Assembly: GCA_015660965.1 (NCBI GenBank)
Contig: JACTVG010000003.1
Location: 124,001 to 188,000 of the forward strand
Origin: Methanoregulaceae archaeon
GTDB taxonomy: Archaea; Halobacteriota; Methanomicrobia; Methanomicrobiales; Methanospirillaceae
Length of the DNA stretch: 64,000 nucleotides
Direction: 5' to 3'
The notes beneath the pieces were generated by a model. The model saw nothing but the letters and a program-made list of their open reading frames with translations. It searched no databases and was not told where the DNA came from. Each line of letters opens with the position of its first letter. Within the stretch, counting starts at the first letter, position 1. This document shows positions 1-64,000 of this stretch, in pieces. The position numbers were made by a program, and so were the translations under genes.

Positions 1-351
1 AATGAATTCAATATCAATCTTATAAAAATGTGTAAACCCACAATTCCAACATTGAACTGTAAGATGCCGATGACCGACTACTACATCATGGGAACTATGA
101 ACATTGCAGTTTCTGCAGTGTGCATCACTGACCAATTCCCATATATCGTGATCTCCAAGGTGCGTTAAAGTTCCAGGTTTGCTTAAATCTTCAAGCCTTG
201 GAACGAAGACACGGGTTACCCCGCAATTATCACATGAAACCTGAGCTTTGTAAGGCACAGCCTTTATGACATGTTTGGTGATTTGTTTGCAGTGGTGACA
301 TTGAGCGCGATGTGTCTTAAATATAAAATGATCATTCATGTGATCGCTCAT
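1..351 (-). CDS. Zinc-ribbon protein, 3' end outside the window
   Basis: The minus-strand frame is open for 117 codons from an ATG at 351 to the window edge, so the C-terminus is missing. It contains four CxxC pairs (CHHC, CDNC, CRNC and CWNC), which suggests two zinc-binding ribbons. No catalytic motif is visible and I do not recognise the family. Two in-frame ATGs (351 and four codons later) could serve as the start; I chose the first, which follows a short AGGT-like stretch. It lies divergently beside a kinase remnant. Possible roles are nucleic-acid or protein binding; none is demonstrated. Confidence 0.6.
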   Translation of the reverse strand, partial: MSDHMNDHFIFKTHRAQCHHCKQITKHVIKAVPYKAQVSCDNCGVTRVFVPRLEDLSKPGTLTHLGDHDIWELVSDAHCRNCNVHSSHDVVVGHRHLTVQCWNCGFTHFYKIDIEFI

Positions 352-377
352 ATCATGGTACCTGAACGTGAGGGCTT

Positions 378-605
378 ATGAATTTGACGTATCTTATACA
401 ATTTAATGGAGAGGGAATCTCTTTTGAAGATAAGAAGAATCTGTTCAAAAGAGGATTTGGAAAAAATACTGGATATGGTCTCTTTTTAATACGCGAAATC
501 CTTTCTATCACCGGAATTAGTATCAAGGAAACTAGTAATCCGGGTAATAGTGCACGGTTTGAAATTCTTGTACCAAAAGGATCATACAAATTTACGAATG
601 TCTAA
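378..605 (+). pseudogene. Remnant of a histidine kinase ATPase domain
   Basis: The 75-residue reading frame matches only the end of a HATPase_c domain: a G1-like NGEGIS box, then an F-box-like stretch, then the G2 box GKNTGYGLFL and a final beta-strand segment ending EILVPKGSY. The aspartate that normally precedes NGEGI is replaced by FN. The phosphoacceptor His region, N-box and all sensor domains are absent, and an in-frame TGA lies three codons upstream. A functional kinase is therefore very unlikely. I read it as a decayed C-terminal fragment of a PAS-type methanogen kinase. Confidence 0.7.
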
Positions 606-687
606 ATGAGATAAACATTCAAAAACCGTATCCGATTTAAGAATCATTTTGAAAAAAATATGAAAAAAATATGGATGAGTAGTTAGT

Positions 688-2346
688 TTAGTAGTCGCCC
701 ATACCGCCAGGTGGCATTCCACCCATTCCACCCATACCGCCAGGTGGCATTCCACCCTCAGGTCCTCCGGGAGCCTTGGATGATGCAATTACATCATCAA
801 TACGCAGTATCATAACCGCAGCTTCTGTAGCAGATGAAATTGCCTGCGTCTTAACACGAAGAGGCTCAACTACCCCTGCTTTCAGCATGTCAGCCGCCTT
901 ACCTTCAAATACATCCAGACCGAACGTCTTCTTGCCCTTCTTATGGGCTTCCTTGATCGCGACGAGCATGTCAATCGGGTCAAGTCCTGCATTCTCTGCA
1001 AGGGTTCTCGGAATTATCTCGAGTGCGTCTGCGAATGCATTGATAGCGAGCTGTGCCCTGCCCCCGACGCTTGCCGCGAACTCGTGGAGACGGAGCGAGA
1101 GCTCGGTCTCAGGTGCACCGCCACCGGCTACGACTTTATGGTCCTCAAAGACGACCCCGACAACACGGAGTGCATCATGGATCGCTCTCTCAAGTTCATC
1201 GACAACGTGCTCAGTTCCTCCACGGACGATAATAGATACTGCCTTGGGGTTCTTACACTGTTCGACAAAGGTCATCTCTTCGCCAGAGACCTTACGCTCT
1301 TCGACAAGTCCTGCATTGCCCAACTCTTCCTTATTAATTGCATCGATAGATGAAACAAGGCTGCCACCAGTTGCTCGTGCCAGCTTCTCCATGTCGCTCT
1401 TCTTAACACGACGTACAGCAAAGATACCAGCCTTTGCGAGGTAGTGCTGAGCGATATCATCGATACCTTTCTGACAGAAGAGAACATTTGCGCCGCTTTT
1501 GATAACCTTGTCGACAATGTTCTTAACCATGCGTTCCTCTTCATCGAGAAATGCTTGGAGTTGATCAGGGCTGGTAATGTTGATCTCTGCGTCAACTTCT
1601 GTTTTTTTGAACTCAACTGCTGCATTAAGCAGGAGGATCTTTGCGTTTATAACCTTCTTTGGCATTGATGGGTGAACGCGTTCTTTGTCCACGAGGACGC
1701 CTTCAATTATCTCAGAATCATCGACGCTGCCACCAGCTTTCTTCTCTACTTTAATATTATCGATATCAACGGTGCCGTCCTTATCGGCTACCATGGTAAC
1801 TGCTTTAACAACAAGTTCACAGAGAGCATCTTTTGATGCTTCGGCACCCTTACCGGTCATCGCGGTTTCCGCGATCTTTTTTAGCATCGGTTTGTCGGTT
1901 GCCTTAACATCAATAGCAATGTCCTTTAAGAACTCCTGAGCCTTCTCGGCAGCCTGTCGGTAACCCGCGGCAATGATTGTCGGGTGAACATCCTGTTCGA
2001 GAAGATCTTCTGCTTTTTTTAACAATTCACCACCGATAACAACAGCGGTCGTTGTACCATCACCGACTTCATCATCTTGAGTCTTTGCGACTTCGACCAT
2101 CATCTTTGCTGCTGGGTGCTCGATATCCATCTCTTTTAAAATCGTGACGCCATCGTTTGTGATAACGACGTCGCCGATGGTATCGACGAGCATTTTGTCC
2201 ATACCCTTTGGACCAAGGGTTGTGCGCACAGCACTTGCCACCGCCTTAGCAGCGGTAATGTTCATGCCTTGTGCATCACGTCCACGTGTACGTGAACTAC
2301 CCTCTTTTAAAATAAGAATAGGTTGACCTCCAAGTTGTTGTGACAT
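688..2346 (-). CDS. ths: Thermosome subunit (group II chaperonin)
   Basis: This 552-residue protein has the usual length of an archaeal thermosome subunit. It folds proteins by ATP-driven cycling of a two-ring complex in the cytosol. Visible signatures are the ATP-binding stretch [13 protein letters not shown] near residues 43-55, GDGTTT near residue 95, and GGGAPE in the C-terminal equatorial domain. The C-terminus is a Gly/Met-rich tail with repeated GGM units, which also gives a short direct DNA repeat near 700-750. It stands alone on the minus strand. Upstream lie a TATA box and a perfect inverted repeat, which suggests regulated and probably heat-responsive expression. Confidence 0.97.
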
Positions 2347-2352
2347 AGTATC

Positions 2353-2393
2353 ACCACTTTTAGCACTAAAAGTGGTTTGTGGTTCTATATAAA
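2353..2393 (-). promoter_or_regulatory. Thermosome promoter with palindromic operator candidate
   Basis: On the minus strand a TATA-like TTTATATA lies at 2386-2393. A perfect inverted repeat with 11-nt arms (2353-2363 and 2366-2376, 2-nt loop) covers the expected transcription start and leader, just before the ATG at 2346. A protein bound there would block initiation. An RNA hairpin in the leader is an alternative reading. Confidence 0.6.
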
Positions 2394-2419
2394 CATTATG
2401 AGTCGCGGTACTGATAAGT

Positions 2420-2470
2420 CTACGGTTGATTGATAAATTTAGATGCCTGTGATAAGTCGCGGTTGATAAC
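2420..2470 (+). repeat. Left imperfect inverted repeat of a small islet
   Basis: This 51-nt segment matches the reverse complement of 3956-4006 at 35 of 51 positions without gaps. Exact blocks are ACGGTTGAT and TGATAAGTCGCGGTTG at identical spacing. The pair brackets a 1.5-kb AT-rich gene group. Confidence 0.6.
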
Positions 2471-2546
2471 GTGCATTAATGCTTCGTAATATAATACTTC
2501 AATAAAATTATAATCCCATTGGGAATATTCTTAAAATAGAGATCCT

Positions 2547-2894
2547 ATGCCTATTCCAGATTTTCAAACATTGATGTTACCTTTTCTAAGAGTAATTGAA
2601 GATGGTCAAGAGTATTCCCTTAAAGATTTGATAAATCAACTTGCGGATGAATTTAATTTGACTGATTTTGAGAGGAATCTTAGATCGGAGAATAGTACAA
2701 ATTACGTTTTTCGAAATAAAGTTGGTTGGGCAAAAGACACATTCCAACTACCAATGAGGAACTCAAATGATTCGTCTCGCAATCCAAAGTATCTTCTCAA
2801 AATTGATTCTGGTCCTAAAAAATATATACTCCTCATCAAAAACTTTAATGAAGATCCCGAAGAATTTAAAGAAGAATTTCCTGAATTTACCTAA
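2547..2894 (+). CDS. Stand-alone Mrr N-terminal domain-like protein
   Basis: The first 70 or so residues, opening MPIPDFQTLMLPFL and ending near NKVGWAKDTF, resemble the winged-helix N-terminal domain of Mrr-type restriction endonucleases. The catalytic Mrr domain, with its D/E-x-K nuclease core, is absent: the protein stops at 115 residues after a lysine- and acid-rich tail. It is either a truncated restriction gene or a stand-alone DNA-binding module. It lies inside the inverted-repeat islet and is AT-rich, which suggests acquisition by transfer. Function is unknown. Confidence 0.6.
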   Translation: MPIPDFQTLMLPFLRVIEDGQEYSLKDLINQLADEFNLTDFERNLRSENSTNYVFRNKVGWAKDTFQLPMRNSNDSSRNPKYLLKIDSGPKKYILLIKNFNEDPEEFKEEFPEFT

Positions 2895-3161
2895 ATATTT
2901 ATTAAATCTTTTTTAATTTTATAAAACTATAATCTTTAATCACTAACTCCAAATCTACGCTCTACCAATTACAATTTATCGCACACATTTTGAGTCATAA
3001 AATAAATTATTAACAATACCATCTTTTCCATCTGCATCATACCCCATAAATAATAATCACCGCGCGTCAGTCTCGTTTATTCATCCTGATTCACAAAATA
3101 AGTGAATATATCGTTTTTCGGCGAAAAATTTTTAAAGGGAGTTACTAACCCGGTTCTGAGT
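2895..3161 (+). promoter_or_regulatory. Non-coding AT-rich stretch with a promoter for the downstream zinc-ribbon gene
   Basis: No credible gene is visible here. A TATA-like TTTTTAAA lies at 3129-3136, and an inverted repeat (ATTCAC/GTGAAT, 3089-3107) sits just upstream of it as a possible operator. Transcription would begin near 3160, at an ATG that opens a 12-codon leader frame. Confidence 0.4.
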
Positions 3162-3200
3162 ATGTTTGAAAGACAACTCAGTAAAAAAGGTAGATGAAAA

Positions 3201-3437
3201 ATGAGAAAGAAAACGTCTCAGAAGGGAGAAACCTGTGAAGAGTGTAAGGTGAAAGTGAAAGTAATTGATCAATCCAGACGTTTGCTTGAACGCGATGAAA
3301 TGGGTGATATGGGCGAGACCGAGGCATCAGAATATGAGGCGGCTGGAATTGGCGGTGATTCTGAGCATTTTGAAATTAATCAAGTTACATATGAATGCCC
3401 CAAATGTCACGATACAAAAACTGTTGAATTTTTGTAA
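3201..3437 (+). CDS. Small two-CxxC zinc-ribbon protein
   Basis: This 78-residue protein begins with a basic stretch, has a CEEC pair near residue 13, an acidic middle section and a CPKC pair near residue 68. Together these could form one zinc ribbon split by a 50-residue loop. No enzymatic motif is visible and I do not recognise the family. It is preceded three bases earlier by the stop of a short possible leader peptide (3162-3197). It lies within the inverted-repeat islet. Confidence 0.55.
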   Translation: MRKKTSQKGETCEECKVKVKVIDQSRRLLERDEMGDMGETEASEYEAAGIGGDSEHFEINQVTYECPKCHDTKTVEFL

Positions 3438-3515
3438 ATTATCTAATATTTTTTAGATGAAAAGTAATATCCCTTCCCCAAGCCATTCCAAAGCAATAGA
3501 ATTTTTCTGATAACA

Positions 3516-3914
3516 TTAATGGCAGAATGGTATCTCAATATTTAATACGAGTTTAACGATGACAAAAATGGCGGCATAAACAATTATTGCTACGATAAAC
3601 CCCGATCCAAATGCGGTAATAAAATCTATCTTCCGCTTATGTTTTTCATCATCGTAATTTTGCATCCCTTTCCGGAGTGCCAAACTCAAATCAGTTCCTA
3701 CAATATCAAATGTTTTACGAGCCTCGTTAAGCACATCATCGCTGATATTACCTATATAATGATGAAGGAAGCCTCGTTTTTCATTTGAAAACTCGTTTAG
3801 GCTAGCTCGTATTTCTTTTTGGGATACTCTGGTCTCTCTCAGAAACTGATTGGTTTTTTCCCACTTTATTTTAAATTCATTTAATTCAAATTTTGCAGCT
3901 TCATCTGATTCCAT
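3516..3914 (-). CDS. Small membrane-anchored coiled-coil protein, unrecognised
   Basis: From the ATG at 3914 the protein is about 132 residues. A charged, probably helical N-terminal part is followed by one or two hydrophobic segments near the C-terminus (around AFGSGFIVAIIVYAAIFVIV). An upstream ATG at 3944 would add a hydrophobic decapeptide and is less likely. The layout suggests a cytoplasmic helical domain tethered to the membrane. No family is recognised. It is the last gene of the inverted-repeat islet. Confidence 0.5.
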   Translation of the reverse strand: MESDEAAKFELNEFKIKWEKTNQFLRETRVSQKEIRASLNEFSNEKRGFLHHYIGNISDDVLNEARKTFDIVGTDLSLALRKGMQNYDDEKHKRKIDFITAFGSGFIVAIIVYAAIFVIVKLVLNIEIPFCH

Positions 3915-3955
3915 AGATAAGAATAGAATAGATATAATTAACAATTTGTCAGCGT

Positions 3956-4006
3956 GTTACCAACCGCGACTTATCACCAACCGTTTTGATCAACGATCAA
4001 CCGTCA
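3956..4006 (-). repeat. Right imperfect inverted repeat of a small islet
   Basis: This is the partner of 2420-2470 in opposite orientation. It contains the exact 16-nt match at 3961-3976 and ends directly before the stop codon of the neighbouring regulator gene at 4008. Confidence 0.6.
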
Positions 4007-4007
4007 A

Positions 4008-4949
4008 TTAATAAGAACCTGAGTCGCCAATAAGATCGATCAGCTCAAAACCGTCGCTGATCCGATGCAATCGGTCCTCTCCAATCACAAGTGTTTTCCC
4101 GATCTTTTTTTGTTTATGATAATCGGTAATAACACACATGGCATGCTTCTTTGCGATTTGTGAGAGATTACCGATGAGAGCGGCACGCTTGACTACTTTT
4201 TGTGCTGTCCCATATCCGGTAAAAATAGTGTGCTCATTAAAGGTAACCAACGCTTGAAATGGAGCGCCTCTTAGTGTGTGAAGTTTCATGCCAATTTCTT
4301 CAAGGAAATGAATTGGAAGAGACAAGTGCGTCTGTTCATTTAGTTCTGCTTGCTCCAACATGTCTTTTGGCGGTTCATGCTTCATGATGTCAATAGACTC
4401 AATCACACCAGTGTTAAAAACCTCCTCAATCTTGATTGCAACATCAAGCGTGGTACCCATCCCGCTCTCGTACTTGCTAATCGTACGTCGAGAGACGCCC
4501 AGTAAGTGTCCGAGATCCCCAAGAGACATTCCCCGAGTTTCGCGCATCTCGCGAAGAACTTCGCCGTTGATATTTACAAATAAACCTCCTGGAGATGCAT
4601 ATATAAGCGGCGGAATTTTTTCAACAAAATAATCGTAAAGTGTCGCCACATTAAAGGCGTAAATACCATATCGAAGGTATACCGCTCCACGCTCAAGATC
4701 AGTATCACGTGCGCGTTCACCAATAATGAGCGGAACGCCCCCAAGGTAACGTGCTATAATCTCTAAGTCGTATGCAACATCTTCGCTTACACTATCTATA
4801 TGGGAGACTACTTTAACGACAAGTAAAGTTCCGTTATTGCGGGCGATGAGATCGAAACTTCGCGGGCGGATCGAGAAACGCTCGGAAACCCCAAACCCCG
4901 CAGTAATCATCACACTTGTTACTAGCTGGAGCGATCGGTCTTGAGTCAT
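4008..4949 (-). CDS. Archaeal HTH transcriptional regulator with nuclease-like N-terminal domain
   Basis: The N-terminal part (RPRSFDLIARNNGTLLVVKVV) resembles the restriction-endonuclease-like fold of a conserved archaeal regulator family. It is followed near residues 130-185 by a Cro/CI-type helix-turn-helix (REMRETRGMSLGDLGHLLG and SRRTISKYESG) and a C-terminal domain of unknown function. I prefer the ATG at 4949 because a palindromic TATA-like element lies 30-40 nt upstream; the ATG at 4979 would put translation inside that element. It is divergent from tiaS. Its targets are unknown. Confidence 0.8.
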   Translation of the reverse strand: MTQDRSLQLVTSVMITAGFGVSERFSIRPRSFDLIARNNGTLLVVKVVSHIDSVSEDVAYDLEIIARYLGGVPLIIGERARDTDLERGAVYLRYGIYAFNVATLYDYFVEKIPPLIYASPGGLFVNINGEVLREMRETRGMSLGDLGHLLGVSRRTISKYESGMGTTLDVAIKIEEVFNTGVIESIDIMKHEPPKDMLEQAELNEQTHLSLPIHFLEEIGMKLHTLRGAPFQALVTFNEHTIFTGYGTAQKVVKRAALIGNLSQIAKKHAMCVITDYHKQKKIGKTLVIGEDRLHRISDGFELIDLIGDSGSY

Positions 4950-4978
4950 TTCCGTTAAGAATGGATATACCACCTGCA

Positions 4979-4990
4979 TATATTAATATA
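4979..4990 (-). promoter_or_regulatory. Palindromic TATA-like element between regulator and tiaS
   Basis: TATATTAATATA is a perfect palindrome. On the minus strand it is well placed to drive the regulator from the ATG at 4949. It is too close to the tiaS start for plus-strand use. Confidence 0.4.
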
Positions 4991-4993
4991 GAC

Positions 4994-6217
4994 ATGCTGA
5001 TCGGGGTCGATGACACGGACTCTCCTAAAGGTATGTGTACTACGTACCTCGGGGCAGTCCTTGCTCGACGTTTACTCCGTGAACATATGAGGGTGCATGA
5101 AGCACGCCTTGTTAGACTCAACCCCAACGTCACGTTCAAAACGCGAGGAAATGCGGCCATTGCACTTGATGTGAAAGGTGACACCGATCTTGCGTTTAAA
5201 ATTGCATGCTCAACAGTGGAAGAGCTAGCGGATTTTTCATGTGAAAATACTAATCCTGGATTAGTTGTTGTTGAAGAATCCCTCAACTCCGAATTTTATT
5301 GGCGTGCTGTCCGCGATTTCTGTGAGATTGATGATGCGATTAATATTCTCGATTTGGCTAATGCACGCTATCGCGGATATAAAAACCGCCGGGGATTAAT
5401 CGGTGCAACAGCTGCCGTAGCAAGCGAGTTCCCTGATGTCACCTTTGAGATCCTTACATATAGGAAACCTGAACGATGGGGTACACCACGAAGTGTCGAC
5501 CGGGAAAGCCTATTCACAGCACAATTAACAACATTCCCGCAAACATGGGATACTGTTGATCAAGATAACGATGTGGTTGTTTGTGTACCGCACACACCCG
5601 ATCCGGTGTTATTTGGTATTAGAGGTGAAAGCCCTTCGTGGGTAATGGTCGCTCGGTCGATGATTAAATCAGAGAATTCGGAGATCGAACAAATCTGGAT
5701 TTCAAATCAAGGTACTGACGTTCACCTTCAAAAAGGAGAGATTGGAGAACTTAAAGAGGGGCTCTCGTACTTTGTGAAAGGCGTGGTAACTAATTCACCG
5801 AAAACCGGTATTGGCGGCCACGTTTCATTTACTATAAAAGATGGCGGTCATTCGGTTCGATGTATGGCATACGAACCAACGAAAGGATTTCGAACTATTG
5901 TTCGACATCTGGTTCCGGGTGATATCATAATTGCTGTTGGAAGTTACAAGAAAGGGAGTATCAATTTAGAGAAGATGGTTGTGGTTGAATTAGTAAACGT
6001 AATCAGCACTCGTCCTCCTTTATGTTCAACATGTAACAAGAGAATGACAAGTGATGGGAGAGACAAGGGGTATAAATGTAAAAAGTGCGGAAAACATGCT
6101 AATACTCCAGAGATCCAAAAGATGCCAAGGAAACTTGAGGTGGGATGGTACGAGGTGCCCCCAACTGCAAGAAGACATTTGGCAAAACCGCTATGCAGGT
6201 TCGTACCTTATTTATGA
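4994..6217 (+). CDS. tiaS: tRNA(Ile2) 2-agmatinylcytidine synthetase TiaS
   Basis: TiaS uses ATP and agmatine to modify C34 of the AUA-decoding tRNA-Ile to agmatidine. The protein starts at the ATG giving MLIGVDDTDS, the conserved N-terminal motif; the longer open frame upstream lacks family similarity. It continues with MCTTYLGA, an OB-fold region near residues 260-340 and a C-terminal zinc ribbon (CSTC and CKKC). Length (407 residues) fits the family. The nearby downstream genes dys and pyrF may be co-transcribed. Confidence 0.95.
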   Translation: MLIGVDDTDSPKGMCTTYLGAVLARRLLREHMRVHEARLVRLNPNVTFKTRGNAAIALDVKGDTDLAFKIACSTVEELADFSCENTNPGLVVVEESLNSEFYWRAVRDFCEIDDAINILDLANARYRGYKNRRGLIGATAAVASEFPDVTFEILTYRKPERWGTPRSVDRESLFTAQLTTFPQTWDTVDQDNDVVVCVPHTPDPVLFGIRGESPSWVMVARSMIKSENSEIEQIWISNQGTDVHLQKGEIGELKEGLSYFVKGVVTNSPKTGIGGHVSFTIKDGGHSVRCMAYEPTKGFRTIVRHLVPGDIIIAVGSYKKGSINLEKMVVVELVNVISTRPPLCSTCNKRMTSDGRDKGYKCKKCGKHANTPEIQKMPRKLEVGWYEVPPTARRHLAKPLCRFVPYL

Positions 6218-6304
6218 AATCGGGGTGTTATCAAGAATCCTGCGGTGTGAATAGTTGTTATCACTTTACAACACTAATATTCTTGCAGATACTTGGGAGT
6301 TTGG

Positions 6305-7243
6305 ATGGCAAAAAAATACGATGAGCCGGTTACCCAAATACATATCAAACCTAAAATGACGGTTGGTGAACTTGTCAATGCTATGGGAAAAGCTGGCGCA
6401 TATAACGGTGGAGCTCTTTTTAAGGCTGTGGAAATTTATGAGAGGATGCTTCGGGACCCTAAAGCAACAAAATTCTTTGGTTTAGCTGGCGCAATGGTTC
6501 CTGCAGGGATGGGGGGGATCGTTGCTGACTTGATCTCAAAAGGACATATTGACGTCCTTGTCTCAACAGGAGCTAACCTTACCCACGACATTGTAGAAGC
6601 AATAGGGTGTCGTCACTTTCATGGAACAGCATTCTGCAATGACGTCGAGCTTAGGCATGATGAGATTAATCGGATCTATGATATCTACCTCCCCAATGAA
6701 GCATTCGAAAAATTTGAGGGGTTTATTCAGCAGATATTTTCCGAGCTGGAACCGGAAAGTACTATATCTATTTGTGATCTTCTTTGCCATATTGGACATC
6801 GAACAAAAAAAGGAATACTACATAATGCGATGAAAAAAAGCATCCCGGTCTTCTGCCCTGCTATTCAAGACTCCATGATTGGGCTTCAATATTGGCTCTT
6901 CTCCCAAACCAATCATGTTGTGATAGATTCTTTTGCCGATATGCCAGCACTCATGGATAAGTGTTTTACCGCAGAAAAATCCGGTGCACTATTGGTCGGG
7001 GGGGGCGTGCCGAAGAATTTTATCCTTCAAAGTATGTTGATGACTCCTAATGGTTTCAATTATGCCATTCAGCTTACCGGAGATCGACCTGACCTAGGGG
7101 GATTATCAGGCGCTACATTGGACGAAGCCCGCTCGTGGGGTAAAATTACCGAAGAGGCAGAGGCAATAACAGTGTACGGAGATGCAACTATAACACTGCC
7201 AATTCTTGTTGCCGCCGTTATGGAGCGAATGCTGCATGACTAA
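6305..7243 (+). CDS. dys: Deoxyhypusine synthase
   Basis: It transfers the aminobutyl group of spermidine to a lysine of aIF5A, using NAD. The C-terminal motif RSWGKI contains the lysine that forms the enzyme intermediate in this family. STGANLTHD and GGGVPKN are typical nucleotide and substrate-binding segments. The ATG at 6305 has GGAG five bases upstream; the TTG at 6293 is an alternative four codons earlier. The stop overlaps the pyrF start by eight bases. Confidence 0.95.
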   Translation: MAKKYDEPVTQIHIKPKMTVGELVNAMGKAGAYNGGALFKAVEIYERMLRDPKATKFFGLAGAMVPAGMGGIVADLISKGHIDVLVSTGANLTHDIVEAIGCRHFHGTAFCNDVELRHDEINRIYDIYLPNEAFEKFEGFIQQIFSELEPESTISICDLLCHIGHRTKKGILHNAMKKSIPVFCPAIQDSMIGLQYWLFSQTNHVVIDSFADMPALMDKCFTAEKSGALLVGGGVPKNFILQSMLMTPNGFNYAIQLTGDRPDLGGLSGATLDEARSWGKITEEAEAITVYGDATITLPILVAAVMERMLHD

Positions 7244-7874
7244 ACTAATACTTGCTTTAGATGTTTTAGATAAAGATAGGGCAATTAAGATTTGTAATTC
7301 ATGTGCACCATACATTGACGCAATTAAGATTGGATATCCACTTGTTCTTTCTGCAGGATTGGGAATTGCACGGGATCTTTTAAAATTCAAATTACCCCTA
7401 ATTGCCGATTTTAAAGTTGCCGATATTCCGAACACAAACCAACTGATTGCAGAACAAGTCTTTTCGGCAGGGTTCTCTGCAATCATCTGCCACGCGTTCA
7501 CAGGTAGAGACGCTGTTCAAGTATGTGTTGATAGTGCCCATCTTCATGATGGCGAGTGTTTCGTTGTTGCTGAAATGAGTCACCCTGGTGCCACTGAATT
7601 TTTCCATGGAGGTGTTGCAGAGCGACTCGCCCAAGTCGCACTCGCTTGTCGGGCAGATGGCATTATTGTACCAGCTACTCGGCCAGAACGTGTGAAAAAA
7701 CTGCGTTCTATAATTGGAGAAAAAAAGATCTATGCACCAGGTGTCGGAACACAAGGTGGAGATCTGCGTACTATTGTTGGAATTGTCGACGGTATTATAG
7801 TTGGTAGAGCGATTTACGAAGCGGATAACCCTGCCACAGCAGTTAAAGAATATCATCGCTCCTGTAAGACGTGA
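7236..7874 (+). CDS. pyrF: Orotidine 5'-phosphate decarboxylase
   Basis: It catalyses the last step of UMP synthesis. The catalytic motif ADFKVADIPNT (family pattern DxKxxDI) lies near residues 60-70, and the phosphate-binding loop PGVGTQGGDLR near the C-terminus. The start at 7236 gives MTKLILALDV, the usual N-terminus, and overlaps the end of dys by eight bases, so the two are translationally coupled. Length (212 residues) is normal for archaeal PyrF. Confidence 0.96.
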   Translation: MTKLILALDVLDKDRAIKICNSCAPYIDAIKIGYPLVLSAGLGIARDLLKFKLPLIADFKVADIPNTNQLIAEQVFSAGFSAIICHAFTGRDAVQVCVDSAHLHDGECFVVAEMSHPGATEFFHGGVAERLAQVALACRADGIIVPATRPERVKKLRSIIGEKKIYAPGVGTQGGDLRTIVGIVDGIIVGRAIYEADNPATAVKEYHRSCKT

Positions 7875-7964
7875 TAGTATATAAACAACCTTCATTTTGT
7901 GACCCAATCGGCATGCGCGCTTCATTGCGTACCGCGAACGCGATATTAGATTCACTTCATGGTC

Positions 7965-7979
7965 TAAAAGTTTATTAAG
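7965..7979 (+). promoter_or_regulatory. Promoter for the glycyl-radical protein and cbiZ
   Basis: An A/T-rich element (AAAAGTTTATTAAGG) is centred about 27 nt before the ATG at 8000, as expected for a leaderless archaeal transcript. Confidence 0.45.
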
Positions 7980-7999
7980 GACTTCTACAATGTAGTAGT

Positions 8000-8362
8000 A
8001 TGGATTGGAGCGCAGAGCAAAAGAATTTGGCAAAAAAATATATGAAACTCGAAGATATTCCAGAAAAAGAAAGAAAATACAAGTGTCACACTTGCCATCT
8101 CATTGTTAATACAAAGCCCTGCCCAAATTGTGGTGAGACTCATCTGGAAATCATGTGCCCTCTCGATCATTGTCACTGTTCTCATGAAATATTATCCGGG
8201 ATAGAGTACTGCCCACTCTGCAAACAACCAGTGTGTCCCGATTGTGGTTGCCATGATGTCGTTCAGATTAGTAGAGTTACTGGATATTTACAGGATGTGT
8301 CTGGCTGGAATGCAGGTAAACAACAGGAACTCAAAGACCGGGTTCGCTATTCTGTTGCATGA
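8000..8362 (+). CDS. Stand-alone glycyl-radical domain of anaerobic ribonucleotide reductase
   Basis: The C-terminal 40 residues (CPDCGCHDVVQISRVTGYL and a following WNAGKQQELKDR) match the C-terminus of class III NrdD. That region includes the zinc-binding cysteines and the RVTGYL loop, whose glycine carries the radical. The large catalytic barrel is absent; the protein is only 120 residues. The N-terminal half adds further CxxC pairs (CHTC, CPNC, CPLC). It overlaps cbiZ by four bases. It could be a split NrdD partner, or a YfiD-like spare radical domain that repairs a damaged reductase. Both roles are inference. Confidence 0.8.
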   Translation: MDWSAEQKNLAKKYMKLEDIPEKERKYKCHTCHLIVNTKPCPNCGETHLEIMCPLDHCHCSHEILSGIEYCPLCKQPVCPDCGCHDVVQISRVTGYLQDVSGWNAGKQQELKDRVRYSVA

Positions 8363-9246
8363 GATATTTTTTTGATAATAACACACTTTTTATTCGCGGA
8401 ACGTTTCGTGCCGCCAGTACGGGAATTTCTGGTGGTTTGGGTTTGGTTTCAACTATAATCAACCAAACCGTTCCCACTCATTGGAATCATGAAGGACCAG
8501 AAAAGGAACTCGAACGGGTTGTTACTGGAGCTGGGTTTGGCCGAGATTATTTTGGGATGCTTACTGCAGTACCAATGCGTAACCTCTGTGTTCTCCAGTA
8601 CGACTTTGTGACTGTTTTTATCACCGCAGGTATAACAACCACACAAAAAAACCACGCTAGGACCATCAATATCATTACCTATAGCAGCCAGGGAGTAAGC
8701 GATGCTGCCCTAATTGAAACAATCATGATTGCCACTGAGGCAAAAGTGGTAGCATTACGCAATGCGGGAAAATCTATTCCCGGCACTCCTACAGATGCAG
8801 TTATTGCTGCTTGTGAGGGAAAGAAGGAGCATGAATATGCTGGTATCCTTACTGAAGTTGGAAAGAGAGTATATGGTGCCGTTCTTTACGGTATTCCTGT
8901 TGCACTTCGTCAATTTGAGAATAAGATTCAGCAAGATCACAAGTCATTCTTTATTTTCAGTCGCTTCAAAGGTGATCACTGGGTAGAATGGTCACCTGAG
9001 ACTTGTCCCTATCGCCCATGCCATTTTATTGGACAGCGATGCGATTTTTGTTATTGCCCACTTTATCCCTGCGGAGATGAGAGTTTAGGGCAGTGGGTAG
9101 AGAGTAGTAATGGGAGGATGGTTTGGAACTGTAGTCAATGCACGTTACTTCACGAACCAAAAATTGCAGATTATCTAAAGCAATACCCAGAGGCATCAAA
9201 AGACGAACTTTTACGCCTCCATAGAGCAAAAAAACGGAAGATCTGA
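8359..9246 (+). CDS. cbiZ: Adenosylcobinamide amidohydrolase CbiZ fused to a cysteine-rich domain
   Basis: Residues 1-210 resemble CbiZ, which cleaves the aminopropanol side chain of cobinamide to cobyric acid so that archaea can salvage incomplete corrinoids. Conserved segments are ASTGISGGLG, VTGAGFGRDYFGMLTAVP, TAGITTTQ and GTPTDAV. Residues 210-280 form a cysteine-rich small domain (CDFCYCPLYPCGD and CSQCTLLHEP) that is found attached to other cobamide genes and probably binds metal. The start overlaps the upstream stop (ATGA), so it is coupled to the glycyl-radical gene. Confidence 0.9.
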   Translation: MRYFFDNNTLFIRGTFRAASTGISGGLGLVSTIINQTVPTHWNHEGPEKELERVVTGAGFGRDYFGMLTAVPMRNLCVLQYDFVTVFITAGITTTQKNHARTINIITYSSQGVSDAALIETIMIATEAKVVALRNAGKSIPGTPTDAVIAACEGKKEHEYAGILTEVGKRVYGAVLYGIPVALRQFENKIQQDHKSFFIFSRFKGDHWVEWSPETCPYRPCHFIGQRCDFCYCPLYPCGDESLGQWVESSNGRMVWNCSQCTLLHEPKIADYLKQYPEASKDELLRLHRAKKRKI

Positions 9247-9252
9247 AAATAT

Positions 9253-9447
9253 TTACTCTTTGATTCCAAGCGCCTTGACTAGTTCTGCAAGGGGTATACC
9301 ATGTGCTTCTGCTGCCTCGCGGATGGTTTCACCACGGGCAATCGCGCACCCAACACAACCCATACCAAATTGGAATAGTTGCTCTGCTGCATCAGGTTTT
9401 ACCTTAAGAAGATCGTAAATAGTGCTGTCTGCTGTTATTTCTGCCAT
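9253..9447 (-). CDS. DUF1858 small redox-type protein
   Basis: The 64-residue protein matches the DUF1858 family, also described as a hybrid-cluster-associated disulphide domain. It has TADSTIYDLLKVKPDAAEQL and the cysteine pair in GMGCVGCAIARGETI, followed by EAAEAHGIP. The ATG at 9447 is the normal family start; an open frame extends upstream to 9516 without similarity. A thiol redox or metal-binding role is likely but unproven. It is divergent from the RPA gene. Confidence 0.85.
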   Translation of the reverse strand: MAEITADSTIYDLLKVKPDAAEQLFQFGMGCVGCAIARGETIREAAEAHGIPLAELVKALGIKE

Positions 9448-9569
9448 GCCTAAGTTAGTTTTCTTGCTGTTACATAAATCTGACCATAGTGGATAATCAG
9501 CACCTTCCCCACACAAATGTCGTAATATATAGACATGATAAGATCCGATATACTAATGGAGATGTAGAT

Positions 9570-10811
9570 ATGGAATTTTCCCAGATTGCAGAAAGAATCT
9601 CCTTGAAAATTAAACAAAAAGGACAAAACGTTGATACTAAGAAAATCGAATCGAAACTTCGCCGGCTTGTTGAGGAGTTCGGTGTTCAGCCCGCTGAAGC
9701 AGAACGCAGTGTAACGAATGAACTTGCAAGAGAGTATAATCTTCAAGGCATTAGTTCTAGCGTTGGTGGTGGGGTTCTTGGCTCAAAAGAGGATAGATCT
9801 ATCGCTGATATTGCCCCTGGTGAGTGGGTAACAATTGAGGGCAAAATAGTAGCAATCCTATCACCCATGTCACCCTCAATTGCCCAAAGCGGAATTATTG
9901 CAGATTCAACAGGTGCCATACGATTTGTAGCTTGGGTGAAAGCAAACGCCCCTCAAATGGAAGAGGGAACATGGTATCGAATTGAGTCAGGAGTCGTTGA
10001 TGAATTTCGTGGAGTCCCTAGTCTGAAAATCCATTCCGGTACTTCAATTAAAACAATCGAAGAAAACCGGGCCCTTATTCCCACTACGGTGAAGATAAGT
10101 GAGTTAAAACCTGGTATTGGGAGTGTTCGAGCAAAGGTGGTCCAAGAGTGGGAGACCACCCACGAAAGGATGCTTCAATCGGGTATTCTTGGTGATGAAT
10201 CGGGTATACTGAAATTTGTTATTTGGAGAGAAGCGGGTAAGGAGAAACTTAGCGTAGGGGCTGTTTATACTATTTTCTATGCGCTTGTTGATGAGTTCAA
10301 CGGGAAGCTCTCCCTCAATCTCAGCTCGGCAACGTACATGCAGGATGAAGGCGATATGATTGTAAGTGGGGGAGATGTTGATGTGCGAGGTGCAATCGTG
10401 CATATTGCACCTGGTTCTGGTATTATCAAACGGTGCCCAGTTGAAGGGTGCAATCGTGCTCTCTCAAGACAAAACTACTGCCCGGTTCATGAGATCCAGC
10501 CAAAATTTGTGTACGATCTGCGTATTAAAGGGTGGTTAGACGATGGTGAAAAAACGCATAATATTTTGTTGCAACGGGATGTGGTAGAGTCTCTAACTGG
10601 CATGAATCTTGATGCAGCAAAAGAACTTGCAGAAAATAATCCTTTGGGTATGGATGAAGTCTTCCTCCGTATGCGTGACATTCTTTTAGGTAGGTATGTA
10701 ATTTGCCACGGAAGGGAGATAGATAACCGTCTTTTAGTGAAAGCATGTGAACGAGTAAAGATGGACACAAGTGACCATACTGCACTCCTTAATCGTGCCG
10801 GAGGTGCCTAA
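9570..10811 (+). CDS. rpa: Replication protein A, single-stranded DNA-binding protein
   Basis: This 413-residue protein coats single-stranded DNA in replication and repair. It has a helical N-terminal region, at least two OB folds (around IAPGEWVTIEGKIVAI and LKPGIGSVRAKVV), and a zinc finger CPVEGC...CPVH near residues 290-310. The start at 9570 has GGAG eight bases upstream; the longer frame from 9489 has no support. The stop overlaps the next start (TAATG), so RPA and its partner form a two-gene operon. Confidence 0.93.
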   Translation: MEFSQIAERISLKIKQKGQNVDTKKIESKLRRLVEEFGVQPAEAERSVTNELAREYNLQGISSSVGGGVLGSKEDRSIADIAPGEWVTIEGKIVAILSPMSPSIAQSGIIADSTGAIRFVAWVKANAPQMEEGTWYRIESGVVDEFRGVPSLKIHSGTSIKTIEENRALIPTTVKISELKPGIGSVRAKVVQEWETTHERMLQSGILGDESGILKFVIWREAGKEKLSVGAVYTIFYALVDEFNGKLSLNLSSATYMQDEGDMIVSGGDVDVRGAIVHIAPGSGIIKRCPVEGCNRALSRQNYCPVHEIQPKFVYDLRIKGWLDDGEKTHNILLQRDVVESLTGMNLDAAKELAENNPLGMDEVFLRMRDILLGRYVICHGREIDNRLLVKACERVKMDTSDHTALLNRAGGA

Positions 10812-11413
10812 TGAGCAACGGCGGAATGCCTTTTCAGGGTAGGAGGGAGGGGGGGTTCGAACGCGAGCCGGCAAGACGAGTTTTTGCGAGTGAGTTGCGC
10901 GAGTGCCGCTATCAGTTTAGAGAGGGAGACGATGATAAAAGCCCCACCTTTGTCTTGCTTCCGACGGGTGAGCGTTGCAATCGCGTTTTTCTGGTCGGTA
11001 CTCTAACCGAAAAGCAAAAGCAAGGTGAGCAAAACATTTTCTATCGTGGCCGTGTGGTAGATCCAACAGGAACATTCTTTGTGATGGCAGGTAGTTACCA
11101 ACCTGAAGCAATGCAACAACTAGCAAAGATTGAAACACCAGCATTTGTTGCAGTAGTTGGAAAACCCAATCTTTACCAAACGCAAGATGGTGCTTTTCTT
11201 ATTTCTGTTCGAGTCGAATCAATTACGGTTGTTGATCGTGAGACTAGAGATCTTTGGGTATTAGATACTGCAAAAGCAACTCTCGATAGGATTGATGTAT
11301 TTGCAATTGGAACTTCAACTGATGTTGCACGAGTAAAAGAACACTATCCAACACTTGATCCATTGATATTCCGGAAAACTGTTTACGAAGCCCTTGCCCA
11401 AATTAAGATATAA
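10811..11413 (+). CDS. RPA-associated OB-fold protein
   Basis: It matches the archaeal RPA-associated family (COG3390-like), which occurs beside RPA genes and is reported to act with RPA. An arginine-rich N-terminus is followed by an OB-fold-like domain with RVFLVGTLTEK, YRGRVVDPTG and FVAVVGKPNLY. The gene overlaps the rpa stop and has no other partner. The function beyond RPA binding is not visible from sequence. Confidence 0.88.
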   Translation: MSNGGMPFQGRREGGFEREPARRVFASELRECRYQFREGDDDKSPTFVLLPTGERCNRVFLVGTLTEKQKQGEQNIFYRGRVVDPTGTFFVMAGSYQPEAMQQLAKIETPAFVAVVGKPNLYQTQDGAFLISVRVESITVVDRETRDLWVLDTAKATLDRIDVFAIGTSTDVARVKEHYPTLDPLIFRKTVYEALAQIKI

Positions 11414-11664
11414 CTTTCTCCTTTTTTCAATCCTGGTTGTCAGGGATAACTTTTTCGTTTCTAATGTTCATAACTTTTCGAATGTTTATCGAGTTGAAAG
11501 AGTTGAGTGCGTTCATCAAAAATGTTGATACAAAAAGCGCTCAAGGATGAGGCAAAAAAACTAGGGTTAAAGATAGGACATGCCCAACAAAGATGAGTAT
11601 TGCAAAGAGGTTACCTGAAGAAATCCTAAAAAAGCTTTAGAAAAAGTAAGAATGGCCCACTTTA
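11414..11664. other. Intergenic stretch with short, possibly decayed reading frames
   Basis: After a T-rich probable terminator of the RPA operon there are three short plus-strand frames: ATG 11481 (22 codons), ATG 11523 (24 codons) and one near 11592 (14 codons). They lie in different frames and have protein-like composition, as if a small gene had suffered frameshifts. No family is recognised. Confidence 0.3.
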
Positions 11665-12336
11665 TTAGTAGTGATGTGATTTCCACTGCTCAATTACTTC
11701 TTGACCCTCGATGAAAACAAGCCCGTGTTTTCGGGCATAATCCTGTGCATCAGCTTTTGACAGAGCATAACCACTATCGTCATCAAGCATCTCGCATATA
11801 GTGATAGCAGGTGTGATTTTCGCCATTTCTGCAAGAGCAACTGATAGTTCGGTTTGTCCTCGTCTTTGATCGAGAAGTCTATCTGCTGCCCGAAGGATTG
11901 CCATGTGTCCTGGTGTTCTAAATTGCGTCGCAAAGTTGGCACCACCTCCGTTGAGAGATTTTCTAACCTGTTCTGCAATTTCATTAACAGTATGTGCCCT
12001 ATCCCGGTCGGTTATGCCAGTGAATGTGGATTTGTGGTTTACCCACAGAGAGAAAGAGGAGTGGTTCTTCCGATCATAAGGAATTTCCCCTTCTTTTTCA
12101 GCAACGTTTGTACTAGCAAGAACATCACGAGCAAATGGAAGACCAAGATGTTGTGCTGCGAATGGGTGAATTGCAGTACAAATTAACCCACCTCCATCTT
12201 TTCGCATCTGCATGATATGACGAGGGGTAACTGCATCAGCTCTTATGGCAAAATCGGTTTCTCGCTCGCGGTCATCAAAATCGTAAAGTAAGATGAATTT
12301 GCCTTCCTGTAATGCAGTCAATGCGTCATTAATCAT
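11665..12336 (-). CDS. ribB: 3,4-dihydroxy-2-butanone 4-phosphate synthase
   Basis: It converts ribulose 5-phosphate to the four-carbon precursor of riboflavin. Diagnostic segments are DRERETDFAI (acidic metal-binding loop), GGLICTAI, TGITDRDRAHT and FRTPGHMAIL. The ATG at 12336 has a strong GGAGGT five to six bases upstream, which decides the start over the ATG at 12351. It overlaps the ribK stop by eight bases, so ribK-ribB is a coupled riboflavin operon. Confidence 0.96.
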   Translation of the reverse strand: MINDALTALQEGKFILLYDFDDRERETDFAIRADAVTPRHIMQMRKDGGGLICTAIHPFAAQHLGLPFARDVLASTNVAEKEGEIPYDRKNHSSFSLWVNHKSTFTGITDRDRAHTVNEIAEQVRKSLNGGGANFATQFRTPGHMAILRAADRLLDQRRGQTELSVALAEMAKITPAITICEMLDDDSGYALSKADAQDYARKHGLVFIEGQEVIEQWKSHHY

Positions 12337-13000
12337 GTGATACCTCCACATTTACCATATCATTCTCTTTCAATCCCAATGATTCACGGAGCCCTACTTC
12401 TGCAATAACCTCAATAATATCTTCTGGATAGTGCGTCCGTCCTGGGACTACTATCCCACAAGGAATATCCCCAATCCGACACGGCAGACATCGGACATCA
12501 CCAAACGTTCTTCCGTCAGCAACAAACCCATGAATAGGGATCCATTCCACAGTCTCAATCTTTTTTCGGATTGAGATGCTTGGGGTTGCAAGCTTAATAT
12601 TTAGTGTTCCAGCGTATGGTTCAAAACCTAGGTGTTGAAGGAATTGTTTACGGTATGGTTGAAGGCTCATGTAGTACCGCCCTTCACCAATTCCGTTAAT
12701 CACTGTTCCTGATAGGACATAATGTGCTCCATTGTGGGAAAAGAGTCGACAATAATCTGCATACTCCTTTCGAAGCTCGTACTCACCCTGTTGTGTTAGG
12801 GTTATATATTGACCGTCTGGGCTTATGGATCGGGTAATGAAAACCTGCGATTCAAGTGCTTTTAAACGCCGAGATGCCGTCTGAGGGCTGGTGTGCAACG
12901 TTTCAGCAATCAGCTGGGATGAAACAAAGACCGGACCTTTACATCCACCCATAAGTGCAATTGCCTTGAGACATTCAAGTTCTTCTGCCGCCACAAGCAT
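12329..13000 (-). CDS. ribK: CTP-dependent riboflavin kinase with N-terminal HTH
   Basis: The C-terminal half (GTVINGIGEGRYYM, FEPYAGTLNIKL) is the archaeal riboflavin kinase domain, which makes FMN using CTP. The N-terminal 80 residues are a winged helix (SSQLIAETLHTSPQTASRRLKAL), so the protein probably also regulates its own operon in response to flavin. The ATG at 13000 is preferred over a TTG at 13009. It is immediately followed by ribB. Confidence 0.95.
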   Translation of the reverse strand: MLVAAEELECLKAIALMGGCKGPVFVSSQLIAETLHTSPQTASRRLKALESQVFITRSISPDGQYITLTQQGEYELRKEYADYCRLFSHNGAHYVLSGTVINGIGEGRYYMSLQPYRKQFLQHLGFEPYAGTLNIKLATPSISIRKKIETVEWIPIHGFVADGRTFGDVRCLPCRIGDIPCGIVVPGRTHYPEDIIEVIAEVGLRESLGLKENDMVNVEVSHD

Positions 13001-13077
13001 GCTTATCAAAATTGGGATGCTTATTATTTATGGATTACTATCCGCACCAATTCGTTTGGTGTCGAACCAATGTTCGT

Positions 13078-13089
13078 TAATTATTTAAC
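13078..13089 (+). promoter_or_regulatory. Promoter of the mevalonate operon
   Basis: A TATA-like TTATTTAAC stretch is centred about 28 nt before the ATG at 13113, which suggests a leaderless mRNA for the regulator and the genes after it. Confidence 0.4.
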
Positions 13090-13112
13090 AGGCTGAGTCT
13101 TTGTTATAGAGC

Positions 13113-13823
13113 ATGAAATCCGGTATGCGTAATCATCTTGCTGAGAAAATGGCAGGTGAGATCACGCTATCGGATTCACCAGGGTTTGCACTAAAAAAAT
13201 GGCGTACGAGCTTTGAAATTGCACCTGGCATTCTCTCGGAACACTTAGGTGTCTCACCATCTGTGATTAGCGATTATGAGAGTGGACGGAGAAAAAGCCC
13301 CGGCACTGCTATCGTTGGTAAGATTGTAGAATCCATCCTTTCTATCGATGAAGCTAATGGAGGCCGACACATTCAACAATTCGCATCCATGTTGTATACT
13401 GGGATGGATGACGATGTCATCTATGCCATGCATGAGTATGCAACACCTATCCCACTCCAGCGTTTTGCTGATGTGATTGGATGTTCACTCCTTTGTGGAT
13501 CTATTGACCAGATAATTTTTGGTTACACCGTAGTAAATAGCCTGAACGCAATTCTCCAGCTCTCATCGAATGAGTTTAATCGTATCTATGGATGGAGCAC
13601 CGAACGTTCTCTGATTTTTACGAATGTATCCACTGGAAAATCCCCGATGGTAGCGATCAGAGTTACGCCATTTAAACCACGATGTGTTGTACTGCAGGGT
13701 ATTGAGCCAGCAAATGTACACCCGATAGTCCCAAAGATGGCAGAACGAGATCGGATTACTGTCCTGTGTACTAATATGGAGATTAAGAACATCGTTGATG
13801 TATTGAGGGAACAGGAATGGTAG
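13113..13823 (+). CDS. HTH regulator of the HMG-CoA synthase operon
   Basis: Residues 25-65 hold a Cro/CI-type HTH ([21 protein letters not shown]). The remaining domain of about 170 residues is typical of a COG1709-like archaeal regulator family. Its stop overlaps the HMG-CoA synthase start by seven bases, so the gene is translated together with the first isoprenoid enzymes. Control of that operon is a reasonable inference from position. The ligand is unknown. Confidence 0.85.
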
Positions 13824-14869
13824 GAATAATTACATACGGTGTGTATATTCCCAGATATCGAATTAAAGTCGAGGAAATCGCACGAGTCTGGGGAGCAAAC
13901 GCTAAAGATATTTCCGGTGGGCTAGGGGTCTTTGAAAAGTCTGTTCCGGACATGGATGAGGATACGGCAACCATTGCTGTTGAAGCAGCTCGAAACGCCC
14001 TCGCCAGACGAATGGTCGATCCAGAAGATATTGGTGCAGTTTATGTGGGGAGTGAGTCGCATCCCTATGCTGTAAAGCCAACTGCTTGTACTGTTGGTGA
14101 AGCAATTGGCGCAACGCCAAATATGACCGCTGCTGATTATGAATTTGCTTGTAAAGCAGGAACTGCTGGAATCCAGACTTGTATGGGGCTAGTAAAAAGC
14201 AAAATGATCACATACGGTCTTGCTGTTGGTTCTGATGTTGCGCAAGGTGCGCCTAGCGATGCACTTGAATACACCGCTGCAGCTGGTGGAGCTGCATATC
14301 TGATTGGTAGAGATAACCCCATTGCCACAATCCACCATACCTGTTCATTTACTACAGATACTCCAGACTTTTGGCGACGTGAAGGGCAAGACTACCCCCG
14401 TCATGGCGGTCGTTTTACCGGTGATCCAGGTTATTTTAAACATGTTGAGGGGGCGACACACTTACTTTTTAACCAGCTCGGTAAGAGTGCAAAAGATTAC
14501 GAATATGCAGTTTTCCACCAACCTAACGCCAAATTCCCTCAAAAAGTGGCAAAGGAACTCGGGTTCAAACCGGAACAGATTAAGCCCGGCCTCGTGGTGC
14601 CATGGTTAGGTAATACCTATTCTGGTTCTTCCCCTATTGGACTTGCAGCGACACTCGACATCGCAAAACCGGGAGATAGAATTTTTGTCGCCTCATTCGG
14701 ATCCGGTGCAGGAAGTGACGCATTTGATATTGAAGTAACTGACGTAATAGATTCCGAGACATTCCAGCGTAACGCTGCACCATCTGTCGAACAATCACTG
14801 AAAAATCCAATCTATCTCGATTACGCACAGTATGCAAGACATAAAGGTAAAATTGTGATGCAATCATGA
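13817..14869 (+). CDS. mvaS: Hydroxymethylglutaryl-CoA synthase, archaeal type
   Basis: It condenses acetyl-CoA with acetoacetyl-CoA in the mevalonate pathway. The catalytic cysteine is C112 in [11 protein letters not shown], with [15 protein letters not shown] near residue 50 and a histidine in [10 protein letters not shown]. Length (350 residues) matches archaeal enzymes. It overlaps the thiolase gene by four bases. In methanogens this enzyme forms a complex with the thiolase and a DUF35 protein that channels acetoacetyl-CoA; all three genes are consecutive here. Confidence 0.96.
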
Positions 14870-16032
14870 GAGATGTTGCTGTTATCGGAATCGGATGCAC
14901 CACGTTTGGTGAGAAGTGGGAGAGTTCCTTCCGCGACCTTTTCGTAGAAGCTGGTGCGCTTGCACTTGAAGATGCACAGTTGGCAGGAGAAAAGATTGAC
15001 GCGATGTATGTGGGGAATATGAGTGCCGGTAGATTCGTTGAGCAGGAACACATCGGTGCGCTCATTGCTGATTATGCTGGACTTGCTACCCACCACATCC
15101 CATCTACACGTGTTGAGGCCGCGTGTGCTTCTGGGGGCCTTGCATTTCGCCAAGCAGTAATAGCAGTGGCCAGTGGAATGGAAGATATTGTTGTTGCCGC
15201 CGGTGTGGAAAAGATGACAGATGTAGAACCCGGTGCTAGCACGGACACATTAACTGGCGCCGCGGATCGCGAATGGGAAGGGTTTGTTGGAGCGACGTTT
15301 CCGGGCCTCTATGCGATGATTGCTAACGATTACATGCATCGCTATCCATTAACTCGTGAACAACTCGCTCAGGTTGCGGTAAAGAATCATTTTAATGGGG
15401 CTCGAAACCCAATAGCCCAATTCCAGCAAGAGATCAGTGTCGATACTGTGCTTAAATCCACACTCGTTGCAGATCCACTTCGCCTTTTTGACTGTTCACC
15501 GATTACTGATGGTGCTGCTGCAGTTATCGTAGCACCATTCGAACGTGCTCGAGAATTCACGGATACGCCGATCAAGGTACTTGCAAGTGCACAAGCAAGT
15601 GACACAATCACGCTTCATGATAGAAGAGATATATCTACACTTGATGCGACAGTTATTGCAGGAAAAAGGGCATTAAAAATTGCTCGATGCATACATAAGG
15701 ATATTGACCTTGTTGAAGTTCATGACTGTTTTTCAATAGCTGAGATTTGTGCAATCGAGGACCTCGGATTTTGCAAAAAGGGCGAGGCAGGTAAACTCAC
15801 GTCAGACGGAATTACTGCATTGAACGGAGATTTACCAGTAAACACAAGTGGTGGACTCAAAGCTTGCGGTCATCCTGTTGGAGCAACAGGAATTAAGCAG
15901 GTATACGAAATCGTTCAACAACTCCGTGGTGAAGCAGATCGAAGGCAAATCGATGGTGCGGAAATTGGTATGACACATAATGTTGGTGGAACTGGTGCAA
16001 CCGTTGCTGTCCACATTTTTGGGAGGATTTAA
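14866..16032 (+). CDS. Acetyl-CoA acetyltransferase (thiolase)
   Basis: It makes acetoacetyl-CoA from two acetyl-CoA. The nucleophilic cysteine is C87 in VEAACASGG; the C-terminal [14 protein letters not shown] and a HDCFSIAE segment supply the other active-site residues. The 388-residue length fits the archaeal SCP-X-like thiolases that work with HMG-CoA synthase. It overlaps mvaS and is followed one base later by the DUF35 gene. Confidence 0.95.
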
Positions 16033-16033
16033 T

Positions 16034-16432
16034 ATGACCGTAGCAAGGTTCTGGCGTAAGATTCCCCAGCGGTACAACATGATTGGTACAAAGTGTCAAA
16101 CTTGTGGACGACACTTTTTTCCTCCGAGAACATTCTGCCCGGACTGCCGTAGAACCGGAAAAATTGTCGATCATAAGTTCAGAGGAATGGGCACAATTGT
16201 AACTTACACAGTAATACACACGGCAAATGAACAGTTTGAGGCATTCACTCCATACGTTCTTGCGATTGTCCAACTCGACGAAGGGCCGCGGATGACTACA
16301 CAAATTGTCTGTCGTCCAGATGAAGTGAAAATCGGAATGCGCGTAAAGAGTGCGTTCCGCCGTATCGCAACTGATGGGGAGAGCGGGATAATACATTACG
16401 GCACAAAATTCGTTCCGATTAATCAAACCTAG
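16034..16432 (+). CDS. DUF35 zinc-ribbon/OB-fold partner of the thiolase-HMGS complex
   Basis: This 132-residue protein has an N-terminal rubredoxin-like zinc site (CQTC and CPDC) and an OB fold (GTIVTYTVIHT, YVLAIVQLDEGPRM). The family bridges thiolase and HMG-CoA synthase in archaea and shares the CoA-binding site. The start at 16034 follows GGGAGGATTT, a good ribosome-binding site; upstream in-frame codons overlap the thiolase. Confidence 0.93.
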   Translation: MTVARFWRKIPQRYNMIGTKCQTCGRHFFPPRTFCPDCRRTGKIVDHKFRGMGTIVTYTVIHTANEQFEAFTPYVLAIVQLDEGPRMTTQIVCRPDEVKIGMRVKSAFRRIATDGESGIIHYGTKFVPINQT

Positions 16433-17365
16433 TTACTCTTTTTTTCTAATATCATACACCGTGTGCCATTGCGTTGGAGAATATGAACGGATAAATCGTT
16501 CAGTAACAATTTCTCCACCTAATTCAATGATTCGATCTTGGTGTTCGTTTTCCTTTGAAATAAGTGCATAGAAATGAATCGAACCACCTTTACGTGTGAA
16601 ATTAAAACCAATCGGCAAGAAGGTCAATCCATTTATTGGAAAGTTCATGATAACTCTATCGAATTTCCAAGGGATTATGTCAGCAAGTTTTTTTGCATCG
16701 GCGAGAATTGCCATTACATTACGAGTTCGATTCTGAAGAATATTCTCTAGCATGAGGCTGACAGCATTTGGGTTAATATCAGATGCTACGACAATCATTG
16801 CACGATCTGCCAGTGAAATTGCAAAGGGACCGACACCGGCAAACAGATCAAGTACCCTTTCATCTTTTTCAACGAGGGATACGATACGTTGACGTTCGGT
16901 TGCAAGCCGAGCAGAGAAATAAGCTGTGGACAGATCGATGGTAAATCGATGTCCATACTCTATGTATTGGGTTCTTGTTGTTGGAGTACCTGCTAAAACC
17001 TCAAAAGTACGCGTCCGGTATTGACCACCGATTTCGCTTGTTGGGAAAAGCACCGTGTGTAGTGAGGGGCGTGAGGTAAGGATCCTTTTCGCACCATCCA
17101 CATCATGTTCTTGCATCACCGCAATCCCGCCGATTAACTCATGCCTCGGCAGATCGAGCCTCTCAGAATTTGGATCGAATTGACACCGCTCCGCACGCTC
17201 GCGCCAATCTGTAATAGGGAATAAGATTGTTTCACCCTCGTGCTTTGGTTTCAATGTTCGGTCGAGCACACCCTCATTGATGAGCATTTGACGTACCTTC
17301 TCACCATTTTTTAACGGTATACGAAGGCACCATTGATCAACCCTTTCCAGATCACTAACCATCAT
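16433..17365 (-). CDS. trm5: tRNA (guanine37-N1)-methyltransferase Trm5
   Basis: It methylates G37 beside the anticodon, using S-adenosylmethionine. The SAM-binding loop VLDLFAGVGPFAISLA, the DINPNAV segment and the NFPINGLTFLP catalytic motif are all visible. The N-terminal domain is complete from the paired ATGs at 17365/17362; the open frame to 17434 would cross the hmgA start and is rejected. The two genes diverge with about 25 bp between starts. Confidence 0.93.
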   Translation of the reverse strand: MMVSDLERVDQWCLRIPLKNGEKVRQMLINEGVLDRTLKPKHEGETILFPITDWRERAERCQFDPNSERLDLPRHELIGGIAVMQEHDVDGAKRILTSRPSLHTVLFPTSEIGGQYRTRTFEVLAGTPTTRTQYIEYGHRFTIDLSTAYFSARLATERQRIVSLVEKDERVLDLFAGVGPFAISLADRAMIVVASDINPNAVSLMLENILQNRTRNVMAILADAKKLADIIPWKFDRVIMNFPINGLTFLPIGFNFTRKGGSIHFYALISKENEHQDRIIELGGEIVTERFIRSYSPTQWHTVYDIRKKE

Positions 17366-17390
17366 GTAGCTATACGTGCTACCATTATTC

Positions 17391-18665
17391 ATGGCTGATG
17401 ATGGCGGGCGCCAATCCTCAAGCGGAGGCAACAAACCTGGGTATAGTAAGGACAGGGATGAAGCAATTCATAAACGACTCAAAGAAGGGACGTTAAAACT
17501 CTATGAGCTTGAGAAGGAGCTTTCGCCGTTAGATGCAATCCGAATCCGACGTGAATTTATCGAATACGAGACCGGAACCAAACTGGAAAATCTCGGTATC
17601 TTTTCCATTGATATCGACCGAGTCGTTAAACGGAACTGCGAGAATATGATCGGGACCGTGCAGGTGCCAGTAGGTATTGCTGGTCCGTTAATGGTAAATG
17701 GAGAATATGCCCACGGGAGTTATTACCTCCCACTTGCAACAACCGAAGGGGCACTCGTTGCCTCGGTAAATCGTGGCTGTAGCGCGATTACCCAAGCTGG
17801 TGGTGCTGAAGTGCGCATCCTCAAAGAGGGCATGACAAGAGCTCCCGTATTTGCGGCAAGAAGTATCGCTCATGCAAAGCAGACAGTCGATTGGGTAAGT
17901 GGCCATTTAGATGATCTACGAGCAGCAGCAGATAGCACTACATCGCATGGAAAACTCATTGACATCATGCCATTCATTGCTGGTACAAGTGTCTTTTTCC
18001 GAATAAATTTTGATACTAAGGATGCGATGGGGATGAACATGGTAACCATCGCGAGTGCTAAGGTTGCTGAAATTATCGCTCAAGGTACTGGAGCCCGTCT
18101 TGTAGCCTTGAGTGGAAATATGTGCACTGATAAAAAACCCGCGGCAATTAATGGGATACTAGGCAGAGGAAGAAGTGTTGTTGCAGGAATCGCGTTATCA
18201 CATGACCTCATCTCTCAAGTTTTCAAAACTGACGCCCCAACACTCTTTGATGTGAATTATCGGAAAAATCTCATAGGATCAGCCCGAGCAGGTGCGATGG
18301 GATTTAACGCACATGCAGCGAATGTTGTCGCGGCCATGTTTATTGCCTGTGGACAGGATGCTGCACATGCAATAGATGGAAGCACCTGTTTAACAACAGT
18401 TGACCCTACTCCAACAGGTGTTTACGTCTCTGTGACCTTGCCCTCACTTCCCGTTGGTACGGTAGGAGGCGGAACCAGCATCGATACGCAACAGGAATGT
18501 CTCAAGCTGCTTGGTGTTGCTGGTGGCGGAACACCGCCTGGCACTAATGCAAAAAAACTCGCTGAAATCATTGCATGTGGTGTTCTCGCAGGGGAACTAT
18601 CTTTATTAGGTGCACTTGCAGCGCAACACCTTGCGCATGCTCATCAGAAACTTGGACGTGGTTAA
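17391..18665 (+). CDS. hmgA: Hydroxymethylglutaryl-CoA reductase (NADPH)
   Basis: This class I enzyme makes mevalonate, committing carbon to archaeal lipids. Signatures are ENMIGTVQVPVGIAGPL, DAMGMNM, the lysine in MCTDKKPAAING and the glycine-rich GTVGGGT. A histidine sits in the C-terminal LAHAHQK. It has no membrane anchor, as usual in archaea. The first 25 residues are a low-complexity extension; no later in-frame start precedes the conserved core, so I keep 17391. Its end overlaps the convergent rimI by four bases. Confidence 0.95.
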   Translation: MADDGGRQSSSGGNKPGYSKDRDEAIHKRLKEGTLKLYELEKELSPLDAIRIRREFIEYETGTKLENLGIFSIDIDRVVKRNCENMIGTVQVPVGIAGPLMVNGEYAHGSYYLPLATTEGALVASVNRGCSAITQAGGAEVRILKEGMTRAPVFAARSIAHAKQTVDWVSGHLDDLRAAADSTTSHGKLIDIMPFIAGTSVFFRINFDTKDAMGMNMVTIASAKVAEIIAQGTGARLVALSGNMCTDKKPAAINGILGRGRSVVAGIALSHDLISQVFKTDAPTLFDVNYRKNLIGSARAGAMGFNAHAANVVAAMFIACGQDAAHAIDGSTCLTTVDPTPTGVYVSVTLPSLPVGTVGGGTSIDTQQECLKLLGVAGGGTPPGTNAKKLAEIIACGVLAGELSLLGALAAQHLAHAHQKLGRG

Positions 18666-19147
18666 AACCGGAACCATTTCATCATTACAACTGCATCTTC
18701 ACCATTAGAATAATAGTGTTCGAACTGGAGTACTTCGCGGTAGCCAAGCCGTTGGTAGAATTTTCGTGCATTGGTATTTGAAACCCTAACTTCAAGTTGG
18801 AGTCCGCTTGCTAACTCCAAAGCAAATTGATGCTCGATACGGTTGACTAGGTGTCTCCCGATACCGCGGTACTGGTATGGTGCTGTAACACCGAGGTTAC
18901 AGAGATGCCCATAAATGTTTTCACCTGTATCCTCAAGACCACCCACAACAAAACCTACCACTTTGGCATCACAAACTGCAACAAAATACGTTGTTGAAAA
19001 ATAAGTGAGCGCATCTAAAAAAACGGATTGCTCCCATGGATCGATGAAGAGCTCTTTTTCAACGATAACAATAGAGGGTACATCGAGAGGTGTTGCCCGG
19101 CGGATGTGCGCTGGTTGGTATGAAATGATTTCGCCAGGACGGATCAT
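18662..19147 (-). CDS. rimI: N-terminal alanine N-acetyltransferase (RimI/Ard1 type)
   Basis: A GNAT-fold enzyme of 161 residues. The acetyl-CoA pyrophosphate loop is YQYRGIGRHLV (Q/RxxGxG/A pattern), preceded by LGVTAPY and followed by NARKFYQRLGY. Archaeal members acetylate protein N-termini. It is convergent with hmgA, sharing four bases. A good alternative start is not visible. Confidence 0.9.
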   Translation of the reverse strand: MIRPGEIISYQPAHIRRATPLDVPSIVIVEKELFIDPWEQSVFLDALTYFSTTYFVAVCDAKVVGFVVGGLEDTGENIYGHLCNLGVTAPYQYRGIGRHLVNRIEHQFALELASGLQLEVRVSNTNARKFYQRLGYREVLQFEHYYSNGEDAVVMMKWFRF

Positions 19148-19325
19148 AGGCCCTTGGTCCTCCAGTATAATAAGTATCTCTTGTTAGTGTTGATGATAAG
19201 ATATTGTTTGTGCCTATTTTGGGGATTTCAACCGCAAAAAATCAACATATAAGAAGTGAGCCTATTATGTATTTGCATCCAAATATGAGAACACAATATT
19301 ATCGAAATCGGTGTGGTAATCCTTC

Positions 19326-20585
19326 ATGGTAAAGATTTATCGTTTTGCTGCAGTACGTCCTGAGCGAAGTACCGCCAAAACAATAGCTGCAGTCCCTTAT
19401 GATGTTGTTACTGCAGATGAAGTGCGAACGATCATCACAAAGAATCCACGAAGTTTTTTGAGGGTCAGCCGTTCAGATGCCGAACTCCCAAACATTCCTT
19501 CAAATGATGACAGGGTTTATCAGAGGGCACGAGATAATTTCCTTCAACTGCTCAAAGATCGATGCATGCACAAAGATCCCGCAACGGGAATGTACATTTA
19601 TCGAGTGATACAAAATGATGAAATTTTTGTGGGTCTCTGTTGCTGCCTTGACGTTAACGATTATCGGACCAATCATATACGGAAACATGAGCAAACTCAA
19701 TATGACAAAGAAGACGATAGAACTCGTCATATCGAGATTACAAAAACCCATAATGGACCAGTTGTGCTACTGTATCGCGATACAGATGGGATCTTTTCTT
19801 TCATCGAATCTCTTATTCCAACGAATTTGGTTCCTGATTTAGAAGTGAAAACTGATAGTAGTGCAGTGCATCAGATATTTCGAATCTCTGAACAACAAAC
19901 TCTAAAAAATCTAGAGATTCTCTTTGACCAAGTTCCCTCACTTTATATTGCAGATGGACATCATCGAGCAAAATCGGCTGTTAACGTAGCAGACAAGTGC
20001 AGCAGTAAAAATTGTAGTGATGAAATCAACAGATTTATGGGGGTAATCTTCCCCCATAATAGAGTTAAAATCCACGGATATAGCCGATTACTTACTGATT
20101 TTGGTACATATACAAAAGATACATTTCTTGAACAGTTGCAGCGCTATTTTGATGTAAAACCTTATGGCCCTATTGATAGTAGCATACTTATCATACCACC
20201 AAAAATCGCCAATCCCTCCAGATACCATGTCCTGCATATGTATCTTAGTGGACAGTGGTACGAGTGCACACGACCTATAGAGCAAGGTACCACATTTATC
20301 GAGGAATTGGATGTCGCAATGCTCCAGCGGCATGTGTTGGAGAGTATACTTGGCATAACTGATCCTAGAAGAGATCCCCGTCTCCAATACTTTGGCGGTG
20401 CACGCCCAATCAATGATGTTGCTCATCTTGTTGATAATGGAAAATATGTCCTTGCGTTCACTATACAACCCATGGAGGTTGATACAGTCCTCAGAATTGC
20501 CGATGCAAATGGGGTTATGCCACCAAAATCCACGTGGTTTGAACCTAAACTCTTGAGTGGGTTGCTCGTGCATTCCTTTGAGTAG
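19326..20585 (+). CDS. DUF1015 family protein
   Basis: It matches DUF1015 over its full length (419 residues). Visible motifs are the N-terminal RFAAVRP and VPYDVV, the H/E-rich RKHEQTQYDKEDDRTRH, the YIADGHHR motif near residue 213, and C-terminal PPKSTWFEPK. The ADGHHR motif resembles the catalytic loop of ParB/SbnI-like serine kinases, so a small-molecule kinase role is possible but unproven. It lies 44 bp upstream of hisG and may share its transcript. Confidence 0.85.
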   Translation: MVKIYRFAAVRPERSTAKTIAAVPYDVVTADEVRTIITKNPRSFLRVSRSDAELPNIPSNDDRVYQRARDNFLQLLKDRCMHKDPATGMYIYRVIQNDEIFVGLCCCLDVNDYRTNHIRKHEQTQYDKEDDRTRHIEITKTHNGPVVLLYRDTDGIFSFIESLIPTNLVPDLEVKTDSSAVHQIFRISEQQTLKNLEILFDQVPSLYIADGHHRAKSAVNVADKCSSKNCSDEINRFMGVIFPHNRVKIHGYSRLLTDFGTYTKDTFLEQLQRYFDVKPYGPIDSSILIIPPKIANPSRYHVLHMYLSGQWYECTRPIEQGTTFIEELDVAMLQRHVLESILGITDPRRDPRLQYFGGARPINDVAHLVDNGKYVLAFTIQPMEVDTVLRIADANGVMPPKSTWFEPKLLSGLLVHSFE

Positions 20586-20629
20586 CCCTAGCAGTATCTT
20601 TTTCCTCCCTGCTTCCGATGTTTATTAGT

Positions 20630-21502
20630 ATGATTACTATAGCACTTCCCAAAGGGAGCCTTGAAGCCCAAACTTTGCAGCTCTTTAGGGAGGCCGACCT
20701 TGAGGTGAAGCGGACAGATCGCGATTATAATCCAAGAATAGATGACCCACGATTTGGTAAAGTAAAGATTCTACGTCCGCAGGAAATACCCACATATGTT
20801 GAAAAGGGTTATTTTGACATAGGGATCTCCGGTCTAGATTGGGTAAAAGAAACCGGATCAGATGTCGTAGAAATCGCAAATCTAACATATAGTAAAACGG
20901 GTGAAGGAAATGTTCGCATCGTTGTAGCGGTTCACCAGGATGAAAAGATTGAGACCGCTTCCCAAATTCGTCCAAACAGTAAAGTAACAACTGAATATCC
21001 CAATCTTACAAAGGCATATTTTTCCAAAATTGGAATTCCGGTTCAATTCTTCCATTCATTTGGTGCATCGGAGGCAAAAGTGCCAGATCTTATGGATGTC
21101 GTTGTTGACCTCACAGAAACAGGCACAACATTGCGTAGAAATGGTCTAAAGATCATCGACCAAATTATGGAGTCATATACGGTTATCATTTCCAACAAAA
21201 CAAGCTGGACAAATCCTCAAAAAAGGAGAGAGATTGAAGAAATTAAAACCCTTTTAATCGGTGTTATTGATGCACGACATAAAGTACTATTATCCATGAA
21301 TGTCCCGTCCCAATCGATGGAACAGGTTATTGCCTTGCTACCAGCAATGAAGAAACCGACAGTGAGTCGTTTGCATGGTATTGATTTCTATAGTATCCAA
21401 ACAGTAGTTCCAAAAAGTGCCGTGAACCAGTTAATTCCTAGGCTAAAAGCGTGCGGTGCAGAAGATATCCTTGAGATCCCAATTACCAAAATTGTTCCCT
21501 AA
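20630..21502 (+). CDS. hisG: ATP phosphoribosyltransferase, long form
   Basis: It catalyses the first step of histidine synthesis. The catalytic domain has ALPKGSLEAQT, FDIGISGLDWV and the PRPP-binding VVDLTETGTTLRRNGL. The C-terminal 75 residues form the ACT-like regulatory domain for histidine feedback (KKPTVSRLHG), so this is the hexameric long form that needs no HisZ. I start at 20630 (MITIALPKG); the ATG at 20618 would add four residues. Confidence 0.95.
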   Translation: MITIALPKGSLEAQTLQLFREADLEVKRTDRDYNPRIDDPRFGKVKILRPQEIPTYVEKGYFDIGISGLDWVKETGSDVVEIANLTYSKTGEGNVRIVVAVHQDEKIETASQIRPNSKVTTEYPNLTKAYFSKIGIPVQFFHSFGASEAKVPDLMDVVVDLTETGTTLRRNGLKIIDQIMESYTVIISNKTSWTNPQKRREIEEIKTLLIGVIDARHKVLLSMNVPSQSMEQVIALLPAMKKPTVSRLHGIDFYSIQTVVPKSAVNQLIPRLKACGAEDILEIPITKIVP

Positions 21503-21610
21503 TTTAACAAACATATATTTTTTGTTTTTTTATCCAATCATATATTGCATTAAAATAAATATCAATCAAATTGGCTCGCGAATTAACTGGATTCGTGGTT
21601 ATTTAACCAA

Positions 21611-21649
21611 TATTTATATCTCATTTCCCACCCATTCACATTTAAGGTA
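21611..21649 (+). promoter_or_regulatory. Promoter and ribosome-binding site of the prepilin-like operon
   Basis: A TATA-like TATTTATATC lies at 21611-21620, and AAGGTAG at 21643-21649 precedes the ATG at 21654. The next promoter-sized gap is after 25411, so one transcript probably covers six genes. Confidence 0.45.
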
Positions 21650-21653
21650 GATT

Positions 21654-22250
21654 ATGCGAAAGGCCAATATCATCATAACACTTCTGGCTCTTGTGATAAT
21701 TTTGGTAATAGTCATTTATTTTACCGGAATCCCTTCTCTTTTTAATTTTTATCCCACTCAACAAAATTCAAAAAACATTAACCTAGGTCTTCAGCCGTTG
21801 CCTGAAGCTGGTCTAATCCGACCTATTGCATTTGAAGAGGCGGTGAATCAACTTTCAACATTTCTTTTAGAGAACAAAGGGATCTCATCAAATTATTCAA
21901 TCTACTACATCCGTGGAACAAATCTCGAAAATGATGGACGAGCGTTAAAATGGATGTTTGGTATCACATACGAAAACCAGAGTGCCATGATGTATTATGA
22001 TCAAGCTGGTTGGCAATCGATTCTGTGGCAGGGAGGTTTGCCAGAAAAGGAAATAGTTATTGGTTCGATTCTCTCTCCAAGCGAAATTATACAGAAAAAT
22101 ATAGGGATAATCTTTGGATCAAACCCAAGCCAAAATAATCGCATAGAGCGGTTAGAATTGAATAATGGAATTTATACTCTAACTGTGTATCGACAAGATA
22201 TGAAACAGATCTTCTCATTCGATGCAGTTTCTGGAGTGTTGATTCCGTAG
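21654..22250 (+). CDS. Membrane-anchored protein, first gene of the prepilin-like operon
   Basis: This 198-residue protein has a single N-terminal membrane segment (residues 5-26), then an extracellular-type domain with the pattern WMFGITYENQSAMMYYD and a C-terminal FSFDAVSGVLIP, loosely resembling a PepSY-like strand arrangement. I do not recognise a named family. It lacks the Gly/Ala cleavage signature seen in its neighbours. One base separates it from the next gene. Confidence 0.65.
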   Translation: MRKANIIITLLALVIILVIVIYFTGIPSLFNFYPTQQNSKNINLGLQPLPEAGLIRPIAFEEAVNQLSTFLLENKGISSNYSIYYIRGTNLENDGRALKWMFGITYENQSAMMYYDQAGWQSILWQGGLPEKEIVIGSILSPSEIIQKNIGIIFGSNPSQNNRIERLELNNGIYTLTVYRQDMKQIFSFDAVSGVLIP

Positions 22251-22251
22251 C

Positions 22252-23325
22252 ATGCTCGATGATCAAGGAAACTTATCAATTGACTTTCTCGCAGGCATGA
22301 CTATTTTCATGATCGCGTTGATTTGGATTTCCACAATGGTGCCTGGACTGCTAATCACTTTACAAGGAAAAACTATCGATTATGATGCGGTCGCATATCG
22401 TACTGGTGCTATTCTTGTTGAAGATCCCGGGTGGCCTGCCAGTCCTCCATGGGACAATTTGAATGACTTGCAAAAGGGCGATATCCAACGGTTTGGACTT
22501 TCTATTACTAAAGATACCCCGAACGTTCTTTCATTACATAAGATAAATCGATTCTTTTGTAGTACTGCATTTTCTTACCCTTCTGATTACCAGAGTAGAT
22601 TGATTTTCAGCAATTTCCAGTACTTATTTAATATTTCCTTATCAACGTTTGATAGGACAATTAACGAATCACTCGGTGATGTCAAACCAGATGGATATGG
22701 TCATATCAGGCGGTACATAAAGATCAAATATCCAAGCAACACAACGATACTTGCACCTAATTATCTAAATTCTGGAGTTTCTGGGGGTCTTTCTGATAAT
22801 ACAACAACTCATGTCTTTTCTGTTCAACTCAACTGCACGCAACTAATTTGGGATGAAACAAATGTTGCGTATCAAATCAATCCCCTTACTGAGCAAATCA
22901 TGGTAAATATTTCCAATCTGAATAATGCCTGTATATTTAATCCCTGTCCCCCCAATTTGATCTCATTAAGTTCTATCAAAATTTACAGGCAAAACCCCTC
23001 ACAACCATTTGGCCAAGTCCGCGAATATCTAAGCTCTGATCCACAATTTAATGTTTATATTGATGGGAGCAACACCCCACTACCAGCATTAGACCCTCCG
23101 TCAGTGAATGTGAATAATAATGTATCGGTCATATTCTCACCAGGATTCTTTTTTGGTATGGCAAGTGACAGCAGTCAGATGTACGTAAATTATACTTTTA
23201 CTCTGGCAAACCCTGATAACTTCTTCAACAACACATTCACCACCCCATACCACTATGACTATAATCCAGTCCGGGTCACACAGCCTTTATTAAAGGAAGG
23301 GGTTCTGGAGGTTGCTGTATGGTAA
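22252..23325 (+). CDS. Prepilin-like secreted protein 1
   Basis: The N-terminus reads MLDDQGNLSIDFLAG followed by a hydrophobic stretch, like an archaeal class III prepilin: a short charged leader, Gly before the cleavage point, then a membrane helix. The remaining 320 residues are Asn/Ser/Thr-rich with many N-glycosylation sequons and no recognised domain. It overlaps the next gene by seven bases. A role as minor pilin or surface protein is inferred. Confidence 0.7.
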   Translation: MLDDQGNLSIDFLAGMTIFMIALIWISTMVPGLLITLQGKTIDYDAVAYRTGAILVEDPGWPASPPWDNLNDLQKGDIQRFGLSITKDTPNVLSLHKINRFFCSTAFSYPSDYQSRLIFSNFQYLFNISLSTFDRTINESLGDVKPDGYGHIRRYIKIKYPSNTTILAPNYLNSGVSGGLSDNTTTHVFSVQLNCTQLIWDETNVAYQINPLTEQIMVNISNLNNACIFNPCPPNLISLSSIKIYRQNPSQPFGQVREYLSSDPQFNVYIDGSNTPLPALDPPSVNVNNNVSVIFSPGFFFGMASDSSQMYVNYTFTLANPDNFFNNTFTTPYHYDYNPVRVTQPLLKEGVLEVAVW

Positions 23326-23825
23326 ATTCTGATGGTCAGCTCTTTACCATTGAAGGGATTTCTGCTGGATTGATCATGCTGTTAACCGCTTATATCGTTG
23401 TTAACACAACATCAATTTATACGCCGGGGGATACCCACATCAGTGATATGCAATTAGAACAGTTAGGTAGCGATGCCTTAAGATTGATGAATACTCCCAA
23501 TACTTCAGCAACCTCTGCCGAGAGTTCGCTCCAAAAAATAATAATAAATAATGATACCGCTCAATTCAGTAATACATTTCTATGGTTTTGTAACAGCACC
23601 ACATCTGGAACAAATGACAACCTCCAATTCACAGCAGATCTCTATTATCGAGATAAAAATACAAATTCGGTTAATAAAATTCACCTTACCCAAACCCGAA
23701 ATTTGATTGGTGGAGAGCATCCGGTTAGGGTAACGGAATGGGTTCATCTAAATAGTAATGGACAAGTTCCTGTCAATAATCGGGAGCAAGCAGTTCTTGT
23801 GGAGGTACTCCTTTGGCGCGATTAA
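23319..23825 (+). CDS. Prepilin-like secreted protein 2
   Basis: The leader MVNSDG is followed by QLFTIEGISAGLIMLLTAYIV, a prepilin-type helix containing a glutamate at the fifth to sixth position of the mature protein, as in pilins. The rest (168 residues in total) is a small beta-rich domain. The gene overlaps both neighbours, so translation is coupled. Family not named. Confidence 0.7.
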   Translation: MVNSDGQLFTIEGISAGLIMLLTAYIVVNTTSIYTPGDTHISDMQLEQLGSDALRLMNTPNTSATSAESSLQKIIINNDTAQFSNTFLWFCNSTTSGTNDNLQFTADLYYRDKNTNSVNKIHLTQTRNLIGGEHPVRVTEWVHLNSNGQVPVNNREQAVLVEVLLWRD

Positions 23826-24184
23826 ATGATGATGCTCAGTGGATTGTACTTATGGGCTTTATCGTAAGTTTTGCTCTTTTCTTTTTAGCAATTGTTGTCA
23901 ATCAGTCAACTGTTGTAGGTCAGACAACAGCAGAAGGTGTAATTGAGTTCCCTAAGAATGATATCATTGATGTCCGGAATGAAATTTTATTCTCCTCTGG
24001 AATAGTTAATCCCACTAACCTTACAGATGTCAAAAATGATATTTCTTCCATTGGTTTGGCTAGAAAAATGGCAATTATTTCATTTAATGCTACTCCGGCA
24101 CCACCGGGATCGAGCTATAAAAATGTCATTCTCATTCACTATAATAACGGGGTGACTGCTTATAATGAAACGGCTAATTATTAA
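23813..24184 (+). CDS. Prepilin-like secreted protein 3
   Basis: The short leader MARLNDDA precedes QWIVLMGFIVSFALFFLAIVV, a single hydrophobic helix like those of the neighbouring prepilins but with alanine at the cleavage position. Only 123 residues in total; the remainder contains several N-x-S/T sites. It overlaps both flanking genes. Confidence 0.65.
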   Translation: MARLNDDAQWIVLMGFIVSFALFFLAIVVNQSTVVGQTTAEGVIEFPKNDIIDVRNEILFSSGIVNPTNLTDVKNDISSIGLARKMAIISFNATPAPPGSSYKNVILIHYNNGVTAYNETANY

Positions 24185-24617
24185 TCGAAAAAATGATTCG
24201 GGCGTTGCAAATCTAATCGAATACGTAATGATAAGTGGTGTCCTCATGTTTCTTTTAGTCGTAATGATGCTGATGGTGAACGCCAATATCATGGAAGGTC
24301 CAAGCAATCAACTAAGATATACAGCTTTTACAGATATCGGCAATGGTATCAGTACTAGAATTGTTGATTTGTATGTCATTGCACCCTATAACGGGACCAT
24401 TTCAACTTATATTAATCTGCCAGAAGACGTGGCAGGAGATAACTATTTTGTCGAAATCGGTCAAGGAGCCAATGCCTCCTACCAGAGTGTTTCGGTGTAT
24501 GGGGGGACTGTTAATAGTATAATATCGCTTTCCGGTATCGGGGAAACACGCGGAGTCATTGGGAACACTACTGGTAGGGGATTGAAGAAAATAAGCTATG
24601 ATTCAGGAGGTTTCTGA
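24165..24617 (+). CDS. Prepilin-like secreted protein 4
   Basis: The basic leader MKRLIINRKNDSG is followed by VANLIEYVMISGVLMFLLVVM, a clear prepilin-type junction with glutamate six residues after the glycine. The 150-residue product has a short extracellular domain with Gly/Ser/Thr-rich strands. The final TGA shares bases with the start of the last gene. Confidence 0.72.
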   Translation: MKRLIINRKNDSGVANLIEYVMISGVLMFLLVVMMLMVNANIMEGPSNQLRYTAFTDIGNGISTRIVDLYVIAPYNGTISTYINLPEDVAGDNYFVEIGQGANASYQSVSVYGGTVNSIISLSGIGETRGVIGNTTGRGLKKISYDSGGF

Positions 24618-25411
24618 TGCGTGGGTACGAAAATAATAAAAAATATGAGTCTGGTGTATCTGAATCAATTGGTTTTATGTTAATATTTACTATGGTTATC
24701 GTCGGTATAGGGCTCGTCACACTCTATGGCTATCCAATTCTTGCGAAACAGCAAGTAAGTACTGATATACAGATAATGGAAAAGAATATGATCGTTTTAC
24801 AAAACGACATAAAGAGCATTAGCTACAAAAGTGTTCCTTACAAAGAAACCTCTCTTAAAGTTGGCGGAGGCTCACTTACTGTACGAAATGCGTCTTTTAA
24901 TACCACTCCATCATTCAAAATATGGGATAATAATAATATTTTTAATACTTCTTTCAACCCTGGACAACTTCACTACGAATCTGTTAATGCCCAGACAGTT
25001 ATTGATATTGAAAATGGTGCAGTGGTCACACGAACATATTTTGACGCAGGTTCAGTAATGCTAGCTTCCCCCAGATGGTTCAGCGATTATGATCCAGTTA
25101 CGTCAAATACGGCAACTGTCATTTACTTTATCGGTATGAATTCAACAAATACGATGGTAGATACAAGTGTTGGCACTGTTCGCATGCAACTAGCAATAAC
25201 TAACTTCACGCAAGTCTCTTTACCAATGGGAGACACTGTTTTCGTTCAGTATATACCAAATCCAGCCAACGATTTCTCTCAAGCATGGCGTGGTTATATT
25301 GTAAATTCTCTCGGGTGGACCGAAACACCTCCTAACAGCGGTATCTATCAATTACCTCCTTCGAATACACTCGTTGTTGAAAGTTATGATATAATGGTTA
25401 AAGGATTATAA
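24617..25411 (+). CDS. Prepilin-like secreted protein 5
   Basis: Leader ending YESG, then VSESIGFMLIFTMVIVGIGLV, is close to the SGVSPVIG-type junction of haloarchaeal pilins. The 264-residue product resembles the DUF7289-like archaeal surface proteins in layout, though I could not confirm this by search. It is the last gene of the operon and is followed by a T-rich terminator. Confidence 0.72.
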   Translation: MRGYENNKKYESGVSESIGFMLIFTMVIVGIGLVTLYGYPILAKQQVSTDIQIMEKNMIVLQNDIKSISYKSVPYKETSLKVGGGSLTVRNASFNTTPSFKIWDNNNIFNTSFNPGQLHYESVNAQTVIDIENGAVVTRTYFDAGSVMLASPRWFSDYDPVTSNTATVIYFIGMNSTNTMVDTSVGTVRMQLAITNFTQVSLPMGDTVFVQYIPNPANDFSQAWRGYIVNSLGWTETPPNSGIYQLPPSNTLVVESYDIMVKGL

Positions 25412-25433
25412 AATAATATATTTTTTATTTAAT
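25412..25433 (+). terminator. T-rich terminator of the prepilin-like operon
   Basis: AATAATATATTTTTTATTT directly after the last stop is a typical archaeal T-run terminator. The convergent aIF1A gene ends four bases later. Confidence 0.4.
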
Positions 25434-25436
25434 TGA

Positions 25437-25761
25437 TTAAAGATAATTATTTCTTCGAAGCCATTCAACCTGTGGACCAGTATATCGATAGATTATGTCA
25501 CATTTTTCATCCTGAAAGTTCCATGGGATGATAATCAGAATATCTCCTTCACGAATCCAGACTTTTTTCTTAATTTTTCCTTTAATCCGTCCCATGCGGG
25601 TTACGCCATCAAAACACCGAACGCGAATATGATTCGCACCCATCATCAGTTCAGCACAGCCAAACATTTCGCGGTTGCGTTTCTGAGGAAGTTTTACGCG
25701 GACTATTTCTCCAGTAGATTCCGATCTTTCTTCATCGTTGAAGGAGTTTTTATCTGTCAGT
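25437..25761 (-). CDS. eif1A: Translation initiation factor aIF1A with an apparent +1 frameshift
   Basis: The OB-fold core (MFGCAELMMGANHIRVRC, GRIKGKIKKKVWIREGD and YTGPQVEWLRRNNYL) is intact from 25667. The conserved basic lead-in GEIVRVKLPQK lies just upstream in another frame: the run CAGAAAACGC has one A too many to join PQK to RNREMFG. No ATG, GTG or TTG opens the upstream part; the only candidate is CTG at 25761, five bases after a strong GGAGAGG site and following an in-frame TGA. Either the sequence has an error, or the gene is expressed as a shortened protein from 25667, or by frameshifting. Confidence 0.85.
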
Positions 25762-25828
25762 ACAACCTCTCCTTTTCACTAATGTAGGGTTTTGTCACTG
25801 AGTGCTCAATTTTTGGTGTCAAACGAAA

Positions 25829-25839
25829 TATAGCTATTC
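25829..25839 (-). promoter_or_regulatory. Probable aIF1A promoter
   Basis: A minus-strand GCTATATTTCG lies about 70 nt before the proposed CTG start. It would give a leader of roughly 45 nt that includes the GGAGAGG ribosome-binding site at about 25767-25773. Confidence 0.35.
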
Positions 25840-26016
25840 CCTCAATTTTACTGATTTTGGATAATATTTCCTTTTAAATTCACATAATTCATTTCTTTTT
25901 AATTAATCTCTGGACATATTCATTGGCTAAAATAGAAGATGAGACAGGAATTCCTGAACCGGATATCACATATGATGGGTGGCATTTTGCAAGATAACTA
26001 TAACCCCAAAAGATAA

Positions 26017-26101
26017 TGCGAGGGGAGGGATTTGAACCCGCGAACCACTGCTGGAACAGATCTTGAGTCTGCCTCTTTTGACCAGGCTTAGATACCCTCG
26101 C
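26017..26101 (-). tRNA. tRNA-Leu, anticodon CAA
   Basis: The 85-nt minus-strand segment folds as a class II tRNA. The acceptor GCGAGGG pairs with the 3' CCCTCGC, a TPsiC arm carries GGTTCAAATCC, the anticodon loop CTCAAGA gives CAA, and a long variable arm is typical of leucine. The discriminator is A, and no CCA is encoded. A TTTAAAAA box lies about 36-43 nt upstream. No intron is seen. Confidence 0.93.
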
Positions 26102-26306
26102 TCAGATTAAGTTTGGTGCAGGATAGTAAAAGCCTTTGAGTTTTTAAAGTCATATCCCAAATTTCAGGATTGAATCTTGAATCAATTATTATTACTTGTG
26201 TTCGGTTATCACTGATTTTGAAGGAATTATTAAGCGGACGTTTTATAGGATTTATAGGATTGAAAACAGTCATGAAAATCGCAATTTAGAAAATACAACA
26301 CATATT

Positions 26307-29300
26307 TTACATGAAATCAGCAAGGCCTAACTGCTGTTGTTTTTCTATTCCAAACGTCGATGTAATTGCAAGATCAAGCATTTCAACTCGCTGACGAGTA
26401 TATTCGGAGACACGATATTTTGTACAGAGTGTCTTTGACATTGCTAGGTATTTTTTTACTGATCCTTCATGTACTGTGGGAACGATATTACCGTTGCACG
26501 TACCTTTTCCCCTAAATTTTGTGCATTTACCAGCGAGTGGCATTCTCCGATAAATCGTATTGCATTTAGTACATCGGAATTTTTGCTTTGTGAAGGCGGT
26601 TAGATTTCCTGTAAGATCCCGGATGAAGTGAGTGTTTAGTACACGTTCAGCAACATCATCAGCGTCCACAGCTCGGATTTTCTCTGCTAAAGATAACTCA
26701 GCTTCAAGTTTCTCGAGCATAGTTTTCAATTGTGTGTAAGTTGACTCAAGAGGACCGGCGGAAATGTCCATAGTGTCATGAGTGAAGAAAAAACCCTCGA
26801 ATTGTCTTAAAGTACCAAGTCTTTGTTCAACGCGATCTATCAGAGGTTCAATTTCTTTGGGTTTTGTGTACCCTAAAGACGCAAGGTAGAGTTCCAATGG
26901 ATAATGAGAGCAAACATCTACATTCAGACTTTCCTTGTCAATTTCGGAGGGATCAATTCGACTTGTTAATACAAGGGGTGCATCCATAGAACCCCCGCGG
27001 GATTCGGGTAAGAACGACTGAGAAAAGTTCAAAAGCCCATCAAGAAGGAGCATAATGCAATCCTCATCACCATCGCATTGCCCCGTAAAGATTCCATTTG
27101 CGACTAATGTATGATCATCAGCAACAGATAAACTGTAAACCCTATCTTCAAGAGCTGGAATTGTTTCTGTTGTTTTAATCCGATCGTTGAACAAATTTCC
27201 GCCATCAAAAACTGGTACGGCGTCACCTGTTTTCAATTCAACCGCTTTAATTTTGCGAAGATAACTCGTTTCCCAAAGTAGCATTGAATGGTCGGGGGTG
27301 ACAATAATTTCCTTTCCTCTTGTTGTTACAAACCTTAGTAATGTTGATGGAGATCGATGGATTGAAACTGATGTTATTCGCTTGAGATGAAGAATTCCAT
27401 TCGAGTCAATTGATCGAGTGTAATATGATTGAGTCGGATCAGAGTAGTAAGTTCCCAGTCTGTCAATACCGGGTTTACTCAAATCAAAGTTTTCTAATAC
27501 GAATTTACGGATTAGTGTCTTAATCCACTTTTTTCCATCATATATTTCGATTTCAGTATCTCCATAAAAACAGTTCCGACGTTTAGCTGCATGGAAAAAC
27601 GGATGAGCATAGCCAACATTTGCTTTGGTAAAACCAATAAGCCGTGCGAGAACTCCAGCGCTAGTGTGAGGAGCAAGTCCGATTACAAGATGCCCGATCA
27701 AATCGTCACGAGTTGTCACTTTATAAAACGCGGGAAGCTCATAAAATTTGACAAGTAGGTCATCGATAAATTGTGTAACCTTGACCATATATTCCGCACA
27801 GGAATCTGAGATTAGGATATCTTGAGGGCGTAGTTCGATGATCTGTGATTGCTCGATAAGATCCCTACCGTAGATATCCTTTTCATATCCAAGATGACGT
27901 AACATCTCAATGTTTACACCGATCTCAGCAGGACGGATATGGGTAAGTGGTAAATCAATCATATCAAACCGCGTTGTTCCATCTTTAAAGACAAAGATCT
28001 CTTTTTGGGCCCGAAGGATCCCCTTTTCAAGTGCTTCTACCGTTTTTTCATGAGAAATTACTCCTTTGACGCCCTTTAAAAGGGCAATACTGTCGGGTTT
28101 CAATCCCAACCGATTAATTGCCTTGATATATTCATCCTTTACATTGACCGTCATTCGCTGCTGACAAGTCGTCTGAACATGACATCCTGGACATCGTTCG
28201 TTATCGGTTTCCCGTTTACATTTCGGACAAATAAAGAGAGAATACGTGTGACTTTTACAATGTTCGCATTGGTTTTTAAAAGTCACCACACCACACACCG
28301 GACACCTCCTCCTTCCTACATCGATTTCGATAAATCCCCCTTCCTTTTGAATATCAATCCCAACAAAGTCAAAATCGGATTCAGATGTGTGATTGGCAGC
28401 TTCTTGGAAAGAACGTCTAGATCCCCCCGATTCCCCCAGCGGAAACAGAACATGTGGAGGGGGGTTCATCTTTCTTGGTTTTGATTTGCCGGGTCTTCCC
28501 ATACGCCCACCAATTCGGGTTCCCGCTCTAGATCGCATCGCGAATCCACTCAAATACGTAACAAACGCAAGAGCATCAACAGCATCTACAGAATCCCAAA
28601 CAGCCTTTTTTTTGAGATTATCATCAAGCCCGAGACATGCCGTAAAAATGCGATAGTATGTTATTCGGATACTCCCTTCACGCACTTGATGAGGGATTAG
28701 GATCTCTTCAAGCAGCGTTTTTATTTTGATTTCGTTGGGGAGCACTAGCTGTCCTTCTATATATCTTCCCTCTTTTGAGACAATTTCAGCAAGCCACCGA
28801 ATTTGATCACAAGTGAGATCGTCCCAAAAGTAGGTATAATCGGGATGTAAAAACACTCCGTCACCACAAAATGAAATTGCTTCGATTTCGTCTTTCGGTC
28901 GTCGTTGCCCACCCTCCAAAAGCCACCATTCTTCACAATAGGCAGGAGGCACGAGAATGTGGTTGTTCTCTAAAAATTCACCATATGAAATAAGTATTTC
29001 GCCGACATCAAGCACTCGTTCGATATCTGGACCGCTTTGTACTGCTGTTGCTTCATCATCGATGCGCAGCACATCTCCATTTTTTAGACGAACGGTCGGG
29101 CCTTGAATTGAATCGACTGGAGCTATTCCACACGCTTTTCCAGGGCGTTCGATTTTCATCTGTGTGCCGACAGCAAGAAAATTACCGAGTATGTGCATTG
29201 TAGCAGGATTGAGCCCTGCAGCGGCAAAACCGGTGTTACGTGACCGACCATATCTTAACCGGAATCCACCTTTACGCATTGGGTAAGAAAAGACAGGTCT

Positions 29301-30215
29301 ACCACCGATAAGATCTCGGAGATACTTGTCCCTTGGTTTGATACCGCCATGCTCCTCTTCGGAATTACCTTTAGATAAAACCCCTATCAGCTGTTCTAAC
29401 CACGCCCAACCATCCATTTTCATGGTGTCGACACTTTTCTGCAACTTATGGGCTTTTCCTGCGATTCCTTCCGCAAGTACGAGCGCCATACCACCCCTAA
29501 CTGCATTAGTCTCAATACGTTCAAGGTTTCGATAGCCTGCAACCTCTTCCTGTTCGGTTGCTTCACCATCAATGCAGACCGGACAGTTCGTTACAATAAG
29601 CCGGATTTCATGTTCGTTTGGAAGATACTGGAGGTTCATGATGTTGTTATACTGCTGTATCTCCTCGATATAGCGTTCGACCTCAACCTGCTGTGGGATA
29701 TAACGATTTATTCCTAACGCCCGCCGAACATAATCACCTACGAGTACTGATAGTGCCTGCGCTGTCCCTCCGGCGCTACGAATCGGCCCTGCATAGAAGA
29801 TTTTAAGATATTCACTTCCATCATCGTTTTTCCCAATCCCGATCTTTGCAATCCCTTCAGTTGGCGCAGCGACAACACCTTCTGTCAATACCGCCATTGC
29901 TGTACGAATTGCATGATCGAGAATCTCTTCGCGATCTGTTTCCCCAAATCGTTTTTGGACAAAATCATCAGCAATTCTAAGAGCAACCTCTTCGCGGGAC
30001 ATCTTTTGTTCTAACTCACGAATACGAACTGCCACTCCTTTGATACCAAGAATTGCCTCAACCCTATCAGCTATATCGCTAGCGATTGGGATCTCAACCT
30101 CAGTTGACGGGTCAAGGCCACGCAACCTTGCCTCTCTCGCTATTGCAATACCCGCATCAAGTGCTGTCCGAAGCGTTTTCTCATACGCTTCCATTTCCTG
30201 CGAGAGTTGCAGCAT
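26307..30215 (-). CDS. polC: DNA polymerase II large subunit DP2, with an intein
   Basis: This is the catalytic subunit of the archaeal D-family replicative polymerase. The 1302-residue product becomes 1137 after removal of the intein at residues 882-1046. Visible are [14 protein letters not shown] near residue 140, a zinc cluster ([24 protein letters not shown]) near residues 640-680, the catalytic aspartates in CDGDEDC directly after the intein, and a C-terminal zinc finger CTKC. It stands between two HEAT-repeat genes and tRNA-Leu. The small subunit DP1 is not in the window. Confidence 0.96.
27078..27572 (-). other. Mini-intein (165 residues) inside DP2
   Basis: It starts at the Cys after RRN (block [11 protein letters not shown]) and ends before CDGDEDC. 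Block B is VTPDHSMLL (TxxH), and block F is [20 protein letters not shown]. No LAGLIDADG endonuclease is present. The last residue is Gln rather than Asn, and the usual penultimate His is Gly. The insertion site is the catalytic motif known for DP2 inteins. A DP2 intein of Pyrococcus abyssi with C-terminal Gln is reported to splice, so activity is plausible. Confidence 0.93.
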
Positions 30216-30296
30216 ACCGAAAAGGTAGGCACGAACAGATTTATCTGTTCGTTTCTTATTGCACTAAAAAGAACTTTTGAGAGTTTGAATTACGCG

Positions 30297-30827
30297 TCAC
30301 ATATCTTTTTTACTTATTTCTTCTTGGTTCGTATTTTTTACCATCACACCTATGCCCTCTTCTCCCATCTGCCAGAGGGTGAGCGCAGCACAGGTTTTAA
30401 TGATATCATTACTGCTTTCAAGGCGCCGTGTAAGAGGTTCGATTGCCGGCTTTCCAATCCTGCAAAGAGCGAGTGAAAGAAAACCTCGCAATTCACGGTC
30501 ATCTACCGCCATCGCTTCGATAACTGGTTCTACCGCCGGAACTCCAATCTCTCCCAGCGCTGCAGCGGCGTATTTCCTGAACCCCGGGTCGGAGTTCTGG
30601 CTCATCGCTGCAAGAAGCGGTACGATTGCCGGCTTCCCGATCCGTGCCAGCGCTGTGGCGATATACCATTGCAGATCGGGATATGTGGCATCCTCTAGCG
30701 CCTCGATCAAGGGGGCAACGGCACGTTCTCCATACGTTGCCACTTTTTTCACAGATTCGTGCCGTTTATCGATTGATGGGGAGCTGAATGCAGCAATCAG
30801 CGTCTTTATCCTTTCAATCGTCGTCAT
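30297..30827 (-). CDS. HEAT-repeat protein (PBS-lyase type), small
   Basis: The protein consists of about five HEAT units with the recurring pattern IGKPAI-x-PL and AAAALGEIG, and forms an alpha-solenoid for protein binding. Start choice: ATG 30827 follows AGGGGG by about 12 bases, and a TTG at 30857 would add ten residues. It lies just downstream of the larger HEAT gene and is probably co-transcribed with it. Partner unknown. Confidence 0.75.
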   Translation of the reverse strand: MTTIERIKTLIAAFSSPSIDKRHESVKKVATYGERAVAPLIEALEDATYPDLQWYIATALARIGKPAIVPLLAAMSQNSDPGFRKYAAAALGEIGVPAVEPVIEAMAVDDRELRGFLSLALCRIGKPAIEPLTRRLESSNDIIKTCAALTLWQMGEEGIGVMVKNTNQEEISKKDM

Positions 30828-30865
30828 TCTGCCGTATATCCCCCTAGATTTTGACAATAATTGTT

Positions 30866-31810
30866 CTATATCGTCTCTTCTGGTTTAGGTTCATCGCCGT
30901 TCCATAACCTTTTTGCCAGCTGTTCTACAGACGGTGTCAGAATTGTATCGAGTGTCCTGGCGATGGTGCGTCGTTCCTCTTCATCCGCTTTTTCCAGCAT
31001 CTGAACCAGAGGTTCAATAGCATCATTGGCGTGAAGATCCCCAAGTGCATTTATCACTTCAATGCGTACAGACCCCTCTGTATATTTTAAAAACCGGATC
31101 AGTGGCGCAATTGCAGGAGTCCCGATTGCGGCAAGCGATGCTGCCGCTTCTGCGCGGACATTTTCATATTTATCCGCAAGCGCCCAAATCAACGGTTCCA
31201 CTGCATCCGGGTCCTTCACCTTTCCCAGTGCAACCGCCGCCCCCCAACGGAGGTTCCCGTCACCCTGTTGCAAAGCTTTGATCAGCGGTTCCATAGCAGG
31301 TTTCCCAATCATACCAAGTGCAAGGGCAGCGCGACTCTTGACAAACCGGTCGTCATCCGAGAGAAGCCGGATAAGCGGATCGATCGCCAGCGAATCACCA
31401 ATCTCTCCAAGTGAGATCGCAGCCTTCCACCGCACATCCTCGTTTGAATGCCAGAGTGCTGAAATGAGTGGTTCCACAGCAGGTTTCCCAATTTTCCCAA
31501 GCGCTTCGGCTGCCTTCCACTGAATCCCACTGATTTCCTCCTTTTTCAATGTAGTGATCAGAGACTCCACCGCACCGGAGTCCCCCATATCCCCAAGTAC
31601 CTCTGCTGCTTCATACCGGATTTCGGGGTCTCTGTTGTTCAACAGGTTGATTAGCCTCTTAATATCATGGGCGGCTTTCATTCTGGCGATACTGTTATGG
31701 GAGGAGAATACATTTTTGAGCCGATCGAATAATGATATTCCGGACCCAAGAAAAAAAAGAAAAGTAACTTGGCTCATACTGGTGGAACCACCGATCGGGG
31801 TGGGGATCAT
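30866..31810 (-). CDS. HEAT-repeat protein with hydrophobic N-terminus
   Basis: The N-terminal stretch QVTFLFFLGSGISLF may anchor the protein or be buried. It is followed by about eight HEAT units with the signature LG-IG-PAVEPLI. A TATA-like TTTATC about 30 nt upstream supports the ATG at 31810 as a leaderless start; MSQ at 31777 is an alternative. It looks richer in G+C than genes beyond DP2. Together with the next HEAT gene it opens the G+C-rich block that carries the ATPase operon. Confidence 0.75.
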   Translation of the reverse strand: MIPTPIGGSTSMSQVTFLFFLGSGISLFDRLKNVFSSHNSIARMKAAHDIKRLINLLNNRDPEIRYEAAEVLGDMGDSGAVESLITTLKKEEISGIQWKAAEALGKIGKPAVEPLISALWHSNEDVRWKAAISLGEIGDSLAIDPLIRLLSDDDRFVKSRAALALGMIGKPAMEPLIKALQQGDGNLRWGAAVALGKVKDPDAVEPLIWALADKYENVRAEAAASLAAIGTPAIAPLIRFLKYTEGSVRIEVINALGDLHANDAIEPLVQMLEKADEEERRTIARTLDTILTPSVEQLAKRLWNGDEPKPEETI

Positions 31811-31981
31811 CGTTAGTACGTATCATGGGAAACGGGATAAACAGATCGCCAACACAATTAATTGATCGACACTACTGAAATCTGCTTATGCAGAACGTTT
31901 GGATTCGGCATCCGGCAGCGGGAAAGTATATATCACTCTCTGATGGATTACACACATTGAATAATTTTGAATGTTTGTGAT

Positions 31982-32182
31982 ATGGCGCACGATATTAATA
32001 AAAAAATTGAGAGACTAAAAGACGTGGCGATAGGGAGGTGCAGAGAGCGGATAGAGCAAGCTGCATGCAAGGCAAAGGAATTATTGAATAGACCAAAACC
32101 TGAAGGACCGAAAGAGGGAGACGCAAATTACCCTCAGCCTTCTGGGGTTACTTCATTTTTAAAAAAAAGGCACGGCCTGTAA
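31982..32182 (+). CDS. Small ATPase-flanking protein, copy 2 (GRCRERI family)
   Basis: This 66-residue protein starts MAHDINKKIERLKD and contains GRCRERI and a C-terminal GVTS-F-LKK-R-H-GL, separated by a Pro-rich linker. The same two motifs, in the same order, occur in the 57-residue gene at 40943-41116 beside the head of the ATPase operon. A TATA-like element lies at about 31926-31936. I do not recognise the family. The paralogy and position suggest an ATPase-linked factor. Confidence 0.6.
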   Translation: MAHDINKKIERLKDVAIGRCRERIEQAACKAKELLNRPKPEGPKEGDANYPQPSGVTSFLKKRHGL

Positions 32183-32476
32183 TACCTCTGAACTAGGGAG
32201 CAGGATATTTCACTGCTATAGGAGATTCGGGGCAGAGTCAAGATACTAAACGTCAAATCGAGGATGGTGGCGAAAGAATCTGATGCAATGCCTGCCACAT
32301 TCAGTTTGTAGACTTGCTCGGTGAGCCTGACCTTAGTTTGGGTTCCTCTTCAAGTTCTAAAAGAATCGACAAATTGTACAGATCCCATCAACAAGGAAAT
32401 AAAAAGAGGTTTGGAATTTCAGGAGCGCGGGTTATTCCACCCTATTCCCGATGTCCTGCCTGCACACCTTCTGCGA
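32183..32476. other. Non-coding stretch after the ATPase operon
   Basis: About 290 bases separate the small protein gene from the end of atpD. Short plus-strand frames (32314-32524) have no recognisable content and run into atpD antisense, so I call nothing here. Confidence 0.4.
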
Positions 32477-33115
32477 TCATATGGCCTTTTTCCTGCGTTC
32501 GATAATCTTTTTCACCTTTTTTAACCGGAAGAGATCTTCGCGTTCCCTCTCATCGATAGTATTTTCAATATATTTTGCCTGTTTTCTCAATTCCGGGATC
32601 AACACCTGCTCCAGTGCGTTCACTCTCCTCCGTGTCATCTGGATCTCTCCACCCAGTCTTCTTAATGCAGTCTCTGTCTCTGCAAGCCCGATGATCAGAT
32701 CCAGTTCCATCTCGAACTTCTCAGCCGTTTCATCGATCCTCCCGCTTACTCCGATGATGCTGTAACCCCTCTCCAAAACACTCTTTGTAACTCGCTTCTT
32801 CTCGAGGATTGGCACGGGAACCCCCATGATATTTTTTCCTTTGATATCGATTAAAAGACCCTTCTGCGTTGCAAAAGAGGCTGATTTCAGGGTTACGGAA
32901 TCGTCGACACCGAGGGCTGTCAGAAGAGATCGCTGCGCTGAACTAGCTACCACCTCTAGCTCCTCTCGAGATCTAGAGACAGATTCCATGATATTGAAGA
33001 ACTCCTGGATAAGTGCATCCATTTTCTCTCGGAGAAGATCTCTTCCCTGCTCAGCAAGCTTGATCTGTGCATTTTTCTTGATGAGTTCCATTCGGGTGGG
33101 GTTTACCTGCTCCAT
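32477..33115 (-). CDS. atpD: A-type ATP synthase subunit D
   Basis: The 212-residue product is a long coiled-coil central-stalk subunit. It begins NPTRMELIKKNAQIKLAEQG, the family signature, and ends with a basic helix ERREREDLFRLKKVKKI-like. It links the A3B3 head to the membrane ring. It is the last gene of the operon, three bases after atpB. Confidence 0.95.
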   Translation of the reverse strand: MEQVNPTRMELIKKNAQIKLAEQGRDLLREKMDALIQEFFNIMESVSRSREELEVVASSAQRSLLTALGVDDSVTLKSASFATQKGLLIDIKGKNIMGVPVPILEKKRVTKSVLERGYSIIGVSGRIDETAEKFEMELDLIIGLAETETALRRLGGEIQMTRRRVNALEQVLIPELRKQAKYIENTIDEREREDLFRLKKVKKIIERRKKAI

Positions 33116-33118
33116 GAC

Positions 33119-34516
33119 TCATCCTTTTTTGTAGGCCGGGTGATACTTTTTGAAATAATCGCGGTTTATCCGTTTCAATTCCTCTTCCGGAAGCATTGAC
33201 ATAAGTTCCCAACCAATTTCCAGCGTTCTTTCAAGGCTCCGGTTTTCATCTCCCTGCGTGATGAATTTCTTCTCGAACTCATCTGCAAATTTTAGATACT
33301 TCTTGTCCAGCTCCGTCAGCGCTTCCTCACCGACAATCGCAACCAGGCGCCGAAGATCTCTGCCGTAAGCATAGGAAGCATAGAGTTGGTCAGCTACGCC
33401 CCGGTGGTCCTCCCGCGTCTTTCCCCGGCCGATACCGAGGTTCATAAGCCGCGAGAGACAGGGAAGGACATCAATGGGGGGGTCTGCCCCTCGCCTATAT
33501 AGATCCCGTGAGAGCACGATCTGCCCCTCGGTAATATACCCCGTGAGATCAGGTACCGGATGGGTAATATCGTCATCGGGCATGGTCAGGATAGGGATCT
33601 GGGTGATGGACCCCTTTTTTCCCTTGATCCTTCCGGCCCGTTCGTATATGGTTGCAAGATCCGTATACATATAACCCGGATACCCTCTCCTTCCAGGGAC
33701 CTCTTCCCTTGCCGTGGATATCTCTCGTAATGCCTCACAGTAGTTGATCATGTCTGTAAGGATCACAAGGACATGGAGGTTATGAGTGAATGCAAGGTAC
33801 TCTGCAACGGTGAGAGCACACCGGGGGGTAGCTATCCTCTCGATTGTCGGGTCATCGGCAAGGTTCATGAAAAAGACTACGCGTTCAAGAGCTCCGGTTC
33901 TTTCAAAATCCCTTTTGAAAAATGATGCCTCTTTATAAGTGATTCCCATGGCGACAAAGACCACAGCGAAGTTCTCCCCCTCGCCAAGCACCTTTGCCTG
34001 ACGGGCGATTTGGGCGGCAAGCTTGTTTGCCGGTAGGCCTGAACCGGAAAATATCGGGAGCTTCTGACCTCGGACAAGGGTATTTAAAGCATCGATCGCT
34101 GACATTCCGGTCTGGATAAAGTCGGCAGGTTTGTCCCTTGCATACGGGTTGATTGGCATACCATTGATATCCAGACTGGTTTCCTGGATAACATCAGGAC
34201 CCCCATCCCGGGGCTTCCCCACCCCGTTAAACGTCCTCCCGAGCATGTCAATGGAGACGTCCACTCTTGGAGGCTCCCCGGTGAATCTGACCCGTGTCTC
34301 CTTGTTGTCAATCCCACTGGTGCCCTCAAAGACCTGGACAACGGCAAGGTCTTTGGAGATATCAAGTACCTGACCAGTCCTTTCGTCCCCATTAGGGAGG
34401 GTGATCCGTGCGATCTCTCCGAATGAGACTCCTTTGGCGGATTGAACGAAGATCAAAGGTCCGGAGACATAGCTAATTGTCTTGCATTCTTTTGTCAGCA
34501 GGCTGGCGGTCTTCAT
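33119..34516 (-). CDS. atpB: A-type ATP synthase subunit B (regulatory)
   Basis: The 465-residue non-catalytic nucleotide-binding subunit. [19 protein letters not shown] replaces the Walker A lysine motif, as in the family. [22 protein letters not shown] and [20 protein letters not shown] are conserved. It overlaps atpA by four bases (ATGA). This gene and atpA show the highest G+C noticed in the block. Confidence 0.97.
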
Positions 34517-36252
34517 GATTCCACCTCCAAGGTTGCAATATTTTTATTGATCACGTCGATGAGATTCTTGATGCTATTGACATCTTTCAGTTCCTTCATT
34601 CTCCCGATCTCTGTCTTTAACGGCAGTTTCAGGATCTTGCTTAAGGCAACCCCCCGGTTCATCGCTTCACTGGTCCGGTCATAGAAGGTGAGGATGACTT
34701 TGAGCATCCAGTATTGCTTGTCAAGCGGGCAGAAAGAGTCAACCTCATGGTAGGCACTCTGCTGCAGGAAATCCTCCCTGATCATCCTTGTAACCTCCAA
34801 TATCGCCTTTTCGCTCTCGGGCAGAGCATCAGGACCAACCAGCTGGACAATCTCCTGCAGTTCGACCTCTTTCTGCAAGAGATACATCGTCCTGTCCCGC
34901 ATCTCCTTCCAATCGACTAAACCGCTGCTCACAAACGAATCCTGGATACTGTCGAGATAAAGCGAGTAACTCTTTATCCAGTTCACGGATGGGAAATGTC
35001 TCCTGTACGCAAGGCTTGTGTCAAGTGCCCAGAAAGTTCCTGTGATCCGCAGTGTGTTCTGGGTGATAGGTTCCGAGAAATCGCCTCCGGGTGGGGACAC
35101 TGCTCCGACAATCGTGATGGATCCTATCCGCCCATCAGATCCGAGGCAGGCCACTCTTCCGGCCCGCTCGTAAAACGCCGCAAGTCTCGTCGCAAGGTAA
35201 GCAGGATACCCCTCTTCTCCCGGCATCTCTTCCAACCGGCCCGAGACTTCCCGTAATGCTTCCCCCCATCGCGACGTGGAGTCTGCCATCAGGGCGACAT
35301 CATATCCCATGTCCCGGTAATACTCTGCCATGGTGATTCCTGTATAGATCGAGGCCTCCCTTGCTGCCACAGGCATGTTTGAAGTATTCGCAATCAGGAT
35401 CGTTCTTTGGATCAAGGGCAGCTTCGTACGGGGATCCAAAAGTTCCGGAAATTCTGTCAGAACATCGGTCATTTCATTTCCCCGTTCGCCGCATCCGATG
35501 TATACAACGATCTGCGTATCGGACCATTTTGCGAGAGTCTGTTCAGCCACCGTCTTTCCTGTTCCGAATCCGCCGGGGATCATGGCGGTTCCACCCTTGG
35601 TCACGGGAAATATGCTGTCAAAGACCCTTTGCCCGGTGACAAGGAGCACCCGCGGGTCCTGCTTTGTCGTGTACGGTCTCCCTCGTCTCACGGGCCATTT
35701 CTGCATCATCGTTATGGGGGTGTTATCTTCCAGGAAGCAGACCGGTTCTTCGACCATGAATGCACCACTCCGGATCTCCTTGATGGTCCCGGAGATTTGC
35801 GGGGGAACCATTATTTTGTGCTCAATATAGTACTCTTTCACAGTCCCAAGAATATCGCCGCCTGAGACCCGGTCTCCCTTTTTGGCAGTTGCAACAAACT
35901 CCCACTTCTTCTCCTTGTCCAGTCCCGGGACAGAAATACCTCTGGAAATAAAACTACCACTTTTCTTGAACAGCACTGGCAGAGGCCTCTGAATGCCGTC
36001 ATAAATCGAGGAGAGGAGCCCGGGGCCAAGCTCAACAGAGAGCGGGGTTTCCGTGCTCACCACCTTCTCACCAATCTTTAAGCCTGATGTGTCCTCATAT
36101 ACCTGGACGACCGCCAGATTTCCATCAAGGCGTATGATCTCCCCATTCAGCTCTTCGGCGCCCACTTTAACCACGTCATACATCCTCGAACCTTTCATAC
36201 GGTCCGAAAGAACCACCGGACCCGAAATCCTTGAGATAACCCCAGAAATCAT
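34513..36252 (-). CDS. atpA: A-type ATP synthase subunit A (catalytic)
   Basis: The 579-residue catalytic subunit. Walker A is GGFGTGKT at residues 227-234, where most archaeal homologues read GPFGSGKT. The non-homologous bulge domain (about residues 110-190) and [46 protein letters not shown] are intact, so it should be active. The altered P-loop hints that this is a divergent, perhaps second, ATPase. It overlaps atpB and is six bases from atpF. Confidence 0.97.
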
Positions 36253-36257
36253 GACCC

Positions 36258-36578
36258 CTATCTCCTGACTACGATCTTGTACCCAATCGCCCTCTGCAGC
36301 AACCGTTCGATGTAACTCGTCCTGTCAATACCCTTGATTTTGGCAGGGATTGGGATGATGATCGGTCTGAACGTTTTATTGATCTTTTCAAGCGTCTTTT
36401 CATCAAGCACTGCCATAAAATCTTCATTTATCGCAATGATGCCTGTGTCGTCCTTGTAGATTAAGGGGGGAATGATCTTCTTTGCATCATCCAGTCCCGA
36501 TGCTTCAAGGACATCCACACCAGCCAGCCTGAACCCCGATGCTGAATCGGGATCAGTAACGACAACGAATTTATACAT
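36258..36578 (-). CDS. atpF: A-type ATP synthase subunit F
   Basis: The 106-residue stalk-associated subunit with N-terminal [18 protein letters not shown] and GIIAINEDF, the family core. C-terminal [12 protein letters not shown] is also typical. It overlaps the end of atpC by eight bases. Confidence 0.93.
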
Positions 36579-37629
36579 AGACCAGTTCCCCCCTCAGCTC
36601 CTTTTCGGGGATGTCAGCTGTCTTGCATCTCGCAATTATCCTGATATTTGTTATTTCATTATATTTTGCCCAGATGTAGCCAATAGCAATGGCAATACTT
36701 AAAGGATCGCCAAAGAACCTGCTGATTCCCCGTTTTATCAGATATTTCTCCAGTTCCTTCTCATACACCGAGATCATTCCTACCTTACCCTCACCGGCAA
36801 GTTTTGAGAGGAAGTGGTATGGGGTTGTCTCCAGATGCTTGATCGCCCCCTCAAGTGTTCCTGTCCGAATCATGGCGACCAACTTTTCTGAACCAAGCGA
36901 TCTTCCGCCCTCGATCAGGAACATCTGGGCCTCCTCGGTCTCGATTTTATCCCGTATCATCTTCAGGACAGTCTTGATATTGGTCACATCGATTTCAGTA
37001 GAGACCATATCTTTGATGAGAGAGTCATCATAAGAGTCCCCCTGCACCGCGTGTAGGGCATTTTCATAGTAAAATCTGTCAATGGCATATTCAAGTACGG
37101 CAAGATCCCTCTTCTCCACATATTCTTTGACATGCCGGGTTAACGGCTTGGAATATTCAATCCCCCACGTTGCAAGAAGGTCGATCACCGCCTTTACATC
37201 TGGCTGGTTTATCATCTCGGTCAGCGTCATATCATCCAGTTCACCGGCCGGGACCAGACACTCAAGGATCTCTGCAGAGGTTACGTGAATGTTCTTGCCC
37301 CGCAGGACCGTTTTGATGTTCTGGACATCCCACCGGCTCAGGAGGATTTTTAAGTACTTTTCGGCGGTATCCCCTTTGGTATAACCTAAAATTTTCCTGA
37401 ATGCATTGGTGAAATCCTTCCTGAGAGCAACCTCAATGCACCTGATTCCGGAGTACTGGACACTCGCTTTTTCTATCTCATCCTTATAAGCGGTATTCCC
37501 CATCTCAGTAATAATTGATTCGACATCGGGTTTGAGAATCAGGGTCTCGAATACCGAGGTATTTAACAGACAGCTTTTCATGCCCTTGATCCGTGCATTT
37601 ACATAATCATACTCCACCCTGACCACCAT
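36571..37629 (-). CDS. atpC: A-type ATP synthase subunit C
   Basis: The 352-residue subunit forms the funnel joining the membrane rotor to the central stalk. It has the repeated helical pattern of the family (YVNARIKGMKSCLL at the start; FFGDPLSIAIAIGYIWAKYNEITNIRIIARC near the end). Its start overlaps the end of atpE by 23 bases in a different frame, so translation is coupled. Confidence 0.94.
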   Translation of the reverse strand: MVVRVEYDYVNARIKGMKSCLLNTSVFETLILKPDVESIITEMGNTAYKDEIEKASVQYSGIRCIEVALRKDFTNAFRKILGYTKGDTAEKYLKILLSRWDVQNIKTVLRGKNIHVTSAEILECLVPAGELDDMTLTEMINQPDVKAVIDLLATWGIEYSKPLTRHVKEYVEKRDLAVLEYAIDRFYYENALHAVQGDSYDDSLIKDMVSTEIDVTNIKTVLKMIRDKIETEEAQMFLIEGGRSLGSEKLVAMIRTGTLEGAIKHLETTPYHFLSKLAGEGKVGMISVYEKELEKYLIKRGISRFFGDPLSIAIAIGYIWAKYNEITNIRIIARCKTADIPEKELRGELVYV

Positions 37630-38203
37630 AGAGTATTGAGAATATTTCGGGTCTCAGAACCCCCTTTGCCTTCTCAAGCCTTGACTCGATCGTATTGAAT
37701 ACGATAAATCTCCCATCTTTGGTACTCGCATCCAATCCCCCGGAACAGGTCAAATCAGTGATGATCTCGCAATTTGAGTTTAGTTCCGGCAACAGTGTTC
37801 TGCAAAGCTTCTCATCCCGTTTATCGATATGCAGCTGGATTTCTTCCCCTTCCAGTTCCAGAACCACCTCTTTTAGCATGTTTCTGAAAATATTCTCATA
37901 TCTTGCATTCCCCCTTGCCGATGAGAGGATCTTTTGAGCTTCAAAAAAGGATTTTTTGTACATTTCGTCCTTGACACGGATCAGCTGCATCTTGGTCTCT
38001 TCCCTGCTGTTTGCCAGAGATTTGAACCTCTCCATTTCCACCGTTTTTTTGGCTGCTTCCAGAAGCCTGCTTTTTATTGTTTCGCCTGTACTTTCTACCT
38101 CCTGCTTTATTTCCGCCGCTTCCTTGGTTGCCCTTTCCCTCAGTTCCCTGATCTTTTCCTGAGCACTCGCCTCCACTGCTTCAATCAGCTGCTCAACCGG
38201 CAT
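37607..38203 (-). CDS. atpE: A-type ATP synthase subunit E
   Basis: The 198-residue peripheral-stalk subunit has a long charged N-terminal helix beginning MPVEQLIEAVEASAQEKI and a globular C-terminal domain (GGLDASTKDGRFIVFNTIESRLE). The ribosome-binding site is weak (AAGGCGGT). A short frame with a stronger GGAGGT starts at 38244 and overlaps this start, which may matter for coupling. Confidence 0.93.
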   Translation of the reverse strand: MPVEQLIEAVEASAQEKIRELRERATKEAAEIKQEVESTGETIKSRLLEAAKKTVEMERFKSLANSREETKMQLIRVKDEMYKKSFFEAQKILSSARGNARYENIFRNMLKEVVLELEGEEIQLHIDKRDEKLCRTLLPELNSNCEIITDLTCSGGLDASTKDGRFIVFNTIESRLEKAKGVLRPEIFSILYGGQGGV

Positions 38204-38277
38204 CGTAGCACCGCCTTCAGGAATGGTTTTTCCGGTATACTCATGTTCAAACCTCCATGATCATTGAAAAATTCCTG

Positions 38278-38296
38278 ATCAGACCAAACGTCTGAT
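38278..38296. promoter_or_regulatory. Intercistronic hairpin between atpK and atpE
   Basis: A perfect inverted repeat with 7-nt arms (ATCAGAC/GTCTGAT) and a 5-nt loop lies in the 145-bp gap between atpK and atpE. It could stabilise the upstream c-subunit message or limit read-through, to adjust stoichiometry. Confidence 0.35.
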
Positions 38297-38348
38297 ATGA
38301 ATTTCAGCATCGACCGGTAAATTCACCAATTGCAATCCCCACATACGG

Positions 38349-38567
38349 TCACTTCAGCATGATCATGAGCATCGCTGCGACCACAAATCCCAATATGACC
38401 ATCGTCTCGGGAATTGCCACCAGCACTACCATGAGACCGAACGTCTCAGGTCGTTCCGCAACTGTTCCCGCTCCCGCAGACCCGATTTTTGACTGTGCAA
38501 GGCCTGTTCCAATTGCACCGAGCCCGAATGCTATTCCAGCACCAATGGGTATTCCCCAATCCACCAT
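38349..38567 (-). CDS. atpK: A-type ATP synthase membrane rotor subunit K (c)
   Basis: A 72-residue hairpin of two membrane helices forms the ion-binding rotor ring. The ion-binding glutamate is E54 in AIPETMVIL; Q25 in LAQSKIG faces it in the first helix. Gln plus Glu-Thr is compatible with a Na+-type site, although coupling ion cannot be fixed from sequence. A TTTATAG box at 38645-38651 may give it an internal promoter. Confidence 0.95.
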   Translation of the reverse strand: MVDWGIPIGAGIAFGLGAIGTGLAQSKIGSAGAGTVAERPETFGLMVVLVAIPETMVILGFVVAAMLMIMLK

Positions 38568-38644
38568 TTTTTCAACACCCCTTTTTTTAACCGTGTTTTA
38601 CAATTTTTTTCATCAACCTGTTCGACTGCCATTCAGAACCTTAA

Positions 38645-38651
38645 CTATAAA
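38645..38651 (-). promoter_or_regulatory. Possible internal promoter before atpK
   Basis: GCATTTATAG on the minus strand in the 113-bp gap between atpI and atpK would start transcription near 38620, with a leader of about 55 nt. Extra c-subunit mRNA would suit ring stoichiometry. Confidence 0.3.
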
Positions 38652-38680
38652 TGCACGATTCTCTGCGTTCATTTCATCCT

Positions 38681-40603
38681 TTATCCTCCTTCTTTTCCTT
38701 TGCAGAAGGGTTTGTAGATTTTCCCTCCCCCCTCAAAGAATTTTGAGTTGAATTCCACCATATGCAACCTGAACGAGTGCAAAAAGGGGCTGAACATCGC
38801 AAGAATAATATTGAGTATATGCAGCAACGCAGCAATCAAAAACCCTACAAGCGCCACCTCCATCGAGCCCCCGAGCTGGTTTGCCACCAGCGCCAGAACG
38901 ACTGACGCCATGCCGATTGCCATGATACGGGCGTATGAGAGGATATTCCCAACAGTGCTCATGATCTCAAATGCCCCGAAAAATCCGCCGCCATAGATGA
39001 TCAATGGAAGGGCAACAATGATCATCACAATCCCGGGCTGAACTAGGATCGCCGGTATCAACTTCGCTGTACCGGCAATTACAAGGAGAAGCCCGGTGAT
39101 CACAATAATCATTCCCGCCTTTTCAATCGCATGTTTCTTGCTATTCTTGGCAAGGGCATTGATAATTCCCAGAAAAAGACCGAGAAATACGTGAAATACT
39201 CCAATTGCTATGGCAAGCATGAGCAGGGGCACCAATGCATCGATCCTGTTCCAAGTGACGCCCATGAAGGTGATTGGATGGATCCAACCCATCTTTTCAC
39301 CGAAATTCCCAAAGAATTCGCCAAAGAACCAACCGAAAAAGATGCTCGGGATAGAGGAGATGACAAGGATGTTCATCAGGTTCTGGAGCCAGAGCTCTGT
39401 TTTATACTTTTTTTTCATGATGAGGGCAAAAACTAGGATGATGGCTCCATATGCTATATCACCAACCATGAGACCGAAAAAGATTGGGAAGAAGAGTGCA
39501 ATCAAGGGGCTTGGATCGATCTCCCGGTACTTTGGTGGACTGACCATCTGCATGAGAAATTCAAAGGGTTTTATGATGGCAGGGTTGTCGTAGAACGTAG
39601 GGGGTTCATCCTTCTTGTCCGGACTCTCCAGAAGCTCATTGACAATGATCCTGTTTCCAAACGTATCTTTTAGGGCTTCTTTTGTGCGTTGGAGGTATTT
39701 CTTGGGAACCCAGCCAAGGATCACGAAGGTATATTCTGTCTGACCGAATTTGGCGTACACACTTTCTTCTTCTTTCCTGTCCTCAAGCACCTTTTTAAGC
39801 ACCGCGAGTTCCTGATACCGTTCTGTAGAGAGTTTTAAGAGTTGTTCATCGGTTGCTGCCATCTCTTCAAAATCTTTCTTTCGTCTCTCCTCTATTAGCT
39901 GTAAAACTTGACTGAACGGTTTTCCCTCGAACTCTTGGGGCATCCTAACCTCATTGATATTCTGGGCGAAGAGATAGGAATGGACATGCTCGGAGTATTT
40001 TCTATTGAATATGATAATTGAGATAAGGGTTTCTTCATCACCGGGCTCGGACTGCATCTCGAACTGATTCCGGGTAATTTCTATTAGTGCATTTCTGAGG
40101 TGTTCCAATGCATCCCTGAACTCTCTCTGGACGATAAGGAACGTAATTTCAAAACCTTCTAAAACCGGAATTTGACTCTCCAAAGGCCGAATTCTTTCAA
40201 CGATCTTTTCAGTCTTGGCCAGCCTGTTGAGGTCAAACTCCAAGTTGCTCTTATTTATGGCGAAATTTTTTGTAGTCGATTCGAGTTCCTCAATTACGCG
40301 GTTTGCCTCGGCAACCAGTTCCTGGTGACTTTTTTTCAAAAGAGTGTCACATATCTGTGCCTGTTTTAGCGGGTCATCCTTTATTTTAGGGAGGGCAAGA
40401 AAGATGCCCCCAATCTTCACCAAGATATTTGCAATATCCCCCAGTTTTTCGGTATCCATTCTTCTTAAAAGTGTATCGCCTGGAAGGATAGTCTTGGATA
40501 CGTCCTCGAGGTGAACAGTTCCTGAATGATACAGAACATCGACTACGTGCTGAAGATCCTTTTTTGGCCCTATAACCTGGACTTTTTTCATTTTCTGAAG
40601 CAT
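38681..40603 (-). CDS. atpI: A-type ATP synthase membrane subunit I (a)
   Basis: The 640-residue stator. The N-terminal 340 residues are soluble and coiled-coil rich (MKKVQVIGPKKDLQHVVDVLY), and the C-terminal 300 residues contain seven or eight membrane helices. ALVANQLGGSMEVALVGFLIAALLH carries the family motif, and the nearby ILSYARIMAIGMA supplies the half-channel arginine. It starts six bases after atpH. Confidence 0.95.
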   Translation of the reverse strand: MLQKMKKVQVIGPKKDLQHVVDVLYHSGTVHLEDVSKTILPGDTLLRRMDTEKLGDIANILVKIGGIFLALPKIKDDPLKQAQICDTLLKKSHQELVAEANRVIEELESTTKNFAINKSNLEFDLNRLAKTEKIVERIRPLESQIPVLEGFEITFLIVQREFRDALEHLRNALIEITRNQFEMQSEPGDEETLISIIIFNRKYSEHVHSYLFAQNINEVRMPQEFEGKPFSQVLQLIEERRKKDFEEMAATDEQLLKLSTERYQELAVLKKVLEDRKEEESVYAKFGQTEYTFVILGWVPKKYLQRTKEALKDTFGNRIIVNELLESPDKKDEPPTFYDNPAIIKPFEFLMQMVSPPKYREIDPSPLIALFFPIFFGLMVGDIAYGAIILVFALIMKKKYKTELWLQNLMNILVISSIPSIFFGWFFGEFFGNFGEKMGWIHPITFMGVTWNRIDALVPLLMLAIAIGVFHVFLGLFLGIINALAKNSKKHAIEKAGMIIVITGLLLVIAGTAKLIPAILVQPGIVMIIVALPLIIYGGGFFGAFEIMSTVGNILSYARIMAIGMASVVLALVANQLGGSMEVALVGFLIAALLHILNIILAMFSPFLHSFRLHMVEFNSKFFEGGGKIYKPFCKGKEGG

Positions 40604-40609
40604 AGTGTT

Positions 40610-40927
40610 CTATTCCATGGTTACCTTCTTTACGATCGTTTCTATTGCCGAAGGTAAATTGCGCTCACCCGCCTCCCGAACTGATGTCGCCTGTTGGATG
40701 CCCTGATCTCTGATTTGTTCGGTCTCCTGTCGTATTTTCTCCATCTCTTTGTCGTAATAGTCCGAAGCGACCTTTTTCCCGTCTCTGTCTGAATTCTCAA
40801 GTATTTCCGAGGCCGCTTTTCTTGCATTAAGGATAATTTGTTCGGATTCCTGTCTTGTTTCATCGATTTTGATGGAAATCTTCAGTTCTTTTTCCCGAAT
40901 CTGCTGCAACACTGATTTTTCTACCAA
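40610..40927 (-). CDS. atpH: A-type ATP synthase subunit H (peripheral stalk)
   Basis: A lysine- and glutamate-rich coiled coil of about 105 residues that pairs with subunit E in the peripheral stalk. There is no ATG near the N-terminus: TTG at 40927 has GGGG nine bases upstream, and TTG at 40936 is an alternative only seven bases after the upstream stop. It is the first recognised subunit gene in transcription order. Confidence 0.85.
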   Translation of the reverse strand: MVEKSVLQQIREKELKISIKIDETRQESEQIILNARKAASEILENSDRDGKKVASDYYDKEMEKIRQETEQIRDQGIQQATSVREAGERNLPSAIETIVKKVTME

Positions 40928-40942
40928 TACCGACAACCCCAG

Positions 40943-41116
40943 TTATAATCCCCGCATTTTTTTTAAGTGTGAGGTCACACCATGATTCTGACAGCTTTTT
41001 TTCACTTCGTTAACCTTTACTTTAACTTTTCCCTGTGCATCGATAATGCGCTCTCTACAACGACCTACCGCTCCTTTTTTCAATTGTTCAATGATATCCG
41101 TCATGTTATTCATCAT
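40943..41116 (-). CDS. Small ATPase-flanking protein, copy 1 (GRCRERI family)
   Basis: A 57-residue basic protein that begins with clustered ATGs (41116, 41113, 41104) and ends 15 bases before the TTG start of atpH, so it heads the ATPase operon. Its sequence contains AVGRCRERI, a Lys/Val-rich middle and C-terminal GVTSHLKKMRGL. The same motifs occur in the gene at 31982-32182 beyond the other end of the operon. No membrane segment or known domain is seen. It may be an assembly or regulatory factor, by position only. Confidence 0.65.
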   Translation of the reverse strand: MMNNMTDIIEQLKKGAVGRCRERIIDAQGKVKVKVNEVKKSCQNHGVTSHLKKMRGL

Positions 41117-41425
41117 AGTTGGATTTCAGGGATGCAAATGTAATCGATGTGCATTATCCTGTTCGAAACGATAAATGTATCTGAGTTAGAAATGGCTGAA
41201 ATGGCTCAATCTTGGATAAAAAGAATGTAATATAATATTTCTGTGCAATATAATGCATATAAACAATAAACCAGAACATTCTTTGATTGTTCCCCGCTGA
41301 ACAGTGATTTTTCTGTTCAGACCTGGAACACCAACGATTGAATAATACGCTCTTAATCACACTGGTGGGTGGATATCAGTTCATTATAAAATGAAGAACA
41401 GGTGGAAATAACAGGGGTTATAAAC
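41117..41425. promoter_or_regulatory. Divergent promoter region between the ATPase operon and transporter
   Basis: No gene is visible. The region holds several A/T-rich TATA-like elements (for example at about 41230-41240 and 41165-41172) and an inverted repeat CTGAACAG/CTGTTCAG at 41295-41302 and 41311-41318. Promoters of the two divergent units must lie here. Confidence 0.4.
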
Positions 41426-42816
41426 GTGAAAAATATTGAAATTGGAAAAATTTTCGGCTTTTTCGGTATAGTAACAATTGTACCTTTTCTTCTTTCAGTG
41501 ATTCTTGGCCCCTCAATACCAGACAATTGCTTTCGCTTGTGATATTTACTGCTTTCATCGCAGGCTCCCTGTTTTACTGGAATTTCAGGAATGCATTCGC
41601 CTTCATCGGAATTTCTCTTCTTTTAGTCTTCAATGTGCTTGATATCGGGCATTTGATTGCATTTGCCCATCTTGAACTGATCCTGTTTCTTGTGGGGATG
41701 ATGATCATCATAGGGTTTCTTGAAGAGCGGGGGCTCTTCAACTGGTTTATCCCCATTATTTTAAAACCGTTCGTCACACGGCCATTCCTCCTCATCGGGA
41801 TTCTGTTGCTCCTAGGTACCTTGATGGCAGCACTCGTTGACGAGGTAACGTCAATTTTGTTCATGAGTGTTCTCATGTTAAAGGTTCTTGATGGCTATGG
41901 AATTTCTGGAAGACACGCACTACCCTATATCATGTTCCTTGTATTTACCACCAATATCGGCAGCAGCGCACTTCCCGTGGGAAACCCTATTGGCGTGTTG
42001 ATTGCATTCGGGGCAGGCCTGACTGTCATGGACTTTCTCCGGTGGACGTTTCCCATTGCAATCGTCTGCAGTCTGGTAACGACAGTCATTGCCGTAATTT
42101 ACCTGAAAAGGACTTCTTCATTAAGTCCAGCTCAGAAAGGTGTCCCTGCAGGATCTCATCTAAAATTGGAGGAAATTCCCCTCACCCGCGACATTAGAGT
42201 GGCTGCCCTGATATTTGTCCTAGTCATTGCAGGTCTTATTCTGCAGAACCATTTGGAGGGCTATTTTGGCCTTGATAAAAACATTCTCCTTCTTGGAATC
42301 CCTCTCTCCATGGCAGGGGTTGTGCTTATTGTTAACAGGGAAAAGGCGCATACACTTGTGGAGAGGGTGGACTGGTACACCCTGCTGTTTTTTCTTTTCC
42401 TCTTTGCAGGCGTAGGTTCCCTGAACTATGTGGGTATCACTGACAAAATTGCTTCACTAGTATTGGGATCCGGCGGGGATCTGCTTACCACGATGTTACT
42501 GGTTGGGGGGATCACTTCTATCCTGACCCCATTCCTTGACAACGTTCTGGCGGTCGCAACAATTATGCCGGTCGTTAAGGCTCTTTCCGGGAGCGTTCCA
42601 TTAGCACCAGTCTGGTGGATCATGCTGATCGGGGGGACTTACTGCGGGAATGCCACCATCATTGGTTCGACTGCCAATATTATTGCTGCGGGCATGGTGG
42701 AGAAGAAGGGGATGGGGTCTTTTTCCATGCTTGACTGGATGAAGATTGGCGTGCCAATCTCTTTATTGACGTTCGGAATTGCATTTACATTGCTGTATAT
42801 ACAAGTGATTGTATAG
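41426..42816 (+). CDS. ArsB/NhaD-type ion transporter with apparent frameshift near its N-terminus
   Basis: Membrane helices fill the product. NIGSSALPVGNPIGVLIA and GGTYCGNATIIGSTANIIAAGM are the paired re-entrant motifs of the ArsB/NhaD superfamily, which includes Na+/H+ antiporters. A GTG at 41426 with AGGGGT upstream opens a frame whose product (VKNIEIGKIFGFFGIVTIV) is a plausible first helix, but it ends at 41542. The main frame is open from a TTG at 41527, so one base appears missing near 41520. Translation from the TTG would drop the first helix. Confidence 0.82.
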
Positions 42817-42901
42817 GTGTGCTCCGAATTCAGAATTTTTTAGTTTTTTCAAAAGAAAACTATTTATTCAGAATCAAAAAAGTATGCTGATAGTGAAACG
42901 T

Positions 42902-43231
42902 ATGCCGGATATTACAAATGATGAACGGGGAAGGAGGATCTTTCAGCTCCATAAGGAGAAAGCAGTCGAGACAGCATTAGACAAGATTCGTCACGGTCTA
43001 AAATCCGAGCTGGCTGGGTTCTCCCCGCAGGACATGCAGACTCTGACGTACATCCTTGGAGAAGCGTGGGTTTCGGTTGAGAGGCATACATGGGAACAAT
43101 GTTCTTTCACAAAGCTAGCCAGAAAAGATCTGGAGCTGATCATTAACATCGGAAACAGGTTAAAAAACAAAAAGATAAGGGAGGAAACAGCACTCGATGA
43201 GATCTGCAGTATTCTGAAATGCTCGATATGA
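42902..43231 (+). CDS. Tandem paralogue A, 109-residue protein of unknown function
   Basis: Starts MPDITNDERGRRIFQLHKEK and is largely helical, with no membrane segment or known motif. The neighbour at 43518-43847 begins MPDVSQTEVGRRLYHVHREK, has the same length (109 residues) and shares W, F-x-K and KD positions, so the two are paralogues. A TATA-like ACTATTTATTC lies about 40 nt upstream; in-frame ATG 42884 is an alternative start. Confidence 0.65.
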   Translation: MPDITNDERGRRIFQLHKEKAVETALDKIRHGLKSELAGFSPQDMQTLTYILGEAWVSVERHTWEQCSFTKLARKDLELIINIGNRLKNKKIREETALDEICSILKCSI

Positions 43232-43517
43232 GGGAATCTGAAAGGAACACGGGTTCCTCTTTCGATATTGGAGGTTTGTTTTTATTACCATTTTTCATCT
43301 TTTGTTTGTTTTAAGAATTCTGCAATAGAGAACGATCCCGTTTCCGTGAATTGGATGAAAAGGTGATTGTCCCCTCTTTTTAATTTGAAATCGACACGCA
43401 TTCGCTTGAGTCAATGCCGAAAAATTTAATCCTCTGAATGTATCACAAAGCTTTTTATCTGGGAACGAGATGAGAGAACTGACCACATGCGTGGAGGGAA
43501 AAAGAGGAGGGAACGAG

Positions 43518-43847
43518 ATGCCAGATGTTTCACAGACCGAGGTGGGAAGGCGATTGTACCATGTCCACCGGGAGAAACGGATAGAGCATGCGATCAAGAA
43601 GATTAAGCAAAATATTGGGCCCGAGTGGAAATCATTCACAGAAGAGGATATTCGTATTCTGGGGCACCTTTTACAATGTACTTGGAATGTAATAGATCAG
43701 AAAGTATGGGATAACATACCCTTCGCAAAAATGACCAAGGACGACGTCCAAAAGATTCTTTCTTATGGGATAGATGTTGGTCCCAGAAAAAACCCAGATC
43801 AAGCTGTTATTGAGGAAATTAAAAAAATACTATTGGCAAAATCTTAA
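43518..43847 (+). CDS. Tandem paralogue B, 109-residue protein of unknown function
   Basis: This paralogue of the previous gene has a strong GAGGAGGG site about seven bases before the ATG, which fixes the start; the upstream frame to 43470 is not supported. It ends ILLAKS and is followed by an AT-rich terminator region. It marks the right edge of the G+C-rich block. Function unknown. Confidence 0.68.
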   Translation: MPDVSQTEVGRRLYHVHREKRIEHAIKKIKQNIGPEWKSFTEEDIRILGHLLQCTWNVIDQKVWDNIPFAKMTKDDVQKILSYGIDVGPRKNPDQAVIEEIKKILLAKS

Positions 43848-43925
43848 TATACAGATAAAATTTTCTTTTTTGCTCAAATTTGTCAAGTGTTACATTTTAA
43901 AAAAATACAATTGCTCTTTGTCTTA

Positions 43926-45089
43926 TCACGATGTTGCGACAGCGACACACTGTTTGATCGTCCCGATCTGTGTATCCGCTCCGCACATATCAGGAACATA
44001 CGCAAGAGCTTTTCCGCTATTTACCATTATGGAACGGTATCGTTCCATGATTGGTGAAACCACCATACACGTATCTGCAAAGACACGTGCTCCACTCTTT
44101 TCAATGGATTCTACGATTTCTTTGTTTGCATCGATGACTCCTTTAGCAGCAAAGATGTAAAATGGGATTTTTACTTTTTTTCCTAAAAGTAATACTGCAA
44201 TATTTCTAAGCTCTTCAGGAGAACAATGTGGGCAGCCAACTGCAACAGCTTCCGCAGAAATTGGCTTGAAAAGTTGATTGATATCCCTTGATTCTACCGT
44301 TATTGAATCAAGATTTGATATTTCAAACAGGTTTTTTTTAGCTTCTGGAGTCACACCTTTGACATGATACAGTGCCACTGCACCGGTTGCTGCCATTGCA
44401 GCACCAAGTGCTTTCAATTGATCAAAATCTGGATTGATCCCCATGAAATACGGAATGCGGTTTCCAACTAATTTCCCAATATGGTACCCAAGGGCACCGT
44501 ATTGGGCAATATCTAACTCATTTTTAAATGCCTGGATATTGACCGCTATCTGCGGATAACGATTGCGAGTTAGATGCAGCCCATAGCATGGAGTCTTACC
44601 AATAATAGCCGCAGCAAGTGCACTGGGTCCTCCTTCACGGTTCGTCAGTGCTCCTATAACCGAGTTTGCATAGCTCACAGCAGAGGACTCTGACCAAGCA
44701 AGATGTTCACCAAACTTTGGAGATGTGATGTAATAGGGTGTACATGTACAATCTAATCGAATTCCAAGACGCTCATAAGCAGAAATAACCACATTCTGTT
44801 TGTCTGCAAATTCGGGGTCGACATCCATTTCCTCCCAACGGTCCCGGGGCATTCCAATCGGATTTAATACTGCAGGTACTACCGCCCGGGCATTCAAGTG
44901 TTCGAGCCATTCAAGCCCAAACTTTCCAATTGTCTTATAAGACGCTCCACTAACTTGAGCACTCTTTATTTGGACGAGCCGGTCAGCACCAAAAACTTTA
45001 CCGAGAGCGACTAGGATCTCCATCATCTTTTGTCGTGTTTCACCGTACTCTCCGGCAAGGATCCGTTCGTCCTCGGGTTCAAGTTCCAT
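43926..45089 (-). CDS. Aconitase X, large subunit (phosphomevalonate dehydratase type)
   Basis: The 387-residue product matches aconitase X (DUF521). In archaea this protein, with a small subunit, dehydrates 5-phosphomevalonate to trans-anhydromevalonate phosphate. Cysteines in CTCTPYY, GCPHCSPEE and DTCMVVSP are candidates for an iron-sulfur cluster. It follows a UbiD-type decarboxylase by three bases. No small-subunit gene is adjacent here, which is unusual for the pair. Confidence 0.9.
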   Translation of the reverse strand: MELEPEDERILAGEYGETRQKMMEILVALGKVFGADRLVQIKSAQVSGASYKTIGKFGLEWLEHLNARAVVPAVLNPIGMPRDRWEEMDVDPEFADKQNVVISAYERLGIRLDCTCTPYYITSPKFGEHLAWSESSAVSYANSVIGALTNREGGPSALAAAIIGKTPCYGLHLTRNRYPQIAVNIQAFKNELDIAQYGALGYHIGKLVGNRIPYFMGINPDFDQLKALGAAMAATGAVALYHVKGVTPEAKKNLFEISNLDSITVESRDINQLFKPISAEAVAVGCPHCSPEELRNIAVLLLGKKVKIPFYIFAAKGVIDANKEIVESIEKSGARVFADTCMVVSPIMERYRSIMVNSGKALAYVPDMCGADTQIGTIKQCVAVATS

Positions 45090-45092
45090 ATT

Positions 45093-46328
45093 TCACCAAG
45101 TAGCGCGTCGGAAGTCTTCCTCCCTTCCCATTACCATGGTGGCATCAACACCAACTTTGACATTGGTGCCGTCTTCCAGCTGACAGGGATCAAGCGAAGA
45201 CCCGCGGACACCGGTAATTACCATTATATCTTGGTTACCACTCACACGTGTCGCTATAGCATATTCAACCTCTTCGGGTTCTTCGGGATTGATGTCTTCA
45301 TCAACAATTACCACGTGTTTGAGCGACGTGTGGGCTGCAAATGCAGCCATGATTGCATTCTTTGCATCACCCTGTGTACTCTTTTTAATCTGAATTACCG
45401 CATGGAGGTACCCGCACCCTCCTTTTGTTAGAACAACATTTTTTACCTTTGTTACACCAGCAACTGCACGGAAGATCTTTGGTTCATAAGGAACACCCAT
45501 TAACATTTTGTGTTCATTTCCTCCAGGCAGGATCCCGTGATAAATAAACTCGGGCTTTAGATACATACCAGTAAATTTGATGATGGGTTCCTGGCGCACC
45601 GGATCGTATGTTCCCGTGATATCCACAAACGGTCCCTCATCAGCTCTTTCAGCTCCAATGAATCCCTCAAGAACAATCTCTGCTTCGGGAACGAGCACCC
45701 CATTTGAACACCGTTTTACGGTAATTTCCCCTCCGAGAAGTTCAGCAGCATAAGAAAGCTCTTTTCCTTCTGGAACTCGTGTGCAACATGCAAATGTAAC
45801 CGCAGGATGTGTTCCGATTGTAACTGCTATCGGCAGCTTTTTACCATCCGCAAGTGCTTTACCCAGCATCAAGTGTGTATGCCTCCCTTCTACAAGTCGA
45901 GCAGAAACGCGCCGCTTGTCCAAGACTAGCATACGGTGTATGGATGCGTTCTCAACACCACAATATTGTGAAAAAACTATTCCAGCAGTGATATACTTTC
46001 CAGCGTCTTTGGGATAGTGTTTAAGAACAGGGATCCGTGAAAGATCGGGGCGTTGCATCATTAGCTTACCACTTTCGACAACCGTTCCTTCGTATGTGAC
46101 ACCCGCAAGATTTTGTACGATCTCGTGATCCTCAATACCAAGCGCAATCGAAATTGCTCTGCGGGTTGCTGTCACGTTCATAACTGCTCTTGCACCTGAA
46201 ATATTATGGAAAAAGAGTAGCTTGTCAGTCTTGCACGCCATTTTCGCCATTTGCATATCGGTCGAACACGAATCATGCACATCTATGACCTGCCCTTCTT
46301 TTCGCATCCGTTCGATGAATTCACGCAT
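45093..46328 (-). CDS. UbiD-family decarboxylase (anhydromevalonate phosphate decarboxylase)
   Basis: UbiD-type enzymes use prenylated FMN to decarboxylate unsaturated acids. In the archaeal mevalonate route the partner of aconitase X makes isopentenyl phosphate. The start at 46328 (MREFIERMRKEGQVIDV) overlaps the ubiX stop by eight bases; the longer frame to 46466 has no family similarity. Conserved RVSARLVEGRHTHLMLGK and EGPFVDITGTYDP are visible. The context (ubiX, aconitase X) makes this assignment strong. Confidence 0.92.
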   Translation of the reverse strand: MREFIERMRKEGQVIDVHDSCSTDMQMAKMACKTDKLLFFHNISGARAVMNVTATRRAISIALGIEDHEIVQNLAGVTYEGTVVESGKLMMQRPDLSRIPVLKHYPKDAGKYITAGIVFSQYCGVENASIHRMLVLDKRRVSARLVEGRHTHLMLGKALADGKKLPIAVTIGTHPAVTFACCTRVPEGKELSYAAELLGGEITVKRCSNGVLVPEAEIVLEGFIGAERADEGPFVDITGTYDPVRQEPIIKFTGMYLKPEFIYHGILPGGNEHKMLMGVPYEPKIFRAVAGVTKVKNVVLTKGGCGYLHAVIQIKKSTQGDAKNAIMAAFAAHTSLKHVVIVDEDINPEEPEEVEYAIATRVSGNQDIMVITGVRGSSLDPCQLEDGTNVKVGVDATMVMGREEDFRRATW

Positions 46329-46875
46329 CAATGCCACCCCATCGTTTGGTAAGATTGTGCTCGATATCAAGATGGTCAAGTACCCTGGCAACGACCATGT
46401 CAATAAGGTCATTAATGGTTTTTGGTTTATGATAGAATGCAGGGCTCGCTGGCATAATTGTCGCACCTGCCTGATAAGCTGTGAGCAGGTTAGCGATATG
46501 GATGCCGGAAAGTGGCATTTCGCGGGTAACCAGAATACATTTCCTTCTCTCCTTTAGACAGACATCGGCGGTACGGGTAATTAGATTATCAGCATATCCA
46601 TGAGCGATCGCAGAAAGAGTTTTCTGGCTGCAAGGAATCACTACCATACCATCATAGCGATAGGACCCACTCGCAATATCAGCGAACATTTGGTTGTTCT
46701 CATGGTATTTCGCATTGAGACCCGCAAGATCGACACCTTCATGAGTAGCAATTCGTTTTGCAATATCTGAAATAATTATATGGACTGTCGCATCGACACA
46801 AAGCACATCCAATAACCTTCGTGCGTAACAGATTCCGCTTGCACCGGTCACCCCTACAACATATTCCTTTTCCAT
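46321..46875 (-). CDS. ubiX: Flavin prenyltransferase UbiX
   Basis: It makes the prenylated FMN cofactor for the downstream UbiD enzyme, using dimethylallyl phosphate. Motifs VGVTGASGICYARRLLD, VIPCSQKTLSAIAHG and TREMPLSGIHIANL are those of the family. The start at 46875 gives MEKEYVVG; the frame to 46920 is extra. It is first of a three-gene operon ubiX-ubiD-aconitase X. Confidence 0.95.
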   Translation of the reverse strand: MEKEYVVGVTGASGICYARRLLDVLCVDATVHIIISDIAKRIATHEGVDLAGLNAKYHENNQMFADIASGSYRYDGMVVIPCSQKTLSAIAHGYADNLITRTADVCLKERRKCILVTREMPLSGIHIANLLTAYQAGATIMPASPAFYHKPKTINDLIDMVVARVLDHLDIEHNLTKRWGGIDA

Positions 46876-46953
46876 CCTGCTACCGCTCTCCTGTAATACC
46901 AATGTCGGAGTCAGAACCAAAAAGAGTTTATCCCGGTTTTACCGAAAAAGTGA

Positions 46954-47406
46954 TTATTTTTTGGGAGGTGAGAAAAATCGATATCGTACTTGTGCTTCTT
47001 CCACACTGCGAGCATGCCCGGGATTCACATCTCGCCGTGCCTCAATCACTAAAGTATTAAGAATATTATGAAGCCGAAGGGTGTCAAAGTCCTTACCCAT
47101 GTGCTCATTGAGAAAATCAAGAAGGTCGTTAGTGCTCCTGAGAACCCCAGCACTCCCGACGAGGTTTAATCGGTTCACGGTATATGCAAGTTTCTTCTTT
47201 GCAATATCAAGTTTATACTGGTCGTTGTCGGCAAGATTAAGCTCGGTAACTGCATGAAGAAGATCACTATACACTTGCATTTTATAACGGCCCTCGCTTA
47301 GTCTCTGTTCAATCCGACGGATTATAATAAGTGTTATACAGAATGCACAGACGATAACAATTACTCCACATGTCACAACAATCCAATCTTCAAGCATTTT
47401 TATCAC
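46954..47406 (-). CDS. Membrane-anchored protein, unrecognised
   Basis: One N-terminal membrane segment (about residues 9-29) is followed by a helical cytoplasmic domain of 120 residues with no known motif. ATG 47406 or 47397 can start it. It follows a lipoprotein gene by six bases, so the two are probably co-transcribed. Confidence 0.6.
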   Translation of the reverse strand: MIKMLEDWIVVTCGVIVIVCAFCITLIIIRRIEQRLSEGRYKMQVYSDLLHAVTELNLADNDQYKLDIAKKKLAYTVNRLNLVGSAGVLRSTNDLLDFLNEHMGKDFDTLRLHNILNTLVIEARRDVNPGHARSVEEAQVRYRFFSPPKK

Positions 47407-47412
47407 TTTATA

Positions 47413-47880
47413 CTACGGGGTTCTTTTAGCAATGTTTACATCAACACTTACACGGTTTCCTGTCATTTCAATTTTATAAGGGCCTGTATTATACATTGGA
47501 TATAGTTGATGTTTATCTAAATTATATGTGCGTCCGTATCCAAAGTTATCGGTTTGGCCTGTATCCATATTTGTGACTTTAATCTCAAACCAAGTATATT
47601 GGGGATCTTCATTCGTGGGATTTACTTGAAATTCTATACCCCATGAGGGATTATCTACTCTGAATTGCTCTACATACACATCCTTCTCACTCTGGAATGA
47701 GTATTTTTTTTGTAGGTAATGATCACTCAATGTGATTGTAGAAATTTGGGTTGGTGCAGACGATACTGTACTTGGAGTGGTAGATGGAGCAGGAGCGGTG
47801 TTGGTTTGGTTGCTCATACATCCAGATATAAGCACGACCCCAACAATCAAGCAAACAATCAACGGAACAAATAATTTCAT
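47413..47880 (-). CDS. Lipoprotein, unrecognised
   Basis: A signal peptide of basic start plus hydrophobic core ends at the lipobox ISGC, followed by a Ser/Thr/Pro-rich linker and a beta-rich domain of about 110 residues. It is exported and lipid-anchored. A TATA-like element near 47905-47918 favours ATG 47880 over 47901. The domain is not recognised. Confidence 0.68.
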   Translation of the reverse strand: MKLFVPLIVCLIVGVVLISGCMSNQTNTAPAPSTTPSTVSSAPTQISTITLSDHYLQKKYSFQSEKDVYVEQFRVDNPSWGIEFQVNPTNEDPQYTWFEIKVTNMDTGQTDNFGYGRTYNLDKHQLYPMYNTGPYKIEMTGNRVSVDVNIAKRTP

Positions 47881-47981
47881 ATAGATTATGGTTTGATTCA
47901 TGTGTTTATTATTTTTACAGATTGTTAGTTAGGAGAGATCATATCAGAAAGGTGCGGAGATCAAGAATTTCAATAGTAAGA

Positions 47982-49178
47982 TCAGAATAAAGTGTTCTGG
48001 CGTGTTGGTTTTTTTACATGAAGAACATCAGCTGCAACTTGAGCTATCGTTTCACGTTGATCAGGTAGAGTGTAGACGCCAAGTCGCCATTGTTCACGAC
48101 GAGTTTCGTTTAGAGTACGCATTCGAGGAGATATTTCTTCAAAACTAATGATCGTATTCTGATTTTTTACTCTAACCTTAATAGACATATCACTTGGGAA
48201 TGGAGGTATATCCACGAGGACAGTGTGAGGATCAATCCCAGCATTTTCTGCGATCATCTCGGACAGCGATCTGCTTTTTTCGAGACTAATTCCTTTTGAA
48301 AATGCGGTAGCGTTGACCTGATCTTGACCCACATAAAGTGCCCTTTTGTATAGCTGGCGTTGATAGATTCGCTCCATAAGCATTCGCACAACCGGGTTTT
48401 TTGATATTCGTAATGATTGTATACACGCCGGATCGTCCTTCCGAAGCATGTCGGTAGCATTCATTCCCTCGGTTTTAAAATGCTCAAGCATTGCAAGCTG
48501 AAACATTTTTTCACCAATTCGGCTTACATGATGGTAATAAACAGTCGGTCGCATGAGAGTTCGGGCGATTAACAACGACTCTGCTGCATTTATTCCATTT
48601 TCATCCAAAACAACATCATCAACGGTTCGGATCATATTTCTAATAAGACGCTGAGCATCTACAGTTCCATAGGGGGCGCCAGTATAGTAGGCATCGCGTA
48701 GCAAGTAATCCATCCGATCAACATCGAGATCGCTATGTATGATTCCTGACAGAGGATGACGACCACTTACCACTGCACAAAGCTCATCGGGATCTATATT
48801 GTGCTGAAGTAACAAGTGCCCGATCTGTTCGTGCACAATATCATCAATTGCATGATGGCTCCGGTGGAGAAATTCTTCAATTAGGGGTTCGCTTGCGTGG
48901 GAGAATGGTCCATGCCCTATATCATGAAGAAGTGCGGAAGCTGCGACAAGTGTTCGTTCTTCATCACTAAGCCGGAATTTTCGACAAGCAACATCGGCAA
49001 GATACATTGTACCTAGTGAGTGCTCAAAACGCGTATGATTCGCACCGGGATAAACAAGATATGAAAACCCCAGCTGGCGGATGTATCTTAATCGTTGTAA
49101 TACGGGTGAATCGAGAAGAACAAGTGCGTAATCCTCAACTTCGACATATCCATGGACTGGATCTTTAATGATTTTCAA
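47982..49178 (-). CDS. HD-domain phosphohydrolase (SAMHD1-like)
   Basis: HD metal-binding residues appear as HTRFEHSLGTMYLA, HDIGHGPFSH and DLDVDRMDYLLRD, so this is an HD-superfamily (d)NTP phosphohydrolase-like enzyme. The start is a TTG at 49178; no ATG is in frame before the conserved domain. The TATA-like palindrome at 49199-49208 lies about 25 nt upstream and is shared with cofD. Substrate is not certain. Confidence 0.88.
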   Translation of the reverse strand: MKIIKDPVHGYVEVEDYALVLLDSPVLQRLRYIRQLGFSYLVYPGANHTRFEHSLGTMYLADVACRKFRLSDEERTLVAASALLHDIGHGPFSHASEPLIEEFLHRSHHAIDDIVHEQIGHLLLQHNIDPDELCAVVSGRHPLSGIIHSDLDVDRMDYLLRDAYYTGAPYGTVDAQRLIRNMIRTVDDVVLDENGINAAESLLIARTLMRPTVYYHHVSRIGEKMFQLAMLEHFKTEGMNATDMLRKDDPACIQSLRISKNPVVRMLMERIYQRQLYKRALYVGQDQVNATAFSKGISLEKSRSLSEMIAENAGIDPHTVLVDIPPFPSDMSIKVRVKNQNTIISFEEISPRMRTLNETRREQWRLGVYTLPDQRETIAQVAADVLHVKKPTRQNTLF

Positions 49179-49198
49179 ACAATCACTAAAAGAATCTT

Positions 49199-49208
49199 CA
49201 TATATATG
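49199..49208. promoter_or_regulatory. Shared palindromic TATA box of the HD gene and cofD
   Basis: CATATATATG is a perfect palindrome. Its centre is 25.5 nt from the HD-gene TTG and 23.5 nt from the cofD ATG, the spacing expected for two leaderless transcripts in opposite directions. Confidence 0.5.
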
Positions 49209-49226
49209 TGATAAAAGTATTGAGTA

Positions 49227-50129
49227 ATGATTACGTTTTTTTCCGGGGGTACTGGAACACCGAAGCTGTTACGAGGTGTTCAAAGGGTGATGGATCGTCA
49301 TGAGATCTCAGTCGTGGTGAACACTGCAGAGGACATTTGGATCTCGGGTAATCACATATCACCGGATTTGGATACCGTTATGTATCTCTTTTCTGGAGTC
49401 TTGAATACCGATACTTGGTGGGGGATCAGGAATGATACTTTTACAACTCATGAAGATACCAAAAAAATGGGAATTGATGAATTTGTCGCGATTGGCGAAC
49501 ATGACAGGGCGGTCCATATCGCCCGCGGTGAAATGCTACGTAAAGGGATGCGACTGACAAACGTAACAAAAATACTCTGCGACCGATTCGGAGTGCGGGA
49601 GAATGTTCTCCCAATGACAGACACTGAAGTAAATACACTTGTTAAGACAGATTTGGGGTTAATTCACTTTCAAGAGTATTGGGTTAAGGCAAAAGGAGCT
49701 TTGGAAATCTATGAAGTTGTTCGAAAATTCACTGCTCCTCCTGCAGCAAGTGAAGAGGTATTGGCAGCTATTGAGGCTAGTGATGTAGTGGTAATCGGGC
49801 CCAGCAACCCCATTACTAGCATTTTACCTATTCTTGAATGCAATGGGATCAAGCCTGCAATAAAAAACAAGTCTGTTATCGCAATTAGTCCGTTTATCGG
49901 TGATGCAGCTGTTAGTGGTCCTGCAGCCGCATTAATGAAGGCCCGGGGTTTCGAACCTTCTTCTAAGGGGACTCTTTCGTGTTATAATGAATTTGTTGAT
50001 ATATTTGTACAAGACATTCGAGATCCTATTAATGTACCAAATTCCTTTCGATACGATACGATCATGATTGATGAGGAAAAGAGTACAGCCCTTGCACGGG
50101 AGATTTTGCGTCTCTCCAAAGAATGCTAA
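49227..50129 (+). CDS. cofD: 2-phospho-L-lactate transferase CofD
   Basis: It joins the lactyl phosphate (or related) group to the deazaflavin Fo, to make F420-0. The N-terminal [34 protein letters not shown] and WWGIRNDTF form the binding core; [14 protein letters not shown] is also typical. Length (300 residues) is normal. Start is leaderless from the shared TATA box. Confidence 0.95.
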
Positions 50130-50264
50130 TATATACTTGCAATTTTTATGGCTGTAAAAAATCCTGCACTATAATAAGTATGGATTATATCTTTTGTTAA
50201 AACCGAACTGCAAAAGTATTTTAATTTTTAATTAATATATCCACACGAGTGTGTGGGAGAGAGA

Positions 50265-51188
50265 ATGAAGAAGAAGATCGTTATTTTAATCTTAATATTT
50301 TGTGTGTTCATATCTGGATGTGTATCTAATCAAAATTCAGGAAAAGGTACACTTCAATTTTCCTCATCACCTTCTGGTGCTCAGGTATACCTTGATAAAG
50401 AATATCGAGGGACAACACCTAGTACTTTAACTAATGTAGAGTTAGGAAATCATACTCTTGAATTCCGTTATCAAGGGTATCAAAGTTGGTCGACAGATAT
50501 AATGGTAGCATCAGGTATATCGACATATTATGCTTCATTATCTCCTATTCCCCAACCGAGTGTTCAACCTACCCAAGGAACAACTAACCCACAATCACAA
50601 ACCCCACCATCAAGAGTTACTATTCAAGAAAGTCAGGATTCGATTGTAATAGGAAACTCGATTTCATTCTACGGCACTTGCACAGATAGCGATAGTGTAA
50701 TATTGACATTATATGGACCAGGGACTTATGCTGATGGTGTAACTGTTGCTCAACCTAAAGTAAATACCGCGAATTCGTGGAGTTACGTTTGGAATCCCGG
50801 ATATTCTATCCAAAATGGTTTATATACGATGATAGTTTATGACGCCCAAAAAAGTACATCTGGAAGGGTTGTATTTACAGTTACTGGGGGGGGAGAAGTC
50901 ACAATAATAGTAAATAAAAATTCAATTGGCAAAGGAGATTCAATAACTTTTTCGGGAAGATGCACAACGGGTGATGCAACCGTAACTTTGACTTTAATCG
51001 GACCGGGACAATATTCAAATGGTGTTGATGTTGGTTCGCAATCAATTAACGCTGATCAAACTTGGAGCTATAAATATCAATTTGACAATGCAGTTCAAGC
51101 AGGTATGTATACTATGACTGTTCATGATGCAAAAAGAACGAAATCTGCTTCTATCAGTTTTACGATTGGGGGATCTCCAGCCTCATAA
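50265..51188 (+). CDS. Lipoprotein with PEGA domain and two Ig-like repeats
   Basis: Signal peptide with lipobox ISGC (residues 16-20), then a PEGA domain (FSSSPSGAQVYLDKEYRGTTP, VELGNHTLEF). Two tandem repeats of about 90 residues follow, each with an aromatic-rich WSY and GLYTM-type strand pattern seen in archaeal surface proteins. It is probably exposed at the cell envelope. ATG 50265 is preferred over GTG 50253 because GGGAGAGA precedes it. Confidence 0.78.
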   Translation: MKKKIVILILIFCVFISGCVSNQNSGKGTLQFSSSPSGAQVYLDKEYRGTTPSTLTNVELGNHTLEFRYQGYQSWSTDIMVASGISTYYASLSPIPQPSVQPTQGTTNPQSQTPPSRVTIQESQDSIVIGNSISFYGTCTDSDSVILTLYGPGTYADGVTVAQPKVNTANSWSYVWNPGYSIQNGLYTMIVYDAQKSTSGRVVFTVTGGGEVTIIVNKNSIGKGDSITFSGRCTTGDATVTLTLIGPGQYSNGVDVGSQSINADQTWSYKYQFDNAVQAGMYTMTVHDAKRTKSASISFTIGGSPAS

Positions 51189-51505
51189 CTGATTTTTTTG
51201 CACAATTATTTCTTCCAAATTTTCTGATACTTTTATTAACAATTTTTTAGTATTATTGTGAAGAAAGTTTGAAAATTTTCCATGGGGTTGAAGTAGCGAC
51301 CATTGTTTCACAACTTGTTTGTACTAAAGCTGGGTAGCATCGGATATCTTTTTCATCCGCCCTACCACTCACTGAAATTTCGATTTAAAACGGATGGATT
51401 CACCATTTATCCAAATAAATCATTCCTAGAGTAATAAAAAAACTGCAAAAGTACCCGATACCTATTTGAATGATTTTATACAAAATATCGTTAGTGAAGT
51501 ACAAC
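51189..51505 (+). promoter_or_regulatory. Non-coding stretch upstream of a HEAT-repeat gene
   Basis: No gene is visible in about 315 bases of A/T-rich DNA. A TATA-like TTTTATACAAAAT near 51474-51486 precedes the HEAT gene. Confidence 0.35.
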
Positions 51506-52693
51506 ATGGGAATAATCAAATCATTTCTTAATGTCTTCAAGTCAGGGAAAAGAGAGGAGGTAGAAGAACGTCTTCGTGCGCAAAAGGAGCGATACGATAA
51601 CTTTCTCCGAGCCCTGACTGAAGGTGACCTCGACGCACGTTGGAATGCAGTAAGGTCAGTAGGTGACCTTGGTGAACCGTTCATAGAACCTCTCATCCGT
51701 GGTCTCAAAGACGATTACTGGGTGATCAGACGTGGTTCTGCTGATACGCTCGGAAAGATCGGCGAGCCAGCTGTTGAACCTCTTATCAAAGCACTTACTG
51801 AACCAAAAGAAGATATCCAGCAGGAAACAATCCGTGCCCTTCTGCTCATTGGAGAACCTTCTTTTGATTCACTCGTTGAAGCAACAAAACATACGCACCC
51901 ATTCATACGAACGGGTGCTATTCAAGCGTTGGGGAGTATGGGAAACGCACGTGCGATGCCCACTATAACTGAGGCACTAAAAGATGCGGACTCAACTGTC
52001 CGCCGTGAAGCGGCGATAGCACTTGGGCGAATTGGTGGGGCACAAGCTGTTGGATCATTAATCGACCGTTTTAATGATTCAAAGGAACAGGTTCGTATAG
52101 CGGCTATGGCGACTCTTTGCTCTTTGGGCGAACCAGCTATTGAGCCCCTGATAAGAGCATTAATCGATCCAAATGAAGATGTACAACGTATATCTGCATC
52201 AGCTCTCATCACAATCGGAGAATCTACTATTGAACCCCTTATCAAGGCGATGGGGGACTCCCATGCCGGAATACGGAAAGGAGCAGCGGAAGTTCTAGGG
52301 CAGATTGGCAATACTAAGGCGATACCGGTTATTATAGAAGCACTCAATGATCCTGATCGAACGGTGCGTCATGAGGTTGTTAAGGCATTAGCAGCGATTG
52401 GAGTACCGTCAATCGCCCCGCTTATGCAGGTGTTCCGTGAAGGGGACATACTCGTCAGGACTGGTGCAATGGAGGCTCTTTGGATGATCGGTCAACCATC
52501 GACAACGCCATTGATTATGGTATTAAAGGACAACCAGAGTGATGTCCGCAAACGTGCAGCACTTCTACTTGGTGAAATTGGCGATGCTAAAGCTGTCGAT
52601 CACTTAACGGCTCTCCTTTCCGATGAAAACGTTGCCGTTCGCAGGGAGGCTTTCGAGGCTCTCGAGATGATTAAAAAGAAAAGTGCAGTATAA
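51506..52693 (+). CDS. HEAT-repeat protein (PBS-lyase type), third copy
   Basis: This 395-residue protein is made almost entirely of HEAT units of about 31 residues with the pattern IG-P-EPLI-AL-D, forming an alpha-solenoid for protein interaction. It resembles the pair at 30.3-31.8 kb but has A/T-richer codons and lies outside the ATPase block. The start is the first ATG after the TATA box. Partner unknown. Confidence 0.8.
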   Translation: MGIIKSFLNVFKSGKREEVEERLRAQKERYDNFLRALTEGDLDARWNAVRSVGDLGEPFIEPLIRGLKDDYWVIRRGSADTLGKIGEPAVEPLIKALTEPKEDIQQETIRALLLIGEPSFDSLVEATKHTHPFIRTGAIQALGSMGNARAMPTITEALKDADSTVRREAAIALGRIGGAQAVGSLIDRFNDSKEQVRIAAMATLCSLGEPAIEPLIRALIDPNEDVQRISASALITIGESTIEPLIKAMGDSHAGIRKGAAEVLGQIGNTKAIPVIIEALNDPDRTVRHEVVKALAAIGVPSIAPLMQVFREGDILVRTGAMEALWMIGQPSTTPLIMVLKDNQSDVRKRAALLLGEIGDAKAVDHLTALLSDENVAVRREAFEALEMIKKKSAV

Positions 52694-52936
52694 TCAATAA
52701 AAAGTCATAAAATTTTTTTATTAATTTTGTAAATAAAATTCCTTTTTTGTTCCAGTTTTCAAAAAAAGTGGATATGATCGTTTTCCCAAATCTTAGAGAT
52801 TAAAATTAATACTCTTTTATGAATATTCTAATCACTGTGTGTAAGCTCACTAGATTTTGCAGGATTGATAGTAATCAGAGTTAAGTCCAATTTAGTAATT
52901 GAGTTTTGAGAAATTGAAAATTACTAAAAAAAGCGA

Positions 52937-53521
52937 TTAATCCCAGTAGTTACGCACAAAAAGTTTGGATTTCCGGATTACTGGTGTCCCGTGTCTTAAT
53001 GCGAGAGGGACGATTAGAAGCGTGATAATGACATTTCCGCCAAACCAAATTATAAACGCCGGCATAATTTCGGTCCACTGTATCACATTACTAATAGCAA
53101 GAGTACCGGTGCCCCATAATGCACCGATAAAGTTATTAATAAGGATCCCGAAGATTACAAAATAAATAAAATCACGACGATTATCGAGAGTAAGATCAAG
53201 ACGAAACATTCGAATTGCGACAAGTGGAATCAGCACTTGCCAGAGATCGGCAAACGACCAGTATAAACTTACTTCTGGTGGTATACCTGACAGAACTCCC
53301 GCACCAATGAAACAACCGATATAAGCTGCTATTGCACCATATGCACCAAACCATATCGTAAAAAGGATCATAAAAGCGATAGCAATGTAGAAGTGAGATG
53401 CAACCGAAGGGCCTCCGAATGGAGAGGGGATTACGATAAAGCGGGCAATAAGTGTATTTAGAATAATGAGGACCAAAAGAAGAGCTAAAAAGGAATACGT
53501 TGGTTTTTGGGCGATTCTCAT
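52937..53521 (-). CDS. Integral membrane protein, possibly ECF-S-like
   Basis: The 194-residue product has about six membrane helices with short loops and no catalytic motif. The arrangement and a GAYGAIAAYIGCFIGAGV segment resemble substrate-binding (S) subunits of ECF transporters or small membrane sensor domains, but I cannot name the family. It is separate from its neighbours on the minus strand. Confidence 0.6.
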   Translation of the reverse strand: MRIAQKPTYSFLALLLVLIILNTLIARFIVIPSPFGGPSVASHFYIAIAFMILFTIWFGAYGAIAAYIGCFIGAGVLSGIPPEVSLYWSFADLWQVLIPLVAIRMFRLDLTLDNRRDFIYFVIFGILINNFIGALWGTGTLAISNVIQWTEIMPAFIIWFGGNVIITLLIVPLALRHGTPVIRKSKLFVRNYWD

Positions 53522-53604
53522 GGATTCACCGTATTCCCTTATTATACGGTTTTATAAATATGGTTTATCGTTGATAGTGGTGCACTCCCACAAAAGCCAT
53601 TATC

Positions 53605-53612
53605 CCTTATAT
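53605..53612 (+). promoter_or_regulatory. Promoter of the aspS-metE operon
   Basis: A CTTATATC box is centred about 24 nt before the aspS ATG at 53633, which suggests a leaderless transcript. Confidence 0.4.
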
Positions 53613-53632
53613 CCCAACATTATAGGATTCTA

Positions 53633-54925
53633 ATGCGAATACCAATACAAGATGTCACTCCAACTACTGGAATGGCGGAGGTCATCGGATGGGTGCACGA
53701 AGTACGCGACCTCGGAGGTCTTGCTTTCTTTTTAATACGTGACAGAACAGGTATTATCCAAGTTACCATACCAAAAAAGAAAGCGAGCAAAACAGTTCTT
53801 GCTGCTGCAAAGACAGTCTCACGGGAGTCTATTGTCCGGGTTAAAGGCACAGTTAAAGCAATCGATAAGGCACCTGGAGGCAGGGAACTTATTCCGGACA
53901 TATTTGAAATAATGAGCGTGAGCGAAAGTCCATTACCCCTTGATGTGGTGGAGAAAGTACCGGCTGAACTGGATACGCGCCTTGATGCACGATTCCTTGA
54001 TTTACGCCGCCCCCGTGTTGGAGCGGTGTTTCAGATTCGTAGTGTTGCAATGGATGCAATAAACAAATTCTTTTTTGATCGTGAATTTATTCAAATTACC
54101 ACCCCAAAAATTGTTGCTGCCGCGACAGAGGGGGGAACGGAACTCTTTCCAATCGCATATTTTGATAAAGAGGCATTCCTCAACCAAAGCCCACAACTGT
54201 ATAAACAAATGATGATGGCAGCCGGTTTCGAAAAAGTGTTTGAGATTGGACCAATCTTTCGTGCTGAGGAACATAACACAACTAAACACCTTAATGAAGC
54301 AACATCTATCGATATTGAGATCTCATTCGCTGATCACTACGAAGTTATGCAGATTCTGGAAGACCTAATAATTTCAACGTACGAGTATGTCAAATCTAAA
54401 TGTAATGACCAGCTCGCAAATCTCGATTGCGTAGATTTTATGGTTCCAAAAGCGCCTTTCCCCAAACTTCCGTATGTAGATGCGATTACAATTGCCCAGA
54501 AGAAATGTGAGAACAAAATTAAATATGGCGATGATATCAGTACAGCAGCAGAGAAAGCGATCGGCGAAGAACTTGGCGGACACTATTTTATCGTTGATTG
54601 GCCTACTGATATTCGTCCGTACTATGCGATGCCTTACGAAAACGACTCGTCTATTTGCAAGGCATTCGATTTAATGCACCCTAGGATGGAACTTGCGAGC
54701 GGGGCACAGCGAGTCCACCAACACGATCTTCTAGTTCAGCAGATTAAAAGAAAAGGCCTGAACCCAGAAAGCTTCGAGTTTTACCTTCACCCCTTCCTTT
54801 ACGGAATGCCTCCACACGCAGGATGGGGACTTGGTGCAGAAAGGCTCGTTATGACTATGCTAAACCTTTCAAATGTGAGGGAAGCAGTTCTCTTTCCAAG
54901 GGACATGCACAGACTCGTTCCATGA
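53633..54925 (+). CDS. aspS: Aspartyl-tRNA synthetase, archaeal type
   Basis: Class II synthetase of 430 residues. An N-terminal OB fold ([21 protein letters not shown]) binds the anticodon. Motif 2 is [25 protein letters not shown], and motif 3 is [28 protein letters not shown]. The archaeal type may be non-discriminating and also charge tRNA-Asn; this cannot be fixed here. The stop overlaps the metE start by four bases. Confidence 0.96.
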
Positions 54926-55824
54926 AGGATTATTTCATTAATAAAGTACTCGCAACCACCGTTGTTGGAAGTTACCCCCCGATAAAAAGCGGGGGATTCC
55001 GCAATATTTTTGATCCGATGCATTCCGCAGTCGCAATTGCTGTGGCTGATCAAATCAAGGCTGGGATCGATATCATTTCGGATGGTCAGGTTCGGGGGGA
55101 TATGATTCAGATATTCACTAGAAAACTCCCTGGTATCAAGGAGAATGAAGTTATTGGGAAGGTACAGCCAGCAGCGAGACCAATCACAGTGAATGATACG
55201 AAATATGCTATCACAAAAGCTCCTAAAGTAAAGGGGATTATCACGGGTCCAAGTACACTTGCCCATGGGCTCCATATTAGTACCCCTATGTATCGGAATA
55301 AAGAGGAACTCGCACTTGATCTAGCCATTGCAGTCGTTAATGAAGCACAAGCGCTTGAGAAAGCCGGGGTGACCTTGCTTCAAATCGACGAACCTATTTT
55401 CTCAACTGGGATCGCCGACCTATCCATCGGTAAGCAAGCAATTGAGACAATAACCAAATCACTTCATATTCCTACTTGCATGCACGTCTGTGGGGATCTT
55501 TCCAATGTTATTGACGACATCCTCAAAGTTCCGGTCAACGTACTCGACTTCGAATTTTCCAAGAATCCATCCAACATTTCACTTTTTTCATCACGCGATC
55601 TTGCAGGAAGGATGGTAGGATTTGGGTGTGTGGACACTAGCACTGATTCCGTGGAAAACGTAACTGAGATAAAAAAACGAATAGAGAGAGGTATTGAAGT
55701 GTTTGGTCCTCGAATACTTTTACTCGATCCGGACTGCGGAATGCGAATGATATCGCGGGAAGCAGCATTTGCAAAGCTTAAAAATATGGTTGAAGCAGCT
55801 CGAGAAGTTCGTCTCTCTTTATAA
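54922..55824 (+). CDS. metE: Cobamide-type methionine synthase, archaeal MetE core
   Basis: It transfers a methyl group to homocysteine; archaeal versions lack the N-terminal half of bacterial MetE and use methylcobamide rather than polyglutamyl folate. The start [19 protein letters not shown] overlaps aspS (ATGA). Zinc-ligand candidates are H and C in CMHVCGD and the cysteine in DPDCGM. Length (300 residues) fits archaeal members. The frame upstream to 54823 is shared with aspS and not used. Confidence 0.93.
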   Translation: MKDYFINKVLATTVVGSYPPIKSGGFRNIFDPMHSAVAIAVADQIKAGIDIISDGQVRGDMIQIFTRKLPGIKENEVIGKVQPAARPITVNDTKYAITKAPKVKGIITGPSTLAHGLHISTPMYRNKEELALDLAIAVVNEAQALEKAGVTLLQIDEPIFSTGIADLSIGKQAIETITKSLHIPTCMHVCGDLSNVIDDILKVPVNVLDFEFSKNPSNISLFSSRDLAGRMVGFGCVDTSTDSVENVTEIKKRIERGIEVFGPRILLLDPDCGMRMISREAAFAKLKNMVEAAREVRLSL

Positions 55825-55846
55825 AAATTTTTTTTTAAAAAAAGTA
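55825..55846. terminator. Bidirectional A/T terminator between metE and the KaiC-like gene
   Basis: A run of T followed by a run of A between two convergent genes gives a T-run for each strand. Confidence 0.5.
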
Positions 55847-55849
55847 AAG

Positions 55850-56470
55850 TTATACCACACGCGAGGTTGTCGAGGCTTCGATTCCAGTGTCGGTAATTAT
55901 GAAAGGAAGCATGCGTGAAGGTGCGGCAGCATCCTTAATTTTATGAACTGATAAAGTACGTTCAATTTCGTTCTGATGTGTTTCGCTGTTTAGCTCAATC
56001 ACAACATCCGCTGCACGCATAAGTCGTGTCATCTCAACTGGCGTGTGGACTCCAGTATAAACAATATACAGCATATTGGCACCACGTTTGCGTATCTCCT
56101 GTCGAGCAAGACTAAGGAATTTGAGTGCTTCTTCGATTCCGTATTTAATTACAATCATTGATAGAGAATCTATAACGATTCTCCCACCAGCCATTTGTGG
56201 TAGATACATTTCGGGGTGAATATCGGTCGCATCGAACATTCCTACATCCACGTCCCCATCATTCATAATGTAAGTCCCTTCTTCGCCCTCGACCTTCCAG
56301 AATTGCTTCGCAGCGATATCGACACCTGAAAGCGCCGTCCCGTAAATCATGATAGTTGTACCGGTTGGAAACCCTCCATCAAGTAGGAGGTTGAGCCCCA
56401 CGATACCTGTAGATCGCTTCTTGGGCTTCCCGCTGATTGGTACATCCTCTAGACGGGTGGAAGAAACCAT
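55850..56470 (-). CDS. KaiC/RAD55-like RecA-fold protein with degenerate Walker A
   Basis: The fold is that of KaiC-type ATPases (TGIVGLNLLLDGGFPTGTTIMIYG near residues 20-44), but the P-loop reads GTALSGVD instead of GxxGxGKT/S. The Walker B-like RIVIDSLS is present near residue 97. ATP hydrolysis is therefore doubtful, although nucleotide binding cannot be excluded. It may be a regulatory or structural homologue. It converges with metE and precedes the CDC48 gene region. Confidence 0.78.
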   Translation of the reverse strand: MVSSTRLEDVPISGKPKKRSTGIVGLNLLLDGGFPTGTTIMIYGTALSGVDIAAKQFWKVEGEEGTYIMNDGDVDVGMFDATDIHPEMYLPQMAGGRIVIDSLSMIVIKYGIEEALKFLSLARQEIRKRGANMLYIVYTGVHTPVEMTRLMRAADVVIELNSETHQNEIERTLSVHKIKDAAAPSRMLPFIITDTGIEASTTSRVV

Positions 56471-56623
56471 AGGTTATTGCACCGGCTAATATTTTTTAAA
56501 GCCCCTTTAAAAGGTTTGTGTGGATTTTAACGATTTGTCGCAAAATATTCTTTAAATTCGCTCACTCGCCGCGGTTTCATTAGTTTTGCCGAATGTAGCA
56601 GATCTTAAAATATTTTTAAAAAT

Positions 56624-59041
56624 TTACTGGTATTCTGGGGGTTGCACCTGTTTTGGTAATCCGCCCTTGAAATGCTGTTGAATCTTCGTGTAATAATCTC
56701 GTAAGTTATCGTTCATGGTGGGGTGAACTTTCTTTTGCGCTTCTTCAAAATGGCGCATAGTGATTGTGTTTGAGCCCTCTCGAAGAGCAAGCATTCCAGC
56801 TTCTCGACAGAGCGCTTCAAGATCTGAACCTACGAAACCCTCAGTATTTTGAGCTAATGTTGAAATGAAGGCCGTTCTTTTTTTATCATTAAGTACAATT
56901 GCTTTCTCATGCATCATCTCGACAATCCTTTGTCTTCGCATACCAAGGGTAAGACCAGCCCCTTTGTCAATCTTCGACTCAATGGTTGAACTGAGCTCAT
57001 CAACGGTAACCCTTCGATTTTTACCCCATTTTTCACTGAGCTCCCCCACCTCATCATCATTAAATCCTTCAGTTAGTCGAACGATTTCTTCAACTGTAGA
57101 TCCTTCAAGCGGCATGAACCTAGTATGAATGTCAATAATCTTTTTTCGATCATCGAAAGCAGGTTCTGCGATATAAACAAGTCGATCGAATCTACCCGCT
57201 CGCAAAAGTGCTGGGTCAACAATGTCTGGACGATTTGTAGCCCCCATTACGACAACATCCTTAAGCTCTAAAAGCCCATCCATCTCAGTCAGGATTTGGT
57301 TGAGCACATTATCGCTCACATGCGAATCACTGGATGTACCGCGTGCGGGTGCTAGTGCATCGATTTCATCAAAAAATATAATCGATGGGGCAACTTGTCG
57401 CGCTTTTTTGAATACTTCACGTACTGCCCGCTCGCTCTCACCTACCCATTTAGAGAGTAGCTGCGGTCCACGAATGGGAATAAAGTTCGCACCGCTCTCA
57501 CTTGCAACCGCTTTTGCAATCAACGTTTTTCCTGTACCCGGGGGACCATAAAGAAGAACTCCTTTTGGTGGTTCAATGCCAAGATCTTCGAACTTCTGTC
57601 GGTTCGTAAGTGGAAGTTCTATTGCCTCACGCACTTCGGTCTTTGCTACTTCCAGACCACCAACATCCTCCCATTTTACATGAGAGACCTCAAGCATAAC
57701 CTCACGCATAGCACTTGGACCCACATCCCGCTGTGCACTGCGGAAATCAGCGGCAAGAACTTTTAGAGTATCGAGTATTTCCTGCGGAATCTCTTTTGCA
57801 TCAAGATCGAGTGATGGTAAATATCGACGCAATGCACGAATTGCAGCTTCACGTGCAAGTGCGGCAAGATCGGCACCCACGAACCCATGTGTTTGTTGTG
57901 CGAGAGATTCTAAACTCACATCTTCGGCAAGGGGCATTCCGCGGGTATGGATTTTCAAAATCTCAATCCTATCAGGTTCCGCAGGTACACCGATCTCGAT
58001 TTCACGGTCAAATCTTCCAGGTCGACGTAGTGCTGCATCAATCGCATCGACCCGGTTGGTTGCACCAATTACAACAACCTGTCCACGCTCTTCAAGTCCA
58101 TCCATCATTGTGAGGAGTTGAGCGACAACCCTTCGTTCAACTTCCCCAGTTACTTCTTCGCGTCGTGGAGCTATCGAATCTAGCTCATCGATAAAAATAA
58201 TCGATGGAGCATTCTCTCGTGCCTCTTCAAATACCTCTCGTAATCTCTGTTCGCTCTCACCATAGTATTTTGAGATGACCTCAGGACCAGCGATTGGTAT
58301 GAAATGCGCTCCACTCTCACTTGCTACTGCTTTCGCAATTAGCGTTTTACCTGTACCAGGTGGACCAAAAAGTAGCACACCTTTTGGTGGTTCAATGCCA
58401 AGTTTCTGGAAGAGCTCTGGATGACGTAGTGGAAGCTCAATCGTTTCACGCAAGCGCTGCAGTTCATCTTTGAGACCCCCGATATCCTCATACGAAAAAC
58501 GTTTTACTCCTTCAAAACCTGCAGCGGGTTTATCAGAGAATTCGATTTTCGTATTTTTTGTAATGATAACAGCTTCTTCGGGTTCTATCTCAATTACCTT
58601 AAAGGCGACAATTTGCGGTTGAACGAAGGGGAGCCCCAGCATGATTGGTACTGAATCATTTTTTACCACCGGAAAATCGATTAAGCCATTTATTACGTGC
58701 GGGTTATTGGCAATTGGTATCTTTTTTGGGAGATCCTCTGGAGGGGCAAGGAGGACGCGTTTTGCCTCAATCTCATCGGATATTGTTGAAATTTTTACCA
58801 TATCCCCAATACTGACACCTGCGTTCATGCGAGTAAAATTATCAATTCTGATTTTACGTTGATTCCAATCCTCAACAAGCGCACGCCAGACTTTTGCAAC
58901 CGTGCGACGTTTACCCTCAATAACAACCAAATCACCGGGGGAGATCTTTAGGAGCAACATCGTCTCGGGATCGAGCCTTGCCTTCCCTCCCCCTTGATCT
59001 CCGGGATATGCAGAATCCACCCTGAGTTGCAATTCAGTCAT
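56624..59041 (-). CDS. vat: CDC48/VAT AAA+ ATPase
   Basis: This 805-residue hexameric unfoldase has an N-terminal substrate-binding domain (about residues 1-190), then two AAA+ modules each with GPPGTGKT (near 220 and 495) and Walker B acidic residues in [10 protein letters not shown] and [10 protein letters not shown]. The SRH arginines are present. A TATTTATAG-type box is 26 nt before ATG 59041, which is preferred over 59056. It unfolds proteins for the proteasome. Confidence 0.96.
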
Positions 59042-59087
59042 TACCTTAAAGGTCATATATGGAGGGATTTATAGGTACTGTAACCGT

Positions 59088-60290
59088 ATGGAAGTTCTTG
59101 TCTTTGATCCATTTCATGGTGCAGCCGGGGATATGATTCTTGGCGCGCTACTAGATTGCGGAGCCGACCGCGATCTTGTCATAAAGGCGATGAAATCAGT
59201 AGCTGAAGAGCCAAAAATTAGAACCGTTACTAGGTGTGGGATAAAGGCATTAAAGGTGGAAACTCGCGCAAAATCCACTCATCGAACATTTAAAGAGGTT
59301 CTTGCACGATGTGACGATGCTGATGCACCCACAGAAGCACGATCAATGGCAAAAAGGGTCTTTTCACGGATTGGCGCTGCAGAAGAACGTGTACATGGGA
59401 CCCACCCACACTTTCACGAGATTGGAGCAGATGATGCAATCGCTGATGTAATAGGATCATGTACTGCAATAGTTTCACTAGGTATTGATGGTGTAGCAGT
59501 ACTGCCAATCATGCTTGGAAAGGGTTCCAGAAAAGGATCCCATGGGACATATCCAGTACCAGCACCGGCTACATTATACATTCTTGAAAATACCGGTATT
59601 GCTACTCAAGTGGGTAACGAAGATGGGGAATTCTGTACTCCTACTGGCGCTGCGTTACTTTCCGAATTTGTTACCGTTAAGGAACAGGAAATTGTGCCAT
59701 ATACAATACGATCTATGGGCTATGGTGCAGGAACACGTGATACTAAGAACACCCCCAATGTATTGCGAGCTTTGATTATTGAGACAGTATCTGCACCAAT
59801 GTTACAGGATATTGTTGACGTTCTTGAAACAAATGTGGACGATGTAAGTGGAGAGATAATCGCTCATACTATCTCACAACTCATGGATTCAGGTGCCCGA
59901 GATGTGAGTGCGATCCCTTCAATTATGAAAAAGGGACGCCCAGGGTATCTAATCCGAGTTATCTGTACTCAAGATAAAAGCATTGAACTTGCTGAACTTA
60001 TGGCACGCGAGTTAGGTACGCTAGGAATTCGATGCACCCCCACCATACACCGGTTCATTGCAGAACGAAAAGAGGAGGATGTTGATGTTGTTATCAATGG
60101 TAAGATGAAGACGATATCAATAAAGTGCGGTTTGATGGGAGGTAAGGTGTTCACTCTCAAACCAGAATTCGAACAAGTTCGTGCTTGGGCCGAAGAACTT
60201 GGTATTTCTTTGCGTGATGTTTTGCAAACGGTCACTGAAGTTGCATGGAAAGCGGTTAGGCAACGATATGAATCTTCCGATGAAAAGTGA
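59088..60290 (+). CDS. larC: LarC-type nickel-pincer cofactor protein
   Basis: The 400-residue product matches LarC (DUF111), which inserts nickel into the pincer cofactor of lactate racemase in bacteria; archaea carry it without an obvious racemase. FDPFHGAAGDMILGALLDCGAD, HFHEIGADDAIADVIG and GYGAGTRDTKNTPNVLR are characteristic. Its end overlaps radB by 23 bases. The exact substrate in this organism is unknown. Confidence 0.9.
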   Translation: MEVLVFDPFHGAAGDMILGALLDCGADRDLVIKAMKSVAEEPKIRTVTRCGIKALKVETRAKSTHRTFKEVLARCDDADAPTEARSMAKRVFSRIGAAEERVHGTHPHFHEIGADDAIADVIGSCTAIVSLGIDGVAVLPIMLGKGSRKGSHGTYPVPAPATLYILENTGIATQVGNEDGEFCTPTGAALLSEFVTVKEQEIVPYTIRSMGYGAGTRDTKNTPNVLRALIIETVSAPMLQDIVDVLETNVDDVSGEIIAHTISQLMDSGARDVSAIPSIMKKGRPGYLIRVICTQDKSIELAELMARELGTLGIRCTPTIHRFIAERKEEDVDVVINGKMKTISIKCGLMGGKVFTLKPEFEQVRAWAEELGISLRDVLQTVTEVAWKAVRQRYESSDEK

Positions 60291-60957
60291 CCGTGAGAGT
60301 TGTGGAAACGAGGCACTAGATGCGTTGCTTGGTGGCGGACTTGAGAAAAAAACAATTACACAGTTATTTGGTGAGCCTGCAAGCGGAAAAACCACACTAT
60401 GCCTCATTGCAGCAGTCACCTGCCTCCGTGCTGGTCAATTCGTCATCTGGATCGATTCAGATGGTTTCTCAGTGGAGCGTTTCAGGCAGGTAGCCGGTGA
60501 CGATGCAGAGACGCTCGCTGACAGACTTATTCTTTATGAACCTACAAACTTTGACGAACAGGGTGTAATGATTCTTGATGCGGACCGGATATTAAAGATT
60601 CAAAAAGTTGGACTGGTTGTGATGGACTCAGCAACTGCTCTTTATAGAACCGAACTAGAGAGGGGAAAAGATGCGATGCAAACACTTACTAGGCAGATTC
60701 TCGTCCTTCTTGGATATGCAAAAAGATACAATATACCAATTTTAATTACCAATCAGGTATACGTCGACACTACAACCAATACTTATGTTGGTCTTGGGGG
60801 CACTGCACTCGAGCATATTTCAAAGGCAATTGTTCGACTAGAAAAATGTGAAAGTATGGGAGAGAGGAGAGCATTTCTTGTCAAACACCGCTCCCGTCCT
60901 GAAGGGGCCATGTTCAATTTTGAGATGGCCAAAAACGGAATTAATGTCGTAATATAA
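60268..60957 (+). CDS. radB: DNA repair and recombination protein RadB
   Basis: A RadA paralogue that assists homologous recombination. The Walker A is GEPASGKTTLC near residues 35-46, and the Walker B is LVVMDSATALY. The protein is a short RecA core without the N-terminal HhH domain of RadA. Two ATGs (60268, 60280) can start it; both overlap larC. It probably shares the larC transcript. Confidence 0.93.
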   Translation: MNLPMKSDRESCGNEALDALLGGGLEKKTITQLFGEPASGKTTLCLIAAVTCLRAGQFVIWIDSDGFSVERFRQVAGDDAETLADRLILYEPTNFDEQGVMILDADRILKIQKVGLVVMDSATALYRTELERGKDAMQTLTRQILVLLGYAKRYNIPILITNQVYVDTTTNTYVGLGGTALEHISKAIVRLEKCESMGERRAFLVKHRSRPEGAMFNFEMAKNGINVVI

Positions 60958-60985
60958 AAAAGTTGATGTCAATAGGAAACATCTT

Positions 60986-60999
60986 ACTTTTTATATCTA
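60986..60999 (+). promoter_or_regulatory. Promoter of the HTH/PAS sensor gene
   Basis: A CTTTTTATATCTA box is centred about 30 nt before ATG 61024, after the radB stop. Confidence 0.4.
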
Positions 61000-61023
61000 T
61001 TTGTAGTAGATATTTTTCATACA

Positions 61024-63462
61024 ATGGCTCTCAAAAAAGAGATTGCTGCGAAAATTAAGGATTTACTTCAGCAGAACCCCAAAGGTTTGAGTATTAGCGA
61101 TATTGTACGTAAGATTGATATCAACCGAAATACCGCAGGACGATACTTAGAGAATTTAATGGTTTCTGGGCAAGTAGAAATGCGACATTTTGGTATGGCA
61201 AAAATTTACAGGGTTGCTCAACGCGTTCCTCTTTCCGCAATGCTCTCTATTTCATCAGAACTTATCATGCTGTTAGACAATAGCCTTCGCATAATCTATG
61301 CAAATGAGCCAATGCTAACTTTCCTTGAGACAACTCAAAAGGACATTTATGGAAAAAATATTGAGTTCACTTCATGCATCACTTTGTTTAATGATTCATA
61401 TAACCGGCTTATTAAGGGAATTAAAAATGGATTAAAAGGAGTGGAGTGGAAAGAGGAAATTACAAGCGAAAAAAAAGGTATTGTTTTTTCTTGCCATATT
61501 GCACCCACTGTTTTTGAAGAGGGGCAGCGTGGTGTATCTATACTCTTTGAGGATATAACTGAACATAAACGGGCGAACGAGAAAATAAAGGAAAGCGAGC
61601 AGCGGTTTCGTACTCTATTTGAAGGTGCAGCCGAAGGGATAATAGTTGCAGATACCGAAACTGAAAAATTTCTCTATGCTAATTCTACCATTTGCAAAAT
61701 GCTAGGGTATTCTGTGAGAGAACTCATTAAAATGGGTTTGAAAGATATTCATCCAAAAAGTGATTTGGAATATGTCCGCGGAGAATTCAAGGCTCTTCCA
61801 AATAGTGAAAAAAACGTTGCTGTAAACATCCCGTGTTTAAAAAAAGATAGAACGATCTTGTATGTGAACATCGTCACATCGAGTGTGTTATTAGACGGAA
61901 AGAATTGCATTGTCGGTTTCTTCACAGATGTGACAAAGCAAAAACGGGCAGAGGAGTCGTTACGCGACAGCGAGGAGCGGTACCGCAAACTTGTGGAGAT
62001 ATCTCCTGATCCTATTATCCTTCATCGTGATGAAAAGATTATTTTTATGAATCCCGCGGCATTGACCCTCATTGGCGCGTCAAATTTCGATGAAGTAATT
62101 GGGAAAAATATCCTTGATTTCATTCACCCAAATTTCCGCGATGCTGTTAAGATAAATATTCAAAATGATCTCACGGGCGAGATAACATCGACGATTGAAT
62201 TATCAATGATTCGGATCGATGGAAAGTCAGTGATAGTTGAAGGTAGAGGAATAAAGACACTCATCGATGGCGATTATGCAATACAGGTGGCATTAAGGGA
62301 CATCACCGAACGCAAGCGGGCAGAAGAAGCATTGCGGGAGAGCGAGGAGAAATATCGTAGTATTCTTGACAATACGCAGGACGCTTATTTTAGGGCAGAT
62401 CTGGAGGGGCGTATTACCATGGCGAATCCCTCGGCAGCCAGAATCTTCAGGTTCGACTCAGTCGATGAGATGATTGGCATCCCTGCCATGTCGCTGTACA
62501 GTATTCCTGAACATCGGCAGGAGATCCTCACCATTATAAAGGAGCAGGGGGGAATTAAGGATTTTATTTCTGAAGGTCTGCGCAAAGACGGCACCATCTT
62601 TTGGGTATCAATGAATGTGCAGTATACTTACGATACTCTGGGAACTGTAACTGGCACGGAAGGTTTCATCCGTGATATTACGGATCGCAAGCGGGCAGAA
62701 GAAACATTGCGGGAGAGCGAGGAGAAATATCGATCCTTGGTCGAACGGGCAAATGATGGTATATGTATAATACAGGATGGGATTATAAAATTTTGTAACC
62801 GTCAGATTATAGAATTCTGGGGGGGTTCAATCAAAGAGGTTCTGGGAAGAAATATTACCGATTTTGTTCATCCTGCTGGTCTTTCCAAAATAATCGACCG
62901 TTACAACCGGAGAATGGCCGGTGAATCCCCCCCATCAATTTACGAGACGATACTCAAGCGTAAAGATGGAGGCAGATTCTTTGCTGAGGTTAATGCAGGT
63001 GTCGTTTCGTATGATGGACGACTCGGGGATCTCATTATTGTTCGTGACATTAACGAGCGGAAGCGTATCGAAGAGGCATTACGGGACAGTGAGGCGACAG
63101 CACAAGCACTTATTAATGCACCAACGGATTCGATTCTGTTATTGAATTCAAAAGGTGAGATTCTAGCATTGAATGAAACCGCTGCTTTGCGATTTGGAAG
63201 ACCCAAGGATGAATTGATCGGTGTCCTCGCAGACCATCTCCTGCCAGAAGAGATTGCAAGAGAGAGACGATTGATTATCAGTCAATTGTTGGAGGGAAAA
63301 TCGGTAGTCCGCTTTGAGGATAAACGTGATGGTGTATGGTTTGACACGGTCGCGTATCCAATAATTTCGAAAGACGGAGAAATAAATAAAATTGCAATCG
63401 TTTCACGAGAAATCACGGATCTCAAACAAAAAGAAGAGGAATTACGTAAAAGCAAACGATGA
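61024..63462 (+). CDS. Winged-helix protein with six PAS domains
   Basis: Residues 1-65 form a winged helix (LSISDIVRKIDINRNTAGRYLENL). Six PAS/PAC units follow at about 72-182, 190-312, 318-438, 440-562, 565-686 and 690-806, joined by repeated RAEE-LRESEEKYR-type linkers. No histidine-kinase or ATPase domain is present before the TGATAA double stop at 63460-63465. It is a DNA-binding sensor, or a truncated kinase, since homologous sequence continues in frame after the stops. A 47-nt direct repeat lies between PAS units. Confidence 0.82.
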   Translation: MALKKEIAAKIKDLLQQNPKGLSISDIVRKIDINRNTAGRYLENLMVSGQVEMRHFGMAKIYRVAQRVPLSAMLSISSELIMLLDNSLRIIYANEPMLTFLETTQKDIYGKNIEFTSCITLFNDSYNRLIKGIKNGLKGVEWKEEITSEKKGIVFSCHIAPTVFEEGQRGVSILFEDITEHKRANEKIKESEQRFRTLFEGAAEGIIVADTETEKFLYANSTICKMLGYSVRELIKMGLKDIHPKSDLEYVRGEFKALPNSEKNVAVNIPCLKKDRTILYVNIVTSSVLLDGKNCIVGFFTDVTKQKRAEESLRDSEERYRKLVEISPDPIILHRDEKIIFMNPAALTLIGASNFDEVIGKNILDFIHPNFRDAVKINIQNDLTGEITSTIELSMIRIDGKSVIVEGRGIKTLIDGDYAIQVALRDITERKRAEEALRESEEKYRSILDNTQDAYFRADLEGRITMANPSAARIFRFDSVDEMIGIPAMSLYSIPEHRQEILTIIKEQGGIKDFISEGLRKDGTIFWVSMNVQYTYDTLGTVTGTEGFIRDITDRKRAEETLRESEEKYRSLVERANDGICIIQDGIIKFCNRQIIEFWGGSIKEVLGRNITDFVHPAGLSKIIDRYNRRMAGESPPSIYETILKRKDGGRFFAEVNAGVVSYDGRLGDLIIVRDINERKRIEEALRDSEATAQALINAPTDSILLLNSKGEILALNETAALRFGRPKDELIGVLADHLLPEEIARERRLIISQLLEGKSVVRFEDKRDGVWFDTVAYPIISKDGEINKIAIVSREITDLKQKEEELRKSKR
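62311..62357 (+). repeat. Direct repeat unit 1 in PAS linkers
   Basis: Matches 62686-62732 at 46 of 47 bases. It encodes the linker between PAS domains and could recombine, deleting one PAS unit. Confidence 0.8.
62686..62732 (+). repeat. Direct repeat unit 2 in PAS linkers
   Basis: Second copy of the 47-nt linker repeat, differing by a single G-to-A change. Confidence 0.8.
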
Positions 63463-63792
63463 TAACGTGCCCTTGCTGAAACATCTCACGATTTAATTTT
63501 TATGATAGATCGGCATGACCATGTAGTTTATGTAAATAGTTACGCCGCTACAGCATTTGGTTAAGCTGTAGACCAGATTATTGGTCAGCCACGTTCAACA
63601 CTTTTTTTTGATGTAGATATCATTTCGGCAATTACAAGAATTGCGTGAAGTCTTAGAATCTGGTAAACCATTCCGAAGTAAAGGGGCTTGGGTGGTTTCC
63701 GGAAAAAACCAATGGTTTGACCATTTTTTGATGCCAATTATGGAAGATAACAAAACCGTGACTGCTGGATTCACAAGAATGGAAGTATTGTG
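63463..63792 (+). pseudogene. Decayed continuation of the PAS sensor
   Basis: After the stop the same frame still reads RALAETSHDLIFMIDRHD, then VYVNSYAATAFG, a clear PAS domain. It is interrupted by TAA at 63463 and another about 35 codons later. A frameshift near 63630 returns to coding-like QLQELREVLESGKPFRSKG and WVVSGKNQWFDHFLMPIM, ending at 63792. At least three mutations therefore separate this seventh PAS from the sensor; no kinase domain follows. Confidence 0.7.
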
Positions 63793-63836
63793 ATTCTTGA
63801 GAGCCATGTTATTCCACTTTATAAAATAAATGCGTA

Positions 63837-64000
63837 TTAAAAGATTATTGCACCAGAAAAAACAGTTACTGCCGGTCCTTCCATTTTTGTTCCATCTGTA
63901 AGGTTTATTACAAGAGGTCCCCCTTGTGTATCAACATTAATAATTGTCCCCATGATTCCTAATTTATGGACTATTGCGGCAGCTGCGGTTGCACCTGTGC
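63837..64000 (-). CDS. dapF: Diaminopimelate epimerase, C-terminal part
   Basis: The minus-strand frame entering from the right edge reads TGATAAAAIVHKLGI, then GGPLVINLTDG and MEGPAVTVFSGAIIF before a stop at 63837-63839. This is the C-terminal end of DapF, which interconverts LL- and meso-diaminopimelate for lysine synthesis. The catalytic cysteine would be just outside the window. The start is not visible. Confidence 0.85.
   Translation of the reverse strand, partial: TGATAAAAIVHKLGIMGTIINVDTQGGPLVINLTDGTKMEGPAVTVFSGAIIF

Follow-up and report, generated by a model that had tools for sequence, protein, structure and literature searches.

A putative two-chain class III ribonucleotide reductase with a separate glycyl-radical protein in Methanomicrobiales

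Class III ribonucleotide reductase (RNR), or NrdD, is an anaerobic, oxygen-sensitive enzyme that supplies the precursors of DNA. In ordinary NrdD the glycyl-radical domain (GRD) flips out for activation, according to passages of PMC12662201; in PcNrdD the core runs to residue 671 and the GRD from 676 to 739 (part of PMC11226230). Glycyl-radical domains can also act in trans: YfiD together with an activase restores cleaved pyruvate formate-lyase (PFL), and the N-terminal half of YfiD helps binding. The passages concerned (in PMC8683613) name the PFL spare parts YfiD and Y06I as validated trans-acting glycyl domains and add that spare parts for other enzymes may exist. A split RNR has been described in Pseudomonas aeruginosa, namely the class II pair NrdJa/NrdJb (PMC5704485 and PMC9669993); the relevant portions of these two articles describe split class II only, and searches of the open-licence literature yielded no paper that describes a split enzyme of class III.

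We analysed a window of 64,000 nucleotides from a Methanoregulaceae archaeon (contig JACTVG010000003.1, positions 124,001 to 188,000), in which a small gene had been predicted to encode the glycyl-radical domain of NrdD without its catalytic barrel. Sequence comparisons indicate that the small protein is very probably a separate, obligatory subunit that carries the glycyl radical for a split class III RNR; NrdG would be its activase, and a truncated NrdD the chain into which it docks.

The small protein and its neighbourhood

The small protein matched the Pfam family PF13597 (NRDD) at residues 54-117, on positions 507-562 of the 562 in the profile (E = 4.8e-13), with 49.1 bits against a cut-off of 26.2. 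TIGR02487 NrdD and the other NCBIfam NrdD models aligned to it with their C-terminal profile positions only. In a profile search the nearest solved structure was the class III RNR PDB 8p23 (E = 7e-8), the sole strongly matching solved relative, and this match covered the GRD. Zinc-ribbon families gave Pfam matches below their cut-offs only, and the PFL-type Gly_radical family (PF01228) was absent from the Pfam matches. Mere likeness to zinc ribbons, which the original prediction had named as evidence that would speak against it, was thus rejected, and the comparisons confirmed a genuine NrdD-type glycyl-radical domain without the barrel, beyond chance similarity, with G95 and the zinc-type cysteines in place (Table 1). 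The zinc role predicted for the cysteines next to the radical loop is based on the structural Zn site in the GRD of a class III RNR (part of PMC11226230).

Table 1 Features of the small gene and its neighbours (window coordinates)
Feature	Position	Strand	Description
pyrF	7206-7874	+	Orotidine 5'-phosphate decarboxylase (PF00215); conserved upstream neighbour; listed start probably too early
Stand-alone NrdD-type glycyl-radical protein	8000-8362	+	120 aa, ATG start; PF13597 match at the C-terminus; proposed radical subunit of a split class III RNR
N-terminal cysteine-rich ribbon, C29 to C60	8084-8179	+	CxxC...CPxC...CPLDxxxC; invariant columns in both homologue alignments
Predicted zinc site of the GRD	8210-8245	+	C71-P-L-C74 and C79-P-D-C82; cysteines invariant in 35/35 rows
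RVTGYL radical loop	8273-8290	+	R92-V-T-G95-Y-L; read directly; aligned to the GRD of 8p23
Codon of G95 (radical glycine)	8282-8284	+	Read from the sequence
cbiZ	8359-9246	+	Adenosylcobinamide amidohydrolase (PF01955); 4-nt overlap with the small gene; conserved neighbour

The protein was exactly 120 aa long in all 35 homologues from 32 genera (window included), and G95 and ten cysteines (29, 32, 41, 44, 53, 60, 71, 74, 79 and 82) were invariant in 35/35, so that the extra CxxC pairs of the original prediction are real. A second set, 52 homologues from named records, likewise showed no exception at G95, and Y96 was invariant in both alignments. The N-terminal ribbon had no counterpart in the full-length NrdD C-termini compared. 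The dN/dS of the small gene, tried on 11 pairs, was 0.06-0.07 in two same-genus pairs; in the remaining pairs dS was saturated or no estimate was obtained. An AlphaFold model of the protein had a mean pLDDT of 70.5, with the glycyl loop below 50, and Foldseek returned no match for this model at E <= 0.001.

The genes between window positions 4916 and 10811, in the order tiaS, deoxyhypusine synthase, pyrF, radical protein, cbiZ, DUF1858 (opposite strand) and RPA, are largely conserved in their arrangement across 32 genera. The predicted overlap with cbiZ was present. CbiZ serves cobinamide salvage; its C-terminus carries a cysteine-rich, zf-like domain (PF04071), beside the cysteine-rich radical protein. 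In the genus set, cbiZ lay less than 400 nt downstream of the small gene in 32 of 34 loci, with an ATGA overlap in 27; of the other two, one had no cbiZ next to it and one was at a contig end. Of 265 named relatives of the small gene, 80 were kept; by their record titles these are Methanomicrobiales or unplaced Euryarchaeota MAGs, and 64 of the 80 had the small gene followed by cbiZ within 400 nt (overlapping in 51), the rest having a cbiZ match only further downstream (12) or a contig end (4).

The truncated NrdD and its distribution

The genome of the window is an assembly of 2.43 Mb in 170 contigs, 99.88% complete and with 3.61% contamination. A PF13597 search gave exactly two matches in it, covering profile positions 1-512 and 507-562, and found no NrdD with its own glycyl domain. 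The former match, which settles whether an nrdD gene is encoded elsewhere and how it ends, is an intact ORF of 729 aa on another contig than the small gene: it carries an ATP-cone (PF03477) and the NrdD barrel, and its C-terminal glycyl domain is missing. A frame-broken NrdD, the other finding that was to speak against the prediction, was rejected, since the rest of NrdD is one intact ORF and since the halves lie far apart in single-contig genomes (see below). The active-site motifs RPFC(QDWDL), CYQCC and NCPRA are kept in the truncated NrdD, and NAN (flap) and HIHD are readable in its sequence. Its C-terminus reads ...NTQIGYFAFTRDLTVSLRQF and then a variable tail, i.e., the ORF stops after ...GYFAFTRDLTV and a short variable stretch, the point past which full-length relatives run on with ...DMTVC...CPNC...SRVTGY...GWN.GK.QEL.DR. 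By alignment, the truncation point is the border between core and GRD of PcNrdD.

A gene for a glutaredoxin-like NrdH is located immediately upstream, its end at the start of the truncated nrdD; such a glutaredoxin-like gene adjoined truncated nrdD in 30 of 31 loci examined, and the split NrdDs examined were 76-92% identical to the one of this genome. Barrel and glycyl domain in one chain, a feature of class III RNRs, were not found together in this genome, which judged by its sequences has a putative class III RNR with the family's parts in two chains. The parallel with YfiD drawn in the original prediction held in part. YfiD/GrcA coexists with an intact partner enzyme; here no NrdD with its own glycyl domain was found, and for this reason the small protein is not a YfiD-like spare in its own genome, whereas a related protein outside the order does stand beside an intact NrdD (see below).

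Searches of the same genome with PF02867 (class I/II RNR large subunit), TIGR02505 (monomeric class II RNR) and PF01228 gave no match, the last of which led us to reject a PFL-type glycyl-radical enzyme as partner in this genome. A radical-SAM activase of the NrdG2 type was found at G000:C4:406777, where TIGR02495 scored above its cut-off.

Among 159 Methanomicrobiales genomes, both halves were present in 141, neither in 13, the catalytic half only in 3 and the small protein only in 2. In single-contig genomes the two genes were 19 kb (18.8 kb) to 2.3 Mb apart in 25/25 and neighbours in 0/25, so binning cannot explain the split. The three catalytic-only genomes (G012, G116 and G130) all lacked a cbiZ match, and therefore the whole locus is probably missing from these assemblies; the two genomes with the small protein only are assemblies of 660 and 810 contigs. 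A catalytic half was present in 144 genomes, and in 141 of them a split-type NrdD match among those listed ended at profile positions 500-516; in G084 and G096 the match ended at 336, and for G047 the matches listed do not cover the end of the gene. G086 was the sole genome of the order with an additional NrdD reaching position 560 among the matches listed: a divergent gene with its own glycyl domain (L097:2677-4386), beside the split pair.

The 13 genomes with neither half belong to one genus (g21, G014-G026) and thus represent at most one independent loss; a weak small-protein match in G017 (E = 5.9e-4, inside a 1147-aa frame) was counted as absence. No small gene was found in the 13 g21 genomes searched, yet cbiZ was kept in 13/13, in several still beside the DUF1858 and RPA genes. 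Since this genus kept cbiZ without either half, the small protein tracks NrdD, not cbiZ. The link to cobamide salvage that had been suggested comes down to a conserved gene pair; no B12-dependent RNR was found in the genome of the window, and we claim no functional link between the two genes.

PF02867 was present in 129 of the 159 genomes, including all 13 of g21. The 30 genomes without it, that of the window among them, had both NrdD halves in 30/30, and three of these are single-contig assemblies (G132, G139 and G142). In such genomes the split enzyme appears to be the sole RNR. The split enzyme need not be essential in the 129, because a class I/II-type large subunit is also present there.

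Two further observations concern the nrdD genes of the order. One locus (L098, G033:C1:284000-303600) holds two truncated nrdD copies separated by about 15 kb; the frame of one of them is shorter, at 673 aa. Many nrdD genes have frames of 1200-2008 aa in which the NRDD match is broken near positions 53 and 259-263 (e.g., G051:C1:965170-966045), a pattern that suggests that each such gene contains one or two inteins.

Stand-alone domains outside the order

Stand-alone or short NrdD glycyl domains were also found outside the order, in at least 13 genomes of a phylum sample of 391 genomes (Methanomicrobiales included): seven of g57, one of g43, two of g78, two of g122, and G205. An NrdD match through position 562 was present in 12 of the 13, and in G393 two pieces together reached it. 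Degradation or shortening is apparent in three of the 13 copies: Cys replaces the radical glycine in G427, the end is lost in G205, and the copy in G383 is short. A type-B-like fragment at L248:4020-4205 reads RVTCY, with Cys for the radical glycine, in a genome with an intact NrdD. In L251 a degraded type-B glycyl-domain protein (2834-3160) lies directly upstream of 3403-5802, which by eye looks like a class II RNR gene.

In a tree of the glycyl domain (48 columns, unrooted) the stand-alone types A (the window family) and B grouped together with support 100/96.6 against 28 ordinary NrdD C-termini, the support being 81/60 for A alone and 92/75 for B alone. This grouping speaks for a stand-alone protein that arose before the truncation or independently of it. 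Since the tree is unrooted, fission of NrdD followed by transfer outwards is also a possible origin of the domains outside the order. The split catalytic subunits formed one clade (31/31) against 21 full-length relatives with support 100/100; seven shorter NrdDs of another type (L226 and L229-L234) were excluded from this tree, as were L024, L098 and L227, which are partial or duplicate copies, and L205 was on a very long branch.

Because the related domain found beside intact NrdD clusters with the protein of Methanomicrobiales, the order's only copy may have started out as a YfiD-like spare. We tentatively propose, as an account somewhat short of probable, that the stand-alone glycyl-radical protein predates the truncation, that the resident domain was then lost and that the RNR became an obligate two-chain enzyme. 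If so, the separate protein that stores the radical may be open to sharing, to exchange or to replacement once damaged, with no need to make the 80-kDa enzyme anew.

Proposed mechanism, alternatives and relation to known systems

A detached GRD is chemically plausible, because the domain flips out for activation in ordinary NrdD. For the split enzyme we infer the following course of assembly, activation and catalysis. The catalytic subunit, encoded elsewhere, has the barrel with its active-site cysteines as well as the ATP-cone, and its chain ends at the last barrel strand. NrdG, a radical SAM enzyme, would abstract a hydrogen from G95, held by the zinc-bound scaffold of the small protein, and the activated protein would then dock into the truncated NrdD with its RVTGYL loop inside the barrel. 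There the glycyl radical would generate a thiyl radical at the cysteine of the finger loop (CYQCC), and the substrate would be reduced with electrons from the glutaredoxin-like NrdH. By analogy with YfiD, the N-terminal ribbon may aid binding to the truncated NrdD.

Other readings of the two genes have to be weighed against this one. The size and layout of the small protein resemble those of YfiD (passages of PMC8683613), and outside the order related domains of the stand-alone kind occur beside an intact NrdD, as would be expected of a spare that only repairs oxygen-cleaved NrdD and is no standing subunit. This is very unlikely: the NrdD to be repaired lacks the domain from the outset, both in this genome and in the order, where among the matches listed an extra NrdD reaching position 560 occurs only as the divergent gene of G086, and for the genome of the window such a role is refuted unless an intact NrdD was missed in an assembly that is 99.88% complete. 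It is also unlikely, if a little less so, that the truncated NrdD is decaying and the small protein a leftover with another job (e.g., with CbiZ in cobamide metabolism), dNTPs being made by a class II RNR. A class I/II large subunit in 129/159 genomes and the conserved pairing with cbiZ would suit such a remnant. Against it stand the genome of the window and 29 others without that subunit, the 76-92% identity of the split NrdDs examined to the one of this genome with their active-site cysteines kept, and the NrdD-less genus, which is also without the small protein while having cbiZ in 13/13.

The number of contigs (170) and the contamination (3.61%) of the assembly leave room for the idea that a normal nrdD merely looks split in a fragmented or contaminated MAG; we give it almost no probability, since it is refuted by the 25 single-contig genomes with the same two unlinked genes, and the small gene moreover keeps its neighbourhood across 32 genera and its 120 aa at every locus compared. 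Joining of separately made halves by a split intein into an ordinary NrdD could be imagined because many nrdD frames of the order, 1200-2000 aa long with the NRDD match in pieces, suggest ordinary inteins. At the ends that would have to be joined, the truncated NrdD has a short tail of variable sequence and the small protein its conserved cysteine-rich ribbon; neither looks long enough for an intein half, which makes this reading extremely improbable.

With the two-chain enzyme as the preferred reading, anaerobic ribonucleotide reduction across an entire archaeal order seems to use a radical carried by a separate protein of 13.5 kDa. The installation of the radical, its transfer and the control of the glycyl domain by dATP could then be tested on two components that are separate in nature, and the order would illustrate how an enzyme could come to depend on what began as a repair part. 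Split NrdDs will be misjudged wherever annotation or phylogenies require the C-terminal domain.

Compared with the class III NrdDs of Prevotella copri (PcNrdD, PDB 8p23), T4 and T. maritima, the system described here shares the ATP-cone (where present), the barrel, the finger-loop and other active-site cysteines, the Zn-type GRD with an RVTGYL-like loop, an NrdG-type activase gene and a redoxin gene beside nrdD; in those enzymes the GRD is the C-terminus of the same chain, whereas here it is encoded by a gene of its own and has an additional cysteine-rich ribbon. YfiD/GrcA, the autonomous glycyl radical cofactor of PFL, and Y06I of T4 have a PFL-type domain and rescue an enzyme that has its own, while here the domain is of the NrdD type and the enzyme has none. 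The type-B stand-alone domains (L239-L246, L249 and L250) share the CPxC-x4-CPxC spacing and the radical loop with the window family but have a different N-terminus, coexist with intact NrdD and are sporadic. NrdJa/NrdJb, as described in the passages cited above, is likewise an RNR in two chains, a main one and a small, cysteine-rich one from the C-terminal side; it is a B12-dependent class II enzyme whose detached part has no stored radical, and the likeness is one of arrangement, with no homology claimed.
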